Source: an uncultured Chitinophaga sp.
GTDB taxonomy: Bacteria > Bacteroidota > Bacteroidia > Chitinophagales > Chitinophagaceae
Length of the DNA stretch: 64,000 bases
Direction: 5' to 3'
NCBI RefSeq assembly: GCF_946479755.1
Contig: NZ_CAMLHC010000022.1
Span: 68,374-132,373 of the forward strand
Shown here piece after piece: positions 1 to 64,000 of this stretch (positions are counted from its first letter, which is position 1; each line of letters starts with the position of its first letter). The translations under genes were made by a program, and so were the position numbers. The notes beneath the pieces were generated by a model. That model made no database searches. It had not been told where the DNA came from and was given only the letters and a program-made list of their open reading frames with translations.

Positions 1-87
1 GTCAAGCCCAGCTTGATGAATTAAAGATCAGCCTGGTAAAATAGGATTACCGGCATAATCTTTGCACAATACAGAGCTTTTAAAGCG

Positions 88-132
88 AAAAAATCCCCTT
101 TGATATGGCATTTTGCCGCATCAAAGGGGATT
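88..132 (-). terminator. hairpin with U-tract on the minus strand
   Basis: Arms at 92-104 and 120-132 form a perfect 13-bp stem (AATCCCCTTTGAT). Read on the minus strand, the stem runs into about six T residues (93-88), which is a normal intrinsic terminator. No gene lies on the minus strand to its right within the window, so it may end a short antisense or small RNA starting around 150-180, or act as a hairpin in the + leader. The rest of 1-272 holds only AT-rich sequence with no ORF that I can support. Confidence 0.5.
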
Positions 133-272
133 GATGCTAATATAAGGAACAATTTTTTTAACAAGAAATTAACGACGAAGATAAGGTTAGACGAAGAAAG
201 AACGTATTATTTAATTTTTTAAAGTAATATTGCGGTGTGATGTATGATCATCGTTGATATGTGAGGTAAGTA

Positions 273-908
273 ATGATGCTGAAAACAAACAACAATCTTT
301 CACCTGTTACAAAGAATACTCCTATGAGAAAGGTAACAACCTACATCAAACGGTCAGTATGGGTATGTGCGGTGCTTTTATTGCTGATGCTCAGCAATGT
401 TGGGTATGCTCAACAGTCCACGGGTAATTATCTGAAGAAATTTAAACCGGTATCTGTAGAACTCATGCAGGAAACCGGTATTCCGGCCAGCGTTATCCTA
501 GGGGTAGCCATGCTGGAGTCCGGCACAGGTACCAGCAGAAATGCCAAATTGCTCAACAACCACTTTGGTATTGTCGGCAAAAACAATCTTGCCAAAGTTG
601 CCCCCGGCAAAAAATCACGGTATAAGCAATACGCTTCTGCCGTCGCTTCCTACGAACATTTCGCGGAAGTACTCGCCAGAAAAAAATGGTTCAGCCAACT
701 GAAAGGTAACCCCGAATTCGCGGTATGGCTCAAACATATGAATCACAGCGGCTATTCCTCTGCCGGCCACGAATGGATCAGAAGAGTGACTGCCATTATT
801 AACCGTTACAAATTATATAAACTGGACGAAGGAATGGATAGCGATAGCCTGGCACGGAGCTCTTCCTGGTTAAGCGTAGGCATGCCGCCAACTACCGACG
901 ACCAGTGA
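273..908 (+). CDS. exported glucosaminidase-domain protein (peptidoglycan hydrolase)
   Basis: A 211-residue protein with a basic N-terminus and one hydrophobic segment ending at an AQ signal-peptidase-like site (about residue 47). An internal ATG at 324 would give a more ordinary signal peptide. The mature part matches the FlgJ/LytG-type N-acetylglucosaminidase fold (glycoside hydrolase family 73-like): the motif LESGTGTS carries the probable catalytic Glu, followed by NNHFGI and a C-terminal GYSSAGHEW stretch. It would cleave glycan strands of peptidoglycan in the periplasm. It is the first gene of an operon with two SGNH hydrolases and an MBOAT acyltransferase (22-nt gap to the next gene). 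This context suggests turnover or remodelling of the wall or polymer being acylated. Family call is confident; substrate is inferred. Confidence 0.85.
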   Translation: MMLKTNNNLSPVTKNTPMRKVTTYIKRSVWVCAVLLLLMLSNVGYAQQSTGNYLKKFKPVSVELMQETGIPASVILGVAMLESGTGTSRNAKLLNNHFGIVGKNNLAKVAPGKKSRYKQYASAVASYEHFAEVLARKKWFSQLKGNPEFAVWLKHMNHSGYSSAGHEWIRRVTAIINRYKLYKLDEGMDSDSLARSSSWLSVGMPPTTDDQ

Positions 909-930
909 GTGTGCTAATCGACTCGAAAAT

Positions 931-2352
931 ATGTCTGGCGAAAACAAGTCTGCCTACCCTTTTTACATTATCGTAGGTTCATTGCTGTGCCTGGTGATAT
1001 TCTCCCAGCTCAACTTTAGTTTTTCATTCAAAGATTTTCAATTCCGCCGCCTTGACATGTTGTCGGAACTACGAACGTCCGGACCGGAAAAAGATAGTGC
1101 AACGCTTACTGCTGCGAAAGGCGGCGGTAAGCGTTCGCATGCCGACTCCACAGCTGCCGCCGCCGGCAAAACACCGGAAGGTACGGCTGTCAACCCCGAC
1201 GCGGTGTACGACTTCATGTCCTATAAAGGCATCCTGAACTACAACGCCGCCACTACGGGCGACAGTAACGCGGGCATGGACCGCTTCATGGAAGCCCTTA
1301 AAGAACTGAAAGCCGGCAAACGTAAAAAAGTACGCATCGCCTACTTCGGCGATTCCATGATCGAAGGAGACCTTATCACCTCCGATCTGCGCGACAGCCT
1401 GCAAACCTTCTTCGGCGGCGCCGGCGTAGGCTTTGTTCCCATCACCTCCGTGGTGGCCAGCTTCCGCACCACCATCACGCATACCTTCTCGCGTGACTGG
1501 AAAGACTACCACTATAAAAACTCACCCCCCTCCAATATTGTCCTCGGCCTGTCCGGCCATACCTTCTTCCCGGGCGGCGGCAGCTGGATAAAATATACGC
1601 CGGTCAAAAAACCGCGTCTCGATAAATTCGACGAGATATCCCTGCTATACGGCCCCGCTGAAGCCACGACCGTCAACATCAACGACAGGCCTTACACGCT
1701 CTCCGGCAACGCGCCGGTGAACAAGCTGGACTTCCGCCAGGATACCGGCGCAGGTACCATCACCATCAAATACGGCGGCGGACCTACCGCTCCGTTCTAT
1801 GGCGTTTGTTTCGAAACAGACAACGGCATATATGTGGACAACTTCTCCTTCCGCGGTATCAGCGGTGTGGAGCTCGGACACCTGTCTACCGACATGATCC
1901 GCCGCATGCAGGAGGAACGCCCGTATGACCTCGTAGTGCTCCACTACGGCGCCAACGTGCTGTTCCGCCCCGAACTGACAGACTACAGCTGGTACGAAAG
2001 ACCCATGAAGAAAGTGGTGGACTCCCTCCGCAGAGACCTGCCGGGAACGTCCTTCCTCATCGTAGGTACAGCCGACAAGTCCTACCGCAAAGGAGACCGC
2101 TACATCACCGCCCCGGGTGTGGAAGCCTTGCTGAAAGTACAGCACGATCTGGCCACTACCTACGGCACAGCATACTGGAACCTGTACGCCAACATGGGCG
2201 GTTCCGGCTCTATGGTGAAATGGGTGGAAGGTGATACCGTACTGGCGAATAAAGACTATACACACCTTAACCGACAGGGAGCGGCCAAAGTGGGGGCGCT
2301 GCTGTATAAAGCTATCATGAATGATTACAGGCAGGGAGAACAACAACCGTAG
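931..2352 (+). CDS. membrane-anchored SGNH/GDSL-family hydrolase
   Basis: A 473-residue protein with one N-terminal membrane segment (about residues 10-30), a low-complexity Ala/Gly/Thr linker, then an SGNH hydrolase domain in the periplasm. Block I is FGDSMIEGD (nucleophile Ser, near residue 140); block V is DYTHLN near the C-terminus, supplying the Asp-His pair. Such proteins act as O-acetyl transferases or esterases and are partners of MBOAT proteins in the AlgI/AlgJ/AlgX and PatA/PatB systems. The gene overlaps the next SGNH gene by 32 nt, and an MBOAT gene follows, so the two SGNH proteins probably act on acyl groups exported by it. Acyl group and acceptor cannot be told from sequence. 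Confidence 0.85.
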   Translation: MSGENKSAYPFYIIVGSLLCLVIFSQLNFSFSFKDFQFRRLDMLSELRTSGPEKDSATLTAAKGGGKRSHADSTAAAAGKTPEGTAVNPDAVYDFMSYKGILNYNAATTGDSNAGMDRFMEALKELKAGKRKKVRIAYFGDSMIEGDLITSDLRDSLQTFFGGAGVGFVPITSVVASFRTTITHTFSRDWKDYHYKNSPPSNIVLGLSGHTFFPGGGSWIKYTPVKKPRLDKFDEISLLYGPAEATTVNINDRPYTLSGNAPVNKLDFRQDTGAGTITIKYGGGPTAPFYGVCFETDNGIYVDNFSFRGISGVELGHLSTDMIRRMQEERPYDLVVLHYGANVLFRPELTDYSWYERPMKKVVDSLRRDLPGTSFLIVGTADKSYRKGDRYITAPGVEALLKVQHDLATTYGTAYWNLYANMGGSGSMVKWVEGDTVLANKDYTHLNRQGAAKVGALLYKAIMNDYRQGEQQP

Positions 2353-3604
2353 AAAAAGTATAGCAACAGTAATGGTACTGTTGCTGGCCACATTTACCAC
2401 CTATGCGCAACCGCAGGCTAACGTGATCCAGCAGGACACCGCCCTGTACCGCGCATTTGAATCCCTGTATCACGCAGACAGTAATGTGGTTTCTATACTT
2501 CATCTCGGAGACTCCCATGTACAGGCAGGCTTTTTCCCGCTCGCCACCGCCTCCATGCTGCAACAACAGTTTGGCTACGCCGGCAGGGGATACGTTTTCC
2601 CATACAACGTGGCCGGTACCAACGGCCCCGAAGACTACCGCTGGAACAGCACCGCCCGCTGGACCATGGAAAGGGTCATCGACCGCTATAAACCACCCGT
2701 GCTCGGCCCCGGCGCCATCGCCATCCAGACACAGGTACAGGCCCCGGCCCTTTCTTTTGCAGGCAAACAGGACGGCACTATGGACAACAACTTCCGAAAA
2801 GTGCAACTGTTCTACGACGCCGCCACCGACAACAATACCGTCTTCAGCCCCGACGCTGCAGACATCACCATAACAGGGATGCCCTTTCCCGGAACGCCCA
2901 CCATCAAAATGGCAACCCTCGATTTCCTGCAAACCTCCCAAACCTTCCAGGTGCGCTGGGAAAATTCCGGTAACCTGCCCTTCCGTTTCTATGGCGCCGT
3001 GCTGCAAAACGGCCGTAATGGCGTACTGTATCACAGCATCGGTATCAACGGCGCCATGTACCAGCAGTACAACGATCTCAACAGCATCCTGCTGGCGCAA
3101 ATGGCGGTGTTTAAACCCCGGCTGGTCATCATCTCCCTGGGCACCAACGAAGCCTATGGCCGCTTTGACCCGCTGGCCTTCCGCGAAGAAATCGATAAGA
3201 CAGTGCAGCTGATAAAGGAACAGGCACCCCAGGCCAGCATCCTGCTGACCACGCCGCCCGACTGTATGCGGGCCGTGAAAAAAGCCGTCCGGAAAAAAAT
3301 AAGCAAGAAAAAATACAGGACCTACTATACCACTTCGTATTATCCCAATCCTTACATTGCCATGGCAACGCAACAGATTACAGGATATGCACGACAACAC
3401 GGTATCGCCTGCTGGAATTTCAACGCAGTTAACAAAGCGGAAAAAAATAACTTTGCAGGCGGCTGGGCCCCGGACCACATTCACTTTAATACAAAAGGAT
3501 ACCAGTTACAGGGACAGCTGCTGTATGAAGCACTGCAGCAGTCCTATAATCAATATTTACAGGTAAAAAAGAAAAACCAAGACCACTCGGATGATCGACG
3601 TTAA
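2321..3604 (+). CDS. second SGNH/GDSL-family hydrolase of the operon
   Basis: A 427-residue protein with a short basic N-terminus and a hydrophobic segment ending TTYAQ, so exported or anchored. Block I is LGDSHVQAG, block III SLGTNEAYG and block V APDHIHFN, so the full Ser-Gly-Asn-His set is present. The start at 2321 lies inside the upstream SGNH gene (32-nt overlap), and its end overlaps the MBOAT gene by 14 nt; this suggests translational coupling. A lysine-rich stretch near residue 325 (KKAVRKKISKKK) interrupts the hydrolase domain. The two SGNH genes are clearly diverged, so they probably do different steps (for example transferase and esterase). That division of labour is inference. 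Confidence 0.85.
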   Translation: MITGRENNNRRKSIATVMVLLLATFTTYAQPQANVIQQDTALYRAFESLYHADSNVVSILHLGDSHVQAGFFPLATASMLQQQFGYAGRGYVFPYNVAGTNGPEDYRWNSTARWTMERVIDRYKPPVLGPGAIAIQTQVQAPALSFAGKQDGTMDNNFRKVQLFYDAATDNNTVFSPDAADITITGMPFPGTPTIKMATLDFLQTSQTFQVRWENSGNLPFRFYGAVLQNGRNGVLYHSIGINGAMYQQYNDLNSILLAQMAVFKPRLVIISLGTNEAYGRFDPLAFREEIDKTVQLIKEQAPQASILLTTPPDCMRAVKKAVRKKISKKKYRTYYTTSYYPNPYIAMATQQITGYARQHGIACWNFNAVNKAEKNNFAGGWAPDHIHFNTKGYQLQGQLLYEALQQSYNQYLQVKKKNQDHSDDRR

Positions 3605-5075
3605 TAAGCTGCTCGCCCAGCTGCTGTACAACCCATCAGACCCGGTACTGTTTAACAGTGCCTTCTTCTTCTATTTTTTTGCTGTCTTCCTGTTGTGCTA
3701 CCTCGCCGTAAGCCGCAGCCAGCAAGGCAGGGTATGGGTGTACACCATCTTCTCCCTTTACTTTTTTTACAAAGCCTGCGGTTTTTATGTAGGCCTTGTG
3801 GTGCTGTCGGCCATCGTAGACTTTAACCTGTCGCGATGGATATATAACACCACCAGTCACCAGGTCAAAAAATCACTGTTGATTTTTAGTATCATCCTGA
3901 ACATCGGGCTGCTCTTCTATTTCAAATACACGGATTTCTTTATTGGTATCATCAACGATGTGACCAACGGCCACATCACGCCGCTGCACCTGCTGCTGCC
4001 AATCGGTATTTCGTTCTATACCTTCGAAAACCTCAGTTACACGATCGACGTATACCGGGGAGAAATCAAGCCGGTGAACCGCTTCATGGATTACCTGTTC
4101 TTCCTGTCTTTCTTCCCCAAACTGATGATGGGCCCCATCGTGCGCGCGGCGGATTTTATCCCGCAGATCCATCAGCCCTACCGGTTGAACGGGGAGGATA
4201 TCGGCAAAGGCATGGCCCTGATCGTTGGCGGCCTGTTTAAAAAGATCGTGATATCCGACTTTATCTATCAGAACTTTGTACAATATATTTTTGACGATCC
4301 CAGCAAACACACGGGCCTGGAATGCCTGTTGGGCGTGTATGGCTATGCGTTAGTGATCTATTGCGATTTCTCCGGTTATTCGGATATGGCCATCGGCATC
4401 GCCCGGTGGACCGGTTTCAAAATTCCGGCGAACTTCGATTCTCCTTACCAGAGTGCTTCTATTACAGAATTCTGGCGCCGCTGGCATATTTCCCTGTCCA
4501 GCTGGCTGCGCGATTACCTGTATATCCCCTTGGGCGGGAACCGTAAGGGCAAGGTCCGCCAGTATATCAACCTGGCACTCACGATGCTGATCGGGGGCTT
4601 CTGGCATGGCGCCAGCTGGAACTTTATCTTCTGGGGAGGCATGCATGGTGCGGCCCTCGCGATCGATAAGGTGCGGATCGACAGTCAGAAAAAACGGAAA
4701 ACGGAGCGCAGCGGCTTCACTGCCGGGCTGATGAAAGTGGGCGGTGTCCTGCTTACCTTCCACTTCGTATGTTTCTGCTGGATATTCTTTAAAGCGGCCA
4801 CTTTCCACGATGCATGGTCACTCATCCACCAGATTGTGTATGACTTCCAGCCGGGCATCTTTATAGAGCTGTATGACGGTTATGCTGCCGTGTTCTGGGT
4901 GATGGTACTGGGCTTTGTGCTGCACTTCCTGCCGGCAAAGGCGGAGCTGAAAATGGCTGGTGTACTGGGCCGTATGCCTTTAGCGGGAAGCATCGCCATC
5001 ATGGTTATCTTTATCTGGCTGCTGGTACAGGTGAAGAGCACCCAGCCGATGATCCCGATTTATTTCCAGTTCTAA
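3591..5075 (+). CDS. MBOAT family O-acyltransferase (AlgI/PatA-like)
   Basis: A 494-residue polytopic membrane protein of about normal MBOAT length with around ten hydrophobic segments. The family core is intact: FWRRWHISLSSWLRDYLYIP around residues 300-320 and the invariant-His motif GGFWHGASWN around residue 345. These proteins take an acyl group from a cytoplasmic donor and pass it across the membrane to an SGNH partner that acylates a polysaccharide or peptidoglycan. Two SGNH genes lie directly upstream, the last overlapping by 14 nt. It is the final gene of the operon and meets the convergent AraC remnant, the two stop codons overlapping. Candidates for the acceptor are peptidoglycan (as in PatA/PatB) or an exopolysaccharide (as in AlgI). 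Confidence 0.92.
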   Translation: MIDVNKLLAQLLYNPSDPVLFNSAFFFYFFAVFLLCYLAVSRSQQGRVWVYTIFSLYFFYKACGFYVGLVVLSAIVDFNLSRWIYNTTSHQVKKSLLIFSIILNIGLLFYFKYTDFFIGIINDVTNGHITPLHLLLPIGISFYTFENLSYTIDVYRGEIKPVNRFMDYLFFLSFFPKLMMGPIVRAADFIPQIHQPYRLNGEDIGKGMALIVGGLFKKIVISDFIYQNFVQYIFDDPSKHTGLECLLGVYGYALVIYCDFSGYSDMAIGIARWTGFKIPANFDSPYQSASITEFWRRWHISLSSWLRDYLYIPLGGNRKGKVRQYINLALTMLIGGFWHGASWNFIFWGGMHGAALAIDKVRIDSQKKRKTERSGFTAGLMKVGGVLLTFHFVCFCWIFFKAATFHDAWSLIHQIVYDFQPGIFIELYDGYAAVFWVMVLGFVLHFLPAKAELKMAGVLGRMPLAGSIAIMVIFIWLLVQVKSTQPMIPIYFQF

Positions 5076-5991
5076 TTACGTTTCTGCCAGGGAATATAAA
5101 TTTCAGATACGCTTGGTTCCGGCAGAGAGATAAAGAAGTGATTGGTACGCATATAAAAATTGCCCATACGGCAGTTAGCGTTAATGAACTTATACATGGG
5201 AAGTCCCGCATCAGCGAAGCTGAGCGGGACTTTCAGCATTTTGTAATATCCTTCCCCGATTTGCCTGTCTGCCAGGCGGTACATTTCCTGGTACCGGCGG
5301 ATGATCTGGTAGTGCGCCATATCATTGGCGGGCGTGTTGGGCAACAGCAGGCCTACATACATCATCATACGGTCGTAGGTGGTAACAGGTACCACGTCGA
5401 GTGTACCGGTGATGATGCGGGGGCTGTCCATCGCCAGTTCGGTAGTGAGTTCGCGGAGCTGCCGTGAGTAGCGCGCCATGGAGGCCACCATGCCTTTCAC
5501 CGGATCGTTGCCGCTGGGGAGTATGTTGTAATACAATGTACAATCCGGCATCCGGGTGTCGACGGTATTGTCCATGTTGAAGTATTCGGGTAGTCCTGCT
5601 GCGAAGCGGTGGCGATCCGGGTTTGCTCCAGGGTGTACAGCTCGGCCGGCATGTATTCCCGGTTACGGAGCCCGGTGGGGCTGGTGTTAAACCACCCTCT
5701 GATGGCTTTGGCGAACGATTCGCCGGTATAGCGGCACAACTCACCGATATCGGCAATGGAAAAATTGCTGTGACGGAGATATCCGACGCCGGCCTCCAGC
5801 CGCGTACGTTTCACATACCTGGCGTATGGCTCTCCCATCAGCGAGGAGAATTTATGCGAGAAAATGTCTTTGGACACGGCCAGCATGTCTGCCACTGTCT
5901 GCAGTTTGACTTCGATGAGGGAATTGTTGTGGGCATAGGCAATGGCCAATTGAATTTTCCATTCCCAGTGCTCCCTGGTGGTCGTTTTCAT
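5072..5991 (-). pseudogene. AraC-family regulator broken by a frameshift
   Basis: Two minus-strand reading frames together make one AraC regulator. The first (5991 to about 5620) holds an AraC-type double helix-turn-helix: ADMLAVSKDIFSHKFSSLMG, then IADIGELCRYTGESFAKAI. The second (about 5630 to 5072) holds a C-terminal effector domain of GyrI-like size; read upstream of its first Met it continues ANPDRHRFAAGLPEYFN, which follows naturally on from the first frame near AELYTLEQ. The switch is therefore at about 5620-5632, beside an AAACCC run, and needs a one-base gain or two-base loss. It is either a true pseudogene or a sequencing error. It faces the O-acylation operon, so it need not control it. 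Confidence 0.75.
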
Positions 5992-6138
5992 AACTTACAT
6001 AATCCTCCTTCAATTTAGCCCTTTGATGGCGTTTTGTGGCCGGAAGGACACCGGATTAACGAGGGATTAACCGGACTGATGCCGGCCGGGGGAAGGTGCG
6101 TCAAAGAGGATTCGCTGTGAATATCTCCCTGAAAATCC

Positions 6139-6146
6139 TACTTTTG
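6139..6146 (+). promoter_or_regulatory. -7 box (TACTTTTG) of the porin gene
   Basis: An exact match to the Bacteroidota -7 consensus TAnnTTTG, placed 18 nt before the ATG at 6165. It lies downstream of the first in-frame ATG (6096), so that upstream start is unlikely. Confidence 0.65.
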
Positions 6147-6164
6147 CGCAAATTTTTTGCGCAG

Positions 6165-7493
6165 ATGCGACTGTTCAGACCTCTCCTGCTGATGGCAGTA
6201 TTGTTGGCGTCCTTTACAAGCGTAAAGGCACAGTTTCTCATGGATATGATCGATACCACCACGGAGCTGGGAAAAGGTATGATTTCCATGTACCACAAGT
6301 ACGACGCCCTGCGTTTCAGCGGATATATCCAACCACAGTTCCAGCTGGCGCAGGACAAAGGAATTGACAGTTATGCCGCCGGCGATTTCCCGGCTGCGGT
6401 CAACAACCGCTTCTCCCTGCGCCGCGGCCGCATCCGCGTGGATTATGAACGCTACAATCATCAGGATATGCCGGTGGTGCAGTTTGCCTTCCAGTTTGAC
6501 GGGACGGAGAGGGGCGTAGCGATACGTGACTTCTACGGAAGGGTATTTGATACGAAGTTCAACCTGTTTTCCCTGGCGGGCGGTATGTTTGCACGACCTT
6601 TCGGTTACGAGGTGAACCTGTCTTCAGCAGACCGTGAAACGCCGGAGCGCGGACGTATGTCGCAGATACTGATGCGCACGGAGCGCGACCTGGGCGCCAT
6701 GGTTTCTTTTGAGCCCCGCCGCAAAGGACATCCCCTGCGTTACCTGAAAATAGACGTGGGCGCGTTCAATGGCCAGGGCCTTACCGCCAGCAGTGATTTT
6801 GACAGCCACAAAGACCTGATTGCCCGTGTTGCCTGGAAACCTTACCGTTTCAAAGGCAATAACTGGATACTGTCAGGAGGCGTTTCTGTGTTGTACGGTG
6901 GCATGCAGCAGTTTACCCCCTCCGTTTACCGGATGGGCACTGTCAACGGGCAGAAGGTATTTGCGCTGGACTCCAACGCATTGAACGTGGGTAAGATAGC
7001 GCCCCGTCACTATTACGGCGCTGATGTGCAACTGAGAATTCCCAACGGGCCCAAGAGGGGGTACACCCAGTTCCGGGCAGAATATATCCGGGGTTCGCAG
7101 ACGGCTACTGCCGCTACTACCGAAACACCGGGCGTGATCCCGGTAGATGCGCAAGGCAACAAGCTACCGTTGTATATCCGGCGTTTTGACGGCGCCTACC
7201 TGTATTTTATTCAGCACCTGGGCAGTGAGAAACACCAGGCGGTTGTAAAATACGACTGGTACGATCCTAACAATGAAGTGAGCGGGAAAGAGATTGGCGC
7301 CCCCGGTGCTAACCTGACCGGCGCGGATGTCCGTTACAATACGCTGGGACTGGGATACCTGTATTACGCCAACGAACACCTGAAATTTATGGTGTATTAT
7401 GACTGGGTGGAGAATGAAAGTACCAGCCTGTCCGGCTATACCACTGATATCCGGGACAATGTGCTTACCTGCCGGATGCAATACCGGTTTTAA
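6165..7493 (+). CDS. phosphate-selective porin O/P family outer-membrane porin
   Basis: A 442-residue exported beta-barrel protein. The start at 6165 gives a clean signal peptide (MRLFRPLLLMAVLLASFTSV, then KAQ). The mature protein has OprO/OprP family features: an early FSGYIQPQFQ strand, SLRRGRIRVDYERY, a PFGYEVNLSSADRETPERGR segment, and a C-terminal barrel strand ending in Phe (CRMQYRF), the usual signal for barrel insertion. It forms a channel for anions or small solutes; in Pseudomonas the family takes up phosphate or polyphosphate. The convergent neighbours are a PhoR/PhoB-like pair, which fits phosphate-starvation control, but I saw no proven Pho-box. Confidence 0.85.
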   Translation: MRLFRPLLLMAVLLASFTSVKAQFLMDMIDTTTELGKGMISMYHKYDALRFSGYIQPQFQLAQDKGIDSYAAGDFPAAVNNRFSLRRGRIRVDYERYNHQDMPVVQFAFQFDGTERGVAIRDFYGRVFDTKFNLFSLAGGMFARPFGYEVNLSSADRETPERGRMSQILMRTERDLGAMVSFEPRRKGHPLRYLKIDVGAFNGQGLTASSDFDSHKDLIARVAWKPYRFKGNNWILSGGVSVLYGGMQQFTPSVYRMGTVNGQKVFALDSNALNVGKIAPRHYYGADVQLRIPNGPKRGYTQFRAEYIRGSQTATAATTETPGVIPVDAQGNKLPLYIRRFDGAYLYFIQHLGSEKHQAVVKYDWYDPNNEVSGKEIGAPGANLTGADVRYNTLGLGYLYYANEHLKFMVYYDWVENESTSLSGYTTDIRDNVLTCRMQYRF

Positions 7494-7500
7494 TTCCTTC

Positions 7501-8559
7501 TTATAACATGGATTCTTTGCCGGCTTCCATCGTAAAGCCGAACGTGCTGCCGATTTCCGGTTTGCTGCGGACGGTGATGGACTGGTCGTGCGCTTCCACG
7601 ATGTGCTTCACGATGGCGAGGCCAAGGCCGGTGCCACCGATATCACGGCTGCGGGCGCGGTCAGTGCGGTAGAAACGTTCAAATACGCGGGGGAGATGTT
7701 CTTCCGCCATACCGATGCCGTCATCTGATATTTCCACCAGTACGCGTTTGCCATCCATATTGTAGATGCTGGCCACCGTATGGCCGTCGGGTTTACCGTA
7801 TTTGATGGAGTTGTCTACCAGGTTGATCAGTACCTGGCGGATTTTCTCTTTGTCGGCCACTACGGGGATGGGGGCTTCGCACCCTTTTTTGATATTGAAT
7901 TTAATGCCTTTGGTATTGGCTTTCAGGGAGAGGGTGTCGAACACATCTTTCACCAGGTCCTGGATAACAAAGATCTCCGCGTTGATGGTCATTTCCCCGC
8001 TTTCCAGTTTGGAGATCTCGTCGAGGTCGTCGATCAGACGGCAAAGACGGTCGATATTTTTGGTCGCGTTTTTCAGGAACATTTTGTTGACCGCAGGGTC
8101 TTCCAGTGCGCCATCCAGCAAGGTGTGGATGTAGCCCTGTACCGCGAAGATGGGTGTCTTCAGCTCATGGGAGAGATTGAGCAGGAATTCTTTTCGGAAA
8201 GCTTCGTTGCGGCGCAGGTTCTCCAGTTCTTCTTTTTTCTGGCTGGCCCACTTTTCCACGTCTTCGCTTACCTCCTCGATGGTTTTCAATGGCAGGATAT
8301 TTTTCTGGAAAAATTCTTCTCTTTTAGAAGCTTTTGTCTGATAGATAAACTTGTAAATGAGTTTTATTTTCCGGTAGATAAAGTTCTGCAGGGTATACAG
8401 ATAGAGATAGTAAGACACCAGGAAGGTGAGAACGAAGGCTCCCAGCATTATCTGCCAGTTACCGTCCACCAACAGCATGCCCAGCGCTATGATAGCGGAC
8501 AGAATAAGGGCGGTGAATCCCGCTAATTTCTGCGGGGACAGGTTTTTAGCTTTAAACAT
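7501..8559 (-). CDS. PhoR-like sensor histidine kinase
   Basis: Inner-membrane kinase of 352 residues from the Met at 8559 (372 from an upstream in-frame ATG at 8619; MFKAKNLSPQ looks like the more natural N-terminus). Two closely spaced membrane segments with almost no periplasmic loop come first, then a short linker and the H-box NLSHELKTP (phospho-accepting His near residue 130). N-box VLINLVDNSIKYG, G1 SDDGIGM and G2 GTGLGLAIVKHIVEAH complete an intact HATPase. The response regulator gene lies 0.1-0.2 kb upstream on the same strand. The small sensor region resembles PhoR, which senses through the Pst transporter rather than a ligand domain. The ligand remains inferred. Confidence 0.88.
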   Translation of the reverse strand: MFKAKNLSPQKLAGFTALILSAIIALGMLLVDGNWQIMLGAFVLTFLVSYYLYLYTLQNFIYRKIKLIYKFIYQTKASKREEFFQKNILPLKTIEEVSEDVEKWASQKKEELENLRRNEAFRKEFLLNLSHELKTPIFAVQGYIHTLLDGALEDPAVNKMFLKNATKNIDRLCRLIDDLDEISKLESGEMTINAEIFVIQDLVKDVFDTLSLKANTKGIKFNIKKGCEAPIPVVADKEKIRQVLINLVDNSIKYGKPDGHTVASIYNMDGKRVLVEISDDGIGMAEEHLPRVFERFYRTDRARSRDIGGTGLGLAIVKHIVEAHDQSITVRSKPEIGSTFGFTMEAGKESML

Positions 8560-8722
8560 ACTCCAGAGTGAGTAATTGGTATAATAATGGGAAATTACTT
8601 TAAATTTCGTTCTTGCCATAAAAAAGCCATTCGCCGCCAGCCGAAAGCATCACGGTTAACAATAGTTCTGGTGCAGGAAAGGTGGTTTCCGTCAGTAATA
8701 ATAAGGGAAAGAGGTCTCCGTC

Positions 8723-9406
8723 TTACATTTCAAATTTATATCCTACTCCTTTCACCGTGGTGATCAGGTCGATACCGATTTTCTGCCGGATCTTACGGAT
8801 ATGCACATCGATGGTACGGTCGCCCACGATTACTTCGGTGCCCCATACCTGGTTCAGTATCTCGTTGCGCAGGAATACACGGCCCGGTTTAGAGGCAAGC
8901 AACTGCAACAGTTCAAATTCCTTTTTAGCGAGAATGATGTCCTGGCCTTTATAGGTAACAGTGAATTTCTCCCGGTCAATGATGAGGTCTCCCAGTTGCA
9001 CCGTTGTTTCTTCCGCTTTATGCAGCCGGCGGAACAACGCATTGATACGGCTCACCAGTAATTTAGGTTTGATCGGCTTGGCGATGTAATCGTCTGCGCC
9101 CATATTCAAACCGTCTATTTCAGATTTTTCATCGTTCAGGGCTGTGAGGAACAGCACCATCGTATCTTTGAAGTCAGGGATTTTCCTAAGTTCGCGACAG
9201 GTGTCGATGCCGTTTTTGTTGGGCATCATGATGTCCAGCATAATGAGGTCCGGCCGGAATATCTTCGCTTTCTGAATAGCCTCGCTGCCGTCCTTGGCTG
9301 TTACCGTTTCGTAACCGGCCGTCTTGAGATTGTAGCTGATAATTTCCAGTATGTCCAACTCGTCATCTACTACCAGTATTTTTCCTGCAACCGCTTGGTC
9401 TACCAT
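8723..9406 (-). CDS. PhoB-like OmpR-family response regulator
   Basis: A 227-residue protein with a receiver domain (acidic pair DD14-15, phospho-acceptor Asp58 in LIMLDIMMP, conserved Lys in IAKPI) and a C-terminal winged helix (LAKKEFELLQLLASKPGRVF, then DVHIRKIRQKIG, ending GVGYKFEM). It binds DNA to control transcription and is paired with the kinase gene that follows on the same strand. A -7 box lies at 9432-9439 just upstream of the start. With an OprO/P-type porin next to the kinase, a phosphate-response role is the simplest reading. Confidence 0.9.
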   Translation of the reverse strand: MVDQAVAGKILVVDDELDILEIISYNLKTAGYETVTAKDGSEAIQKAKIFRPDLIMLDIMMPNKNGIDTCRELRKIPDFKDTMVLFLTALNDEKSEIDGLNMGADDYIAKPIKPKLLVSRINALFRRLHKAEETTVQLGDLIIDREKFTVTYKGQDIILAKKEFELLQLLASKPGRVFLRNEILNQVWGTEVIVGDRTIDVHIRKIRQKIGIDLITTVKGVGYKFEM

Positions 9407-9431
9407 AAAAATTTGCTTTTAAAAAGACGGC

Positions 9432-9439
9432 ACAAAATT
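9432..9439 (-). promoter_or_regulatory. -7 box of the response-regulator gene
   Basis: Read on the minus strand this is TAATTTTG, an exact TAnnTTTG match 25 nt before the start codon at 9406. It defines the promoter of the regulator-kinase pair. The rest of the 250-bp divergent region to 9654 is AT-rich with no ORF. Confidence 0.6.
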
Positions 9440-9633
9440 ATAAAGCCGGTTCCGTGATTAATGGAAAATTAACATTATGAAATTGTTAATTCAATACCAC
9501 TCTTTTTCACATTGACAAACAGCAAGTTACACAGAATTCCGTTGTGGATTGATATGCTCTTATTTTCACATTCATATTTTGATGATTCTGATGTAATAAG
9601 CACCAAACACGTACAGCTCTCATAATTTGGTTG

Positions 9634-9641
9634 TAAATTTG
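9634..9641 (+). promoter_or_regulatory. -7 box (TAAATTTG) of the secreted-protein gene
   Basis: Exact TAnnTTTG match. It lies 13 nt before a GTG at 9655 and 31 nt before an ATG at 9673; the ATG gives a more usual leader and a clean signal peptide. Confidence 0.6.
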
Positions 9642-9672
9642 CTATCTGGTCGAAGTGAAAAGTACATCTACA

Positions 9673-11874
9673 ATGAGAAAAATTCTACTTCTGTTATTGC
9701 TGGCGGCTTCTCAAAGCAGCCTTGTGCACGCGCAAAACGGTCACTTACAGATACCCATCAGCAGGCAGGGATTCCATGACAACATTGACAAAGAACAGGC
9801 TGCAGCCGCAAAATTTGACGGTAAGGCGGATGATCTGGTAAAAGTGTCTGATGATCAGACCATCAATCTCCAGGTCACCAACGCCCTGCTGAAAGAAGTG
9901 GACGACATGCAGATCGAGATAGAACGGGATTCCGCGCTGGACCACCGTCTCAAAGTAAAATACCTGACAGGGCTTTATACCGTCGTAAAAGACTATAACC
10001 AGAAAAGGTCCCGTCGTAAAATAGAGCCGGAAGAAGCGCCTTCCATGATCACTGCCTACCACAATATGATGCTGGCAGACATCAAAGGGAAAAGCATCGA
10101 GCCCTACATTAAAAACCTTTCTTTCGACGCTTCCGAGCGTATTATCGAAATTTTCCACGATAACCCGGGTTACAAAGAAGCCAGAGGGGAAGTATTCTCC
10201 AAATATGCCTTCAATAACCTGGAGACCGTGATGCCCAAACTACAGGGCTACCTGGACTATCCGGGCACCGACTCCATCGTGGCGGCAGTAGCCCGTAAAT
10301 ACCCTAACCAGGTGCTGACCTATGCTACTTCCTACACACCCATGGCCAACCTGATCAAAAAGAACCAGGACCCCGTGGTGCAGCTGATTGTCCGTATCGG
10401 GCAATCTCCGCAGAGCACCAAGATCCTGCCTTTCATTGATCAGCTGATGGATGGATCTATCACCGTGGAGAAACTGGAAAAAGTAGTGGACAACGACTAC
10501 CAGTACTACAAACAGATGGTGAAATCCATGGTGGCGCTGCAGAAAATGAAGAGCGAAGGCCGCAATCCTTTTGGTATGAAGGCCATGATGGAAAACATGC
10601 TGGCCAAATCACTGCTGTATATCCGCGAAGTGAACGACCTGCACGAAGAATCCGCCGCTGTACGCTTCCGCATCGTGAAAGACTTTACACCGGAAGAGCT
10701 GTATTACCTGATCATTAACGGACAGGAAGAACTGTATACCTCCAGCTACACCAATCATAACAACGCCGGTTTGTACGACCAGATGATGATCCGTATGAAA
10801 CCGCCCCGCGGCGACAGTCTCCTGATGATGATAAATTTCGATCGCTTCAAGAAATTCATCGCCATGGCCGCCGGTTTCAACACACTGGACCATTTTCTGA
10901 AATCCATGGCGCCGGAAAACTCCAACTACCTGATGCAGAAGTATGTGCAGAACCTGGAGAAAACGGAAGACCTGGAAGATGCGGTGGACGTGGCCAACTC
11001 CTTCGGCAGTATCCGCGACGAGAAGCTGCTCAACTTCCTCCGCGCAGAAGTGAAGAAGAACCTGGCTTATGTAAAAAAACACAGCGACAGAAGAGGTACG
11101 GTGATCTATCAGCTGCTCACCAGCCTGTTTGAAACAGAGGCCGCCAAAGGTGAAAACGACTCTTCTAAAGCTACGGACATCGCTGCTGAACTGTCATTGC
11201 CGCCCATCAACTACGTAGGTTTCAATACGCTGCAAAGCGATAGCGGCCGTGTATACCAGCAGGTGTTTTTCTACGGCGATAAAGACGGACAGGATTCTTA
11301 CGCCAGCTTTATGGGCAACTTCCCGTCTTCCGACTGGAAGGCGGTGAAGAACAAATACTGGGTAACCATCACCTCGCTGAAAGGCAAGCCCACCACCATC
11401 TACGCCAATCTGCCGATAGATGAACCGGGCGATAAGGAAGCCATCCAGCGGTTGTCGGAATACCTCGATGAAAACGATATTCACCCCACGATCTTCATCC
11501 ACCGTGGCCACAGTTATCATATCAACACCACGCTGGACAACCTGCAAAGCTCTGCCAAGATCGTGGTGCTGGGTTCCTGCGGCGGTTATCACAACCTCGC
11601 TACCGTGCTGGAGAAATCTCCGGAAGCGCATATCATTTCCTCCAAACAGGTAGGTACCCGTTTTGTGAACGAGCCTATCATCCACAGCCTGGAAGATGTG
11701 GTACGCGCCGGTAAAAACGTAGACTGGGTAGTGATGTGGGCACAACTGGGCAGAAAATTTGCGCCGGACGCCCGTAACCGCGAGCTGTTCAGCGACTACG
11801 TGCCGCCGCACAAAAACCTCGGTGCTATCTTCATCAAGGCTTACCGCCAGATCATGAAAGATGAAAAGAAATAG
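9673..11874 (+). CDS. secreted protein, helical body plus possible clan CD-like C-terminus
   Basis: About 733 residues with signal peptide MRKILLLLLLAASQSSLVHA. An in-frame GTG at 9655 would add six residues. Residues about 30-500 are mostly charged, helical and without a family I recognise. The C-terminal part (about residues 510-730) looks alpha/beta: a strand-like IFIHRGHSYH is followed by a short helix and KIVVLGSCGGYHN. A His-rich GHS after a hydrophobic strand and a Cys after a second hydrophobic strand is the arrangement of clan CD cysteine peptidases (caspase, gingipain, CHAT), although the His-Cys spacing of 23-26 residues is short. Activity is a guess; the protein could equally be a non-catalytic relative. 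It stands alone, with its own promoter, before a palindromic element that may terminate it. Confidence 0.7.
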   Translation: MRKILLLLLLAASQSSLVHAQNGHLQIPISRQGFHDNIDKEQAAAAKFDGKADDLVKVSDDQTINLQVTNALLKEVDDMQIEIERDSALDHRLKVKYLTGLYTVVKDYNQKRSRRKIEPEEAPSMITAYHNMMLADIKGKSIEPYIKNLSFDASERIIEIFHDNPGYKEARGEVFSKYAFNNLETVMPKLQGYLDYPGTDSIVAAVARKYPNQVLTYATSYTPMANLIKKNQDPVVQLIVRIGQSPQSTKILPFIDQLMDGSITVEKLEKVVDNDYQYYKQMVKSMVALQKMKSEGRNPFGMKAMMENMLAKSLLYIREVNDLHEESAAVRFRIVKDFTPEELYYLIINGQEELYTSSYTNHNNAGLYDQMMIRMKPPRGDSLLMMINFDRFKKFIAMAAGFNTLDHFLKSMAPENSNYLMQKYVQNLEKTEDLEDAVDVANSFGSIRDEKLLNFLRAEVKKNLAYVKKHSDRRGTVIYQLLTSLFETEAAKGENDSSKATDIAAELSLPPINYVGFNTLQSDSGRVYQQVFFYGDKDGQDSYASFMGNFPSSDWKAVKNKYWVTITSLKGKPTTIYANLPIDEPGDKEAIQRLSEYLDENDIHPTIFIHRGHSYHINTTLDNLQSSAKIVVLGSCGGYHNLATVLEKSPEAHIISSKQVGTRFVNEPIIHSLEDVVRAGKNVDWVVMWAQLGRKFAPDARNRELFSDYVPPHKNLGAIFIKAYRQIMKDEKK

Positions 11875-11875
11875 T

Positions 11876-12004
11876 CACGCAAAGTACTTTTTCGTTTGGA
11901 ATAAAAAGCAAAGGGGCGAAGATCAAATCTGATCTTCGCCCCTTTGCTTTCTCCGCCCGCTGATATTCTCCTTTGCGCTCTTAGCTCTCTTAAGATCCTT
12001 TGCG
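11876..12004. repeat. palindromic intergenic element, copy 1, with terminator-like core
   Basis: Core arms 11905-11925 and 11930-11950 form a perfect 21-bp stem with a 4-nt loop (AATC); each side ends in A- or T-rich sequence, so it can terminate transcription. The right flank (about 11962-12004) carries CTTTGCGCTCTTAGC and CTTTGCGG, and the left edge carries CACGCAAAG. The same design (GCAAAGR-type words around a hairpin containing AAGG..CGAAG) occurs at 50897-51077. I read the two as members of one dispersed intergenic family. It starts right after the stop codon of the upstream gene. Confidence 0.6.
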
Positions 12005-12051
12005 GGAAAATCACTAGGTTTGTTATATAGTTTAGTTTAAACATCGTTCCT

Positions 12052-13812
12052 TTGGAAAATCTGGCCGTAAAGAAAGTATTTGATTTCAGTTTATTACGAC
12101 GCATCTTCACGTTTGCGGCGCCTTATAAGCGGGCATTGTACCTGTCTGTGGTGATGACCGTGATTTTCGCCGTTATTTCCCCGCTAAGGCCCTATCTGAT
12201 CCAGGTTACCGTTGATAAATATATCGCTAACCAGCTCCTGAAGATGCTGGTGACTGTAACGATTGTGCAGATCGCTTTGCTGGCGGTAGAAACCGTTGTC
12301 CGGTTTTATTTTTCGTACCTGACCAACTGGCTGGGACAGTCTGTGGTAAAAGACCTGCGGGTAACGGTATACAAGAAGATCGTACACCTGAACCTGGCGT
12401 TTTTCGATAAAACGCCGATCGGGACGCTGACCACCCGTACCGTGAACGATATTGAAGCCATCAATGATGTGTTTTCGGAGGGGATTATCTCTATCGTGTC
12501 TGACCTGTTGACCATTCTGGCAATACTGGTGGTGATGTTCATCGAAGACTGGCGCCTGACGCTGGTCAGCCTGTCGCCCTTCCCGATATTGATTTTTGCT
12601 ACTTATGTGTTCAAGGAAAGCGTGAACAAATCCTTCTACCGGGTGCGTAATGCGGTATCAGCGCTTAATGCCTTTGTACAGGAGCACCTGACAGGCATGG
12701 TGGTAGTGCAGGCGTTTACCTCCGAAAAACGGGAGTTTGCGCGGTTTAAGCATATCAACAAAGAGCACCGCAAAGCGAATATCGACGCCATTTTTGCGTA
12801 TTCCGTGTTTTTCCCGGTGGTGGAAATCATCCTGGCGATTTCCCTGGGTCTGATGGTGTGGTGGGGTTCCAACAAGGTTTTGAACTATGAGGTGACACAG
12901 GGGGTGATGATCGCGTTTATTATGTACCTCAACATGCTGTTCCGTCCGCTGCGTATGCTGGCAGACAAGTTCAACACCCTTCAGATGGGGATGGTGGCCA
13001 GTGAGCGCGTGTTCAGGATACTGGACAACCAGGATTATATCCCGGACAGAGGCCATGAGAAAGGGGACCAGATGAAAGGCGCTATTACTTTTGACCATGT
13101 GCATTTTGCGTATGTAGATGACCGTTATGTGCTGAAGGATATTACTTTTCATGCTAACCCGGGCGATACCGTGGCGATTGTGGGGCATACCGGTTCCGGC
13201 AAAACGACCATCATCAGTATTCTGAACCGGCTATACGAAATCCAGAAGGGCAGTATTAAGATCGACGGTATTGAGCTGCCGGCTTATTCGCTGGAGGCTT
13301 TACGCAGCAGGATAGGGGTGGTGTTGCAGGATGTTTTCCTGTTCTCCGGTTCCATCTACGATAATATCACCCTGCACAACAAGGCTATTACCCGGCAGCA
13401 GGTGGAGGATGCCTCGCGGCTGATCGGGATACATGATTTCATTATGCAGTTGCCCGGGGGCTATGATTACCAGGTGATGGAGCGGGGCAGTACCCTGTCG
13501 CTCGGGCAGCGGCAGCTGATTTCCTTTGTGCGGGCGTTGTTGTACGACCCGGCCATCCTGATCCTCGACGAAGCTACCTCTTCCGTAGATACCGAATCTG
13601 AGATGATGATCCAGCAGGCGATTGACAAGCTGATAGCGGACAGGACCGCGGTGATTATCGCCCACCGGTTATCTACCATCAGCAAGGCCGATAAAATTAT
13701 CGTGCTGGACAAGGGGGAGATTAAGGAGATGGGCACCCATGAGGAGTTGCTGAAGCTGGGGGGCTTCTATTACAAGCTCCACAGTATGCAGTTCAACGCG
13801 AACAAGGTGTAA
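12052..13812 (+). CDS. MsbA-like ABC exporter, fused permease and ATPase
   Basis: A 586-residue half-transporter, usual length for the family. Six membrane helices occupy about residues 20-320. The ATPase domain has Walker A GHTGSGKTT (about residue 384), Q-loop, signature LSLGQRQL, Walker B AILILDEATSS and the H-loop His in IIAHRLST. Dimers of such proteins flip lipids (lipid A in MsbA) or export drugs and peptides; this cannot be settled here. The only workable start is TTG at 12052, because a stop lies in frame at 12028. It follows the palindromic element and seems to be transcribed alone. Confidence 0.9.
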   Translation: MENLAVKKVFDFSLLRRIFTFAAPYKRALYLSVVMTVIFAVISPLRPYLIQVTVDKYIANQLLKMLVTVTIVQIALLAVETVVRFYFSYLTNWLGQSVVKDLRVTVYKKIVHLNLAFFDKTPIGTLTTRTVNDIEAINDVFSEGIISIVSDLLTILAILVVMFIEDWRLTLVSLSPFPILIFATYVFKESVNKSFYRVRNAVSALNAFVQEHLTGMVVVQAFTSEKREFARFKHINKEHRKANIDAIFAYSVFFPVVEIILAISLGLMVWWGSNKVLNYEVTQGVMIAFIMYLNMLFRPLRMLADKFNTLQMGMVASERVFRILDNQDYIPDRGHEKGDQMKGAITFDHVHFAYVDDRYVLKDITFHANPGDTVAIVGHTGSGKTTIISILNRLYEIQKGSIKIDGIELPAYSLEALRSRIGVVLQDVFLFSGSIYDNITLHNKAITRQQVEDASRLIGIHDFIMQLPGGYDYQVMERGSTLSLGQRQLISFVRALLYDPAILILDEATSSVDTESEMMIQQAIDKLIADRTAVIIAHRLSTISKADKIIVLDKGEIKEMGTHEELLKLGGFYYKLHSMQFNANKV

Positions 13813-13894
13813 ATTTACAGAGTGAGGAAGCACAGGGAGCACCAAAAGGAGGAAAGCACAGGTGGCAGCGGTGCGCACCACCAATTTTTACTTG

Positions 13895-14055
13895 TGGGCG
13901 GCTTCTGCGGCACAACGACCTGATCCTTGTACCATGCCTAAAGTGTAATTTGTAATCCTGGAGAGTCTGCTGCGGTCTTATTGCAGTCCGGGTCCGGCCC
14001 TCTTAAATAATAAAAAAATATATATGGCAGATCGCTAAAAGATCTGCCATTTTTT
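13895..14055 (+). ncRNA. candidate structured RNA ending in a strong terminator
   Basis: The 389-nt gap 13813-14201 has no gene. First comes a hairpin with arms 13861-13865/13878-13882 followed by T residues, a plausible terminator for the ABC exporter. Then a weak -7-like box (TACTTGTG, 13889-13896), a possible closing stem GGGCGG (13896-13901) with CCGGCCC (13994-14000, one bulge), an inner CTGC/GCAG hairpin (13970-13986), and an excellent terminator at 14024-14055 (10-bp stem, T-run). A terminator this far from any gene suggests a small RNA of about 110-160 nt. I compared it by eye with SRP RNA, RNase P and tmRNA motifs and found no match; a 6S-like RNA is not excluded. Confidence 0.3.
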
Positions 14056-14174
14056 GTGTTCTTTTCTTAAAAAGCAGCTGGCTTCCGGAACGATTTAAGG
14101 TGTTGGTTATCAATATATTTACATTATATCCATCATTTTTTCCATAGTCGCTGAATTTTTGAGACAAAATCGTT

Positions 14175-14182
14175 TATCTTTG
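14175..14182 (+). promoter_or_regulatory. -7 box (TATCTTTG) of the ATP synthase operon
   Basis: Exact TAnnTTTG match located 20 nt before the GTG start of atpB; no Shine-Dalgarno sequence is visible between them. Confidence 0.7.
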
Positions 14183-14201
14183 CGCAAAATTTCAGAAAAC
14201 G

Positions 14202-15362
14202 GTGATTTCTTTCAGTAAGTTCAAACACGGAGTGGTAGCACTTGTGATGGCTTTAGGCCTTCACGGTTTTGGTAATTTTGCCTATGCAGCGCCTGTAGAG
14301 GGTGCGGAACATGCAACAGAGGAGCATGCTCATGAAGCAGAAGCTACAGAACCTAAAAAATTTGATGCGAAGGAAGTAATTCTCGGTCACGTTAAAGATG
14401 CCTATGACTGGCACTTTTTCAGCATCGGAGAGTCACACTATACTATTCCGCTGCCGGTTATCATTTATAATCCTGCACGCGGGCTTTCTGTATTCTCTGC
14501 TTCTCATTTCCACCATGGTCATGAGGCTTACGAGGGTTACCGTATTGTGAATGCGCATTACCTGCATGAGAAAGGACTGGACCCTGCCCAGTTCATCGAA
14601 GGGAGGATCATCGCGGTGGATGGCAACGATATGCCTACCGGCGAGAAGATCTACGATTTCTCCATGACGAAGAACGTTACTTCCATGCTGATTGCTGCTA
14701 TCCTGCTGATCGTGTTGATGCTGAACGTAGCGAAAGCTTACCGTGTACGTGGCTCCAAAAAGGCGCCCAAAGGCTTCCAGAGCCTGGTAGAACCGGTGAT
14801 TATCTTTATGCGTGACGAGGTAGTTAAACCGAACATTCCCGGTAAAAAAGCAGAGAAATATACTCCGCTGATCCTGACCATATTCTTCTTTATCCTGATC
14901 AACAACCTGCTGGGCCTGTTACCGGGTTCTGCCAACGTAACCGGTAACATCGCGGTAACTGCAGCGCTGGCGCTGATCAGCTTCATCGCTACCATGTTTG
15001 CTACCAACAAACATTTCTGGGGTCACATTTTTAATCCTCCTGTGCCTTTTGGCGTAAAATTCATCCTGGCTCCGGTGGAGCTGATCGGTGTGTTCACCAA
15101 GCCGGTTTCCCTGATGATCAGGTTATTTGCCAACATCCTGGCTGGTCACATTATCATTCTGAGCATTATTTCCCTGGTGTTTATATTCGGTTCCCTGAAC
15201 AAAACAGCTGGTTACGGCTTCCTGCCGATCACTATTGTGTTCAACATCGTGATGATGATGCTGGAGCTGCTGGTAGCATTTATCCAGGCGTTTATCTTTG
15301 CCAACCTGACAGCGGTGTTTATCGGTCAGGCGATGGAAGGTGGACATGACGACCACCATTAA
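14202..15362 (+). CDS. atpB: F0F1 ATP synthase subunit a
   Basis: A 386-residue polytopic protein forming the stator half-channel for protons. It has the extended N-terminus usual in Bacteroidota: a hydrophobic leader, then a His/Glu-rich stretch (EHATEEHAHEAEA) before the first core helix. The core includes KYTPLILTIFFFILINNLLGLLP and the helix with the essential Arg (KPVSLMIRLFANILAGHI). The start is GTG at 14202; the -7 box just upstream supports it. First gene of atpBEFHA. The His-rich C-terminal tail (GGHDDHH) is unremarkable. Confidence 0.95.
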   Translation: MISFSKFKHGVVALVMALGLHGFGNFAYAAPVEGAEHATEEHAHEAEATEPKKFDAKEVILGHVKDAYDWHFFSIGESHYTIPLPVIIYNPARGLSVFSASHFHHGHEAYEGYRIVNAHYLHEKGLDPAQFIEGRIIAVDGNDMPTGEKIYDFSMTKNVTSMLIAAILLIVLMLNVAKAYRVRGSKKAPKGFQSLVEPVIIFMRDEVVKPNIPGKKAEKYTPLILTIFFFILINNLLGLLPGSANVTGNIAVTAALALISFIATMFATNKHFWGHIFNPPVPFGVKFILAPVELIGVFTKPVSLMIRLFANILAGHIIILSIISLVFIFGSLNKTAGYGFLPITIVFNIVMMMLELLVAFIQAFIFANLTAVFIGQAMEGGHDDHH

Positions 15363-15373
15363 TCATTTAGTAA

Positions 15374-15658
<285 letters not shown>

Positions 15659-15668
15659 GCCAAACTTT

Positions 15669-15705
15669 TTACTGCATCCGGCGCACAGGGCAATGGATGC
15701 AGTAA
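15669..15705 (+). other. hairpin after atpE inside the atp operon
   Basis: Arms TTACTGCATCC (15669-15679) and GGATGCAGTAA (15695-15705) make an 11-bp stem with a 15-nt loop. No long T-run follows. It sits in the 152-nt gap between atpE and atpF and could protect the 3' end of an atpBE transcript or reduce read-through, which would suit the high copy number of subunit c. Confidence 0.5.
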
Positions 15706-15810
15706 TCTTTCATTTCGGCATTTTATTATTTGGGGATTTATTGATCTCTCAATTGCTGAAATCAGTAAATGTCTAAATATCAAAATAAAAAATAATAAAA
15801 TTCAAATAAC

Positions 15811-16305
15811 ATGGATCTGTTGCTCCCCGCGTTAGGTTTGTTTCTGATTTCATTTGTCATCTTCGTCATCGTATTCCTGGTGCTGAAAAAATTTGCCTGG
15901 ACTCCGATCCTCGCTGTTTTGAAAGAAAGGGAAGGTTCTATCGCAGACTCCATCGCTTCTGCTGAGAGAGTAAAAGAAGAGATGGCGCAAATGAAAGCTG
16001 AGCACGAGCACGTACTGGCTGAAGCGAAAGCTGAAAGAAGCAAAATTCTGAAAGAGGCGAAAGACGCGAAAGACGCGATCATCAGCGAAGCGAAAGCGCA
16101 GGCACAGGCTGAAGCCAAAAAAATCATCTCCGAAGCTTACACCGCTATCGAAAACCAGAAAATGGCTGCGTTAACGGATGTGAAAAACCAGGTAGGCACC
16201 CTCGTGATCGAGGTAGCAGAGAAAGTGCTGAGAAGAGAACTGTCTGATAAAACAGCACAGGAATCTTATGTGAAACAACTGGCCGGAGAAATTAAACTGA
16301 ATTAA
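15811..16305 (+). CDS. atpF: F0F1 ATP synthase subunit b
   Basis: A 164-residue protein with one N-terminal membrane helix (LGLFLISFVIFVIVFLVLKKF) followed by a long charged helix rich in Ala, Glu and Lys, the coiled-coil stalk that holds F1 still. The C-terminal LSDKTAQESYVKQLAGEI stretch contacts delta. Length is normal. It follows atpE by 152 nt, a wide gap for this operon that contains a hairpin. Confidence 0.94.
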   Translation: MDLLLPALGLFLISFVIFVIVFLVLKKFAWTPILAVLKEREGSIADSIASAERVKEEMAQMKAEHEHVLAEAKAERSKILKEAKDAKDAIISEAKAQAQAEAKKIISEAYTAIENQKMAALTDVKNQVGTLVIEVAEKVLRRELSDKTAQESYVKQLAGEIKLN

Positions 16306-16316
16306 GAGATTAACTG

Positions 16317-16341
16317 TCAGCCTCCGGTATCCGGAGGCTGA
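16317..16341 (+). other. hairpin between atpF and atpH
   Basis: Perfect 11-bp stem, arms TCAGCCTCCGG (16317-16327) and CCGGAGGCTGA (16331-16341), loop of three bases, no T-run. It fills most of the 58-nt gap between the two genes and may be an mRNA stability or processing site. Confidence 0.5.
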
Positions 16342-16363
16342 TGGCTAAAAGCTATAAGCATAT

Positions 16364-16924
16364 ATGCAGAATCCCCGTTTAGCATCAAGGTATGCGAAAT
16401 CATTGATTGACCTGGTCCAGGAAAAGGGCCAGCTGGAAGCGGTGCAGAACGACATGCTGTTCCTGCAGCAACTGGTGAAGTCCAACCGCGATGTGGTGAA
16501 TTTGCTGAGAAGCCCGATCATCAAGGCGGATAAAAAGCAGAAAATCATGGCTGCCATCCTGGAAGGCCGTGTAGGCGCTACCACGCTGGCTTTTGTCAAC
16601 CTGCTGATCAACAAGACGCGTGAAGCTTTCCTGCCGGAAATTGCAGTGGAATACACCCGCCAGTACAACATCATTAAAAATATCAGCACGGTGAAGATCA
16701 CCACGGCAGTGGAGCTGGACAGCGCCACCCTGGACACGATCCGTCAAAAAGTAGCCAGCGAGATACCGCAACAGGTACAGCTGGAAACTGCCGTGAATGC
16801 AGACCTGATCGGCGGTTTCGTACTCGAAGCCAACGACAAGCTGTTCGACGCTTCCGTAGCGCGCGACCTGCACGATATTAAAAAACAATTCAGTCAGAAT
16901 ATTTACGTATCCGCGATACGCTAA
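16364..16924 (+). CDS. atpH: F0F1 ATP synthase subunit delta
   Basis: A 186-residue soluble protein (OSCP/delta family) that links the b stalk to the top of the alpha-beta head. The family pattern is clear: N-terminal SRYAKSLIDLVQEKGQLE helices, a middle LLRSPIIKADKKQKI segment, and the C-terminal DLIGGFVLEANDKLFDASVARDL motif. Length is normal. It lies between atpF and atpA in the usual order. Confidence 0.94.
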   Translation: MQNPRLASRYAKSLIDLVQEKGQLEAVQNDMLFLQQLVKSNRDVVNLLRSPIIKADKKQKIMAAILEGRVGATTLAFVNLLINKTREAFLPEIAVEYTRQYNIIKNISTVKITTAVELDSATLDTIRQKVASEIPQQVQLETAVNADLIGGFVLEANDKLFDASVARDLHDIKKQFSQNIYVSAIR

Positions 16925-17006
16925 ATGAAAACAGCAGCCGCTGCGTACACGCAAAGCTGTTGTCGTTATACTAACTTTTTTAACGACTTTTTTTAAAAGC
17001 ATAATT

Positions 17007-18584
17007 ATGGTTGATATTAAACCTGATGAAATTTCGGCGATATTACGCCAGCAGTTAAGCAACTTCAATGCTTCTGCCGATCTCGAAGAGGTAGGTACAG
17101 TATTGTCGGTGGGTGACGGTATCGCCCGCATCTATGGTCTGGGAAATGTGCGTTATGGTGAACTGGTTGAATTCGGTAATGGTGTAAAAGCCATCGCATT
17201 GAACCTGGAAGAAGATAACGTAGGTGTGGTATTGATGGGTGAGTCTCAGGATATCAAAGAAGGTGATAAAGTACGTCGTACCGGTAAAATCGCTTCCATC
17301 AACGTGGGCGAAGGTCTGGTAGGCCGTGTGGTAAATACACTGGGCGAACCTATCGACGGTAAAGGCCCTATCACTGGTGAACTGTACGAAATGCCGCTGG
17401 AACGTAAAGCTCCGGGCGTACTGTACCGCGAACCGGTAAAAGAACCGCTGCAGACAGGTATCAAAGCGATCGACGCGATGATTCCTATCGGCCGTGGCCA
17501 GCGTGAGCTGGTGATCGGTGACCGTCAGACTGGTAAAACCGCCATCTGTATTGACACCATCATCAACCAGAAAGAGTTCTACGAAGCAGGTAAACCTGTA
17601 TTTTGTATATACGTGGCGGTAGGTCAGAAAGCATCTACTGTTGCGGGTGTAATGAAAACTTTACAGGAAGCCGGCGCTATGGCTTACACTGTGATCGTTG
17701 CCGCTTCTGCATCTGAGCCTGCTCCGCTGCAGTTCTACGCTCCGTTCGCCGGTGCTGCCATCGGTGAGTTCTTCCGTGACAGCGGCCGTCCTGCCCTGAT
17801 CGTATACGATGACCTGTCCAAACAGGCCGTTGCTTACCGTGAGGTGTCCCTGCTGCTGAAACGTCCTCCCGGCCGTGAAGCTTACCCTGGTGACGTATTC
17901 TACCTGCACAGCCGCCTGCTCGAACGTGCTGCGAAAATCATCAACAACGATGACATCGCCAAACAGATGAACGACCTGCCTGAGTCTATCAAACACCTGG
18001 TAAAAGGTGGTGGTTCCCTCACAGCATTGCCGATCATCGAAACACAGGCATCTGACGTATCTGCCTATATCCCGACGAACGTAATCTCCATCACCGACGG
18101 TCAGATCTTCCTGGAAGGTAACCTGTTCAACGCCGGTGTACGTCCTGCGATCAACGTAGGTATCTCCGTTAGCCGTGTGGGTGGTAACGCGCAGATCAAA
18201 TCCATGAAGAAAGTATCCGGTACCCTGAAACTCGATCAGGCCCAATACCGCGAAATGGAGGCCTTCTCCAAATTCGGTGGTGACCTGGACGCTGCTACCA
18301 AAGCAGTTATCGACAAAGGCGCCCGTAACGTGGAAATCCTGAAACAAGCACAGTTCAGCCCGCTGCCGGTAGAAAAACAGGTAGCGATGATCTACCTCGG
18401 TACCAATGGCCTGCTGCGTGACGTTCCGGTTAAACAGGTACGCGCTTTCGAAGAAGCTTTCCTGAACGAAATGCAGGTACGCCTGCCTGACGTATTGGGC
18501 GAGTTCAAAAAAGGTAACCTGCCGGAAGATGGTATCAAAAAAATGATCACCCTCGCCAATGAACTGAAACCCCGGTTCATCTAA
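17007..18584 (+). CDS. atpA: F0F1 ATP synthase subunit alpha
   Basis: A 525-residue protein with a beta-barrel N-domain, a nucleotide-binding domain (P-loop GDRQTGKT near residue 172) and a C-terminal helical domain ([13 protein letters not shown]). It forms the non-catalytic subunits of the F1 head. It is the last atp gene here: a strong terminator follows at 18609, and the gamma gene (atpG), which often follows atpA in Bacteroidota, is absent. The beta and epsilon genes are also elsewhere. Confidence 0.96.
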
Positions 18585-18608
18585 TACAGCTTTTAATCCT
18601 TTTTTATA

Positions 18609-18645
18609 AAGAAGCCTCTGCCAGATACGGCAGAGGCTTCTTGTT
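18609..18645 (+). terminator. intrinsic terminator of the atp operon
   Basis: 14-bp stem with arms 18609-18622 (AAGAAGCCTCTGCC) and 18629-18642, six-base loop, then a T-rich tail. It ends transcription right after atpA. Confidence 0.8.
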
Positions 18646-18767
18646 TTAAGTGCATCCATAGCGGTTATATAAAAAGATAGCATATAAAAAATATACATAT
18701 TATTAATATTCAGTCTGTTACGAAAATTTTTAACGTAGATTTTTTTTATTAATTGATTAGGCCGTTT

Positions 18768-18775
18768 TATATTTG
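18768..18775 (+). promoter_or_regulatory. -7 box (TATATTTG) upstream of the giant adhesin gene
   Basis: Exact TAnnTTTG match in the 338-nt gap after atpA. If it is used, the mRNA leader is about 180-225 nt, unusually long for this window; I saw no strong hairpin in the leader. The rest of the gap is AT-rich without an ORF I can support. Confidence 0.55.
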
Positions 18776-18962
18776 GTTACAAAGCAATTAAACTGACCAA
18801 GATCGTATCGACGTTTTTTACCCCGTTCATAACCTTTACCGCCCTTTAGACGAACCGTTTCATTCCGATTTTTTCTATTTACTGTAAGTGTTACTGGTTG
18901 CATGTGAGAAGCTATGACTGTTTGTGTCCCGGCCAGAGATACTCCGTCTAAATGCATTGTCT

Positions 18963-21900
18963 ATGGATGTATGTCTACGTTTGTTCCTGCGCGTGGTAAA
19001 GAAAATGATCCGTGTCCGCCCGGACGCATGGCATTTCGTTTACGCCTGCCTGTTATTGTCCCTTTCTGCCCGTGCGCAGTTTACCATCACGGAAAATTTT
19101 AAGAGTAGTTCCGCCGGCAACGTAACGCTCGGGGGCGCCGCCAAACTCACTTCCGGCGTAGACGATCCCGCCGGACAGGGATGGTTGCGGCTTACGGAAG
19201 ACGTGGGCAACCAGGTAGGCTATGCCTTTGTAAATGCCGGTTTCCCGTCTACCCTCGGCGTACTGATGGACTTTGAATACGTGGCCTGGAGGCGCACCAA
19301 TCCCAGCCTGGGAGGGGGCGACGGCTTCTCCGTATTCCTGTTTGATGACAACATCACTGCAGCCACTTTCAAACTGGGCTCCAGAGGCGGCAGCCTGGGT
19401 TATGCTCAGTCCAACGCCACCGGCAATACCGGCCTGGCCGGGGGCTACGTAGGCGTAGGCATCGATGAATATGGCAACTATGCTAACTGTAGCGAAGGCA
19501 AGTCCGGCGGTGTATCCGGTAACTGCGGTACGCTTTACCGCGATTACATCTCCGCCCGCGGCCCGTCGCCCACCTACAGTTATCTCGGCGGCAGCTCCGT
19601 TGGCACTTCACTCGACTACGATGTGGTCACCAGTACACGCCCCACCCCCACACAGTTTTACCGCCGCGTGCAGGTCACCATCCTGCCCACCGGTACCGGT
19701 CAATATACCCTCACTGTAAAATCCACTAACGTACAAGGGGGTACGCTGCAAACGCTGTTCGGCCCCATCACCCTGACTTCCCCGCCACCGGCACGCATGA
19801 AGCTGGGCTTTGCCGCTTCTACCGGAGGGGCTTACAACCGGCATGAGGTAAGAAACCTGATCATCACCACTCCGGGTAACATCCGTGTTCAGAAACTGGT
19901 AGATAAACCAATCGCCAAAGTAGGAGACGCGCTGACCTATAAAGTGACCGTCTACAACGAAACCACGTCCGCACTCACCGGCCTGCCACTACAGGATGTA
20001 TTTTCACCGGCCAACGGATTCAATATTTCCAACGTCACTTTCTCCAACGATGGTTTTGCCGGCAATACCGCCACCGGCTATACGAGCACCAGCCTCTCCA
20101 ACGCCACGCTGAACATGCAGTCCACCAGCACCAGCACCTTTACGGTCACGGGAACGGTGGCTTCGATGCCACCGGGCAAAGTACTGACCAACAAGGTATG
20201 GGTGACGCCTTCTGCTACAGGCATCACCGACCCTGATGCATCGAATGATACCTCCAGTGTATCCACGAATATCATAGCGCCCGACCTGGCCATTACCAAG
20301 ACCCATAACGGCAACCTGCGAAAAGGACTCACCGGTAATTACGTGTTAAACATCGCCAACGGCGGCGTAGATGCCAAACCAGACGTCAGCCAGGTAACAG
20401 TGACGGACGTGATCCCCACAGGGCTGACGATCAATGGAACACCTACCGGTACCGGCTGGAGCATTAGTGTGTCCGGCGCTACGGTAACGGCTACACGACA
20501 GGATGCCCTCGCGGCCGGCGCCTCATACCCGCCTATTACCATCCCGGTGAAAGTGTCTGTCAGCGCGCCTGACAGCGTCACAAACACAGCTACCGTGGCC
20601 AATGCCTATGAAGCCAATACGGCTAACAATATTGCCTCCGATAAAGTGGACACCCGTCGTAATATGGACTTGCAGGTGGTATCTTCTGTATCACCGCCCA
20701 ACAAACAAGGATGTCTGAATACACCTTACAACATCCAGATCAATATCCGGAACAATGGCCCTGACTCTGCTGTGAATGGAAAATTCAGCTTCAGCGTACC
20801 TACAGCCATCAACAATATTTCACTGGTGAGCCGTACCATTACCGCCGGCAGCGGTTCTTTCGGCGTGGGCAGCTCCATCAGCAATATCGGTTATACAGAT
20901 TCCGTCACCCTTACCAGCGGCGCGGCAGCCACCTATATTTTCTCCGTTATCGTTACCACCCAGGCGCCTGCTGATCTGGCCATCTTCGAAGCCAGCCTGC
21001 TGCGTTCCGCCACTGACCTGGATACCGACGCTTCTGATCCTACCCTGGCGGTGCCGGTTAATCCTAATCATGAATGCGACGCAGCGCCTTCCGGCGGCGG
21101 ATGTAACAACATCCTGCGCGACACCACTTTTGTGCGCAACAAACCCACGCCTTCCAACGCTGGTATTGATCAGGCGGTGTGTAACGTCACCTCCGCCACG
21201 CTGAACGGCAACAATCCCGTTACCGGCACCGGCACCTGGCGGCAGCTGACAGGCCCCAATACCGTTACCATCGCGAACCCCGGCATGGCTGGCACAAGTG
21301 TGAGCAACCTTATTACCGGCACCTATACTTTCGAATGGGCCATCAACAACGGCAGCTGCGCTGCTTCTGCCGATACGATGCAGTTAAGGGTAGATGCACC
21401 GCCCAGTCTCGCCGTCGCAGGGCCGGACCAGAACCTCTGCAGCGCTACCACCACTACGATGGCCGCTACCGCGCCGGTAACAGGCACTGGTGGCTGGCGC
21501 CAGTTGAGCGGCCCCAATACAGCTGTTTTCGCAGATGCAACTAAAAACAACACCGGTGTCAGCGGATTGATAACTGGCAGTTATATGTTCGTATGGACGA
21601 CCCGTAATGGCTCCTGTCCGTCGCAGGCAGACACCATTACGGTAACGATCAATACGCCGGGACCCGCAGCAAATGCAGGTCCTGATCAACAACTGTGTAA
21701 CGTGACCGGCACTGTGATGGCCGGTAATGCAGCAATGCCAGGTACGGGTACCTGGACACAGATCGCGGGCCCCAACAATGCAACCATCGTCAGCCCCAAT
21801 CAAAACAACACCGCCTTGCAGAACCTTACGCCGGGCATTTATCAGCTGGTATGGACCATCCGCAATGGCGCCTGCGCTGCTACTGCAGATACGGTGCAAG

Positions 21901-24900
21901 TCACTGTGTATGCGCCGCCAACAACCGCCAATGCGGGGCCGGACCAGACCAAGTATAACAACGGCCTCTTCACGATGAGCGCCAATGCGCCGGTTAATGG
22001 TACCGGCAGCTGGGCGGTGATAAGTGGCACCGCTGCTGTGGCAGGCAACAACGATCCCAATACAAACGTGACGCTGCAACCCAATACCAGCGCCACGCTT
22101 ACCTGGACGATCACCAATGGCAACTGTCCGCCCTCTGTAGATACCGTAGTGCTGACCTTCAGACGGCAGGCCGATCTGAAAATCACCAAATCAGACGCCG
22201 GTAATACCTACAAAACCGGTAGCCCGCTCGTATATACATTGACGGTAGAAAACCTCGGTCCTTCCGATGTTTCCGGTGCCAGCATACAGGATGTGCTGCC
22301 AGCATTGATGAGTAACCCGACCTGGACGGCGGTTACCACGGGTACGGGCGTAACAGCAAGCGCTACTTCCGGTAGTGGCTCCCTCATCAAAATAAATGTG
22401 AATATTCCCTTCGCTGCAGGCAACAAAATAGTAGTCACCGTCAAAGGTACGGTGGCCGCTACCGCCAAGGGCGGGGATGTGATCGAAAATATGGGTGTGC
22501 TGGCGTTTCCTGCTGATACGCCGGACCCTGACCAAAGTAACAATACGTCTACCGTAACCGGTACGGTGCCCAATAATCCGCCTATAGCGGTGAACGATCA
22601 ATATACCACCCCGCGCGACGTGGCGGTGAGCGGCAACGTGCTGACCAATGACAGCGACCCCGAAAGCCAGCCACTAACGGTAACGACTACACCCGTTACG
22701 CCACCGGCACGCGGACAGGTGGTACAGCGCGCTGATGGCACGTTTACCTATACGCCCAATCCTGGTTTCACCGGCACAGATTCCTATGTGTACCAGGTGT
22801 GTGATAACCAGGGCGCCTGCGCTACGGCCACTGTTACCATACAGGTAACTGCTGCGGTGACAGATCTTGTGGTGACTAAAACAGCCACGCCGGCCAGCGC
22901 TGTGGCTGGTCAACCGCTGACCTATAAAATTACCATTACCAACAATGGTCCGTCTACCATTCAGCCCAATGAAATCATTACGGTAGCAGACTCCATCCCT
23001 GCGGGATTCCTGGCTAATACCTTTACCCCTTCTGAAGGAACTTATGATGCGGGAAGCCAGCAATGGAAAGGGCTTACCATGCCTGCAGGAAAATCAGTCG
23101 TCCTGACGATTGCCGGAAAGGTGGAATCACAATTCAGTGGTAGTAGACTCCGTAACGTGGTATACCTGACACCACCGGCCGGAGACATAGATCCGGGCGT
23201 TGACAGTGCATCTGTGGTAACGCCGGTGAGCAGAAGCGTGGAGGTAACGGTAGAAAAAACCGATAATACGCCCTTGTATGTACCGGGTACTACCACGCAG
23301 TATAAAATTACTATCGTAAATAAAGGGCCTTCCGATCTGACCGGGGCTACCTTCCGCGATCCGTTGCCGGCTGGCATCACCGTCGCTTCATGGACAGCGG
23401 TGTCTCCCGATGGCGCACAGCCGGCTATCTCCGGCAACGGTGCTATTGATCAGCCGCTGAATGTGCCGGCAGGATCGAAGATCGTTTATACGTTAACGTT
23501 AAATATTCCCTCCAGCTTCACCGGTGCGCTGGTGAATACCGCCACCGTAACAGTTCCTGCCGGTTATACAAACATCAATCCTGCAGGCAATACCGCTACA
23601 GACACTGATGATCCGGACCTTCAATACAATATTACGGTGTCTAAATCCGGCCCGGCGCAGGCCGTGGCGGGAGACAGCATCACCTATCAGCTGCAGATCA
23701 CAAACAGCGGCCCGTCGGACCTGGTCAACGCTACTGTGGCAGATATTTTACCGGCAGCGATCCGGAACGCAGCCTGGACCGTAGCAGTGCAGGGCAGCGC
23801 AACCGCCGCCCGTACTTCCGGTACCGGTAATGTGAATTTCACCGGCAGCATTCCTGCAGGTAGTGGCAACAGTATCCTTGTCACTATCAAAGGGCTCATT
23901 AATTCCGCCGCCACCGGCAGCTTTACCAATACCGCCACCGTCACACCGGCTGGAAAAACACCGGTGTCTTCCAATACTGTAAACACCGTTATCAACAACA
24001 GAGCGGGGCTAACCCTCTCCAAAGCCGGGCCGGCTTCCGGCACCGTCGTAGCGGGCAACAGTATCAGTTATCTCATCAGGCTGACCAACGCCGGTCCTTC
24101 TGATGCCAACGGCATCGTACTGCAGGATGCTGTTCCTGCCAATATTCAGAATGTTACCTGGAACGTGACTACGCTGGGTACCGCTTCTATGGCGGCAGGT
24201 GCACCGATGTCCGGTAGCGGCAATACCGTAAGGACGACTGTAAATGTTCCTGCCGGTGCGGGCAATGTGGTGGAGGTGCAGGTTAACGGGGACGTGAGCG
24301 CCAGTGCCACCGATACGCTGACAAACACTGCTTCCGCAACTTTGGCGGGTATTGACACCGCTACAGCCACCAGCAAAACAGCCGTGCTGACGGAACCAGG
24401 AATACAGGTACAGAAAGCCGGCCCGGCGACGGTGAATGCCGGTACCGCCATCGTGTATACGATCAAGGTAGGCAATACCGGCCCGTCTGACGCTGTAAAC
24501 GCTACGATCACTGATCTTGTAGGCCCTAACTCCATCCATAATGTCAGCTGGACAGCAACAGCATCCGGCGCGGCAGTGGTGAACAGTGGCACTACCGGCA
24601 CCGGCAACAGCGTAAGCGTGAATGCCAACATTCCCGCCGGCGCTAATAACGAAGTGACCATTACCATTACCGGTACCGTGATGAGCAGCGCCACCGGTAA
24701 TATTGTCAACACAGCTACGGTGGCGATACCTGGCGAACAACCGGTGAACTCTAATGAGGTGGTGACTGCCATCGCGCAACAGCCAGGGCTGGTGATTTCC
24801 AAGCAGGGGCCTGCTAACGCTACGGCAGGTGGCATACTGTTATATGTGTTGAAACTGACGAATACCGGTCCGTCTGACGCCTATAATGTGGCCTTTGCGG

Positions 24901-27900
24901 ATACCATTGCAGCAGCGGTGCAGAATCCGTCTATCAGTGCTACCGCCTTCGGTAACGCGAAAGTGGAATCCAAAGATGTGACCAACAACATAGCCCATGT
25001 GATAGCCGATCTTCCGGCAGGAGACAGTAACTATGTATTAATACTGATAGGAGGTAAAATAGACCCTGCCTTTACGGGGCAGTTCAGGAATCAGGCCACT
25101 GCAGATGCCGGCGGCGGACATACCGCTGTTTCGCCGGTGGTGGTAACTACTGTCAGCAATGTGCCGGCGCTGGAACTGAGCAAGAGCGCACCGGATACCG
25201 TAGCCGCAGGGCAATCGCTGACCTATACGGTGACTGTAGGCAATCATGGGTTATCTGACGCCCAAGGCGCGGTCATCACCGATGCGGTGCCGGCAGGGCT
25301 TACCAATGTGAGCTGGACCGCCACCGCCGCCGGCCGTGCGGCTGTTACCGCCGGCGCCACCGGTACCGGTAATAATATCCAGGTGACCGGAGATATTCCT
25401 ACCGGTAACGAACATACGATTTCAATTATTATTACCGGCACCGTTTCCCCGTCCTTCACCGGTGTGCTTACTAATCATGCCACCGGAACAGCAGGCGGAC
25501 AGCCGCCGGTGATGTCTGATACCGTGAATACGGTGGTACTCAATAAACCACAATTGCAGATCACCAAGTCTGCTCCCGCCAGCATATCGGCCGGAGGCCA
25601 GATCACCTATGTGATCACGGTGACCAATGCCGGTCCTTCCGATGCACAGAACGTCAGCATCGCCGATATGGTGGATACAACCGTGCGGCATGTGCAGTGG
25701 CAGGCCACCGCTTCCGGCGGCGCAGTGATCAACAGTGGTGCTACCGGCAGTGGCAATCAGACGCTGGTAACCGCTAATATCCCTGCCGGCACCGGCAGAG
25801 TGGTGGTGACTATACAGGGCACGGTGAATCCGGCAGCAGCCGGTACATTGGGCAATGTGGCCACAGCTGGCGTTACCGGTCAACCTGCCGTAGAAACGGA
25901 AGTATCCACCCAGGTACACAACAATCCGCAGATATCCCTCAGTAAAACAGGCCCCGCGCAGATCAACGCCGGTGAACAGATCAGCTACCGGCTGGTAGCC
26001 ACCAATTACGGTCTGTCTGACGCCCGTAACCTGAAGATCCAGGACGTAGTGCCACAGCAGATCACCAACGTAAGCTGGACGGCCTCTGTAGCTGCTAACG
26101 GCGCTGTGCTGACGGGTAATACCGGCACGGGCAACAACATACTGGTGACTGGCAACCTGCCGGCAGGTACTGGTAATCATATATTCGTTGACGTTACCGG
26201 CACCGTAGCGCCGGGTTATGCAGGCGTACTGCGCAACAGCGGATATGTGGCCATGCAGGCGAAAGACACCGTGCAGAGTGATACCGTAGTAACTACCGTT
26301 CAGAATAAACCATCGTTGCAGATTGTGAAGACAGCGCCGGATACGGTCGCAGCGGGCGGCGCCATCACCTTTACGCTGACGGTGACCAACCCCGGCCCGT
26401 CAGATGCTACCAGTGTAACCGTGACCGATGCCGTACCGGCATTTGTGCAGAACGTAAGCTGGTCTGCCGAAGCGAAAGGAAGCGCTACGCTGCAAACCAC
26501 CAGTGGTACGGGCAGCAACAATATCCCCGTTACCGGTACGCTGCCGGCGGGTGCTGGCAATGCCATCATTATCACTATTCATGGCACCGTAGATCCGGCC
26601 TTTACCGGCGATATCCCGAACATGGCACAGGCCACTGCCGCCGGTCAACCGCCGGTAAGTTCCAATACGACCACTACACATGTGGTGAAACAAGTGTCAC
26701 TGGCTGTTATCAAAGCCGGTCCCGACAGGATCGCCGCAGGAGCACATATCGCCTATTTGATTGGTTTCCGGAACTACGGGCCGTCCAATGCTGCCGGTGT
26801 GCAGTTCCGCGATACCGTGCCTGCTGCCATCCAGAATGTGACATGGGATGTCATTGGTTTAGGTAACACCGTGATAACCGCCGGCCAAAGTGGTACCGGC
26901 AACCAGATTGCAGTGACGGCTGATATGCCTTCCGGCACACCTGTCAGCAGCGCCTTGGTAGTGGTACAGGGCACGGTAGACGCCAGCTATACCGGCCCGG
27001 CGCTGGTGAACGTAGCGCAGGTGTCATCCGTGGACCAACCAATACCTGCCCGAGATACGGCGGTGACTACCATTTACAACGACGCTAAACTGGATATTGT
27101 GAAGAGCGGTCCCGGTAAAGCATTTGCCGGTGATTCGATAAAATACACCATCCATCTTGCCAATAATGGCCCTTCCGACGCAGTGAATATTGCCATCAAT
27201 GATGTGGTAGATCCGGCTATCCTGCAGCCGGTATGGACAGCTACCGCCACCGGTACTGCCAGTGTTAGCACTGCCGGCGGCACCGGTAATGTGACAGTGA
27301 CCGGGAATATCCCGGTAGGCGCAGGCAATGGCATTGATATAACGGTAACGGGCACACTAAATCCGGATTTTACCGGCACCAGCCTGTCCAACACAGCGAC
27401 AGCTGTCATCAGCGGACAAACACCGGTATCCTCTACGGTTAATACCACCGTAGGCCGCAGCGGTAACCTTCGCGTGGTGAAGAGCGCGCCGGGCAGCGCC
27501 GCCGCGGGCACTAATATCACCTATGTGCTGACAGTGCGTAACGCCGGTCCTTCCAACCTGAAAGGTGTCGCTATCCACGATGCGATACCATCAGGCATCC
27601 TGCAGGCCACATGGACGGCCGTTTCCACAGGACCTAACACCGTGGTGTCTGCAGGCAGCGGTACCGGTAATGTAGACCTGACCGCAGACATGGCTGCCGA
27701 TACCAGCAGTGTTGTTATCACGGTGAAAGGAAGAATAGATCCCGCCACTGCCAACGGTACCAATGTCAGCAATACCGTTACAGCGACCCCTCCGGCAGGA
27801 GCGGATAATCCGCAGCCGGTCAGCGCTACCGCTATCACCGTCGTAAGCCGCCAGGCCGACCTGGTGATCGTGAAATCCGGTCCGGCTAATATCAACGCAG

Positions 27901-30900
27901 GACAGGACATTACCTATCAGTTGCAGATCACCAACCGTGGGGAATCCGATGTAGACGATGCCGTGATTACGGACGTTGTACCATCCGGCATTATTATCAG
28001 TAGCGCCACCGCCACCACCACCGGCAATGCCGCCGCCGCTGTGCCGGTGATCACCGGTAACACCATTACCCTCACCGGAGACATCGCTGCCGGTAATGGC
28101 AATAGCATCCTGGTCATCATCAAAGGAACCGTAGATCCGTCTGCTACCGGCACTATCAGCAACACTGCTACCGTGACGCCACCGGCGGATGTAACAGAAA
28201 CTATTCCGGCCAATAACAGCAGCAGTATCTCTACCGTTATCACCACAGATGTTGGGGTGCAGGTATCCAAATCAGGCCCGGCTTCCGTGAATGTGAACGA
28301 CCCGATCACCTATAGCATTGTGCTCACCAATAACGGTCTTTCCGATGCTACCGGCATTACCATTACAGACGCCGTGCCGGCAGATATTACGGTCAGCAAC
28401 TGGACCGCCACCGTTACCGGCAACGCCAGCGTAACACCGGCCAGCGGTACCGGCAATAACATCAGCCTTACGGGTATGCTGGGCGGCAGCAGCTCCGGTA
28501 CCATCACCATCACGGTGAATGGCACGGTGAAATCCACAGCTGCGGCTACCATCACGAATACCGTCGTAGTAGAAGCAGGAGGCACCAAAACCAGTTCCGT
28601 GGTGACCTCTGTTAACAAGTCTGTAGACCTGCGTATCAGCAAGTCAGGCCCGACAGCCATGTTTGCCGGAGAAGCGATAGACTATATACTCACCGTGACC
28701 AATAATGGTCCGGCCGATGCCATGGGCGCCACCATTCAGGACCTGGTGCCTGCCGGTGTAATGAATGTAACATGGACGGCGACCGTAGCCAATGGTGCTG
28801 CCGTGACCAGCAACAGCGGTAGTGGCAACAACATCTCCCTGAATGCGAACATACCGGCTAACAGCGGAGAAGTGACCATTCATGTAAAAGGTGTTGTAAA
28901 CCCTGCCTTCACCGGAACACTGGTAAACACCGCTACCGCAACGCCTCCGGCAGGGGTGACCGATCCGCTGCCAGCCACCGCTACGGTAAACACCGTGGTG
29001 ACTGCTGCCACAGGCATCACTATCGTGAAATCCGGTCCGGCCAATGTACAGGCAGGTAACGGTATCACCTATACGCTGTTGGTCCGCAACAACGGACCAT
29101 CCGATGCTACCGGCGTTGTTATCCGTGATACCATCCCGGCCGGCGTAGCTAACGTAAACTGGCAGGGTGTGGCAACGAATGCCACTATTATCGGCGCGGT
29201 TTCCGGTACAGGCAACGTAAACCTGACCGCAGATATTCCGGCAGGCGGCACGGTAACGGTGACCATCAACGGTACCACCGATCCGGCGTTCAACGGTACT
29301 ATCAGCAACCGGGCCGTTGCAGGAACAATATTGAGCAACACCGTAGACACCCGTATCAACAATACGCCGGGACTGGTGATTACCAAATCCGGTCCGGCCA
29401 CCATTGACGCGGGCAGCAATATTTCCTATAGTATCTCAGTGGCTAACAACGGCCCGTCTACCGCTGTAGGCGCCACTATCAGCGACGTACTGCCACAGGA
29501 GGTGCAAAATGCCACCTGGTCTGCTACGGCCGGCAACGGCGCAGCGATCACCGGTGGTAACATTACCAACGGCAGCGGTAATGTGAGCTTCAAAGCAGAT
29601 ATCCCTGCCGGCGGTACCATCATGGTGATGGTCAACGGGCAGACAGATGCTGCGGTGACAACCGGTACCATCACGAACGTAGCAGCCGTAACACCGGCCA
29701 ACGGTGTGCCGGTAACGGATACCGCACAAACAATCCTTACACAGTTCAGCAAACTGCGGGTGGTGAAAGCCGGCCCTGACTCCGCTGCCGCGGGCAGCAG
29801 GATCGCGTACACCATCGATGTGTATAATGACGGTCCATCCGATGCTGTCAATATGCAGATCGCTGATGTGCTGCCAGCGCAGCTGCAACAGGTTACCTGG
29901 TCTGCTACTGCCACCGGCGCAGCTACCATTAATGGCGGCAACCTGCAGGACCAGCCAGGCAACGTAGCACTAATCGCCAATGTTCCGCAGGGAAGCGGCC
30001 ATTCCATACATATCATGGTGAGTGGCGTGTTACAGGCTTCCTTTGCAGCTACCGATACCATCGGCAATACGGCAACGGCTACACTGAATAATATCACTAC
30101 GCCGTCCAACAGGGTGATTACCATTGTATACAACAAAGCATCTGTACAGCTCAGCAAGTCCGGCCCGGCTACCGTAGCCGCCGGCGGGCATATCAGTTAC
30201 AACCTGGTGTTAAGCAATGGTGGTCCGAGCGACGCGGCCAATATCCAGGTGAGTGATATACTGCCGCTGCAGCTGCTTAATCCTGTATGGTCTGCTACCG
30301 CCTTTGGCGCTGCCGTGATACAGGGTGGTAACATCTCCAATCAAACCGGTAATGTAGCCCTGACAGCGGGCGTGCCTGCGGGCGCCGGTAACCGCGTCGT
30401 GATCACGATAGAGGGAGACACCGATCCGGCGCTGACAGGTACCGTCACCAACACCGCCAGTTATACTTTCGGCGGCAATACCGTGCCTACTCCGCCGGTG
30501 GTAACGACAGTTACTTCAAAGGCGGCGCTGCAGCTCAGCAAATCCGGCCCGGATACGCTGGCCGCAGGCAGCAGCATTACCTATACGCTGCAAGTCACCA
30601 ATAGCGGGCCATCCAATGCTACCAACGTGACCATTGCAGACGTGGTGCCTGCAACAGTCACTAACGTAACATGGACCGCTGCCGCCACCGGTGCGGTGGT
30701 TCATGGCAGTGGCAGCGGTACCGGCAATAACATCAGCATTAACGCCGATATGCCGGCCGGCAGCGGGCATAGTGTATTGGTGACCGTTACCGGTACCATC
30801 GCTTCCAATGCCAGCGGTATCGTGAAGAATACAGCAACGGTGTCCAACAGCACCGGTGTGGTGGCGCAGGACAGCGTACAGACGCAGCTGGTGCAACTGC

Positions 30901-33101
30901 CCGGCGTGGTGTTCACCAAGTCCGGCCCGGAAGAAGCGGCTGCCGGCAACGATATCGTATACACGCTGAACCTCAGCAATACCGGTCCTTCCGACCTGCT
31001 GAATGCAACCGTTACGGACATCATTCCGTCGCAGATAAGAGCAGTGTCCTGGAAGATCATCACCCAGGGGGCGGCCACCCTGGCTGCCGGCACGCCGGTG
31101 TCCGGTACTACGCAGCAACTCACCTTTAAAGCCAATGTGCCGGCCGGTGCGGGCAACGGTATACAGGTGATCATCAACGGGGTGATTGCACCTGACTTTA
31201 CCGGTACCATAGCAAACACGGCACAGACAACAGATAATAACGGTCAGGTATATCCGTCATCTGTCACAACCACCGTCAGCAATGAGTCGCAGCTGGCCAT
31301 CACCAAAACAGGCCCGCAAAATGCCACTGCCGGAAGTACCATCACCTATGTGGTGACGGCCACCAACCTGGGCCCGTCCAACGCGGAAGGGGTTCGTATT
31401 ACAGATGTGGTCCCTGCCGGCGTCACCAACGTCACCTGGCAGGCCGCAGGTACGGGTGCAGCTACTGTTACCGCCAATGCCACCGGCAGCGGTAACAATG
31501 TGAACGTGACCGGCAACATCGACGCCGGCCCGGGCAACAGCATCCGGATCATCATCAACGGACGGGTAGCCAGCAATACGGCTTCCGGAGGCATCTCCAA
31601 CAGCGCGCTGCTGACCACCGCCGAAGGACGCCAGGTACCCAGTGATACTGTCTTTACCAGCATTATCAGGACCAATACCGTGGAGCTGGTGAAAATAGCG
31701 CCTGCCACGGCAGCCGCCGGCGACAGCATCCAGTATGACATCATCGTGTCCGACCCGGGTGTGAGCGATCTCAGTAAAGTGACCGTACAGGATATTATAC
31801 CGGCCACCATCACCGGGGTACGCTGGACGGCCTCCGTCACCGGCGCAGCACAGGTGCTCAGCGGCGGTAGCGGTACCGGTAATACCGTCAACCTCACCGC
31901 CATGATACCCGCCGGCGGCGACAATATGGTGCACATTGTGGTGAAAGGAAAGATAAACCCTGCCTTCGCCGGTGTGCTCACCAATAATGCCACCGCTACG
32001 GCTGAAGGCAATACCTTCAACGCATCCGCCACTACGACGGTACAACGGAACCTGGACCTGGCCATCGCCAAGTCCGGCCCGCCGACAGCCAGCACCGGCG
32101 ATACCATCCACTATGTGCTCACCGCCAGAAATAACGGCCTGGCTGCCGGAGACGGCGCTGTGATAACAGACGTATTGCCGGCAGGTATAAACGATATCGA
32201 AGGGGTAGTGCTCACCGTTAGCGGTGGCGCGGGCAATGTAAAGGTGAATGTGAGTAATCGCACGGTGACGGCCACCATCGGCACGTTCCCGGCAGGCGGC
32301 GAAGTAAGGCTGGGCATCAGCGGCGTAGCGCCTGCACCGGGTACCTTCAGCAACACTGCCACTATTACCGCCCCCAATGGCGCAATTGATACCAACCCGG
32401 CCAACAATACAAGCGGAACAATTGTTACAAAAGTGGAACAACGGCTGATCCTGAAACTGGCAGACCTCCAGTTGAAAAAAGTGCTGATGAACAACGAGCC
32501 GTTGCAAACAGGCGGTAAGGCCGTATTCCGGATAACATTGACCAACGCAGGACCGGATTCAGCACAGACTATCGTAGTGAGGGATACACTTACCGGTAAC
32601 CTCGATCTTATAGGTGGTATCAATGTGAGCGCGGGCATTACCCGTTACGATGCGGTGTCCAGGATTGTGGTATGGGAAGTGCCGGTACTGGCATCCGGAC
32701 AAACAGCCACCATGGAGCTGACCGCCCGCATCAACAGTAACGGTACCGTGGTCAATGTAGCGACCGCTACCAGCGCTGTGAAAGATCCGGACCTGTCTAA
32801 CAACACGGCTGTTACGCAACCGGTAACGGTATCCGGCGATGATATTTTCATCCCGAACGTGATTACGCCTAACGGCGACGGCAGGAACGATCGCTTTATC
32901 ATCATCGGTATCTCCCGTTACCCCAACTCATCGCTCTTTATCTATAACCGCTGGGGTAACCAGGTATATCAGTCTAAAAACTATCAGAACGAATGGGATG
33001 GCCATGGATTAAGCGAAGGCACTTACTACTACGTACTGAAGCTGAGAACAGCAGAGGGCGGCGAAAGGTCCTACAAAGGATGGATAGAATTGATGCGGTA
33101 A
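18963..33101 (+). CDS. giant DUF11-repeat surface adhesin with T9SS type B sorting domain
   Basis: About 4,700 residues (roughly 470 kDa). In-frame starts are GTG 18924, ATG 18963 and ATG 19005; the last gives signal peptide MIRVRPDAWHFVYACLLLSL before SARAQ. Order: L-type lectin-like domain (nt 19080-19870, with GGGDGFSVFLFD and VGVGIDEYGNY); three early DUF11-like domains; four PKD/Ig-like repeats with NAGPDQ...C (21140-22150); one DUF11; one cadherin-like domain (PPIAVNDQYTT, near 22580); 25 further DUF11 repeats; a last DUF11 (32450-32835); and a C-terminal gliding-associated domain (IPNVITPNGDGRNDRF ... YNRWGNQVYQ) that sends it through the type IX system. An SprF-like and a PorE-like gene follow, as for SprB. 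Likely a cell-surface adhesin for gliding or attachment; the lectin domain suggests sugar binding. Confidence 0.9.
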   Translation: MDVCLRLFLRVVKKMIRVRPDAWHFVYACLLLSLSARAQFTITENFKSSSAGNVTLGGAAKLTSGVDDPAGQGWLRLTEDVGNQVGYAFVNAGFPSTLGVLMDFEYVAWRRTNPSLGGGDGFSVFLFDDNITAATFKLGSRGGSLGYAQSNATGNTGLAGGYVGVGIDEYGNYANCSEGKSGGVSGNCGTLYRDYISARGPSPTYSYLGGSSVGTSLDYDVVTSTRPTPTQFYRRVQVTILPTGTGQYTLTVKSTNVQGGTLQTLFGPITLTSPPPARMKLGFAASTGGAYNRHEVRNLIITTPGNIRVQKLVDKPIAKVGDALTYKVTVYNETTSALTGLPLQDVFSPANGFNISNVTFSNDGFAGNTATGYTSTSLSNATLNMQSTSTSTFTVTGTVASMPPGKVLTNKVWVTPSATGITDPDASNDTSSVSTNIIAPDLAITKTHNGNLRKGLTGNYVLNIANGGVDAKPDVSQVTVTDVIPTGLTINGTPTGTGWSISVSGATVTATRQDALAAGASYPPITIPVKVSVSAPDSVTNTATVANAYEANTANNIASDKVDTRRNMDLQVVSSVSPPNKQGCLNTPYNIQINIRNNGPDSAVNGKFSFSVPTAINNISLVSRTITAGSGSFGVGSSISNIGYTDSVTLTSGAAATYIFSVIVTTQAPADLAIFEASLLRSATDLDTDASDPTLAVPVNPNHECDAAPSGGGCNNILRDTTFVRNKPTPSNAGIDQAVCNVTSATLNGNNPVTGTGTWRQLTGPNTVTIANPGMAGTSVSNLITGTYTFEWAINNGSCAASADTMQLRVDAPPSLAVAGPDQNLCSATTTTMAATAPVTGTGGWRQLSGPNTAVFADATKNNTGVSGLITGSYMFVWTTRNGSCPSQADTITVTINTPGPAANAGPDQQLCNVTGTVMAGNAAMPGTGTWTQIAGPNNATIVSPNQNNTALQNLTPGIYQLVWTIRNGACAATADTVQVTVYAPPTTANAGPDQTKYNNGLFTMSANAPVNGTGSWAVISGTAAVAGNNDPNTNVTLQPNTSATLTWTITNGNCPPSVDTVVLTFRRQADLKITKSDAGNTYKTGSPLVYTLTVENLGPSDVSGASIQDVLPALMSNPTWTAVTTGTGVTASATSGSGSLIKINVNIPFAAGNKIVVTVKGTVAATAKGGDVIENMGVLAFPADTPDPDQSNNTSTVTGTVPNNPPIAVNDQYTTPRDVAVSGNVLTNDSDPESQPLTVTTTPVTPPARGQVVQRADGTFTYTPNPGFTGTDSYVYQVCDNQGACATATVTIQVTAAVTDLVVTKTATPASAVAGQPLTYKITITNNGPSTIQPNEIITVADSIPAGFLANTFTPSEGTYDAGSQQWKGLTMPAGKSVVLTIAGKVESQFSGSRLRNVVYLTPPAGDIDPGVDSASVVTPVSRSVEVTVEKTDNTPLYVPGTTTQYKITIVNKGPSDLTGATFRDPLPAGITVASWTAVSPDGAQPAISGNGAIDQPLNVPAGSKIVYTLTLNIPSSFTGALVNTATVTVPAGYTNINPAGNTATDTDDPDLQYNITVSKSGPAQAVAGDSITYQLQITNSGPSDLVNATVADILPAAIRNAAWTVAVQGSATAARTSGTGNVNFTGSIPAGSGNSILVTIKGLINSAATGSFTNTATVTPAGKTPVSSNTVNTVINNRAGLTLSKAGPASGTVVAGNSISYLIRLTNAGPSDANGIVLQDAVPANIQNVTWNVTTLGTASMAAGAPMSGSGNTVRTTVNVPAGAGNVVEVQVNGDVSASATDTLTNTASATLAGIDTATATSKTAVLTEPGIQVQKAGPATVNAGTAIVYTIKVGNTGPSDAVNATITDLVGPNSIHNVSWTATASGAAVVNSGTTGTGNSVSVNANIPAGANNEVTITITGTVMSSATGNIVNTATVAIPGEQPVNSNEVVTAIAQQPGLVISKQGPANATAGGILLYVLKLTNTGPSDAYNVAFADTIAAAVQNPSISATAFGNAKVESKDVTNNIAHVIADLPAGDSNYVLILIGGKIDPAFTGQFRNQATADAGGGHTAVSPVVVTTVSNVPALELSKSAPDTVAAGQSLTYTVTVGNHGLSDAQGAVITDAVPAGLTNVSWTATAAGRAAVTAGATGTGNNIQVTGDIPTGNEHTISIIITGTVSPSFTGVLTNHATGTAGGQPPVMSDTVNTVVLNKPQLQITKSAPASISAGGQITYVITVTNAGPSDAQNVSIADMVDTTVRHVQWQATASGGAVINSGATGSGNQTLVTANIPAGTGRVVVTIQGTVNPAAAGTLGNVATAGVTGQPAVETEVSTQVHNNPQISLSKTGPAQINAGEQISYRLVATNYGLSDARNLKIQDVVPQQITNVSWTASVAANGAVLTGNTGTGNNILVTGNLPAGTGNHIFVDVTGTVAPGYAGVLRNSGYVAMQAKDTVQSDTVVTTVQNKPSLQIVKTAPDTVAAGGAITFTLTVTNPGPSDATSVTVTDAVPAFVQNVSWSAEAKGSATLQTTSGTGSNNIPVTGTLPAGAGNAIIITIHGTVDPAFTGDIPNMAQATAAGQPPVSSNTTTTHVVKQVSLAVIKAGPDRIAAGAHIAYLIGFRNYGPSNAAGVQFRDTVPAAIQNVTWDVIGLGNTVITAGQSGTGNQIAVTADMPSGTPVSSALVVVQGTVDASYTGPALVNVAQVSSVDQPIPARDTAVTTIYNDAKLDIVKSGPGKAFAGDSIKYTIHLANNGPSDAVNIAINDVVDPAILQPVWTATATGTASVSTAGGTGNVTVTGNIPVGAGNGIDITVTGTLNPDFTGTSLSNTATAVISGQTPVSSTVNTTVGRSGNLRVVKSAPGSAAAGTNITYVLTVRNAGPSNLKGVAIHDAIPSGILQATWTAVSTGPNTVVSAGSGTGNVDLTADMAADTSSVVITVKGRIDPATANGTNVSNTVTATPPAGADNPQPVSATAITVVSRQADLVIVKSGPANINAGQDITYQLQITNRGESDVDDAVITDVVPSGIIISSATATTTGNAAAAVPVITGNTITLTGDIAAGNGNSILVIIKGTVDPSATGTISNTATVTPPADVTETIPANNSSSISTVITTDVGVQVSKSGPASVNVNDPITYSIVLTNNGLSDATGITITDAVPADITVSNWTATVTGNASVTPASGTGNNISLTGMLGGSSSGTITITVNGTVKSTAAATITNTVVVEAGGTKTSSVVTSVNKSVDLRISKSGPTAMFAGEAIDYILTVTNNGPADAMGATIQDLVPAGVMNVTWTATVANGAAVTSNSGSGNNISLNANIPANSGEVTIHVKGVVNPAFTGTLVNTATATPPAGVTDPLPATATVNTVVTAATGITIVKSGPANVQAGNGITYTLLVRNNGPSDATGVVIRDTIPAGVANVNWQGVATNATIIGAVSGTGNVNLTADIPAGGTVTVTINGTTDPAFNGTISNRAVAGTILSNTVDTRINNTPGLVITKSGPATIDAGSNISYSISVANNGPSTAVGATISDVLPQEVQNATWSATAGNGAAITGGNITNGSGNVSFKADIPAGGTIMVMVNGQTDAAVTTGTITNVAAVTPANGVPVTDTAQTILTQFSKLRVVKAGPDSAAAGSRIAYTIDVYNDGPSDAVNMQIADVLPAQLQQVTWSATATGAATINGGNLQDQPGNVALIANVPQGSGHSIHIMVSGVLQASFAATDTIGNTATATLNNITTPSNRVITIVYNKASVQLSKSGPATVAAGGHISYNLVLSNGGPSDAANIQVSDILPLQLLNPVWSATAFGAAVIQGGNISNQTGNVALTAGVPAGAGNRVVITIEGDTDPALTGTVTNTASYTFGGNTVPTPPVVTTVTSKAALQLSKSGPDTLAAGSSITYTLQVTNSGPSNATNVTIADVVPATVTNVTWTAAATGAVVHGSGSGTGNNISINADMPAGSGHSVLVTVTGTIASNASGIVKNTATVSNSTGVVAQDSVQTQLVQLPGVVFTKSGPEEAAAGNDIVYTLNLSNTGPSDLLNATVTDIIPSQIRAVSWKIITQGAATLAAGTPVSGTTQQLTFKANVPAGAGNGIQVIINGVIAPDFTGTIANTAQTTDNNGQVYPSSVTTTVSNESQLAITKTGPQNATAGSTITYVVTATNLGPSNAEGVRITDVVPAGVTNVTWQAAGTGAATVTANATGSGNNVNVTGNIDAGPGNSIRIIINGRVASNTASGGISNSALLTTAEGRQVPSDTVFTSIIRTNTVELVKIAPATAAAGDSIQYDIIVSDPGVSDLSKVTVQDIIPATITGVRWTASVTGAAQVLSGGSGTGNTVNLTAMIPAGGDNMVHIVVKGKINPAFAGVLTNNATATAEGNTFNASATTTVQRNLDLAIAKSGPPTASTGDTIHYVLTARNNGLAAGDGAVITDVLPAGINDIEGVVLTVSGGAGNVKVNVSNRTVTATIGTFPAGGEVRLGISGVAPAPGTFSNTATITAPNGAIDTNPANNTSGTIVTKVEQRLILKLADLQLKKVLMNNEPLQTGGKAVFRITLTNAGPDSAQTIVVRDTLTGNLDLIGGINVSAGITRYDAVSRIVVWEVPVLASGQTATMELTARINSNGTVVNVATATSAVKDPDLSNNTAVTQPVTVSGDDIFIPNVITPNGDGRNDRFIIIGISRYPNSSLFIYNRWGNQVYQSKNYQNEWDGHGLSEGTYYYVLKLRTAEGGERSYKGWIELMR
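23620..32440 (+). repeat. tandem array of about 23 DUF11 repeats (coding)
   Basis: Each unit is about 120-127 residues with the pattern K(S/T)GP..(A)AG..I.Y.(L)..TN.GPSDA....I.D.VPA...NV.WTA, then TGN....A.IPAG..N...I...GTV......G...NTATV. Counting KxGP-type starts I find 23 units from nt 23620 to 32440, with two looser DUF11 units just before and one after. The copies have diverged at DNA level, so the array is old rather than a recent amplification. Such arrays form long stalks of Ig-like domains. Confidence 0.85.
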
Positions 33102-33127
33102 TCAACATTAAAAACCGGTCCACACAT

Positions 33128-34129
33128 ATGACAAAGCGATTTTTATTACTTGTATGCGGCTGCATCGGGCTACTGACAGCCACTGCCCAACAAAATGTGC
33201 AGTTCAGCCAGTATGTGTTCAATGGCCTGAGTGTAAACCCTGCGTACGCAGGATACAAACAGGATTGGTATCTGAATGCGATATACCGCCATCAGTGGGT
33301 GGACTTCCCGGGGGCGCCCACCACGGCAGGCATCTCCATAGATGGTCTCACCAACGCCAAAGATGAAAGGGTAGGGGTAGGCGCGCAGGTGATGCTGGAC
33401 AAACTGGGGCCACAGGAAAACCTGTCGGCCTACGGGTTTTACTCCTACCGCATTCCGCTGGACCCGGAAGATACCCGGCGCCTGTGTATCGGCATCGGCG
33501 GTGGTATCACCCAGTACAGCATAGATGGCACTGCCTTAAAATATGTGGACGACCTGGACCAGGCCATCCCGCTGGGCAAGACTTCCAAGATAGTACCGGA
33601 CGCACGTTTCGGCGTATATTACTATACGCCCAAGTTTTATGCGGGGGTATCCGTGATGGACCTGTTTTCGCTCTACTCCGCGAACATTAACTACTACTGG
33701 GGTGGGTATAACTACAATACGCTGAAGAAAACACAGCATCTTTACCTGACTGCCGGCTATATGCTCAACCTGTCCGAAAATCTCAAATTAAAACCATCCC
33801 TGATGGTAAAAGAAGATTTTAAAGGACCGACCAATGTGGACCTGAATGCTTTCTTGTTGATTGCTGACCGGTTATGGGTAGGCGGATCTTATCGTACCGG
33901 CGTAAAACTGTGGAACAAACCGGCGTTGTCAAAAGACCTGGAGCAGCTGGACGCCGCCAGCGTACTGGTAGAGTTTTATGCCACGCCGCAGTTGCGTATT
34001 GGTTATGCCTATGATATTACGGTCAGTAAAATGGCCAGCTATCAGCAGGGATCCCATGAAATCTCCGTAGGCTTTCTGTTCAACAGTAAAAAATATGAAT
34101 CCCGTACCCGTAGCCCAAGGTACTTTTAA
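33128..34129 (+). CDS. PorP/SprF family type IX secretion outer-membrane protein
   Basis: A 333-residue protein from the ATG at 33128 (upstream in-frame Met codons overlap the giant gene and lack a signal peptide). Signal peptide MTKRFLLLVCGCIGLLTA, then AQQNVQFSQYVFNGLSVNPAYAGYK, the PorP/SprF hallmark. The rest is a barrel of alternating strands ending in FNSKKYESR-type sequence. SprF is needed to export or attach SprB; partners of other type B-sorted proteins play the same part. Here it lies 26 nt after a giant type B protein, so it is almost surely its dedicated partner. Confidence 0.9.
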   Translation: MTKRFLLLVCGCIGLLTATAQQNVQFSQYVFNGLSVNPAYAGYKQDWYLNAIYRHQWVDFPGAPTTAGISIDGLTNAKDERVGVGAQVMLDKLGPQENLSAYGFYSYRIPLDPEDTRRLCIGIGGGITQYSIDGTALKYVDDLDQAIPLGKTSKIVPDARFGVYYYTPKFYAGVSVMDLFSLYSANINYYWGGYNYNTLKKTQHLYLTAGYMLNLSENLKLKPSLMVKEDFKGPTNVDLNAFLLIADRLWVGGSYRTGVKLWNKPALSKDLEQLDAASVLVEFYATPQLRIGYAYDITVSKMASYQQGSHEISVGFLFNSKKYESRTRSPRYF

Positions 34130-34141
34130 AATATTGCAGGC

Positions 34142-35806
34142 ATGAGAAAAACACTGATCCATTATTTTACCACCGGCATACTGTTTTGCGCCACCCTCAC
34201 GGCCATTGCCCAGGAGCAGCCATCTATCAGCAAAACAGCGGATATCCGCTTCCGCAGGGAGGAATATGCACAGGCAGCAGGACTATACGAAAGGTTATTA
34301 CGCACCCGGGAAGGCCGCAAACATGCAGCAGAGATAAAGGAACGGCTGGCCACTTCCTACCGGTTGTATAACCAGTATGAGAAAGCTGCTTACTGGTATG
34401 CCCAGCTGGTACAGGATAATACCGCTACCCCGGAAGACCGCGTGCATTATGGCGATATGCTGAAGAGCCTCGGACGCTACGATGAAGCCAGGCAGCAATA
34501 CAGCCAGCATCCGGACCAGCAGCGGGTAGCCTCCCGCATCGCCGGTTGTGATTCTGCGGCGAGATGGCAGGGGCTCCCCGGAGCTGTAAACCTAAAAAAC
34601 GAAACCGGCGTCAACACCGGTAAAAATGACTGGGGTACTACCTGGCGCGGGAATCACGTGGTTTTTGTGTCTGACAGCGTGCGTAGAAATGTGTGGTATA
34701 TCAAAGGTACACGCCGCCGTTATGGCCGTAACAACGCAGGCTACGGCAAGCTGTATGAAGCAGAATCGGGACAGTCGGGCATCGGTTATGTGAAAGATTT
34801 TTCCTCCGTGATCAATAATTATCCCTACCATGTAGGGCCGGTTTGTTTTACCCCCGGCGGTGATACCGCTTACGTGACCGTTACCGATCCTGCACGCCGC
34901 GTACCTTATGATAAAAAGGAGCGACCGGTGTACGGCACGCGGCATCTGAAGCTGCTGGTGTTTGTAAGGCAGCAGGATCAATGGCAGGCGCCGGTGGCAT
35001 TCCCCTATAACAGTAACGACTACTCGATAGGACATGCCGCACTCAGCGAAGGAGGCAATATCCTGTATGTAGCTTCTGATATGCCCGGTGGCAGCGGTGG
35101 TACGGATATCTGGTATTGCGAGAAACAAGCCGATAACAGCTGGGGAAAACCGCAGAACGGTGGCCCGGAGCTGAATACCGCGGATGATGATGCGTTTCCC
35201 GTAACAGGGGCCGGTGACAGGCTGTATTATGCGAGTAAAGGCAAAGCCGGTTTAGGCGGCTATGATGTATTTGCCGCCAGCGGCAACAGGGCGACGTGGA
35301 CCACGCCGGTAAACCTGCTGCCTCCCTTTAACTCCAGCGCAGATGATTTCTACTATGTGCCACAAGGCAGCCGGGAAGGTTTTATCTCTTCCAACAGGCC
35401 CGGTGGTCGCGGCGGCGATGATATCTACAGCTTTAACCTGCCGCCCGCGCTGCCGGAACTGCAACCATTGCCGGTGCCGCTGTTACGTATACCCCTCACC
35501 GTTGATATCTGTGCGCATACCGCCACCTGTGTTTATCTGTACAACAAAACCAGGGGAATGGGATGGTGTTACATGATTATGCCGCCATCGGAGAAGATAG
35601 AAGCGAAACTGGAGCCGGACGCGGAATACGTTATCCGCGTACATTATCCCGATCATGTAGAGAGCGTGGAGTTTGACACTAAAAACATGAGTGAGAACAC
35701 ACCGATCAGTAAATCTATTTGTCCTACGCCGCCGGCTGTGAAGGAAACAACAACGTACCCTCGCCAGGGACATGGGCATCCACCTAAAAAGAAACGGAAG
35801 AAGTAA
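34142..35806 (+). CDS. PorE/SprE-like TPR and WD40-like (PD40) periplasmic protein
   Basis: A 554-residue exported protein (signal peptide ending AIAQ). Residues about 25-140 hold TPR-like helices (RREEYAQAAGLYERLL, NQYEKAAYWYAQLVQ, GRYDEARQQY). Then a beta-propeller with PD40 repeats: DMPGGSGGTDIWYCEKQ, SKGKAGLGGYDVFAAS, SNRPGGRGGDDIYSFN. A short Ig-like C-terminal segment and a Lys/Pro-rich tail follow. It lacks the OmpA-like peptidoglycan-binding domain that full-length PorE has, so it may be a variant adaptor. It lies 12 nt after the SprF-like gene, as the third gene of the adhesin operon. Confidence 0.8.
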   Translation: MRKTLIHYFTTGILFCATLTAIAQEQPSISKTADIRFRREEYAQAAGLYERLLRTREGRKHAAEIKERLATSYRLYNQYEKAAYWYAQLVQDNTATPEDRVHYGDMLKSLGRYDEARQQYSQHPDQQRVASRIAGCDSAARWQGLPGAVNLKNETGVNTGKNDWGTTWRGNHVVFVSDSVRRNVWYIKGTRRRYGRNNAGYGKLYEAESGQSGIGYVKDFSSVINNYPYHVGPVCFTPGGDTAYVTVTDPARRVPYDKKERPVYGTRHLKLLVFVRQQDQWQAPVAFPYNSNDYSIGHAALSEGGNILYVASDMPGGSGGTDIWYCEKQADNSWGKPQNGGPELNTADDDAFPVTGAGDRLYYASKGKAGLGGYDVFAASGNRATWTTPVNLLPPFNSSADDFYYVPQGSREGFISSNRPGGRGGDDIYSFNLPPALPELQPLPVPLLRIPLTVDICAHTATCVYLYNKTRGMGWCYMIMPPSEKIEAKLEPDAEYVIRVHYPDHVESVEFDTKNMSENTPISKSICPTPPAVKETTTYPRQGHGHPPKKKRKK

Positions 35807-35861
35807 AGCATGCCACCCCGGGTGTGTATGCATATGACCCCAACTATATATCGTCTGCATT

Positions 35862-35903
35862 AGCCTGCATAAAACATTCTAAATGATTTTGTGCAGGCTT
35901 TTT
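35862..35903 (+). terminator. terminator of the adhesin operon
   Basis: 12-bp stem, arms 35862-35873 and 35888-35899 with one G-T pair, followed by five T residues. Confidence 0.65.
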
Positions 35904-35951
35904 AATGTGATTATATGTTTGTAATCAGTCTGTTATAAAATTATTTTGGAA

Positions 35952-35959
35952 TAATTTTG
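35952..35959 (+). promoter_or_regulatory. -7 box (TAATTTTG) of the TonB-receptor gene
   Basis: Exact TAnnTTTG match 47 nt before the ATG at 36007. An in-frame TTG at 35989 is less likely because the ATG begins the signal peptide directly. Confidence 0.6.
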
Positions 35960-36006
35960 TTTACATCGTAAACTAGTTTATCTTCGGTTTGCCTAACTCC
36001 AAAAAA

Positions 36007-38163
36007 ATGTTCAGGATCAACCTTTATCTATCCCTTTTACTTTTTTCACCCGTGATATTGCTGGCACAGCACAAAATCAGCGGGAAAGTAACAGACAACA
36101 GGAAACGTCCGTTGCCTGGTGTCAACGTGTACATCAAAGGCGCTTATGATGGCGCCACCAGTAAGGCAGACGGCAGCTTTTCCTTTACTACCACCGAAGC
36201 GGGCGAGCGCATACTGGCAGCCACACTGAGCGGCTATCAGCCCATGGAAATAAAAATCACGACAGAGAACGGCGAGCAATTGTCTATCGTGCTGAAGAGC
36301 GCCGCCAACGCATTGCGTGTAGTGACTATTTCTGCCGGCAGCTTTGAAGCCAGCGACGATAAAAAAGGCACTGTGCTGAAACCGCTGGATATTGTGACCA
36401 CCGCCGGCGCCGGCGCTGATATCGTGAACGCTATCAAGACGTTGCCGGGAGCGCAGCAGACCAACGACCGCGAAGGCCTGTTCGTGCGCGGCGGCACGGG
36501 ATACGAAACGCAGACGTTAATAGACGGTATGCTGGTGCGCAACCCCTTTTCTTCCTCGCTGCCGGACATGCCTGGCAGGGGCCGTTTTTCGCCATTCCTC
36601 TTTAAAGGCACTACCTTCAGCAGTGGCGGATATTCCGCGCAATATGGCCAGGCGTTGTCTTCCGCACTGGTATTGGAATCTACCGACCTGCCGCAGCGTT
36701 CTTCTTCCAGTGTAGGTCTGTCGGTCATCGGCGCCAGCGCAGGCGTGGAGAACCTCTCCAGGGATAAAAAATCTTCCTGGGGCGTAGAAGGCGACTATAC
36801 CAATCTCTCGCCTTATTTCCAGGTGGTGAAACCCAAACAAACGCCTGAGCTGGGGCCCGAAATCATTGGCACTTCCCTGAATTTCAGGAGAAAAACTTCC
36901 TCCACCGGTCTGCTGAAGTTCTACGGCTACGGCAACTGGAGCAAGATGGGTTTTAGTGCTCCCAGCATTGAATACCCGGGCGACAGGGAGTCCTACCAGG
37001 TCCGTAACGGTAACATCTATACGAACATGACCTACCGCGAAAGTCTTGGTAAAGACTGGCGGATGTATGTGGGTGTTTCTTTCAGCAACAACCGGGACAA
37101 CATTGTAACAGACACGCTGGGCAAAGGCCAGACGCCGGCAGATATCCGGCTCCGTTCCTCTCTCAGCCAGTCCCGTGTAATGCTCACCCGCAACATCGGC
37201 CAGTTCTCCGCTGTCCGTTTTGGCGGTGAATACCAGTACGCCACTGAACTGTTTACTGTGAACCAACGGTCTTTCAACTACGCTGACAACTATACGGCGG
37301 CCTTTGCCGAAGGAGATATTTATTTCACACCCAGTTTCGTAGGCCGTGTAGGCGGCAGGGCAGAGTATTCCTCTGTGCTGGCCAAAATGAATGTGGCCCC
37401 CCGTGTATCGCTGGCTTATAAAGTAGACAACTACAGCCAGTTCTCCGTCGCCTACGGTGATTATTATCAGAAGCCGGAGCCGCAGTATATCCGTTTTGAC
37501 CACGGTCTCGGCTATATGAAAGCCACCCATTACATCGCCAGCTACCAACGGGTGGCATCCGATTATACTTTCCGTACCGAGGTGTTTTACAAGCAGTATG
37601 CAGATCTTGTGAAAACAGCGCCGTATTATAACAATAACGGTAAAGGCTATGCAAAAGGCATAGAGTTGTTCTGGCGCGACCGGAAAAGCATAAAAAACGT
37701 GGATTACTGGATCTCTTATTCCTGGCTGGATACCAGGCGTGACTACCTGAATTATCCGAAGGAAGTGCAGCCTGATTTTGCCGCCACGCATACAGCCAGC
37801 CTGGTATACAAACATTTTTTCCCGAAGCTGAGCACCAATCTGGGGCTGACGTATACTTTCGCCACCGGCCGCCCGTACTATAATCCGAACCTGCCGGCGG
37901 ATAAATTCATGTCGGAGAAAACGATGGATTATCATGCGTTGGGCGTGAGCGCCAGCTATCTGACCACCATCCGCAAGGCTTTCACCATTTTTGTGCTGAG
38001 CGTGAGCAATGCGCCGGGCAATAAACAGGTATTCGGTTACCGCTATTCCAGCGATGGGTTGCGCCGTGGGGAAATCACGCCCACCGTGCCACGGTTTATT
38101 TTCCTGGGAATGTTCATGAACTTCGGCATTGACAGAAGACAGGACGTTATTAATAACTTATAA
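36007..38163 (+). CDS. TonB-dependent receptor with carboxypeptidase-regulatory-like N-domain
   Basis: About 718 residues. Signal peptide MFRINLYLSLLLFSPVILLA, then a carboxypeptidase-regulatory-like domain (KISGKVTDNRKRPLPGVNVY), then a plug (IVNAIKTLPGAQQTNDREGL, IDGMLVRNPF, SAQYGQALSSALVLES), then the barrel. It imports a ligand across the outer membrane using TonB energy. It is shorter than SusC proteins and no susD gene follows, so it is not a typical polysaccharide locus. It heads an operon with a helical-repeat periplasmic protein (12-nt gap) and a winged-helix regulator. The C-terminus (DRRQDVINNL) lacks the usual final aromatic residue. The substrate is unknown; the FVRGG plug motif is shared by siderophore and other receptors. 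Confidence 0.85.
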   Translation: MFRINLYLSLLLFSPVILLAQHKISGKVTDNRKRPLPGVNVYIKGAYDGATSKADGSFSFTTTEAGERILAATLSGYQPMEIKITTENGEQLSIVLKSAANALRVVTISAGSFEASDDKKGTVLKPLDIVTTAGAGADIVNAIKTLPGAQQTNDREGLFVRGGTGYETQTLIDGMLVRNPFSSSLPDMPGRGRFSPFLFKGTTFSSGGYSAQYGQALSSALVLESTDLPQRSSSSVGLSVIGASAGVENLSRDKKSSWGVEGDYTNLSPYFQVVKPKQTPELGPEIIGTSLNFRRKTSSTGLLKFYGYGNWSKMGFSAPSIEYPGDRESYQVRNGNIYTNMTYRESLGKDWRMYVGVSFSNNRDNIVTDTLGKGQTPADIRLRSSLSQSRVMLTRNIGQFSAVRFGGEYQYATELFTVNQRSFNYADNYTAAFAEGDIYFTPSFVGRVGGRAEYSSVLAKMNVAPRVSLAYKVDNYSQFSVAYGDYYQKPEPQYIRFDHGLGYMKATHYIASYQRVASDYTFRTEVFYKQYADLVKTAPYYNNNGKGYAKGIELFWRDRKSIKNVDYWISYSWLDTRRDYLNYPKEVQPDFAATHTASLVYKHFFPKLSTNLGLTYTFATGRPYYNPNLPADKFMSEKTMDYHALGVSASYLTTIRKAFTIFVLSVSNAPGNKQVFGYRYSSDGLRRGEITPTVPRFIFLGMFMNFGIDRRQDVINNL

Positions 38164-38174
38164 TTCACACACAT

Positions 38175-38822
38175 ATGAAACGTTTACTCCTTTCCCTTTT
38201 GATGATGGGCGGACTGGCAACGGTCGCCACAGCGCAATCCGCGCAATACCAGGACGCTATGTCCAAACAGGTAGCTGACCTGGACAGCAGCGGCACTTTT
38301 GCGCCCGATGCGCTGGTCGCTAAAACCAATACTTTTGAACGCATTGCTGAGGCGGAAAAAACGCAATGGCTGCCGTATTACTATGCTGCCTATTGCCAGG
38401 TGATGTCCTGCTTTGTGGGTCAGGATAAAAGCAAGATTGATGAGCTGGCAGACAAAGCCGCTGCCAATCTCGACAAAGCGGAAACACTAAATCCGAAGAA
38501 CTCCGAAGTGGCTTGTATCCGTTCACTGGTAGCTTCTGCGCGACTGATGGTGGACCCTGCCAGCAGAGGCATGAAGTATGGTATGGAGGCTGGTCAGCAG
38601 ATTGAGCTGGCAAAGTCCTACAATGCTGAAAACCCGCGCGTATACCTGTTGCTGGGCCAGTCGCTCCTGTTTACCCCGGAACAATTCGGTGGCAGCAAAT
38701 CAAAGGCGAAAACAATGCTGGAGACAGCCTTGCAGAAATATGCAGCCTTCAAACCTGAGAGCGCTATTGCTCCTCATTGGGGAGAGCCTTATGCCAAAGA
38801 GCTGCTGACCAAAGCCCAGTAA
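38175..38822 (+). CDS. exported helical-repeat (TPR-like) protein of unknown function
   Basis: A 215-residue protein with signal peptide MKRLLLSLLMMGGLATVATA. The mature part is helical with TPR-like spacing (WLPYYYAAYCQVMSCFV, LDKAETLNPKNSEVACIRSLV, ENPRVYLLLGQSLLFTPEQFGGSKSKA). It lies 12 nt downstream of the TonB receptor and probably works with it in the periplasm. I recognise no catalytic motif, and the function is unknown. Confidence 0.7.
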   Translation: MKRLLLSLLMMGGLATVATAQSAQYQDAMSKQVADLDSSGTFAPDALVAKTNTFERIAEAEKTQWLPYYYAAYCQVMSCFVGQDKSKIDELADKAAANLDKAETLNPKNSEVACIRSLVASARLMVDPASRGMKYGMEAGQQIELAKSYNAENPRVYLLLGQSLLFTPEQFGGSKSKAKTMLETALQKYAAFKPESAIAPHWGEPYAKELLTKAQ

Positions 38823-38855
38823 TGCGGTTATTTGGTTATTTTGAAATTTTATGAT

Positions 38856-38894
38856 TGATTTACGGATGCCGGAATTTCCTGCATCCGTAAATCA
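38856..38894 (+). other. long hairpin between two operon genes
   Basis: Perfect 14-bp stem (TGATTTACGGATGC, 38856-38869 with 38881-38894), 11-nt loop, no T-run on either strand. It may be an mRNA processing or stability element, or an operator for the following regulator gene. Confidence 0.45.
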
Positions 38895-38931
38895 GTTAGT
38901 TGGATGATTAATAATAAAATGTATAAATAGT

Positions 38932-39231
38932 ATGGATTTTAAAGATCTGGACCCTGTTTTACATTCACAGTTGCGCCTGGCGATCATGAATGTTTTGTTG
39001 AGTGAAAAGGAAGCGGAGTTTACCTTGCTGAAGGAGAGAACGAATGCGACAGCGGGTAACCTGAGTGTACAGATCAATAAGTTGCGGGATGCTGCTTATA
39101 TAGAAGTGGTGAAGCAGTTCAGGGACAATTATCCGCAGACGCTGTGTAAGATCACGCCTGCGGGCAGAAAAGCTTTTGAAGATTATGTGCATGCCATTCA
39201 GGCTTACCTGAAAGTGGGCAAATCGAAGTAA
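38932..39231 (+). CDS. winged-helix DNA-binding regulator
   Basis: A 99-residue protein resembling the small winged-helix family related to ArsR/MarR: LRLAIMNVLLSEKEAEFTLL, TNATAGNLSVQINKLRDAAY (recognition helix) and a wing with CKITPAGRKAFEDYV. It has no ligand or metal-binding Cys/His cluster. It follows the TonB receptor and TPR-like genes by 109 nt with a long hairpin between, and may regulate them. A dimer would be expected. Confidence 0.8.
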   Translation: MDFKDLDPVLHSQLRLAIMNVLLSEKEAEFTLLKERTNATAGNLSVQINKLRDAAYIEVVKQFRDNYPQTLCKITPAGRKAFEDYVHAIQAYLKVGKSK

Positions 39232-39240
39232 GCAGCGGGG

Positions 39241-40302
39241 CTATTCGGAAGCCAGTTCCATCTTCTTCAGCGGGTTGCGGGTGTTTTCCGCATAACGTTC
39301 CCGTTGTTCGATGATATCCAGGCAGGTAAAAATGGCCTGTCTGAAAGAGTTGGGATCTGCCAGGTTTTTACCGGCGATATCGAAGGCGGTGCCATGGTCC
39401 GGGGAGGTACGGACAATATTGAGGCCTGCCGTATAGTTGATGCCTTCGCCGTTGGCGAGGGATTTAAAGGGTATCAGGCCCTGATCGTGATACATGGCCA
39501 GTACGCCGTCAAACTGTGTAAACATTTCCCGGGCAAAGAACGCATCCGCGCTGTAAGGGCCGAAACAAAGGATACCATTGCCTTTGGCGTGCCGGATGGC
39601 CGGTGTGATCTGTTCAATTTCTTCCTTGCCGATCAGTCCCTCGTCGCCTGCGTGGGGGTTGAGGCCCAGTACCGCAATGCGGGGTTTATCGATGCCAAAA
39701 TCCTTCACCAGGCTTTCTTTCATCAGCTGCAGCTTGGCGAGGATATTTTCTTTTGTTACAAACCTGGAGACTTCCGCAATGGGCACATGCTCGGTAAGGA
39801 GGCCTACGCGCATATTGTCGGCGGTCATGAACATCAGTACGTCTTTGGCATTGAAGGCTGCTTTCAGGTAAGGCGTATGACCGGTATAATTGAATTGCTG
39901 GCTTTGTATGTTGTTCTTATGGATGGGGGCAGTGACCAGTCCCTGCACATGACCGTCTTTCAGGCATTGGATGGCTACTTCCAGGGCACGGGCAGCGTAT
40001 TTGCCACCGGCTTCGTTGAGTATGCCCGGGGTGATCTGCACCTCTTCCTCCCAGCAGTTGTACACGTTCACCTGTTTGTGGTTTAACCGGGTGAAATCCT
40101 TTATAGACTGGTAGTTGAAGTTATTTTCATTCATCAGCTTCCGGTAGAAGTTGATGGTTTTATTAGATGCGAAAATCACCGGCGTGCAAAACTCCATCAT
40201 CCTGTTGTCCAGAAAGGTTTTGATGATGATTTCTGCGCCAATGCTGTTGATATCACCAATGGTGATGCCGATAACCGGTTTGTTGATCTGTGTATTGCTC
40301 AT
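39241..40302 (-). CDS. pdxA: 4-hydroxythreonine-4-phosphate dehydrogenase
   Basis: A 353-residue protein that oxidises 4-phosphohydroxy-L-threonine in the DXP-dependent pathway to pyridoxal phosphate. Seen: GDINSIGAE in place of the more usual GDPxGIGPE, VTAPIHKNNI, the metal-binding GHTPYL, LLTEHVPIAEV, GLNPHAGDEG, and YHDQGLIPFK. The start at 40302 is chosen because the upstream in-frame Met (40329) falls inside the promoter box at 40327-40334. It is divergent from rsmA; in enterobacteria pdxA and rsmA share one operon. Confidence 0.93.
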   Translation of the reverse strand: MSNTQINKPVIGITIGDINSIGAEIIIKTFLDNRMMEFCTPVIFASNKTINFYRKLMNENNFNYQSIKDFTRLNHKQVNVYNCWEEEVQITPGILNEAGGKYAARALEVAIQCLKDGHVQGLVTAPIHKNNIQSQQFNYTGHTPYLKAAFNAKDVLMFMTADNMRVGLLTEHVPIAEVSRFVTKENILAKLQLMKESLVKDFGIDKPRIAVLGLNPHAGDEGLIGKEEIEQITPAIRHAKGNGILCFGPYSADAFFAREMFTQFDGVLAMYHDQGLIPFKSLANGEGINYTAGLNIVRTSPDHGTAFDIAGKNLADPNSFRQAIFTCLDIIEQRERYAENTRNPLKKMELASE

Positions 40303-40326
40303 ACTGATATTGCCTCCAATGAAAGG

Positions 40327-40334
40327 CAAATATA
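40327..40334 (-). promoter_or_regulatory. -7 box of pdxA
   Basis: Reads TATATTTG on the minus strand, 24 nt upstream of the pdxA ATG. Back-to-back with the rsmA promoter at 40379. Confidence 0.65.
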
Positions 40335-40378
40335 GCCAGTTTGCGGGAGAAATATTACGCCTTTGGCAGAAACAGGCT

Positions 40379-40386
40379 TATCTTTG
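40379..40386 (+). promoter_or_regulatory. -7 box (TATCTTTG) of rsmA
   Basis: Exact TAnnTTTG match with only 9 nt between the box and the ATG at 40396, so the mRNA leader can be only a few bases long. It excludes the in-frame TTG at 40363. Confidence 0.65.
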
Positions 40387-40395
40387 CAGCCACAC

Positions 40396-41148
40396 ATGTA
40401 TACATTAAAAAAATCACTGGGCCAGCATTTCCTCACAGATGAGAACATGTGCAGGAGAATTGTGGAGTCCTTACCTGTAACAGAAGGCCAGCAAGTGCTG
40501 GAAGTGGGTCCCGGCGGCGGGGCCATCACCAAATACCTGTTGCAGCTGCCAGGCATTGATTTCAAGGCGGTGGAGCTGGATAAGGAAAAGGTGCAATACC
40601 TGGAGAAAACGTATCCTGCCATTCAGGGCAAGCTGATAAACGAAAGCATTCTCGATACCGCCCTGCCTTTCGAAGGCCAGTTCCGGCTCATCGGTAATTT
40701 CCCGTACAACATTTCCACACAGATCATGTTCCGGCTGCTGGAGTGGCGGGCGCATGTGGACGTGGCCGTGGGCATGTTCCAGAAAGAAGTGGCTGTGCGG
40801 ATTGCTTCCGCTCATAAGAGCAAGGAGTATGGTATCCTCAGTGTGCTGTTGCAGGCCTTTTATAAGGTGGAGTATCTTTTTGAGGTGCATGAGAACTGTT
40901 TTAATCCGCCACCGAAGGTGAAGTCGGCCGTGATCCGGCTCACCCGGCTGGAGCAGCCGGCGGATATTGCTTCCGAGCGGAAGTTTACCGTGCTGGTGAA
41001 AACAGCGTTCAACCAGCGCCGGAAGCAGCTCCGTAATCCGCTGAAGCCCTTGTTTGACAAGGAAACTTTGCAGGACCCGATTTTCACGAAAAGAGCTGAA
41101 GAATTGACTGTTGCTGAATTTGCAGCATTATCCCATAAGATGATATGA
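40396..41148 (+). CDS. rsmA: 16S rRNA dimethyladenosine transferase (KsgA)
   Basis: A 250-residue SAM-dependent methyltransferase that dimethylates two adjacent adenosines in the last hairpin of 16S rRNA during 30S maturation. Motifs: [13 protein letters not shown] at the N-terminus, SAM-binding [13 protein letters not shown], and GNFPYNIS (the family NxPY motif, here NFPY). The C-terminal helical domain ends [14 protein letters not shown]. The start at 40396 fits the -7 box position. It overlaps the next gene by 4 nt (ATGA). Confidence 0.94.
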
Positions 41149-42074
41149 GCAGAAAAGTATTAATTACCGCCAAGGTACATCCATATTTAACGGACCAGTT
41201 GCAGAACAAAGGCTTTGAGGTAGTGTACGAGCCTTCCATTACTTACGACGGGGTGCACAGTGCTATTGCCGATTGTGTGGGGTTGATCGTTACCACCCGT
41301 ATCCGGGTAGATAAAAATATCGTTGACAACGCCCCGCAGCTGCAATGGATAGGACGGCTGGGTTCCGGGATGGAACTGATAGATGTGCCTTATGCGGAAA
41401 GTAAAGGCATTCATTGTGTCAGCAGTCCTGAAGGTAATATGGATGCCGTAGGCGAACAGGCGGTGGGGATGTTGCTTTGCCTGGTCAATAATATCCTGCG
41501 CAGCAACCTGGAGCTGAGAGAAGGTATCTGGGAGCGTGACGGCAACCGGGGTTATGAGCTGAACGGCAGAACAGTGGGTATTATCGGCTACGGTCATACC
41601 GGCAGCAGCTTCGCCCGTAAGCTCAGGGGCTTTGATGTGAACATCCTGGCGTATGACAAATACAAGAAAGGCTTCGGTACGGCTGACGTAAAAGAGGCCA
41701 GTCTGACCGATATCTTCACCAATGCCGATGTGGTGAGCCTGCATCTGCCACTGACGGAGGAGACGCTGCATATTGCCAATATGGCTTTCTTCCAGTCGTT
41801 TAATAAACCGGTTTGGTTTATGAATACGGCCAGGGGCAAGCTGGTGAACAATACCGATATCATCGCGGCTTTACAGCAGGGCATCATTGGCGGCGCCTGT
41901 CTTGATGTGTTGGAAAATGAAAAACTGAACACCTATACACCGGCCGAGAAAGAGCAGCTGAACTGGTTGCTGAACGCCCGGAATGTAGTGGTGACACCAC
42001 ATATAGCCGGCTATTCCCACGAGGCGAGCATTAAGATGGCGCGCATCGTGCTGGAGAAGCTGAATATCCTGTAG
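41145..42074 (+). CDS. D-isomer-specific 2-hydroxyacid dehydrogenase (SerA-like)
   Basis: A 309-residue NAD-dependent dehydrogenase. Rossmann motif [13 protein letters not shown] with Asp in LAYDKYK; catalytic Arg in NTARGKLVN, Glu in DVLENE, and His in TPHIAGYS. Length matches the short hydroxyacid dehydrogenases without an ACT domain, so it may act as a 3-phosphoglycerate dehydrogenase or on another 2-oxo acid. Its start overlaps the end of rsmA, so the two are translated together. It is followed by two hairpins (42074-42092 and about 42102-42139). Confidence 0.88.
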
Positions 42075-42170
42075 GGTCCTTGTCCCCGGACCCTGTGTCC
42101 TGAATTAAATTGTTGATTTTCAATTGATTTAATTCGGGAGGGTGCTTTTTTTTCTTTACCCGGAATTTAT

Positions 42171-42178
42171 TATATTTG
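42171..42178 (+). promoter_or_regulatory. -7 box (TATATTTG) of greA
   Basis: Exact TAnnTTTG match. Transcription should begin near 42183, giving a leader of about 76 nt that contains a complete terminator hairpin. Confidence 0.7.
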
Positions 42179-42195
42179 CAATAACACCCGTAAAC

Positions 42196-42232
42196 AACGC
42201 TTCTGTGCAAATGGAGGCGTTGATTTTTTTTT
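42196..42232 (+). terminator. intrinsic terminator/attenuator in the greA leader
   Basis: Arms AACGCTTC (42196-42203) and GAGGCGTT (42214-42221) form an 8-bp stem (one T-G pair) with a 10-nt loop, followed two bases later by nine T residues (42224-42232). It lies between the greA promoter and the ATG at 42260, so greA expression needs read-through. In E. coli greA also has a leader terminator (producing GraL RNAs). Control by GreA itself is inferred by analogy. Confidence 0.7.
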
Positions 42233-42259
42233 CTTATAACCATAAAAAACAAGCAGGTT

Positions 42260-42733
42260 ATGTCTGGCATAAACTACGTTACGAAAGAGACCCTGGATCA
42301 AATGATGAACGAGCTCACCATTCTTAAAACGAAAGGTCGTGCTGAGATTGCCCGTGCTATTTCTGAGGCACGTGAGAAAGGGGACTTGAAGGAAAATGCC
42401 GAATATGATGCCGCCAAAGAAGCGCAGGGAATACACGAGGCCAAAATTGCGACGCTGGAAGCAGCGATTGCCACTTCCCGTATTGTCAGTGCAGATGCCA
42501 TCGATACATCCAAAGTATCTATTTTATGTAAGGTGACCATTACTAATATGGCCAACAAGAAAACCGTGACTTATCAACTCGTTTCTGAAACCGAAGCGGA
42601 CCTGAAGGCGGGCAAGATCTCCGTTACTTCCCCGATCGGGAAGGGCTTGCTGGGGAAGCAGGTAGGCGATGTGGCGGACGTACAGGCACCCAATGGTGTG
42701 ATCAAGTTTAAGATTGACAGTATTTCAGTATGA
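42260..42733 (+). CDS. greA: transcription elongation factor GreA
   Basis: A 157-residue protein with an N-terminal coiled coil (MMNELTILKTKGRAEIARAI ... AREKGDLKENAEYDAAKEAQ, with the acidic tip residues that reach the RNA polymerase active site) and a C-terminal FKBP-like domain ending ISVTSPIGKGLLGKQVGDVA. It triggers RNA cleavage in backtracked polymerase. Length and domain order are normal. The gene has its own promoter and a leader terminator. Confidence 0.96.
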   Translation: MSGINYVTKETLDQMMNELTILKTKGRAEIARAISEAREKGDLKENAEYDAAKEAQGIHEAKIATLEAAIATSRIVSADAIDTSKVSILCKVTITNMANKKTVTYQLVSETEADLKAGKISVTSPIGKGLLGKQVGDVADVQAPNGVIKFKIDSISV

Positions 42734-42762
42734 TCCCCGGATGATGCTGTTTCACAATATGG

Positions 42763-42791
42763 AAGGGGTTGCAGCGATGCAGCCCCTTTTT
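42763..42791 (+). terminator. terminator of greA
   Basis: 11-bp stem (arms 42763-42773 and 42778-42788, one G-T pair) with loop GCGA and a T-run. Downstream, 42795-42850 carries repeated GTTATTTTG words and 42868-42900 carries partly complementary AAATAA words; no gene is seen there. Confidence 0.75.
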
Positions 42792-42904
42792 CATTTTGTT
42801 ATTTTGTTATTTTGATATTGGGGGGATGGAAGATTTTGTTATTTTAAAGGACCCGATCAGGGCCTGTCAAATAACCAAATGAAAAAATAATAAAATAATC
42901 AAAT

Positions 42905-43294
42905 ATGACAATCTTCACTAAGATCATCAAAGGAGAGATACCCAGTTACAAAATTGCGGAAAACGAGCGTTTCTACGCCTTTTTGGACATTTTCCCGTTG
43001 ATGAAGGGGCATACGCTGGTGATTCCCAAAGTGGAAACGGACAAATTTTTTGACGTATCGGATGATTTATTGAGGGAGTGGTTGGTATTTGCCAAGCCTA
43101 TTGCCAGGGCTATTGAGCAGGTGGTACCGTGCAACCGGGTGGGGGTGAGTGTGGTAGGGCTGGAAGTGCCCCATGCGCACATGCACCTGATTCCGATTAA
43201 TTCCGTGCAAGACATGGATTTTTCGCGCGGCAAGCTGAAACTGTCAGAGGAAGAATTTAAGGCGATCCAGGAACAGATAGTAGCGCAGCTGTAG
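42905..43294 (+). CDS. HIT family nucleotide-binding hydrolase
   Basis: A 129-residue protein of the histidine-triad family (HINT type). The triad is HAHMHLIP (His-x-His-x-His) near residue 98, with N-terminal TIFTKIIKGEIPSYKI typical of HINT proteins. Members hydrolyse phosphoramidates of AMP or related nucleotides; the cellular role is broadly unclear. It follows greA and ends 3 nt before the convergent response-regulator gene. Confidence 0.92.
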   Translation: MTIFTKIIKGEIPSYKIAENERFYAFLDIFPLMKGHTLVIPKVETDKFFDVSDDLLREWLVFAKPIARAIEQVVPCNRVGVSVVGLEVPHAHMHLIPINSVQDMDFSRGKLKLSEEEFKAIQEQIVAQL

Positions 43295-43296
43295 TA

Positions 43297-43995
43297 TTAT
43301 GACTTCACAGGGATGTTGAACCGGAAACCGACACCGTGCAGTGTTTCCAGTTTTACGTGTGGGTCTGACTTGAAGTGTTTTCTGAGTTTGGTCACAAAAA
43401 CATCCATGCTCCGGCCCAGGAAGTAGTCGTCTTTACCCCATACATGAGAAAGGATATCTTCCCTTTTCAGTGTTTTGTTGGGGTTTTCGCACAGGTATCT
43501 GAGCAGTTCGGCTTCTTTCTGGGTAAGGGAAATGGAGATTTCTCCGGTTTCGTTGTAGAGGCGGAGGTCTTCATAGTCGAACATCAGTTTGCCGATAGCG
43601 AAAGTGGTGCTTCTTTTGGCGATCTGGCTTCTGGTCCTTTTCAGGAACACTTCTATACGCAGGATGAGTTCCTGCATGCTGAAAGGTTTGCTGATATAAT
43701 CATCAGCTCCGGTCCGGAGGCCGGCGATGCGGTCTTCTTTTTCGTTTTTGGAGGTCAGGAAGAGAATAGGAATGTGGTCATTAACCGTGCGGATCTGTTG
43801 CGCCAGCGTGAGGCCGTCTTTTTTGGGCATTACCACGTCGAGCAAACAAATATCGAAAGTGCGTAACTGGAACTGTTCCCACGCGGCCTGGCCGTCTATA
43901 CTGTGCACAACATCGTAGCCCGCTTCTTCCAACCGCTTCTTTGTAACTGCACCAATATATTCATCATCTTCCACCAATAGGATTCTTGCTTTCAT
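43297..43995 (-). CDS. RprY-like OmpR-family response regulator (no kinase nearby)
   Basis: A 232-residue regulator from the Met at 43995 (an in-frame Met at 44034 adds 13 residues that do not look like a receiver start). Receiver: LLVEDDEYI, phospho-acceptor Asp in ICLLDVVMP, Lys in ISKPF. Winged helix: SLTQKEAELLRYLCENPNKT, RSMDVFVTKLRKHFKSDPHV, GVGFRF. No sensor kinase gene lies beside it. It resembles the second regulator at 46669 in both domains, so the two are paralogues. Confidence 0.9.
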   Translation of the reverse strand: MKARILLVEDDEYIGAVTKKRLEEAGYDVVHSIDGQAAWEQFQLRTFDICLLDVVMPKKDGLTLAQQIRTVNDHIPILFLTSKNEKEDRIAGLRTGADDYISKPFSMQELILRIEVFLKRTRSQIAKRSTTFAIGKLMFDYEDLRLYNETGEISISLTQKEAELLRYLCENPNKTLKREDILSHVWGKDDYFLGRSMDVFVTKLRKHFKSDPHVKLETLHGVGFRFNIPVKS

Positions 43996-44169
43996 ATTTG
44001 CCTGATGCTGATTAATAAAAAGCTTGTTGCGCAATTCATGCTTAACAAATGATGGTCATTTTTCATAGTGATGCTAATTTTCCGGCCTTGCCGGGTTAGC
44101 CATTGATTCAGGATGAACAATTTCAAACAAAGTAACTACATTTTACGAATTTATGAAATAACCTTTTAG

Positions 44170-44730
44170 CTACCTGGAAATCCGTTCGGGGTGTTTTTGC
44201 AAAAACTGTTCCCATCCTTTTGCCTTGCTTACAGCGGCCAGCGGACTGCTTTCCTGGTAGAAGTGGCAGACTGCCACGGCCAGGGCATCCGTTGCATCGA
44301 AGTATTCGGGCCGTTCACCGATACTGAGGATACGTTGCAGCATCAGCCACACCTGCTCCTTATCGGCATTACCATTGCCGGTAACCGACTGTTTTACTTT
44401 TTTGGGTGAATACTCTGCTACGGGTAAACCGGCATGCATGGCAGTGGCGATAGCCACACCCTGTGCTCTGCCCAGCTTCAGCATACTCTGTACGTTCTTC
44501 CCGAAGAAGGGTGCTTCAATGGCGAAACAAGTTGGTTTAAACTCCTGAATCAATTCATGTACGCGGGAGTGAATCAGTTGTAAGCGTTCGTAATGATCCT
44601 TGGTCCGGGATAATTTCAGGACATTCATCTCCATCAGACTGGCTTTTTTTCCTTCCACGTGGATGAGTCCATACCCCATAACCAGGGTGCCGGGGTCAAT
44701 GCCTAGAATTATTTTTGCCTTGTTTGCCAA
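44170..44730 (-). CDS. ruvC: Holliday junction resolvase RuvC
   Basis: About 186 residues from the TTG at 44730. The longest open frame begins at an ATG at 44790, but that lies upstream of the promoter box at 44767-44774, so the TTG is preferred; the N-terminus then reads ANKAKIILGIDPGT. Catalytic acids are visible: Asp in GIDPGT, Glu in AIEAPFF, and the Asp pair in FDATDALAVAVCHF. RuvC cuts Holliday junctions during recombination with RuvAB; ruvB lies 3 kb away and ruvA is not in the window. Confidence 0.93.
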   Translation of the reverse strand: MANKAKIILGIDPGTLVMGYGLIHVEGKKASLMEMNVLKLSRTKDHYERLQLIHSRVHELIQEFKPTCFAIEAPFFGKNVQSMLKLGRAQGVAIATAMHAGLPVAEYSPKKVKQSVTGNGNADKEQVWLMLQRILSIGERPEYFDATDALAVAVCHFYQESSPLAAVSKAKGWEQFLQKHPERISR

Positions 44731-44766
44731 CCACAGTATATTTTTGCAAAAATCTTGATATCTGAA

Positions 44767-44774
44767 CAAAAGTA
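44767..44774 (-). promoter_or_regulatory. -7 box of ruvC
   Basis: Reads TACTTTTG on the minus strand, an exact consensus match. It decides against the upstream ATG at 44790 as the ruvC start. Confidence 0.6.
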
Positions 44775-44806
44775 CCAAAATAATTCTCAATTACTTATTA
44801 GGAGCA

Positions 44807-45751
44807 GTGCTTTTTACATGGCTGGCATACTCCATCTATAGCCAGTTGACCCATCGCGAGAACCTGGAACAGTCGCTCGCGCACATGAACAGAACACTGC
44901 AGGAGAAAGGCTGGGTGGGGTTAGTGCTGGTATTAGTACTGATGTTTTTTAACTGGGGCCTGGAAGCCAAAAAGTGGCAGAAGCTGGTCCGCCCGCTGGA
45001 GCCCATCTCCTTCAGGAGGGCTTTCAGCGCCATTCTTTCCGGGGTGTCTTTCTCTATTAATACCCCCAATCGTATAGGCGAATACGGTGGCCGGGTGCTG
45101 TACCTGAAGAATCACAACAAGCTGAAAGCGATTGCCGCCACCATTGTAGGTAGCTTCAGCCAGCTGATCGTGACTGTTATTTTTGGGTTAATAGGCATGC
45201 TCTATTATCTCAATAACTTTACGCTGGTAAAGGAAAACAGCTATTTCCCTCCGAACTTTTGGGAGAAAATTGTGTTTGGTATCCTCCTGGTAATTTGTGT
45301 GCTGACGATATTGTTATATTTTCGGCTACAGATTATTCTGGCTGTATTTGAAAAAGTCAGGTTCCTGCGAAAAGCAAAGGTCTTTGTACAGATTATAGTG
45401 CGGTATTCCGCCGGTGATTTACGTTACCTGTTGCTGCTTTCCGCCCTGCGGTACGTGGTCTTCTCGGCACAGTATTTGATTTTGTTGGACGCGCTGGGAC
45501 TGGAGTTTTTGTGGTGGCAGGCTTTCCTGCTGAATAGCGTCATCTACCTTGTCATGGCCATGGTGCCGACCATCGCCATCGCAGAACTTGGAATCCGCGG
45601 AAAAGTCAGTATCTATTTCCTCGGACTGCTCAGTACCAATACAGCCGTTATCATAGCAGCCACGGGGGGTATCTGGTTAATCAACCTTTGTCTACCGGCA
45701 GTGATTGGAAGTGTGCTGCTCCTCGGTGTAAAAATTTTTAAGGACAAATAG
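44807..45751 (+). CDS. lysylphosphatidylglycerol synthase-like (UPF0104) membrane protein
   Basis: A 314-residue polytopic protein with about eight membrane segments, of the UPF0104 family related to the flippase domain of MprF. Visible landmarks: NRIGEYGGRVLYL and a PTIAIAELGIRGKVS segment. It may move a lipid across the inner membrane. The GTG start at 44807 cuts into the first helix: the frame stays open upstream to 44759 and reads IILNYLLGAVLFTWL, which would be a fuller helix, but no standard start codon other than CTG lies there. It is divergent from ruvC and lies 9 nt before a DUF3108 gene. Confidence 0.8.
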   Translation: MLFTWLAYSIYSQLTHRENLEQSLAHMNRTLQEKGWVGLVLVLVLMFFNWGLEAKKWQKLVRPLEPISFRRAFSAILSGVSFSINTPNRIGEYGGRVLYLKNHNKLKAIAATIVGSFSQLIVTVIFGLIGMLYYLNNFTLVKENSYFPPNFWEKIVFGILLVICVLTILLYFRLQIILAVFEKVRFLRKAKVFVQIIVRYSAGDLRYLLLLSALRYVVFSAQYLILLDALGLEFLWWQAFLLNSVIYLVMAMVPTIAIAELGIRGKVSIYFLGLLSTNTAVIIAATGGIWLINLCLPAVIGSVLLLGVKIFKDK

Positions 45752-45760
45752 CTTCCAGCA

Positions 45761-46552
45761 ATGAGGTATCTTCTGCTTATCTTCTTATGCTTTGCCTGTG
45801 TAACCCCCGCTCATGCGCAAAATGACTTCTGTTCTATCCGTAATTCCAGCTTCAATGTCGGAGAAAGTATCACCCTCAAAGTGATGTATAACCTCGGTAA
45901 AATGTATGTGGGGGCCGGTGAGGCCGTTTTTACCGTAGCCCTCGAACGTTTCGCCAACCGCGACGTGTACCACATCACCGGCGATGGCCGCACCTTCCGC
46001 GCTTATGACTGGATCTTCAAAGTACGCGACAAATACGAAACCTGGCTGGACACCGCTACCATGCAGCCACTGAAGTTTCTTCGCAATGTGAATGAAGGCG
46101 GCTATAAAATCTATAACAACGTGGTGTTTAACCAGGCGGCCCATCAGGCCGTCAGCACCAACGGCACCTTTACAGTGCCCCCCTGCGTACAGGACGTGAT
46201 CAGCTCCATCTACTACGCCCGTAATATCGACTTCTCCCGGTACCAGGAGGGAGACAAAATCCCCTTCGCCATGTTCCTGGACGACCAGGTCTATAATATC
46301 TATATCCGGTACCTCGGCAAGGAAGAAGTCAACACCCGCTTCGGTAAATTCAGGGCCATCAAATTCAAACCACTGCTGATCAAAGGCACCATCTTTGAAG
46401 GTGGAGAGAAGATGACCGTCTGGGTAAGCGACGACGCCAATAAGGTGCCGCTGCGGGTGGAAAGCCCCATCTCCGTAGGCAACATTATCGTAGACATGGT
46501 GAACTACAGCAACCTCCGGCACCCCTTCACTTCGTTGATAAAACAACGATAA
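45761..46552 (+). CDS. DUF3108 domain exported protein
   Basis: A 263-residue protein with signal peptide MRYLLLIFLCFACVTPAHA. The mature part has the beta-rich DUF3108 pattern: NVGESITLKVMYNLGKMYVGAG, KVRDKYETWLDTATMQPLKF and IKFKPLLIKGTIFEGGEKMTVWVSDD. The family has a periplasmic lipocalin-like fold without a known activity. It follows a UPF0104 lipid-flippase-like gene by 9 nt, so a shared role in envelope lipids is possible but only inferred. Confidence 0.85.
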   Translation: MRYLLLIFLCFACVTPAHAQNDFCSIRNSSFNVGESITLKVMYNLGKMYVGAGEAVFTVALERFANRDVYHITGDGRTFRAYDWIFKVRDKYETWLDTATMQPLKFLRNVNEGGYKIYNNVVFNQAAHQAVSTNGTFTVPPCVQDVISSIYYARNIDFSRYQEGDKIPFAMFLDDQVYNIYIRYLGKEEVNTRFGKFRAIKFKPLLIKGTIFEGGEKMTVWVSDDANKVPLRVESPISVGNIIVDMVNYSNLRHPFTSLIKQR

Positions 46553-46644
46553 AATATTTACCGCCCTGAAAATGAATAGATTTAACAATTCTTTGGGCTG
46601 CACCCGTCCAAATTTTACCGACCTTACGTGCCGTAGAAAAACTT

Positions 46645-46652
46645 TATATTTG
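46645..46652 (+). promoter_or_regulatory. -7 box (TATATTTG) of the second RprY-like gene
   Basis: Exact TAnnTTTG match 16 nt before the ATG at 46669 (a second in-frame ATG is at 46675). Confidence 0.65.
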
Positions 46653-46668
46653 TTATAATCAACCCTTT

Positions 46669-47379
46669 ATGATTATGGAAGAACGCAAACCGAAAATATT
46701 ACTGGCGGAAGATGATACCAACCTGGGCATGGTACTTAAAAACTACCTCGAACTGAACGACTACGATGTGGAACTTTGCCGCGACGGCATCCTGGCACTG
46801 GCTGCCTTCCGCCGCGAGAAATTCGATATCTGCCTGCTGGACATTATGATGCCCAATATGGACGGCTTTAAACTGGCGGAAGAGATCCGGGACGTAGACC
46901 CCGATATCCCCCTGTTTTTCCTCTCTGCCAAAACCATGAAGGAAGATATCATCCAGGGCTATAAACTGGGCGCCGACGACTATATTTCCAAACCGTTCGA
47001 CAGCGAACTGCTGCTGCTCAAGATCAAAGCCATCCTGAAACGTAACCAGGAGCTGAACAGCAAGGAAGAGGAACAACACGAGTTCCAGATCGGCTCCTAT
47101 GCTTTCAACTCCCGCCTGCGTACCCTCGCGCACAATGGCGACAGCCACACGCTCTCCCCTAAAGAGAACGAACTGCTGCACATGCTCTGCGAACATAAAA
47201 ACGACCTCCTGCCACGGGAACTGGCCCTGAAAAAGATATGGGGCAGCGATACGTATTTCAACGGCCGCAGTATGGACGTATATATCGCCAAACTCCGCAA
47301 ATACCTGAAAGATGATCCGAACATCGAAATCGTGAACATCCACGGTAACGGCTTCCGGCTGGTGGTGAAAGAATCATAA
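46669..47379 (+). CDS. second RprY-like response regulator (no kinase nearby)
   Basis: A 236-residue OmpR-family regulator. Receiver: ILLAEDDTNLG, phospho-acceptor Asp in ICLLDIMMPNMDG, Lys in ISKPFD. Winged helix: TLSPKENELLHMLCEHKNDL, RSMDVYIAKLRKYLKDDPN, HGNGFRLVV. It has its own promoter and a terminator shared with the convergent ruvB. RprY of Bacteroides is usually paired with the kinase RprX; no kinase is beside this gene or its paralogue at 43297. Confidence 0.9.
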   Translation: MIMEERKPKILLAEDDTNLGMVLKNYLELNDYDVELCRDGILALAAFRREKFDICLLDIMMPNMDGFKLAEEIRDVDPDIPLFFLSAKTMKEDIIQGYKLGADDYISKPFDSELLLLKIKAILKRNQELNSKEEEQHEFQIGSYAFNSRLRTLAHNGDSHTLSPKENELLHMLCEHKNDLLPRELALKKIWGSDTYFNGRSMDVYIAKLRKYLKDDPNIEIVNIHGNGFRLVVKES

Positions 47380-47399
47380 CGAAACGCTTTTACATAAAA

Positions 47400-47429
47400 A
47401 TGCCCCCATTGCGTCAGCAATGGGGGCAT
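47400..47429. terminator. bidirectional terminator between the regulator and ruvB
   Basis: 13-bp perfect stem (arms 47400-47412 and 47417-47429, loop GTCA) with A residues on the left and T residues on the right, serving both convergent genes. Confidence 0.8.
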
Positions 47430-47446
47430 TTCTTTATGGACCGCTG

Positions 47447-48475
47447 TTAAAACAATAGGTTGGAACCCCCGCGGAACGGCGTTTTCCCCAGGTGCACATA
47501 GGCTTTTTCCGTAACCTCACGGCCGCGGGGCGTCCGTTTGATGAAACCCTCCTGGATCAGGAACGGCTCATACACTTCTTCCAGGGTACCGGCTTCTTCC
47601 CCCACTGCGGTGGCAATGGTAGTGATACCTACGGGGCCGCCTTTAAAGTTTTCGATGATCACCTGCAGGATACGGTTGTCCATCTCATCGAGGCCGTATT
47701 CGTCCACGTTGAGGGCCTTGAGGCTCAGCTGCGCTATCTCGAGGTCAATGACACCGTTGCCGATCACCATGGCGAAGTCGCGCACCCGGCGCAACAGGCC
47801 GTTGGCGATACGCGGGGTGCCGCGGGAACGGCGGGCAATCTCTGCGGCGGCGTCGGAGGTGATTTTGGTGCCCAGCAGCCCGGCAGCACGCCAGATAATT
47901 TTCTGCAGTGTGGCGGCATTGTAGTATTCCATCCTCGACTTGATGCCGAAACGGGACAACAGGGGAGCGGTCAGCAACCCCGAACGGGTAGTGGCCCCGA
48001 TCAGCGTGAAGGGATGCAGGTTGATCTGTATGGAACGGGCATTGGGCCCGCTGTCAATCATAATATCTATACGATAATCTTCCATGGCGGAATACAGGTA
48101 TTCCTCCACCACGGTGCTCAGGCGGTGTATCTCGTCGATGAACAGCACATCCTTGTCTTCCAGGTTGGTCAGCAGCCCCGCCAGGTCGCCGGGTTTCTCT
48201 ATCACCGGTCCGGAAGTCTCCCGGATATTTACCCCCAGCTCATTGGCCACAATGCGTGACAGCGTGGTTTTCCCCAGGCCCGGAGGTCCGTGGAACAATA
48301 CGTGGTCCAGCGCTTCCCCCCGCATCTTGGCGGCTTTGATAAATATCTTCAGGTTTTCGATGATCTGCTCCTGTCCCGAAAAATCCATGATTTCCCGGGG
48401 CCGGATACTGTTCTCAAACTCTTTCTCAGCGGCGCTGAGCTTAGTTTCTTCTGGTCTTAAATGCGGATTGGACAT
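47447..48475 (-). CDS. ruvB: Holliday junction branch-migration helicase RuvB
   Basis: A 342-residue AAA+ ATPase. Walker [10 protein letters not shown], Walker B LFIDEIHR, sensor-1 [12 protein letters not shown], arginine-finger region [13 protein letters not shown], and a C-terminal winged helix with [12 protein letters not shown]. It drives branch migration of Holliday junctions with RuvA and hands them to RuvC. The start [10 protein letters not shown] at 48475 is preferred over an upstream in-frame Met at 48526 because the promoter box lies between them. Confidence 0.96.
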
Positions 48476-48484
48476 AATACTGAC

Positions 48485-48492
48485 CAAAAATA
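48485..48492 (-). promoter_or_regulatory. -7 box of ruvB, almost on the start codon
   Basis: Reads TATTTTTG on the minus strand with 9 nt between it and the ATG at 48475, so the mRNA would be nearly leaderless. Confidence 0.5.
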
Positions 48493-48688
48493 CCAAATTA
48501 TATCCAGCCGGTGACCGGATATTCATGCGTGTTCCTGCTATCCTACAAAGATGTTAATCTATCCCGCAGGAAAAATAGTAGCATTGCAGTCAATTAACAC
48601 AGATGATGTTATCTTACAGGTCTGACGGCAACAGCTGCCGTCGGGCACAAACAACAACCAGAACGAAATACAACCCATCAAACCGCTC

Positions 48689-49993
48689 ATGAAAAGACTG
48701 ATCTTATCGCTCGCTGCGGGGTGCATGCTCACCACCGGTTACAGTCAACAGATACCGCAGAAAGAAGTCGCCCGTATCATCAACACACTGGCTGCAGATG
48801 ATATGCAGGGCCGGCAGTCCGGTACGCCGGGTTCCGACAAGGCCGCTGCCTTTATCAGCGGTGAATTTAAAAAAGCGGGCCTCCTGCCGCTGCCCGGAGA
48901 GAAAAGCTACCTGCAAAGTTTTAACTATTACGGGCTACATACCACTGCCACCAATATGACCATCAACGGCGCTGCCAAAGACTGGCCGGTAGTAGCGGTA
49001 GGCGCTTCGAGGCATGTACAGCTGCACAGGGACACCGCCAGCTGTACAGAACTGCATGTGGCCAATGCAGATGAATTGCGCACCGCACTGGGAAAACGAA
49101 AATCCATGACCAAAAATATCGTGGTGTGGATGGCGCCGGCGCTGAGCGGTTATCTCGCCAACCTGGAAGGCTCCATCTCCAACCGCATGTATGCCAAAGA
49201 GGCCGAGGTACCATCCGATACAGCCAAATGGCAAATGATACTGGTGCTGGAAAAAGAACCGGTGACAGCGCAGGACACCTGGTCTGTAGAACAAACCCGC
49301 AGCATCCGCACACAGGAGTTCACCAACGTAGCTGGTATGATCAAAGGCGCCACCAAACCGGATGAATATGTGATCTATTCCGGTCACTATGACCATCTGG
49401 GTATTTTACCTGCCGAAGCGGGCGACAGCATTGCCAACGGTGCAGATGACGATGCATCCGGTACGACTGCTGTTATTATGCTGGCGAATTATTTCAAGAA
49501 GAAACGTCCTGCCCGTTCCCTGATTTTTGTGGCCTTCACCGCAGAAGAGATGGGTGGCTACGGCTCTTCCTATTTCTCCGGACAGATGGACCCTGCTAAA
49601 GTAGTGGCGATGTTTAACATCGAAATGATCGGTAAGGAATCCAAATTTGGTAAGAACAGCGCCTTTATCACAGGTTTTGAAAAATCTGACTTCGGTACTA
49701 TCCTGCAAAAAAACCTGGAAGGATCCGCTTTCCGTTTTCATCCCGATCCTTACCCTGAACAAAACCTGTTCTATCGCTCCGATAACGCCAACCTGGCCAA
49801 GGTAGGCGTTCCGGCACATACGATCTCTACCACACAAATTGATAAGGACAAATTTTATCATACGGTGAAAGATGAAGTGTCTACACTGGATGTGAAGAAC
49901 ATCACAGACATTATTAAAGCGATTGCCGTTAGTTCCGGTACCATTGTAAATGGAACGTCAACGCCTACACGTATAACGCCTGTTTCCCAATAG
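48689..49993 (+). CDS. secreted M28-family zinc aminopeptidase
   Basis: A 434-residue protein with signal peptide MKRLILSLAAGCMLTTGYS then QQ. Residues 25-70 resemble the N-terminal prodomain of bacterial M28 peptidases (TLAADDMQGRQSGTPGSDKAA). The catalytic domain has zinc ligands and catalytic residues of the family: His/Asp in SGHYDHLG, the bridging Asp in NGADDDASG, Glu-Glu in FTAEEMGGYGS, and a late His in DKDKFYHTVKDE. It would trim peptides in the periplasm or outside the cell. It has its own terminator and is divergent from ruvB. Confidence 0.92.
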   Translation: MKRLILSLAAGCMLTTGYSQQIPQKEVARIINTLAADDMQGRQSGTPGSDKAAAFISGEFKKAGLLPLPGEKSYLQSFNYYGLHTTATNMTINGAAKDWPVVAVGASRHVQLHRDTASCTELHVANADELRTALGKRKSMTKNIVVWMAPALSGYLANLEGSISNRMYAKEAEVPSDTAKWQMILVLEKEPVTAQDTWSVEQTRSIRTQEFTNVAGMIKGATKPDEYVIYSGHYDHLGILPAEAGDSIANGADDDASGTTAVIMLANYFKKKRPARSLIFVAFTAEEMGGYGSSYFSGQMDPAKVVAMFNIEMIGKESKFGKNSAFITGFEKSDFGTILQKNLEGSAFRFHPDPYPEQNLFYRSDNANLAKVGVPAHTISTTQIDKDKFYHTVKDEVSTLDVKNITDIIKAIAVSSGTIVNGTSTPTRITPVSQ

Positions 49994-50012
49994 GGACGGC
50001 CATCATATATTC

Positions 50013-50044
50013 ATCCGGTTGAGTGAGCTCAACCGGATTTTTTA
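50013..50044 (+). terminator. terminator of the M28 peptidase gene
   Basis: 11-bp stem (arms 50013-50023 and 50028-50038, loop TGAG) followed by a T-run. Confidence 0.8.
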
Positions 50045-50138
50045 TTTTTAATTAATACAGTATCAGTTCTTTTTTCGAATTTCTTGTTTATTTTTATGGC
50101 CAATATTTCCCCGAGTAGTCATTTAAAACCATATCAAT

Positions 50139-50894
50139 ATGAAAACCGGAATCCTACAATTCTGCGGTGCGCTAGGCATCGCAACCATGATGCTCGCATC
50201 ATGTTCAAAAGATATGTCGGGACCTGATCAGCAAACCCCCGCTGGTATCAAGGACTCAACAGCTATCAACTACGAAATCGCTGCGGTAAATCCAACGTAC
50301 ACCTTATCACCCGATGCTGCAGGCCGTCTGTCTGCCATTACCGGCGACGCCTCCATGGCTAAGAGCTCCGGTGGTTTTGATATCACGTGGGACACCGCCA
50401 CTGCCCGCTTACGGGAGATCCGCTTCGATGCAAAACGCGGTAAAGATCAACTGGAATTCAGATTAAGAACAGACCGGCAGATCGATCTTAAACAGATCCC
50501 TGCACAGCTGGGCGCCATCAAAATTCCGCTGGGTACCTATCAGCAGGTGAAAGTGTATGCCAGGGTGGAAGGTGACAAAAAAGATCCTGCGGTGAGATTA
50601 ATAGGATTCCTGACCTGGGATGGTAAAAAGATCCCGATGGAGATCCTGTTGTCCGGCGTGATTGAATTGCAGGCGCACGGAAAAGATGTAGTTGTTACCG
50701 ACAAAAACATCGACTGGAAAGGCTCTCTCAAGATCTCTATGGACCTGATCCTGACGAAGCTGCAGGTGGGTGACTTTACAGGTTCCTTTGCCAACGGCAA
50801 ACTTAAAATCAGTGTAGACATCAATGGAAACCTGCATAACAAAGTGGTTGACGCACTGGAAAACAGCATGAGCGTTGAACACACCCACGATTGA
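50139..50894 (+). CDS. DUF4382-like lipoprotein of uncertain function
   Basis: A 251-residue protein with a lipoprotein signal: a hydrophobic stretch ending in LASC, Cys22 being the lipidated residue. The mature part is beta-rich with a DUF4382-like look (IKIPLGTYQQVKVYARVEGD, PMEILLSGVIEL), though the family call is tentative. No catalytic motif is visible. It is probably a small surface or periplasmic lipoprotein. It stands alone between terminators and ends directly against the palindromic element at 50897. Confidence 0.7.
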   Translation: MKTGILQFCGALGIATMMLASCSKDMSGPDQQTPAGIKDSTAINYEIAAVNPTYTLSPDAAGRLSAITGDASMAKSSGGFDITWDTATARLREIRFDAKRGKDQLEFRLRTDRQIDLKQIPAQLGAIKIPLGTYQQVKVYARVEGDKKDPAVRLIGFLTWDGKKIPMEILLSGVIELQAHGKDVVVTDKNIDWKGSLKISMDLILTKLQVGDFTGSFANGKLKISVDINGNLHNKVVDALENSMSVEHTHD

Positions 50895-50896
50895 GT

Positions 50897-51077
50897 CTCG
50901 CAAAGACGCTAAGTGAGCAAAGAGCGCAAAGTTTATATAAGCGAGCTAAGAAACAAGGAACGAAGGCTAAATTTTTAATCTTCGTTCCTTGCTTAACTAT
51001 TTTATTTGCTTGCCTGCCTCTTATTCTTTGTACGCCTATTTTCTTTGTTTCTTTGCTCACTTTGTATTCTCTGCGAG
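50897..51077. repeat. palindromic MITE-like intergenic element, copy 2
   Basis: About 181 bp. Imperfect terminal inverted repeats of about 35 bp: left 50897-50931 begins CTCGCAAAGACGCTAAGTGA; the right end (51043-51077), read in reverse complement, begins CTCGCAGAGAATACAAAGTG. An inner hairpin (about 50954-50993) pairs CAAGGAACGAAG with CTTCGTTCCTTG. The right end supplies the last six codons and the stop of the convergent EEP gene. No ORF inside. It resembles the element at 11876-12004. Confidence 0.65.
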
Positions 51078-51920
51078 CACCACCTGTGCCAATACGGCGA
51101 AGTGATCGGAAGCAAAGCGGCCGCCCCATGTCTGGGATATAGAAGCGTGCTGCAGCACTTTAAATTTCCCTTTCAGAAAAATATAATCGATCGGCTGATC
51201 ATCCACTTCAGCAGCATGCCACCCGTTGAAAGTCCCCGTAGGGCCATAATGTGGCGTGACGCTAATGCTTTTGCTATCGGTGAAATGCAGCGGGTTGCTG
51301 GTGTTCATCACTACCTGTATCGGCTCATCATCCGGTGTGGCGTTGAAATCGCCGGTGATGATGGCTGGCGTGTTACCGGCAATGTTATGTACCTGCTGTA
51401 ACAGGAAACGGGCGCTTTCCCGGCGTGCCACTTTACCCATATGATCAAAGTGGGTATTGAAATGATAGAATATCTTTTTGGTTTGTTTATCCCTGAACTG
51501 CCCCCATGTTACAATACGGGTGATGGCAGCGTCCCATCCTTTGCTGCCGGGAACGTCCGGTGTTTCTGATAACCAGAAGGTAGCTGTTTTGAGTAATTGC
51601 AGCCGGCTGGTATCATAAAAGATCGCAGAGAACTCTCCTTTGTTTTTTCCGTCTTCACGGCCCCCGCCAATAGATTTGTAGCCGGGCAGTAACCGGCGCA
51701 GGTCTTCCATCTGGTCAAACAGTGCTTCCTGTACACCCAGCGTATTCGCCTGATGAAACAATACTTCCGATGCCACTTTCTCTTTCCGGTAAGGCCATGC
51801 ATTCAGACTGTCGCTTTTGGTGTTCAGCCGGATATTGAAGGTCATTACCTGCAGCGGCGTCTGTGCCATCGCTGCGCCCATGAGCAGGCATAATAAGCCT
51901 GTCAGCCATATGTTTCTCAT
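51057..51920 (-). CDS. exported endonuclease/exonuclease/phosphatase family protein
   Basis: A 287-residue protein with signal peptide MRNIWLTGLLCLLMGAAMA. All catalytic motifs of the EEP fold are present: Asn in MTFNIRLN, Glu in LGVQEALFD, NTHFDHMGK, the Asp-x-Asn of ITGDFNATPDD, Asp in DYIFLKG, and the C-terminal SDHFAVLAQ. Members cut phosphodiesters in nucleic acids, phospholipids or inositol phosphates; the exported form in Bacteroidota is usually of unknown substrate. Its last codons (LAENTK and stop) are encoded by the end of the palindromic element. Confidence 0.9.
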   Translation of the reverse strand: MRNIWLTGLLCLLMGAAMAQTPLQVMTFNIRLNTKSDSLNAWPYRKEKVASEVLFHQANTLGVQEALFDQMEDLRRLLPGYKSIGGGREDGKNKGEFSAIFYDTSRLQLLKTATFWLSETPDVPGSKGWDAAITRIVTWGQFRDKQTKKIFYHFNTHFDHMGKVARRESARFLLQQVHNIAGNTPAIITGDFNATPDDEPIQVVMNTSNPLHFTDSKSISVTPHYGPTGTFNGWHAAEVDDQPIDYIFLKGKFKVLQHASISQTWGGRFASDHFAVLAQVVLAENTK

Positions 51921-52011
51921 ATTATATCTGTTTAGCCGGTAAAAATATCAATCGCGCTGCTTTATGTCAAGTAGCGAAGGATGGATGGCAGTTTTCAGGG
52001 TTGCAGGCTGC

Positions 52012-52701
52012 TTATCCGTGGGTATTCCGGTTAAGTTGCAGGATAAGATCCGGGTCGGGGCAGTTCTGGAGGTATTTGTCGCGCTCACTGTAGCGGCATA
52101 CGCCGGGATAGTCGCCCCGGTAATGCATCATGTCAATGATCACCTGGAAATGCAGGTGGGGCGGCCAGCCACCGTTTTCCGAAGGCGTACCAAACCACGC
52201 GAACTGCTGCCCGGCGGCAACGGGCATCTTCTCATAAAGCCCCTGCAGGTTGGAGATGCTGAGATGGCCGTATAAGGTATGGAACGTATAGCCGTCCAGC
52301 TGATGCTGAAGGATAATAGTAGCGCCGTAATCCCCAAAATCGTCGTTGAAGCGGAAACTGTGCACATGGCCATTGAGCGGGGCCGACACCGGTGTTTCGG
52401 CGGCGCCCCATACATCGATGCCCAGGTGCAGCCGGCGCGGCTCTTCGCCGGCATCGAAATGAGGACTGACGGCATAGATGGTGCGATGTTCGTTATACCC
52501 TCCTATGCCCAGCCGGCAGCCGCTGTCGGCGAGCGTATGGGTGATATAGGAACAAAACCGGTCTATGTTATTCAGAACAGGCTTGGTAAGGGTCGTGTTG
52601 TTGGCAGTAAAATCCATGACCAGCAGCTGTTCGTCGGGATGAAGCAGCGTGATCACGGGTTGGAAGGTGGATTGATGTTGTTTGAGTACCTCCTGTAACA
52701 T
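52012..52701 (-). CDS. M23-family peptidoglycan endopeptidase-like protein
   Basis: A 229-residue protein with the LytM/M23 core: first zinc ligands in RRLHLGIDVWG (HxxxD), then FHTLYGHLS and PPHLHFQV (HxH). These residues are intact, so metal-dependent peptidase activity is likely. No signal peptide is obvious at the N-terminus (MLQEVLKQHQSTFQP), which is unusual for an enzyme that cuts cell-wall cross-links; the start might be wrong or the protein may act on another substrate. It is transcribed alone, divergent from the Lgt-like gene. Confidence 0.85.
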   Translation of the reverse strand: MLQEVLKQHQSTFQPVITLLHPDEQLLVMDFTANNTTLTKPVLNNIDRFCSYITHTLADSGCRLGIGGYNEHRTIYAVSPHFDAGEEPRRLHLGIDVWGAAETPVSAPLNGHVHSFRFNDDFGDYGATIILQHQLDGYTFHTLYGHLSISNLQGLYEKMPVAAGQQFAWFGTPSENGGWPPHLHFQVIIDMMHYRGDYPGVCRYSERDKYLQNCPDPDLILQLNRNTHG

Positions 52702-52745
52702 ATTTTGTCAGCTTAAACTGTACATCTAAATATAAATATTAATTT

Positions 52746-53528
52746 GTGTATAAAATAATCAGTTACCCCGTGGTGTATCCTGTTTATGTGTCTGTTGGTT
52801 CCCTTCATCTTCCGTTACACGCGATAACGGAGACATTAGGTATGTTTATCGGTTTCCGCTATTTCCTTTTCCTGCGCCGGCGCCAGGGCGACCGGGTAGA
52901 CAGCAGCAATCGTATCTGGTCTATCATCGGGGCTACCTTCGGTGCTTTGCTGGGCAGCCGCCTGCTGGGAGCGCTGGAAAATCCGCCCGGACTGTTGCAG
53001 GCCGATAACCTGCTGTTATATATCTACCAGAATAAAACCATTGTGGGGGGCCTGCTGGGTGGGCTGATAGGAGTGGAAACCATCAAAAAGGCGGTAGGAG
53101 AGCGGCAATCTACCGGCGATCTGTTTACCTATCCGCTGATACTGGCTATGATGATAGGCCGTATCGGCTGTTTCAGCATGGGGGTGTACGAAGAAACCTA
53201 TGGGGTGCCTACCACGCTGCCGTGGGGGATGAACCTGGGAGATGGCCTGCTGCGGCACCCGGTGGCGCTATATGAGATTGTTTTCCTGTTGCTGCTATGG
53301 CAGCTGCTGCGCTTGATAAGCCGGCGTTATACGCTGGTCAGCGGCGCCCGCTTTCAACTGTTCATGATCGGGTACCTGCTGTTCCGTTTTATGCTGGATT
53401 TTATCAAGCCCGGTTACCGGTTCGCTTTTGGTCTCGGCTCCATACAACTGGCCTGCCTGGCCGGACTATTTTATTATGCACCTGTTATTATTTCCCCATC
53501 ACGATTAATTGAGAAACAATATGCCTGA
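52746..53528 (+). CDS. Lgt-like membrane protein lacking the catalytic histidine
   Basis: A 260-residue polytopic protein of the prolipoprotein diacylglyceryl transferase family. Shared landmarks: GGLLGG (about residue 101), MIGRIGCF (about 137-143), RHPVALYE and LFMIGYLLFRFMLDFIKPG. In E. coli Lgt the essential His103 precedes GGLLG; here that position is Val100 (TIVGGLLGG). The usual GNFxNxE after GR is also changed (GCFSMGVYEE). It is therefore a paralogue rather than the housekeeping Lgt, and probably moves a different group onto or from a membrane lipid. The start is uncertain (GTG at 52746). Its end overlaps the radical SAM gene by 8 nt, so the two are translationally coupled. Confidence 0.8.
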   Translation: MYKIISYPVVYPVYVSVGSLHLPLHAITETLGMFIGFRYFLFLRRRQGDRVDSSNRIWSIIGATFGALLGSRLLGALENPPGLLQADNLLLYIYQNKTIVGGLLGGLIGVETIKKAVGERQSTGDLFTYPLILAMMIGRIGCFSMGVYEETYGVPTTLPWGMNLGDGLLRHPVALYEIVFLLLLWQLLRLISRRYTLVSGARFQLFMIGYLLFRFMLDFIKPGYRFAFGLGSIQLACLAGLFYYAPVIISPSRLIEKQYA

Positions 53529-54927
53529 GAAAAATTACACGTATTACGACTTCACGGTAAGCATCTGTAGCACCTGTCTGCGGCGTGTAGACGCGAAAGT
53601 GATCTTTGAAGACAACAAGGTTTTTATGGTAAAAACCTGCCCCACCCACGGCAGGGAAAAAGTGCTCATCGCCACCGACATCGACTATTATAAAAATACC
53701 CGCAACTATAATAAACCATCGGAAGCTCCGCTCAAAACCAATACTCGTACGCATTACGGCTGTCCGTATGACTGTGGCCTCTGCCACGATCATGAGCAGC
53801 ATTCCTGTCTTTCGGTGATTGAAGTAACGGACCGCTGTAACCTTACCTGCCCTACCTGCTACGCGATGTCTTCGCCGCATTACGGCCGTCACCGCACGCT
53901 GGAAGAGATAGAGCAGATGCTGGATATCATCGTTGCCAACGAAGGGCAGCCCGACGTAGTGCAGCTCAGCGGCGGGGAGCCGACGATCCATCCGCAGTTT
54001 TTCGAGATACTGGACATCGCCAAAAAGAAGCCTATTCGTCACCTGATGATCAATACCAATGGTATCCGTATTGCGAAGGATAAGGAGTTTACAGCCCGGC
54101 TGGCCACCTATATGCCCGATTTTGAGGTGTATCTGCAGTTCGACTCTTTCCGGCCGGAATCGCTGGAACGTATGCGGGGAAAAGATCTTACGGACACCAG
54201 GAAACAGGCGCTGGAGAATTTGAACGAGGTAAGCCTCAGCACTACGCTGGTGGTGACCTTACAGCGGGGCGTGAATGAAGATGAGATAGGCAGCATCATC
54301 GAGTATGCCCTGCAGCAACCCTGTGTGAGGGGCGTTACCTTTCAGCCGGTACAGGTAGCCGGCCGCACAGACGATTTTGATCCGGGTACTGACCGTATAA
54401 CGTTAACGGAAGTACGTCAACGTATACTGGAACAGTCTCCGATCTTCAACGCCCATGATATCATCCCGGTACCGTGTAACCCGGATGCGCTGGCCATGGC
54501 CTATGCGCTGAAGATTGACGGTAAAGTATTTCCGCTCACGCGTTTTGTGGACCCGGCGGTGCTGCTTAACAACAGTAAAAACACCATTGTATACGAGCAG
54601 GACGAGAAGCTGCATCAGCATGTGCTGAAAATATTCAGTACCGGCATTTCCACAGATGCGGCGGTCTGCGATATGCAGTCGCTCTTGTGCTGCCTGCCGC
54701 AGGTACAGGCGCCCGGACTGGATTACAACAATCTTTTCCGGATCGTGATCATGCGGTTTCTCGACGCCTATGATTTCGATGTGCGCGCTATCAAGAAGTC
54801 CTGCGTGCATATTGTGCATAAAGACGGCCGGATTATTCCGTTTGAAACCATGAACCTGTTCTACAGGGATGATAAAGAGGAATACCTGAAAACATTACAG
54901 GGAGAAAGAGCATCTGTTCAGTTATAA
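53521..54927 (+). CDS. radical SAM enzyme with Tes/MJ0619-like multi-cluster architecture
   Basis: A 468-residue protein. Cysteine layout: N-terminal C16xxC19 with C40PxH43 (rubredoxin-like, then Gly), C81xxxC85xxC88 (GCPYDCGLC), the radical SAM motif C106xxxC110xxC113 (RCNLTCPTC), SGGEP for SAM binding, and C-terminal Cys in VPCNP, CDMQSLLCC and KKSC. The archaeal tetraether synthase Tes (MJ0619) has this plan: a rubredoxin-like site, radical SAM cluster and auxiliary clusters, and joins lipid tails by C-C bonds. The upstream gene is an Lgt-like lipid transferase (8-nt overlap) and two small membrane proteins follow. A role in membrane lipid modification is inferred; the product is unknown. 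Start at 53521 follows the overlap; an in-frame ATG at 53509 is less likely. Confidence 0.85.
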   Translation: MPEKNYTYYDFTVSICSTCLRRVDAKVIFEDNKVFMVKTCPTHGREKVLIATDIDYYKNTRNYNKPSEAPLKTNTRTHYGCPYDCGLCHDHEQHSCLSVIEVTDRCNLTCPTCYAMSSPHYGRHRTLEEIEQMLDIIVANEGQPDVVQLSGGEPTIHPQFFEILDIAKKKPIRHLMINTNGIRIAKDKEFTARLATYMPDFEVYLQFDSFRPESLERMRGKDLTDTRKQALENLNEVSLSTTLVVTLQRGVNEDEIGSIIEYALQQPCVRGVTFQPVQVAGRTDDFDPGTDRITLTEVRQRILEQSPIFNAHDIIPVPCNPDALAMAYALKIDGKVFPLTRFVDPAVLLNNSKNTIVYEQDEKLHQHVLKIFSTGISTDAAVCDMQSLLCCLPQVQAPGLDYNNLFRIVIMRFLDAYDFDVRAIKKSCVHIVHKDGRIIPFETMNLFYRDDKEEYLKTLQGERASVQL

Positions 54928-54936
54928 ACATCGCAT

Positions 54937-55200
54937 ATGAAACCTTTTGTTAGTAAACTATTGTGGTTGCTGGGGGTGCCGCTGGTACTGGGATTGGCAA
55001 TGCTGGCGGGTGGTGAAGAAGGACTTATGAGTGCTGGTTTGATGTTAATGTTCCTTATGCCGGCCTACCTGGTGATCGGCTGTCTGCTGGCGATCTTCTC
55101 CAAGGCCAATGCGGAAACAGGCAAAGCTATGGTACTGGCTGCCGGCGTGATACTGGTGGTGGGCTTGTCCACCTGCGGTATCATCCTCGCGTCGATGTAA
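54937..55200 (+). CDS. small membrane protein of the radical SAM operon
   Basis: An 87-residue protein with about three hydrophobic segments (LLWLLGVPLVLGLAMLAGG, AGLMLMFLMPAYLVIGCLLAI, MVLAAGVILVVGLSTCGIIL). It lies 9 nt after the radical SAM gene and 18 nt before a similar small membrane protein gene. I recognise no family. It may be a membrane anchor or partner for the lipid-acting enzymes upstream. Confidence 0.65.
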   Translation: MKPFVSKLLWLLGVPLVLGLAMLAGGEEGLMSAGLMLMFLMPAYLVIGCLLAIFSKANAETGKAMVLAAGVILVVGLSTCGIILASM

Positions 55201-55218
55201 CGTTTGCAGATCAAATCC

Positions 55219-55482
55219 ATGCTTATGCGCAACTTCAGATGGAAGACGGCTTATCTCACTGCGGTCCCGCTGCTGATTTTTTTCATTGCACTGGCTATCG
55301 GCAGGGGCGATAACCTGGATACGGCGGGCATCCTGCTGGGACTGCTGGTGGTGGCCTATGGTATCGTGGGTGTCATGCTGCTGATAGCGGAGGACAAGGA
55401 AGAGGGGCTGGCGTTATTGCTATCGGGGTTTCTGATCATGCTGGTGGCGTTTATTACCGGGTGGATTATTTTAAGTATGTAA
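55219..55482 (+). CDS. second small membrane protein of the operon
   Basis: About 87 residues from the ATG at 55219; a TTG at 55204 would add five residues. Three hydrophobic segments (TAVPLLIFFIALAIG, AGILLGLLVVAYGIVGVMLLI, LALLLSGFLIMLVAFITGWIIL) in the same layout as the gene just before it, so the pair looks like an old tandem duplication. Function unknown. It ends the operon: a bidirectional terminator follows at 55501. Confidence 0.65.
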   Translation: MLMRNFRWKTAYLTAVPLLIFFIALAIGRGDNLDTAGILLGLLVVAYGIVGVMLLIAEDKEEGLALLLSGFLIMLVAFITGWIILSM

Positions 55483-55500
55483 ATGAGCCACGCATTATAG

Positions 55501-55536
55501 AAAAGCGCGCAGGGCAGGTGCCTTGCGCGCTTTTTT
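55501..55536. terminator. bidirectional terminator between the radical SAM operon and leuS
   Basis: 11-bp stem (AAAAGCGCGCA, 55501-55511, with 55524-55534) flanked by A residues on the left arm and six T residues on the right, serving both convergent units. Confidence 0.75.
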
Positions 55537-55558
55537 ATGATGACGGATGATTTCGTGG

Positions 55559-58324
55559 TTATATCACCACGTTGATCATTCTGCCTTTTACGATGATCAC
55601 TTTTTTCGGTTGTTTGCCTTCGAGCCATTTCTGTACTACCTCGCTGGCCAGCACTTCTTTCTCAAGGGCGCTGTTGTCTGCATCCAGTGGCAGGCCCATT
55701 TCAGTGCGGGTTTTACCGTTTACCGCGATGGGATAGTTGAAGGTGCTTTCTTTGGTAAAGCTTTCATCATATACCGGGTAGGCGGCGTCCAGGATGCTGG
55801 TGGTATTGCCCAGCAGGTGCCACAGTTCTTCCGCAAAGTGCGGCGCATAAGGAGTAAGCAATATCAGTACCGGCTCCAGCACTGCACGTTTGTGGCATTT
55901 CAGGGTGGCCAGTTCGTTTACACAAATCATAAACTGGCTCACGGCGGTATTATAGGAGAAGCTGTTGGTGTCGCCATCAATTTTGTGGATGGTTTTGTGC
56001 AATATTTTCAGCTCTTCCGGCGTAGGGGCATCGTTGTTAACGATGAGACCTTTGTTTTCGTCCGCAAAGAGACGCCACAGTTTCTTGAGGAAACGGTGTA
56101 CTCCTTCAATGCCTTTGGTGTCCCATGGTTTGGACTGCTCTACCGGTCCGAGGAACATTTCGTACATGCGGAAGGTATCGGCACCGAATTTATTCACCAG
56201 GTCGTTCGGGTTCACGGTGTTGAACAGGCGTTTGCTCATTTTTTCCAACAGCACGCCACAGATGTATTTTCCGTCTTCCAGGATGAAGGTGGCTTCTGCG
56301 TAGTCAGATTTCCATTTTTTGAAAGCTTCGGTATCCAGTTCCACGCCGTCTACGATGTTTACGTCGACATGCAGCGGATCTGTTTCGTACTGGTCTTTCA
56401 GGCCATGGGAGACAAACTGATGGGTGCCGCGGATACGGTATACCAGTCTGGAGCTGCCGCCGATCATACCCTGATTGATCAGGGATTTGAAGGGTTCATC
56501 GAAGCCGATATGGCCCAGGTCATAGAGGGCTTTGGTCCACATGCGGGAGTAAAGCAGGTGACCTACGGCGTGTTCGGTACCGCCTACATACACATCCACC
56601 TGGTTCCAGTAGTCTGTGGCTTTACGGTCGGCAAAGGTGGCGCTGTTGTGCGGGTCCATATAACGCAGGAAGTACCAGCTGCTGCCGGCGTAGCCGGGCA
56701 TGGTGTTGGTTTCGCGTTTTACGTCCGGTGCCACGTTGACCCAGTCGGTGATATTGGCCAGGGGGCCTTCACCTTCTTCTCCTGGTTTGTATTGGTCTAC
56801 GTGCGGCAGTTCCAGCGGGAGGTCTTTTTCCTCCAGCGGATAGGCCACGCCGTCTTTAAACACGATCGGGAAGGGTTCGCCCCAATAGCGCTGGCGGCTG
56901 AAGCCGGCGTCGCGCATTTTGAAGTTGATCTGGCGTTTGCCGATCTTCATCTCTTCCATTTTGTTGATCACCGCGTCCATGGCTGATCTCATGTCCATGC
57001 CATCGAGGAAGCCGCTGTTTTGCAGGGTGGCGTCCTTGGTGGGATTGGCTTCTTCGCCGTTGAACGCATCCCCGATGATATTGGTGATGGGGATATTGAA
57101 GTGGCGCGCGAAGCTGAAGTCACGCTGGTCGCCGCAGGGCACGGCCATAACGGCGCCGGTGCCGTAGCCGGCCAGCACGTATTCCGCGGTCCATACCGGT
57201 ATTTCGCGGCCGTTGAACGGGTTAATGGCGTATGCGCCGGTAAAGCAGCCGGTGATTTGTTTTACGTCTGCCATACGTTCCCTTTCGGAGCGGCTTTGTA
57301 CGTATTCGAGGTATTTTTCCACCTCCGCTTTTTGCGCGGCGGTAGTGATTTGTTGTACCAGCTCATGTTCCGGTGCGATCACGATGAAGTCCACCCCGAA
57401 GATGGTGTCCGGGCGGGTGGTGTATACTTCGATGCGGTGACCGGACCCTTTGAGGGAGAAGGCGAGTTCCGCGCCCTGGCTTTTGCCGATCCAGTTGCGC
57501 TGCATTTCCTTCATGGCATCGCTGAAGTTAACCGTTTCGAGGCCTGTCAGCAGGCGGTCGGCGTATTCCGTGATGCGCAGGAACCACTGGCGCATTTTCT
57601 TTTTCACGACGGGGAAGCCGCCGCGTTCGCTCACACCGTTAATCACTTCGTCGTTGGCCAGTACGGTGCCCAGGGCAGCGCACCAGTTCACTTCGGCGTA
57701 GTCGAGGAAGGCGAGGCGGTACTGCATGAGTACTTCCCGTTGTTCTTTTTCGGAGTAGCTTTTCCATTCGGCAGCGGTGAAAGTCCGCTGACGGTCGCCG
57801 GGACAGGCGTGGCGGCTGTTGCCCTCCTGTTCGAAGATGGCCGTCAGCGTGCTGATGGGCTCCGCTTTTGCATTGAGGCGGTTGTACCAGCTTTCAAACA
57901 GCTGCAGGAAAATCCACTGTGTCCATTTATAGTAAGCCGGATCGCTGGTGTTCACCTCGCGGTCCCAGTCATAACAAAAGCCGATATTGTCCAGCTGTTC
58001 CCGGAACGCCTTGATATTCTGGGCGGTGGTCACAGCGGGGTGCTGGCCGGTTTCCAGGGCGTATTGCTCCGCCGGCAGGCCGAAGGCGTCGTATCCCATA
58101 GGATGCAGTACGTTAAAGCCTTTTAGCCTTTTATAGCGGGAGTAGATGTCCGTTGCAATATAACCCAGCGGGTGGCCAACATGCAGGCCGGCCCCGGAGG
58201 GGTAGGGGAACATGTCCAGCACGTAACATTTGGGCCTGGGGCTGTCATTGCTTACTTTATAAGCGTGGGACTCCTTCCATTGCTGCTGCCATTTTTTTTC
58301 GATTGCCCTGAAATTGTATTCCAT
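55559..58324 (-). CDS. leuS: leucyl-tRNA synthetase
   Basis: A 921-residue class I synthetase that charges tRNA-Leu and edits mischarged tRNA in its CP1 domain. N-terminal PYPSGAGLHVGHPLGY (HIGH motif as HVGH); editing domain with VYTTRPDTIFGVDF and the later TGAVMAVPCGDQRD; KMSKR near residue 690 in place of KMSKS; C-terminal anticodon-binding helices. The length is a little above the bacterial average. It is convergent with the radical SAM operon and divergent from ftsX. Confidence 0.97.
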   Translation of the reverse strand: MEYNFRAIEKKWQQQWKESHAYKVSNDSPRPKCYVLDMFPYPSGAGLHVGHPLGYIATDIYSRYKRLKGFNVLHPMGYDAFGLPAEQYALETGQHPAVTTAQNIKAFREQLDNIGFCYDWDREVNTSDPAYYKWTQWIFLQLFESWYNRLNAKAEPISTLTAIFEQEGNSRHACPGDRQRTFTAAEWKSYSEKEQREVLMQYRLAFLDYAEVNWCAALGTVLANDEVINGVSERGGFPVVKKKMRQWFLRITEYADRLLTGLETVNFSDAMKEMQRNWIGKSQGAELAFSLKGSGHRIEVYTTRPDTIFGVDFIVIAPEHELVQQITTAAQKAEVEKYLEYVQSRSERERMADVKQITGCFTGAYAINPFNGREIPVWTAEYVLAGYGTGAVMAVPCGDQRDFSFARHFNIPITNIIGDAFNGEEANPTKDATLQNSGFLDGMDMRSAMDAVINKMEEMKIGKRQINFKMRDAGFSRQRYWGEPFPIVFKDGVAYPLEEKDLPLELPHVDQYKPGEEGEGPLANITDWVNVAPDVKRETNTMPGYAGSSWYFLRYMDPHNSATFADRKATDYWNQVDVYVGGTEHAVGHLLYSRMWTKALYDLGHIGFDEPFKSLINQGMIGGSSRLVYRIRGTHQFVSHGLKDQYETDPLHVDVNIVDGVELDTEAFKKWKSDYAEATFILEDGKYICGVLLEKMSKRLFNTVNPNDLVNKFGADTFRMYEMFLGPVEQSKPWDTKGIEGVHRFLKKLWRLFADENKGLIVNNDAPTPEELKILHKTIHKIDGDTNSFSYNTAVSQFMICVNELATLKCHKRAVLEPVLILLTPYAPHFAEELWHLLGNTTSILDAAYPVYDESFTKESTFNYPIAVNGKTRTEMGLPLDADNSALEKEVLASEVVQKWLEGKQPKKVIIVKGRMINVVI

Positions 58325-58587
58325 ATCTCAATGTAGATGAACGGTAACTGTCCGGATATAAACAATACATCCGGTCTTTACCGCGTTATCAGTTATAAAT
58401 TTATAAACCGGTTGATGCCGTTTCGGCAAAATAATGTTAAAAATATTAATACAGCAATGACATCCCCCAACATCTTTATATATTGCCGTTTTCTTAACAT
58501 ATATTATAGCCAGTGACAGGTTGGACTGGCAAAATTAAACACATAACTACTAATTTTTATTATTTTCGCCGATAAACTGCAAGATTA

Positions 58588-59460
58588 ATGGCGCAATCCG
58601 GGAAATCATCAGCAAAAAAGTCTAAACCGTCCTATATCTACTCCATCATCGGGGTAGCGCTGGTATTGTTTTCATTGGGAACCCTGGGTCTGGTGGTCAT
58701 CCATGCCAGCAAGCTCAGCAAGTATTTCAAGGAAAACATTGAAATTCAGGTGATTCTGAGAGATAATGTGAAAGAGAACCAGGCGACGGCCCTGCGCGAC
58801 TCCATTGCACACAAACCGTATATCAAATCCATCGAATACGTATCGAAAGATGTGGCGGCAGAGCGCTTTAAGAAAGACTTCGGCGAGGATTTCATCCAGC
58901 TGCTGCAGTACAATCCGCTGTATGCCAGCATCAATATCAAGGCCAACGCCAATTATGTGAACACCGACAGCCTGAAGGTCATCGAGAACAATCTCACGCA
59001 GCAGAACATCGTACGGGAAATATCCTATCAGCGCAGCCTGGTGCAGAAACTGAATGAAAACGTGAATAAAATAGGGATGGTGATCCTCATTATCAGCTGC
59101 CTGCTGGCGCTGGTGGTCATCTTCCTGATCGATAATACCATCCGCCTGGCGATGTTCAGCAACCGTTTCCTGATCAAAACCATGCAGATGGTGGGCGCTA
59201 CCCGCTGGTTCATCGCCAAACCATTCGATCTCCGCAGCATTGCCAATGGCGCTATCAGTGCGCTCATTGCCATCGCCGGCCTGCTGGGCATCCTGTCCTT
59301 TGCAGACAAAGCACTGCCGGAGCTGAACGGATTACGCGACAACCTGATGATCGCCCTGCTTTTCCTTGGCATGATCGTCGTAGGAATCGCTATCTCCCTG
59401 TTCAGTACCCACCGCTCCGTGATGAAATACCTGCGGCTGAAACTGGACGATCTTTATTAA
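58588..59460 (+). CDS. ftsX: cell division permease-like protein FtsX
   Basis: A 290-residue protein with a cytoplasmic Lys/Ser-rich start, one membrane helix (IYSIIGVALVLFSLGTLGLVVIH), a periplasmic domain of about 120 residues, then three further helices. This is the FtsX layout; with the ATPase FtsE it signals to peptidoglycan hydrolases during division. ftsE is not adjacent. The following genes DUF3098 and uppP form a conserved Bacteroidota group. Confidence 0.9.
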   Translation: MAQSGKSSAKKSKPSYIYSIIGVALVLFSLGTLGLVVIHASKLSKYFKENIEIQVILRDNVKENQATALRDSIAHKPYIKSIEYVSKDVAAERFKKDFGEDFIQLLQYNPLYASINIKANANYVNTDSLKVIENNLTQQNIVREISYQRSLVQKLNENVNKIGMVILIISCLLALVVIFLIDNTIRLAMFSNRFLIKTMQMVGATRWFIAKPFDLRSIANGAISALIAIAGLLGILSFADKALPELNGLRDNLMIALLFLGMIVVGIAISLFSTHRSVMKYLRLKLDDLY

Positions 59461-59488
59461 TGCAACATCATCTTAACCAATAAACACT

Positions 59489-59770
59489 ATGGCTAAAGAA
59501 ACGCTCAGATCAACTGTGACAAAAGATACCCAGGTGACCGACAGCCGGCCTATCTTTCCTAAAGAAAACTACAAATTCATGCTGGCAGGCATTGTGGTCA
59601 TCGTTATCGGGTTCCTCCTCATGATGGGTGGCAACAGTAACGACCCCAACGCATTCGACCCGAATGAAGTATACAGCTTCCGCCGCATCACACTGGCACC
59701 AATTGTCATCGTGCTGGGACTGCTGATTGAAGTGTATGCTATCATGGCCCGCCCCAAAACGAAAGAGTAA
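59489..59770 (+). CDS. DUF3098 family small membrane protein
   Basis: A 93-residue protein with a soluble N-terminus and two membrane helices (KFMLAGIVVIVIGFLLMMGG; LAPIVIVLGLLIEVYAIMA) separated by a loop containing NSNDPNAFDPNEVYSFRRIT, the DUF3098 pattern. It is nearly always found next to ftsX in Bacteroidota, as here (28-nt gap), and is probably an accessory to FtsX or division; no function is proven. Confidence 0.88.
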   Translation: MAKETLRSTVTKDTQVTDSRPIFPKENYKFMLAGIVVIVIGFLLMMGGNSNDPNAFDPNEVYSFRRITLAPIVIVLGLLIEVYAIMARPKTKE

Positions 59771-59796
59771 GTTTGAGCCAACGATCATATTATGAC

Positions 59797-59823
59797 AGCG
59801 ATGATGCCCTCATCGCTTTTTTT
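59797..59823 (+). terminator. terminator between DUF3098 and uppP
   Basis: 8-bp stem AGCGATGA (59797-59804) with 59810-59817, five-base loop and a T-run. It lies 27 nt before the uppP ATG, so uppP may depend on read-through or its own weak promoter (TACTTGTT, just upstream). Confidence 0.65.
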
Positions 59824-59849
59824 ATCACATTTTAACCATACTTGTTTTA

Positions 59850-60644
59850 ATGAACTTCTTCCATGCCATCATTATTGCCATTGTGGAAGGGCTGACGGAA
59901 TTCCTGCCCATTTCCTCCACAGGGCATATGATCATTGCCAGCTCCCTGTTGGGTATTAAAGACGATGAATTTACCAAACTGTTTGAAGTAGTGATACAGC
60001 TGGGCGCTATCCTGGCCGTTGTGGTATTGTACTGGCGAAAATTCCTTGTTTTCGATAAAAACAGGTTCAATTTCTACCTTAAACTGGTGGTAGCGGTGAT
60101 CCCCGCCCTCATTGCCGGTTACCTCTTCAGCGATAAAATAGACCAGCTGCTGGAAAGCCCGCTTACCGTAGGTATCACCCTGCTGCTGGGAGGCGTCGTG
60201 CTGCTGTTTGTAGACAATTGGTTCCAGAAGCCTACAATCGATACCGACGAAAAAATGAGTATGTTCACCGCCCTGCGGATCGGTTTCTTCCAGTGCCTGG
60301 CGCTGATACCGGGTGTAAGCCGCAGCGCCGCCACCATCATCGGCGGTATGCAGCAGAAGCTCACCCGCAGCCAGGCAGCCGAGTTCTCCTTTTTCCTGGC
60401 CGTGCCTACCATGGCTGCCGCCACCGGCTACAAACTGCTCAAAGGCAGGGAACTGCTGATGGCGCATCCGGAAAACCTGAAACTGCTGCTGGTAGGTAAT
60501 ATCGTGGCTTTCATCGTGGCGATGGCCGCTATTAAATTCTTCATCGGTACCCTGAAAAAATACGGGTTCAGGATGTGGGGCTATTACCGCATCATTGTTG
60601 GCGCTATTATCATTGCCGCCATCCTGATGGGAAAACAATTATGA
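59850..60644 (+). CDS. uppP: undecaprenyl-diphosphatase UppP (BacA)
   Basis: A 264-residue membrane enzyme with about seven or eight helices. It dephosphorylates undecaprenyl pyrophosphate so that the lipid carrier of cell-wall synthesis can be recycled; overproduction gives bacitracin resistance. Catalytic motifs are complete: [15 protein letters not shown] near the N-terminus and [10 protein letters not shown] near residue 153. Its place after ftsX and DUF3098 is the usual Bacteroidota order. Confidence 0.95.
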
Positions 60645-60701
60645 TTTAATCCCGTTTTTCCGTGCTGAAGCCCCGGGAAACGTTGGGATAGCACGCTATA
60701 A

Positions 60702-60743
60702 AACAAAGCGCCGATGATATGACATCATCGGCGCTTCGTTTTA
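60702..60743. terminator. bidirectional terminator between uppP and ald
   Basis: 17-bp stem with one mismatch (arms 60702-60718 and 60724-60740), A residues before and T residues after, serving both convergent genes. Confidence 0.8.
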
Positions 60744-60792
60744 TTAACAGCTTCGCTCATCGGCGAAATCAGTAAAATCATGATCATCTCAG

Positions 60793-62010
60793 TTACCCTT
60801 TGACCGCCAGTAGTAGCTCCAGGTCCGTGTATTTGAGTTTGAATTTTTCGCTGAGGTGGTAGTTGGTCAGCGCGCCTTTATAGAGATAAATTCCGTTCCT
60901 TACGCCGCGTTTGATCCATACCAGGTTTTCGAAACCGCCGTCGTCGGCAGCTTCCACCAGCAGCGGCATCAGCACGTTGCTGATCGCTTCGGAGGCGGTG
61001 CGGGCAAAGCCGGACGGGATATTGGGAACACAGTAATGTACCACGTCGTATTTTTTGAAAACCGGGTTTTCGTGGCTGGTGATCTCTGATGTTTCGAAAC
61101 AGCCGCCACGGTCGATGCTCACGTCCACAATAACGGAACCGGCTTTCATGTTGCTGACCATCGCTTCTGTGACCACGATAGGCGTACGGCCGCTCTGGGA
61201 GGAGAGGGCGCCCACTGCCACATCGGCATTGCGTAATTGTTCCGCCAGTACCTTGGGCTGTATTACAGACGTAAATACGCGTACCCCTATATTGTTCTGC
61301 AGCCTTTTCAGCTTGTAGATATTGTTGTCGAACACTTTAACGGAAGCGCCCAGCGCCATGGCGGTGCGCGCCGCAAATTCACCTACAATGCCGGCCCCGA
61401 TGATCACCACTTTGGTAGGAGGGATACCGGTAATGCCGCCCAGCAGGATGCCTTTGCCCCTGTTGCCATTGCTCAGGTACTGCCCGGCAATGAGCATCAC
61501 TGCCCCGCCGGCAATTTCACTCATAGCCCTTACGATGGGATAGGTGCCGGCATCGTCTTTCAGATTTTCGAAAGACAACAGGGTGATGCGTTTGTCCATC
61601 ATCTTCTGTACCTGCGGCGCTTTCAGCGCGGCCAGGTGAATGGGGGAGATAACGATCTGGTGGGGATGTAAGAGTTCTATTTCCTCATCGTTCAGCGGTG
61701 CCGATTTAACGATGATCTCTGCCTTGAAGACTTCCCTTTTGTCGTACACGATTTCTGCGCCGGCCTCTGAATAGTCGGTGTCATAATAATGTGAACCGTC
61801 GCCGGCCTTGTGTTCCACCACGATATGATGTCCGTGTGCAGCCAGGATGCTAACCGCGTCGGGCGTCAGGGCAATCCGGTTTTCCTGGAAGGAGTTTTCT
61901 TTGGGTATACCGATAAATAAACGGGAATTTTTTTGTGGGATATCCAGCGTTTCTTCCAGAGGTGAATAAGTAAAGCCAGCACTCACTACAGGTTTTTGCC
62001 TTTGCTCCAT
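60793..62010 (-). CDS. ald: alanine dehydrogenase family protein
   Basis: A 405-residue protein with the alanine dehydrogenase/PNT N-domain (GIPKENSFQENRIALTPDAV, GHHIVVEHKAGDGSHYYDTDY) and NAD-binding domain (VVIIGAGIVGEFAARTAMALGA). Active-site residues of Ald are visible: Lys in IIVKSAP, His in SPIHLAA, and Asp in IVDVSIDRGGCFETS. It converts L-alanine to pyruvate and ammonia, or the reverse. The N-terminus is about 30 residues longer than in classical Ald, as in other Bacteroidota. A -7-like box (TATCTTTA on the minus strand, near 62048-62041) lies upstream. Confidence 0.88.
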   Translation of the reverse strand: MEQRQKPVVSAGFTYSPLEETLDIPQKNSRLFIGIPKENSFQENRIALTPDAVSILAAHGHHIVVEHKAGDGSHYYDTDYSEAGAEIVYDKREVFKAEIIVKSAPLNDEEIELLHPHQIVISPIHLAALKAPQVQKMMDKRITLLSFENLKDDAGTYPIVRAMSEIAGGAVMLIAGQYLSNGNRGKGILLGGITGIPPTKVVIIGAGIVGEFAARTAMALGASVKVFDNNIYKLKRLQNNIGVRVFTSVIQPKVLAEQLRNADVAVGALSSQSGRTPIVVTEAMVSNMKAGSVIVDVSIDRGGCFETSEITSHENPVFKKYDVVHYCVPNIPSGFARTASEAISNVLMPLLVEAADDGGFENLVWIKRGVRNGIYLYKGALTNYHLSEKFKLKYTDLELLLAVKG

Positions 62011-62050
62011 AAATCGGTCAATATTGTTTTTCTGTATTTGTAAAGATACA

Positions 62051-62488
62051 CTATTTGTCAGATGCGGAGATTTCGCGAAGTACCCTTTTTTGGTCGGGCA
62101 GCACCTCCAGCTGAAGGTGAATGGTATCGGGGGGCAGCAGGGGGGCCACTACGTCCGGCCATTCCACAAAACTGATGGCATTCTGGTAGAGGGTGTCCTC
62201 CACACCGGCGCTGATAGCGTCGTTTTCGTCTTTCAGCCGGTACAGGTCCAGGTGGTAGATCCGTTGTGGTTTTCCCTGCGCATCGAGGTAACCGTATTCA
62301 TTGATAATGGAAAAAGTGGGGCTGGCGGTGGCGTCGGCTACCCCTTTGGCCGCACATAAAGCTTTGATCATCGTGGTTTTACCGGCGCCCATGGGGCCGT
62401 TAAGCGTAAATACCTGTTTATCGCCAAAATAATCCCAGAACGCTCCGGCTACTTCCGGCAGCTGCTCCAGCGTAAATGTCCATTGCAT
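62051..62488 (-). CDS. tsaE: tRNA threonylcarbamoyladenosine biosynthesis ATPase TsaE
   Basis: A 145-residue P-loop ATPase that works with TsaB, TsaC and TsaD to make the t6A base in ANN-decoding tRNAs. Walker A is GPMGAGKTT; then SPTFSIINEYGY, YHLDLYRLKD (the family HxDxYR motif) and FVEWPD. The start ATG at 62488 is preferred: an upstream TTG at 62494 is inside the promoter box. The promoter box ends only 3 nt before the ATG, so the mRNA may be leaderless. It follows, divergently, the copper ATPase gene. Confidence 0.93.
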   Translation of the reverse strand: MQWTFTLEQLPEVAGAFWDYFGDKQVFTLNGPMGAGKTTMIKALCAAKGVADATASPTFSIINEYGYLDAQGKPQRIYHLDLYRLKDENDAISAGVEDTLYQNAISFVEWPDVVAPLLPPDTIHLQLEVLPDQKRVLREISASDK

Positions 62489-62491
62489 AGG

Positions 62492-62499
62492 CAAATGTA
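62492..62499 (-). promoter_or_regulatory. -7 box of tsaE, directly before the start codon
   Basis: Reads TACATTTG on the minus strand, an exact match, with only 3 nt (62489-62491) before the ATG. A transcript from it would start at or next to the AUG. Confidence 0.5.
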
Positions 62500-62573
62500 G
62501 CGATTTATGGCTGTTTTTTCAGGCGGCAGGGATATGTTAAATCTACACCCTGTTGCATTAATATTTGACTACC

Positions 62574-62592
62574 TTACCCCATCATGGGGTAA
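62574..62592. promoter_or_regulatory. CsoR-like palindromic operator of the copper ATPase gene
   Basis: TTACCCCATCATGGGGTAA is a perfect palindrome (9-bp arms around one C), 27 nt before the copA ATG. TACCCC...GGGGTA is the core form of CsoR/RcnR-type operators. A near-consensus -7 box (AATATTTG, 62560-62567) lies just upstream, so a bound repressor would cover the transcription start. The regulator gene is not seen in the window. Confidence 0.6.
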
Positions 62593-62618
62593 TTTTACAA
62601 CCGGAAAAAGGAAACACC

Positions 62619-64000
62619 ATGACATCAGTTAGTTGTAAGGTGGAAGGCATGCACTGCACCAATTGTGCGCTCAGCGTATCCCGATACCTCGAGAAAAAAG
62701 GCATGGAAAATGTCAACGTCAGCTTTGCCACGGAAGAGGTGAGTTTTACCGCCCCCGCGGGCGCCGACTCGGCCGAAGTGCTCAACGGCATCAACGACCT
62801 CGGTTTCCGCGTGGTATTGCCCGATCAGGCGCCGGCCAAAATACCGGTCTACCAAACCCTGACCTTTAAATTTTTCTTTTGTTTAATATTTACGCTGCCG
62901 CTCCTGTTGCACATGTGGGTGGACTGGCACTGGCTGCACAACCCCTGGACGCAGTTCTGGCTCACACTGCCGGTATTTCTCACCGGGCTGTGGCATTTTG
63001 GTAAGAGCGCCCTCCGCTCTGTCATGAACCGCATGGCCAATATGGACGTACTGGTCACCCTCGGCGCTTCCGCCGCCTTCTTTTACAGTGTCATCGGCGC
63101 ACTGGTCAACGGCAACCCGGATTACCTGTTCTTCGAAACCACCGCGGCGATCATCACCCTCGTTTTCCTGGGGAACCTGCTGGAAGAAAAATCTGTCCGG
63201 CAAACCACCACCGCCATCGCAGAACTGGCCCGTATGCAGGTCACCACAGCACGACTCATCAATACTGACCACGGGCACGAACATATCCACGAAGTAGACA
63301 ACAGGACGTTGCGTCCCGGCGACTGCGTGCTGGTCAACACCGGCGATAAAATACCGATGGACGGCACCATCTACTGGGGCAGCGGACATATCAACGAATC
63401 CATGATCACCGGTGAAAGCGATCCTGTCAGCAAAAAAGAAAAAGACAAAGTGATTGGCGGTACCCTCCTGGAAGAGGGCAGCATCAAAGTATATATCACG
63501 GCTACCGGCAAGGACACCGTACTGTCTTACATCATAGAGCTGGTAAAACAAGCCCAGAGCGACAAACCGCCCATGCAGCGGCTGGCCGACCGTATCAGCG
63601 CCATTTTTGTGCCGCTGGTTCTGAGCATCGCCATCGTCACTTTCCTGGGATGGTACTTTATCGGTCACGCCACTTTCGGCACCGCTATGATGCGCAGCAT
63701 CGCCGTACTGGTGATCGCCTGTCCCTGTGCCATGGGACTTGCCACCCCGGCAGCGGTCATGGTAGGACTGGGCCGCGCTGCGCGCAACGGCATCCTTATC
63801 AAAGGAGGCCATACCCTCGAACTGTTTAAAGACATCAAACGGGTGGTATTCGATAAAACAGGGACGCTCACCACGGGTAAACTCACCCTTCGTCACTATC
63901 ATACCACGATGGAAGACACAGCGTTCCGGCAGATCGTTTACAGCCTGGAGAAATATTCTTCCCATCCTATTGCCCGTTCCGTGGCCGCCATGTGGAAGTC
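62619..64000 (+). CDS. copA: copper-type P1B ATPase, 5' part (cut by window end)
   Basis: The first 460 codons are present; the gene runs off the right edge. One N-terminal metal-binding HMA domain (GMHCTNC, Cys13 and Cys16), then four hydrophobic segments, the A-domain TGES (264-267), the metal-transport motif CPC (368-370, in ACPCAMG), the phosphorylation site DKTGT (Asp412), and the SSHPIA motif of the nucleotide domain. CPC plus the HMA domain indicates Cu(I) export from the cytoplasm. The start at 62619 follows a CsoR-like palindrome, which fits metal-controlled expression. Confidence 0.92.
   Translation, partial: MTSVSCKVEGMHCTNCALSVSRYLEKKGMENVNVSFATEEVSFTAPAGADSAEVLNGINDLGFRVVLPDQAPAKIPVYQTLTFKFFFCLIFTLPLLLHMWVDWHWLHNPWTQFWLTLPVFLTGLWHFGKSALRSVMNRMANMDVLVTLGASAAFFYSVIGALVNGNPDYLFFETTAAIITLVFLGNLLEEKSVRQTTTAIAELARMQVTTARLINTDHGHEHIHEVDNRTLRPGDCVLVNTGDKIPMDGTIYWGSGHINESMITGESDPVSKKEKDKVIGGTLLEEGSIKVYITATGKDTVLSYIIELVKQAQSDKPPMQRLADRISAIFVPLVLSIAIVTFLGWYFIGHATFGTAMMRSIAVLVIACPCAMGLATPAAVMVGLGRAARNGILIKGGHTLELFKDIKRVVFDKTGTLTTGKLTLRHYHTTMEDTAFRQIVYSLEKYSSHPIARSVAAMWK

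Follow-up and report, generated by a model that had tools for sequence, protein, structure and literature searches.

Tes (GDGT-MAS, MJ0619) is the tetraether synthase of archaea, the enzyme that couples archaeal lipid tails. In GDGT-MAS, phospholipid tails are held in a pocket and the variants Y459L and M439A retain activity; Met439 alone is named for the C-terminal site in the sections of the report drawn on here (PMC9433317). Bacterial homologues of Tes were reported in 2022 and are candidates for the synthesis of membrane-spanning lipids, their activity being described as unconfirmed in the excerpts cited (PMC8941075, PMC11868695). Mss, a bacterial membrane-spanning lipid synthase that we compared by description only, is also a radical SAM protein; excerpts of two reports describe models with the architecture of Tes (PMC13274423) and activity mostly under anaerobic conditions (PMC11868695). 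A further relative, TrsS (NCBIfam model NF045646), is a radical SAM (seleno)protein.

Here, computational analysis of a window of 64,000 nucleotides (the whole stretch of DNA that was analyzed) revealed a Tes-related radical SAM enzyme encoded together with a relative of Lgt and with small membrane proteins, most of whose homologues carry a conserved Cys. This trio was unreported among the literature matches listed, which were open-licence PMC papers; the portion of PMC8939145 at hand mentions lipoprotein diacylglyceryl transferase just in passing.

Organization of the operon

The ORF calls and the sequence place four closely spaced genes on the forward strand of the window at 52746-55482. The Lgt-like ORF begins at GTG and overlaps by 8 nt the radical SAM ORF, which begins at ATG; gaps of 9 and 18 nt precede the genes for small membrane proteins 1 and 2, respectively. 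The features discussed below are as follows.

52746..53528, + strand: Lgt-like membrane enzyme, 260 aa (Pfam LGT, E 7e-21)
53169..53171, + strand: codon for Cys142 of the Lgt-like protein, aligned with the N146 position of E. coli Lgt
53521..54927, + strand: Tes-related radical SAM enzyme, 468 aa (Pfam Radical_SAM, E 3.2e-28; Zn_ribbon_HMPTM, E 2.3e-19)
53566..53649, + strand: rubredoxin-like site C16xxC19...C40xxH43, aligned with C9, C12, C33, and H36 of GDGT-MAS
53761..53793, + strand: N-terminal auxiliary cluster site C81xxxC85xxC88 and H91, aligned with C73, C77, and C80 of GDGT-MAS
53836..53859, + strand: radical SAM site C106xxxC110xxC113 (sequence and alignment)
54475..54804, + strand: C-terminal C319, C390, C391, and C428, with M411 at the Met439 position (alignment)
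54937..55200, + strand: small membrane protein 1, 87 aa, three predicted helices, Cys80 (codon 55174-55176)
55219..55482, + strand: small membrane protein 2, 87 aa, layout like protein 1, without Cys
about 55503..55536, + strand: putative operon terminator, a GC-rich hairpin and T-run read from the sequence

The hairpin at 55503-55536 is probably the operon terminator. It contains two of the seven terminator-like sites predicted, for which the chance expectation is 2.5 sites in all. Both the ORFs and the hairpin agree with the compact, terminator-bounded four-gene operon, with the same overlap and gaps, that had been set out in the preliminary description.

The radical SAM enzyme shares the architecture of Tes and differs at the C-terminal site

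The radical SAM motifs read earlier, including the C-terminal Cys residues, were all present in the window protein. It matched the Tes fold along its full length, and the rubredoxin-like, N-terminal [4Fe-4S], and radical SAM ligand sets all aligned with those of Tes; H91 would correspond to the conserved His of that enzyme. The C-terminal region is unlike that of Tes. Only one of the three Cys residues of the Tes CC...PFC motif, which their conservation suggests are cluster ligands, aligns with a Cys of the window protein, whereas C319, C390, and C391 are additional. The Tyr459 position is Ile, and the Met439 position is kept. The C-terminal Cys residues of the window protein probably hold a third cluster with a ligand set differing from that of Tes, and because of this difference the chemistry may differ as well.

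Scoring against NCBIfam models gave 288.4 bits for the window protein with the Tes model NF045702 (cut-off 450), as compared to 493.8 bits for a positive control, the Tes of another genome of the phylum (L120). The TrsS model scored best and over nearly the full length, at 331.7 bits, yet this too is under its cut-off of 490, and two deep-branch homologues, L117 and L118, reached 368.5 and 317.8 bits, respectively. A selenoprotein reading was discarded, as the in-frame TGA flagged in two homologues proved to be ordinary stop codons. In relatives from Mycolicibacterium vanbaalenii and Haloarcula, which were outside the set scored against the TrsS model, a methyltransferase gene adjoins and the stretch examined holds no Lgt-like gene.

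A tree was built from an alignment of 19 rows, with group labels that omit four of them (Hymenobacter, Nonomuraea, the window, and L021). The window protein lies outside the Tes branch, on a separate branch, in a tree whose long branches leave the deep branching order unsure. Plain Tes identity is ruled out by the sub-cut-off score, the C-terminal sites, and the tree position. The Tes layout claimed in the preliminary description thus stands for the architecture and, among the auxiliary sites, for the rubredoxin-like and N-terminal sets, but not for the C-terminal Cys set, the Tyr459 position, the score, or the placement in the tree. The window enzyme also differs from Tes in its partners, the Lgt-like protein and the small Cys proteins.

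Conserved linkage and patchy distribution of the genes

Linkage of these genes, which had been proposed to form a single pathway, is conserved across relatives: the genes lie together in 75 of the 80 named loci, with a gap of at most 60 nt in 52 of those. The two enzymes co-occur in 24 of 296 genomes and the Lgt-like protein is found alone in one (hypergeometric P about 2e-34, in a calculation that ignores genome relatedness). Chance linkage was ruled out by the linked loci together with the co-occurrence. In genome G018 the Lgt-like gene lacks a radical SAM partner. G035 and G273 carry both enzyme genes, but unlinked, and no small Cys protein adjoins the radical SAM gene of G035. By the criterion used, a small Cys protein was lacking from 8 of the 80 named loci, and 27 of the other 72 hold two or three of them.

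The gene set is shared by many unrelated bacteria, at least in the Bacteroidota and Actinomycetota, and the trio was found in Mycobacterium branderi, M. avium, Nonomuraea, and genomes G097, G122, and G157. Strains of Chitinophaga, Mucilaginibacter, Maribacter, and Hymenobacter are cultivable carriers among a set of 80 loci. In a deep branch, the operon also includes an ICMT/PEMT-type methyltransferase and a DUF4395 membrane protein. Within the genus of the nearest genome only 4 of 13 genomes have the radical SAM gene, indicating that the system is accessory. Some of the relatives are encoded on plasmids or on secondary replicons of very large size; when plasmids were searched with the Lgt-like protein of L118, the only additions were Persicobacter and Nonomuraea.

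Patchiness within one genus and the location of some relatives on plasmids or secondary replicons are what an anti-phage or stress device would lead one to expect, its genes perhaps spreading horizontally and changing the membrane under attack. We consider this highly improbable, given that PADLOC similarity was limited to prokaryotic viperins over residues 101-247, a similarity expected from the shared radical SAM core. A known defence system was rejected, only that common core being matched in PADLOC.

The Lgt-like protein retains phosphatidylglycerol-associated residues and lacks His103

The Lgt-like protein exceeded the Pfam LGT gathering cut-off (75.1 versus 24.9 bits) but fell below those of the NCBIfam Lgt models that it matched, with best scores of 46.5 versus 334 and 43.6 versus 118.9 bits. 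Its R139, E177, Y210, and R214 correspond to R143, E202, Y235, and R239 of E. coli Lgt, residues linked to phosphatidylglycerol binding or activity in the sections cited of PMC8689077 and PMC4728403. The H103 position of E. coli Lgt, in contrast, is Val in the window protein, and V, M, L, A, or T, never an ionizable residue, in all 24 linked-type rows. As reported in part of PMC4728403, E. coli Lgt with H103 changed to A, N, Q, R, or Y fails to complement.

Ten genomes with the linked-type gene each have at least one further PF01790 protein. In 7 of 11 genomes, all PF01790 proteins besides the linked-type gene product also lack His103, which weakens the notion that its loss marks a dead enzyme. 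Y235, kept in the linked type, is found in only one of the four rows that retain His103, and therefore does not point to ordinary Lgt activity in the phylum. The preliminary description had cast the Lgt-like protein as supplying or holding a lipid substrate. The protein may do more than supply lipid, as it keeps several phosphatidylglycerol-contacting residues, but its His103 position is non-ionizable.

H25, E29, and C142 are invariant in all 94 Lgt-like sequences of the clade, and stand at the E. coli positions Y26, Y30, and N146, of which Y30 and N146 share one hydrogen-bond network according to part of PMC4728403. The Tyr residues are replaced by His and Glu in the Bacteroidota clade. This constellation could be read as a Cys142-His25-Glu29 acyltransferase passing a fatty acyl group to the small-protein Cys as a thioester. 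Such a relay seems improbable, as the H25/E29 pair is Y/L, Y/V, or H/V in deep branches and Cys142 is present as well in all nine Lgt paralogues of the phylum with Tyr or Phe at position 103. Cys142 was for the latter reason also dropped as a hallmark of the trio.

A conserved Cys ends the last helix of most small membrane proteins

Neither small membrane protein of the window had a Pfam match above cut-off. The predicted structure of protein 1 was of middling confidence (pLDDT 75.8, pTM 0.42), and the best Foldseek match to this model had an E value of 2.4. Its last helix ends in the lipobox-like sequence VVGLSTC, the Cys being Cys80. We compared small ORFs from 106 loci, 105 fetched and the window; some genomes are represented twice (e.g. 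L003/L052 and L009/L091), and the set omits L028 and L035, which repeat L001, and loci with a radical SAM score below 780 bits. The counts exclude Lgt-like gene fragments, and identical sequences enter them once. Among 142 distinct operon ORFs having at least two hydrophobic segments, 131 showed a Cys within the last 25 residues, versus 62 of 117 other such ORFs of the same loci; the motif [GSA]x[GSA]xC was found in 109 versus 10. Small protein 2 of the window is among the 11 operon ORFs without Cys. The preliminary description had missed the conserved helix-terminal Cys.

Mean column identity in the small-protein alignment A3 was 24%; because only sequences with a Cys among their final 30 residues entered it, Cys invariance is built into A3, while the counts over the 142 ORFs are unselected. 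Relative to the Cys, position -3 is mostly F or L, -2 is G or S, and -1 is mostly Ile, Thr, or Val. The table of positions was anchored on the motif Cys where the motif occurs, which partly builds in G, S, or A at -4 and -2 but not the charge pattern: K or R accounts for 47% at -21 and never exceeds 3% between -15 and the Cys. Taken with the positive-inside rule, this distribution would orient the last helix with its Cys toward the periplasm.

The succession of charge, a hydrophobic stretch, and then [LF][GS]xC recalls that of a lipoprotein signal. The lipobox consensus, as given in part of PMC8689077, is [LV][ASTVI][GAS]C. The small proteins depart from it at -1, where Gly, Ala, or Ser would be typical, and their Cys lies close to the C-terminus instead of following an N-terminal signal.

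Small, variable, and often tandem genes adjoining a radical SAM gene (two or three in 27 of the 72 loci), diverging fast around one conserved residue, are reminiscent of peptide maturation. The small membrane proteins would then be precursor-like substrates of the radical SAM enzyme, lipidated by the Lgt-like protein; we regard this as quite unlikely.

Somewhat doubtful, too, is the line taken in the preliminary description, a system for free membrane-spanning or tail-modified lipids, in which the Lgt-like protein would be a lipid-holding platform without transfer, the small proteins would serve as scaffold or present lipid, and the radical SAM enzyme would join iso-branched acyl tails, e.g. 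to iso-diabolic-type products. It draws on the Tes fold and the lipid-binding precedent of GDGT-MAS (PMC9433317, in part), on the never ionizable position 103, on the abundance of iso-C15 fatty acids in Bacteroidota isolates (excerpt of PMC10025309), and on the brGDGT synthesis proposed, though unconfirmed, for bacterial Tes homologues in the cited parts of PMC8941075 and PMC11868695. It leaves unexplained, however, that a single Cys is nearly the sole conserved feature of the small proteins, and the accessory nature of the system counts against it. By title, membrane-spanning lipids were unreported for the carrier genera among the literature matches listed.

Proposed role of the trio

We tentatively favor a conserved membrane trio in which lipid is transferred to the small-protein Cys and lipid tails are modified. 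The Lgt-like protein would bind phospholipid and move its lipid part onto the Cys from the periplasmic side, yielding a helix-anchored lipoprotein for which cleavage by signal peptidase II would not be needed. The radical SAM enzyme would act at the cytosolic face on lipids in a Tes-like hydrophobic pocket, taking H from saturated tail ends and then joining or otherwise functionalizing the tails. Iso-branched tails are plentiful in Bacteroidota. The trio, its co-occurrence, the folds, the Cys motif, and the charge pattern behind the topology come from the computation; the Cys as lipid acceptor, the lipid tail as radical SAM substrate, and the order of steps are inferred. The end product may be a small protein bearing or holding a radical-modified, perhaps membrane-spanning, lipid. 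A bolder and unlikely version has the rewired Lgt lipidate the outer-end Cys and the radical SAM enzyme join tail ends across the bilayer, so that the protein would be held by a membrane-spanning lipid, in a previously unrecognized pathway. The lipid-related role proposed in the preliminary description remains the most economical reading.

The trio looks like an undescribed route for modifying membrane lipids or proteins. It advises caution against taking such genes as proof of brGDGT producers, and the partner genes offer a testable handle, since part of the family, unlike Tes, occurs alongside a relative of Lgt and a small membrane protein tipped with cysteine. The analysis names an unannotated protein family, whose cultivable hosts could reveal a novel lipid or type of lipoprotein.

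Conservation of the operon in Bacteroidota

A second reading of the window bore out the coordinates, gene spacing, and motif list that the preliminary description had assigned to a four-gene operon, which is probably closed by a terminator downstream. The four genes are tightly packed in the following order.

52746-53528, first gene, Lgt-like protein
53521-54927, second gene, Tes-related radical SAM protein
54937-55200, third gene, small membrane protein 1
55219-55482, fourth gene, small membrane protein 2

An M23-type peptidase gene (52012-52701) adjoins the operon on the opposite strand, and a gene judged similar by eye lies beside the operon of another locus, L002.

Bacterial homologues of the archaeal tetraether synthase Tes are known, and their function is given as unconfirmed in three papers (PMC8941075, PMC9433317, PMC11868695). 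A description of the trio of Lgt-like, radical SAM, and small membrane protein genes was not found in a literature search that reached few subscription journals.

The contigs of genomes were scanned, and the best 80 named Bacteroidota loci were kept. An Lgt-like gene was located upstream and on the same strand in 75 of these, at a gap of 60 nt or less (overlaps included) in 52, of 60-600 nt in 12, and larger in 11; four of the remaining five have at most 309 bases of upstream sequence. Of the 80 loci, 72 contain one or more small ORFs that have at least two hydrophobic segments and carry a Cys within their final 25 residues. Among the other eight, three have at most 300 bases downstream, and in L048 the Cys lies farther from the end. 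Two short genes resembling, by eye, a HicB/HicA pair separate the Lgt-like and radical SAM genes of one locus (L042:4551-4977).

Within a sample of 296 Bacteroidota genomes, members of the radical SAM clade (E <1e-100) occurred in 24 and members of the Lgt-like clade (E up to 1e-25) in 25; 24 genomes had both. The exception, G018, carries a solitary linked-type Lgt-like gene (L175:7653-8498), and a radical SAM search of that genome at E 1e-30 yielded no match. Both genes are present yet unlinked in G035 and G273, and no small Cys protein was found beside the radical SAM gene of G035. More distant radical SAM relatives occur in two further genomes: that of G067 is a Tes without an Lgt-like gene, and G097 carries its own Lgt-like gene, which falls below the clade threshold of the survey. 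The radical SAM gene was present in 4 of the 13 genomes of the nearest genome's genus, which we take to be Chitinophaga, and the system is therefore accessory.

Distribution across phyla

The trio is conserved across phyla. The radical SAM protein recurs at 40% identity in G122 and at about 39% identity in G157, a genome whose Lgt-like protein is deposited under Ignavibacteria. Both genomes have the radical SAM gene first, followed by genes for an ICMT/PEMT-family methyltransferase, a DUF4395 protein, the Lgt-like protein, and a small membrane protein that carries FGxC close to its end. Genes for a methyltransferase of the ICMT/PEMT type and a DUF4395 membrane protein separate the radical SAM gene from the Lgt-like gene in the deep-branch operons (L117:7883-8951; L118:4784-5858). 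G097, Mycobacterium branderi, and M. avium each group the Lgt-like and radical SAM genes with one or two genes for small membrane proteins, whose last helix ends in GxC. In Nonomuraea gerenzanensis, the Lgt-like and radical SAM genes are preceded by one for a longer protein that is proline-rich at its N-terminus and shares the GxC end.

In Mycolicibacterium vanbaalenii and Haloarcula, the relatives adjoin a methyltransferase gene, and no Lgt-like gene was found near either in the stretches fetched. On an M. vanbaalenii plasmid, a Tes/TrsS-like radical SAM gene lies next to genes for a methyltransferase, CcdA, and a disulfide oxidoreductase (L178:4296-9336). A radical SAM protein scoring above the NCBIfam Tes cut-off (493.8 bits) is encoded by one genome from the phylum Bacteroidota (L120:6864-8321), and no Lgt-like gene was found with it in the 16 kb fetched. 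In a 19-row tree, of which 15 rows were labelled, a single branch with support of 88/83 parts Lgt-linked from unlinked rows, and long branches leave the deep order unsure.

The Lgt-like protein

Compared to E. coli Lgt, the Lgt-like protein of the window keeps R143, E202, Y235, and R239, while E243 is replaced by Asp, R246 by Lys, H103 by Val, N146 by Cys, Y26 by His, and Y30 by Glu. Residues H25, E29, and C142 (numbering of the Lgt-like protein) were invariant in 94 of 94 Lgt-like sequences, and none of 24 linked-type rows, in which two genomes appear twice, has an ionizable residue at position 103.

Among other PF01790 proteins of the same 11 genomes, four rows keep both H103 and N146, one of the four having Y235, and one further row, L149, is divergent. 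Nine rows (L130-L137 and L139) represent a second type of paralogue of Lgt in Bacteroidota, with Tyr or Phe at 103, Cys at 146, and no Y235. The search for PF01790 proteins that keep His103 was negative in 7 of the 11 genomes. Retention of the residues that contact lipid speaks for binding of a phospholipid by the Lgt-like protein.

The small membrane proteins

Neither small protein of the window matched a Pfam or NCBIfam family above cut-off. A profile search revealed 196 relatives; the 120 matches listed were without Pfam domains and, where named, mostly labelled hypothetical, and one source gave some of those listed as "multicomponent K+:H+ antiporter subunit F".

We counted small ORFs at the operon position, requiring at most 130 residues and at least two hydrophobic segments, with no selection for Cys. 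Of 142 distinct sequences, 131 carry a Cys within their final 25 residues, and 109 show the motif [GSA]x[GSA]xC, as compared to 62 and 10, respectively, of 117 other comparable ORFs from the same loci. The Cys is absent from the second small protein of the window and from individual ORFs at other loci, among them L001, L030, L042, and L068.

When 106 of the small proteins, with near-copies removed, were aligned on the Cys, K/R made up 25-47% at positions -24 to -20, 42% at -17, and no more than 3% from -15 to the Cys. The charged region is followed by a hydrophobic run and then by I/V at -5, G/S at -4, F/L at -3, and G/S at -2, with a median of 7 residues beyond the Cys. By the positive-inside rule, the charged end of a segment faces the cytosol, and from the K/R pattern we therefore place the Cys at the periplasmic end of the last helix, the side of the membrane on which Lgt acts. 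The pattern is similar to a lipoprotein signal, but one shifted to the end of a protein with several helices. It also departs from a true lipobox at position -1: 68 of the 106 sequences have I, T, or V there, which would be a poor fit for signal peptidase II.

Proposed reaction of the trio

The analysis establishes the trio, its conservation in more than one phylum, the Cys motif, and the folds, and the reaction is inferred. The predicted topology makes it unlikely that the radical SAM enzyme, being cytosolic, acts directly on the Cys of the small protein. We favor a reaction in which the Lgt-like enzyme would transfer lipid onto that Cys. The Tes-related enzyme would carry out radical chemistry on the lipid tails, and the small protein would end up linked to a lipid modified in this way.
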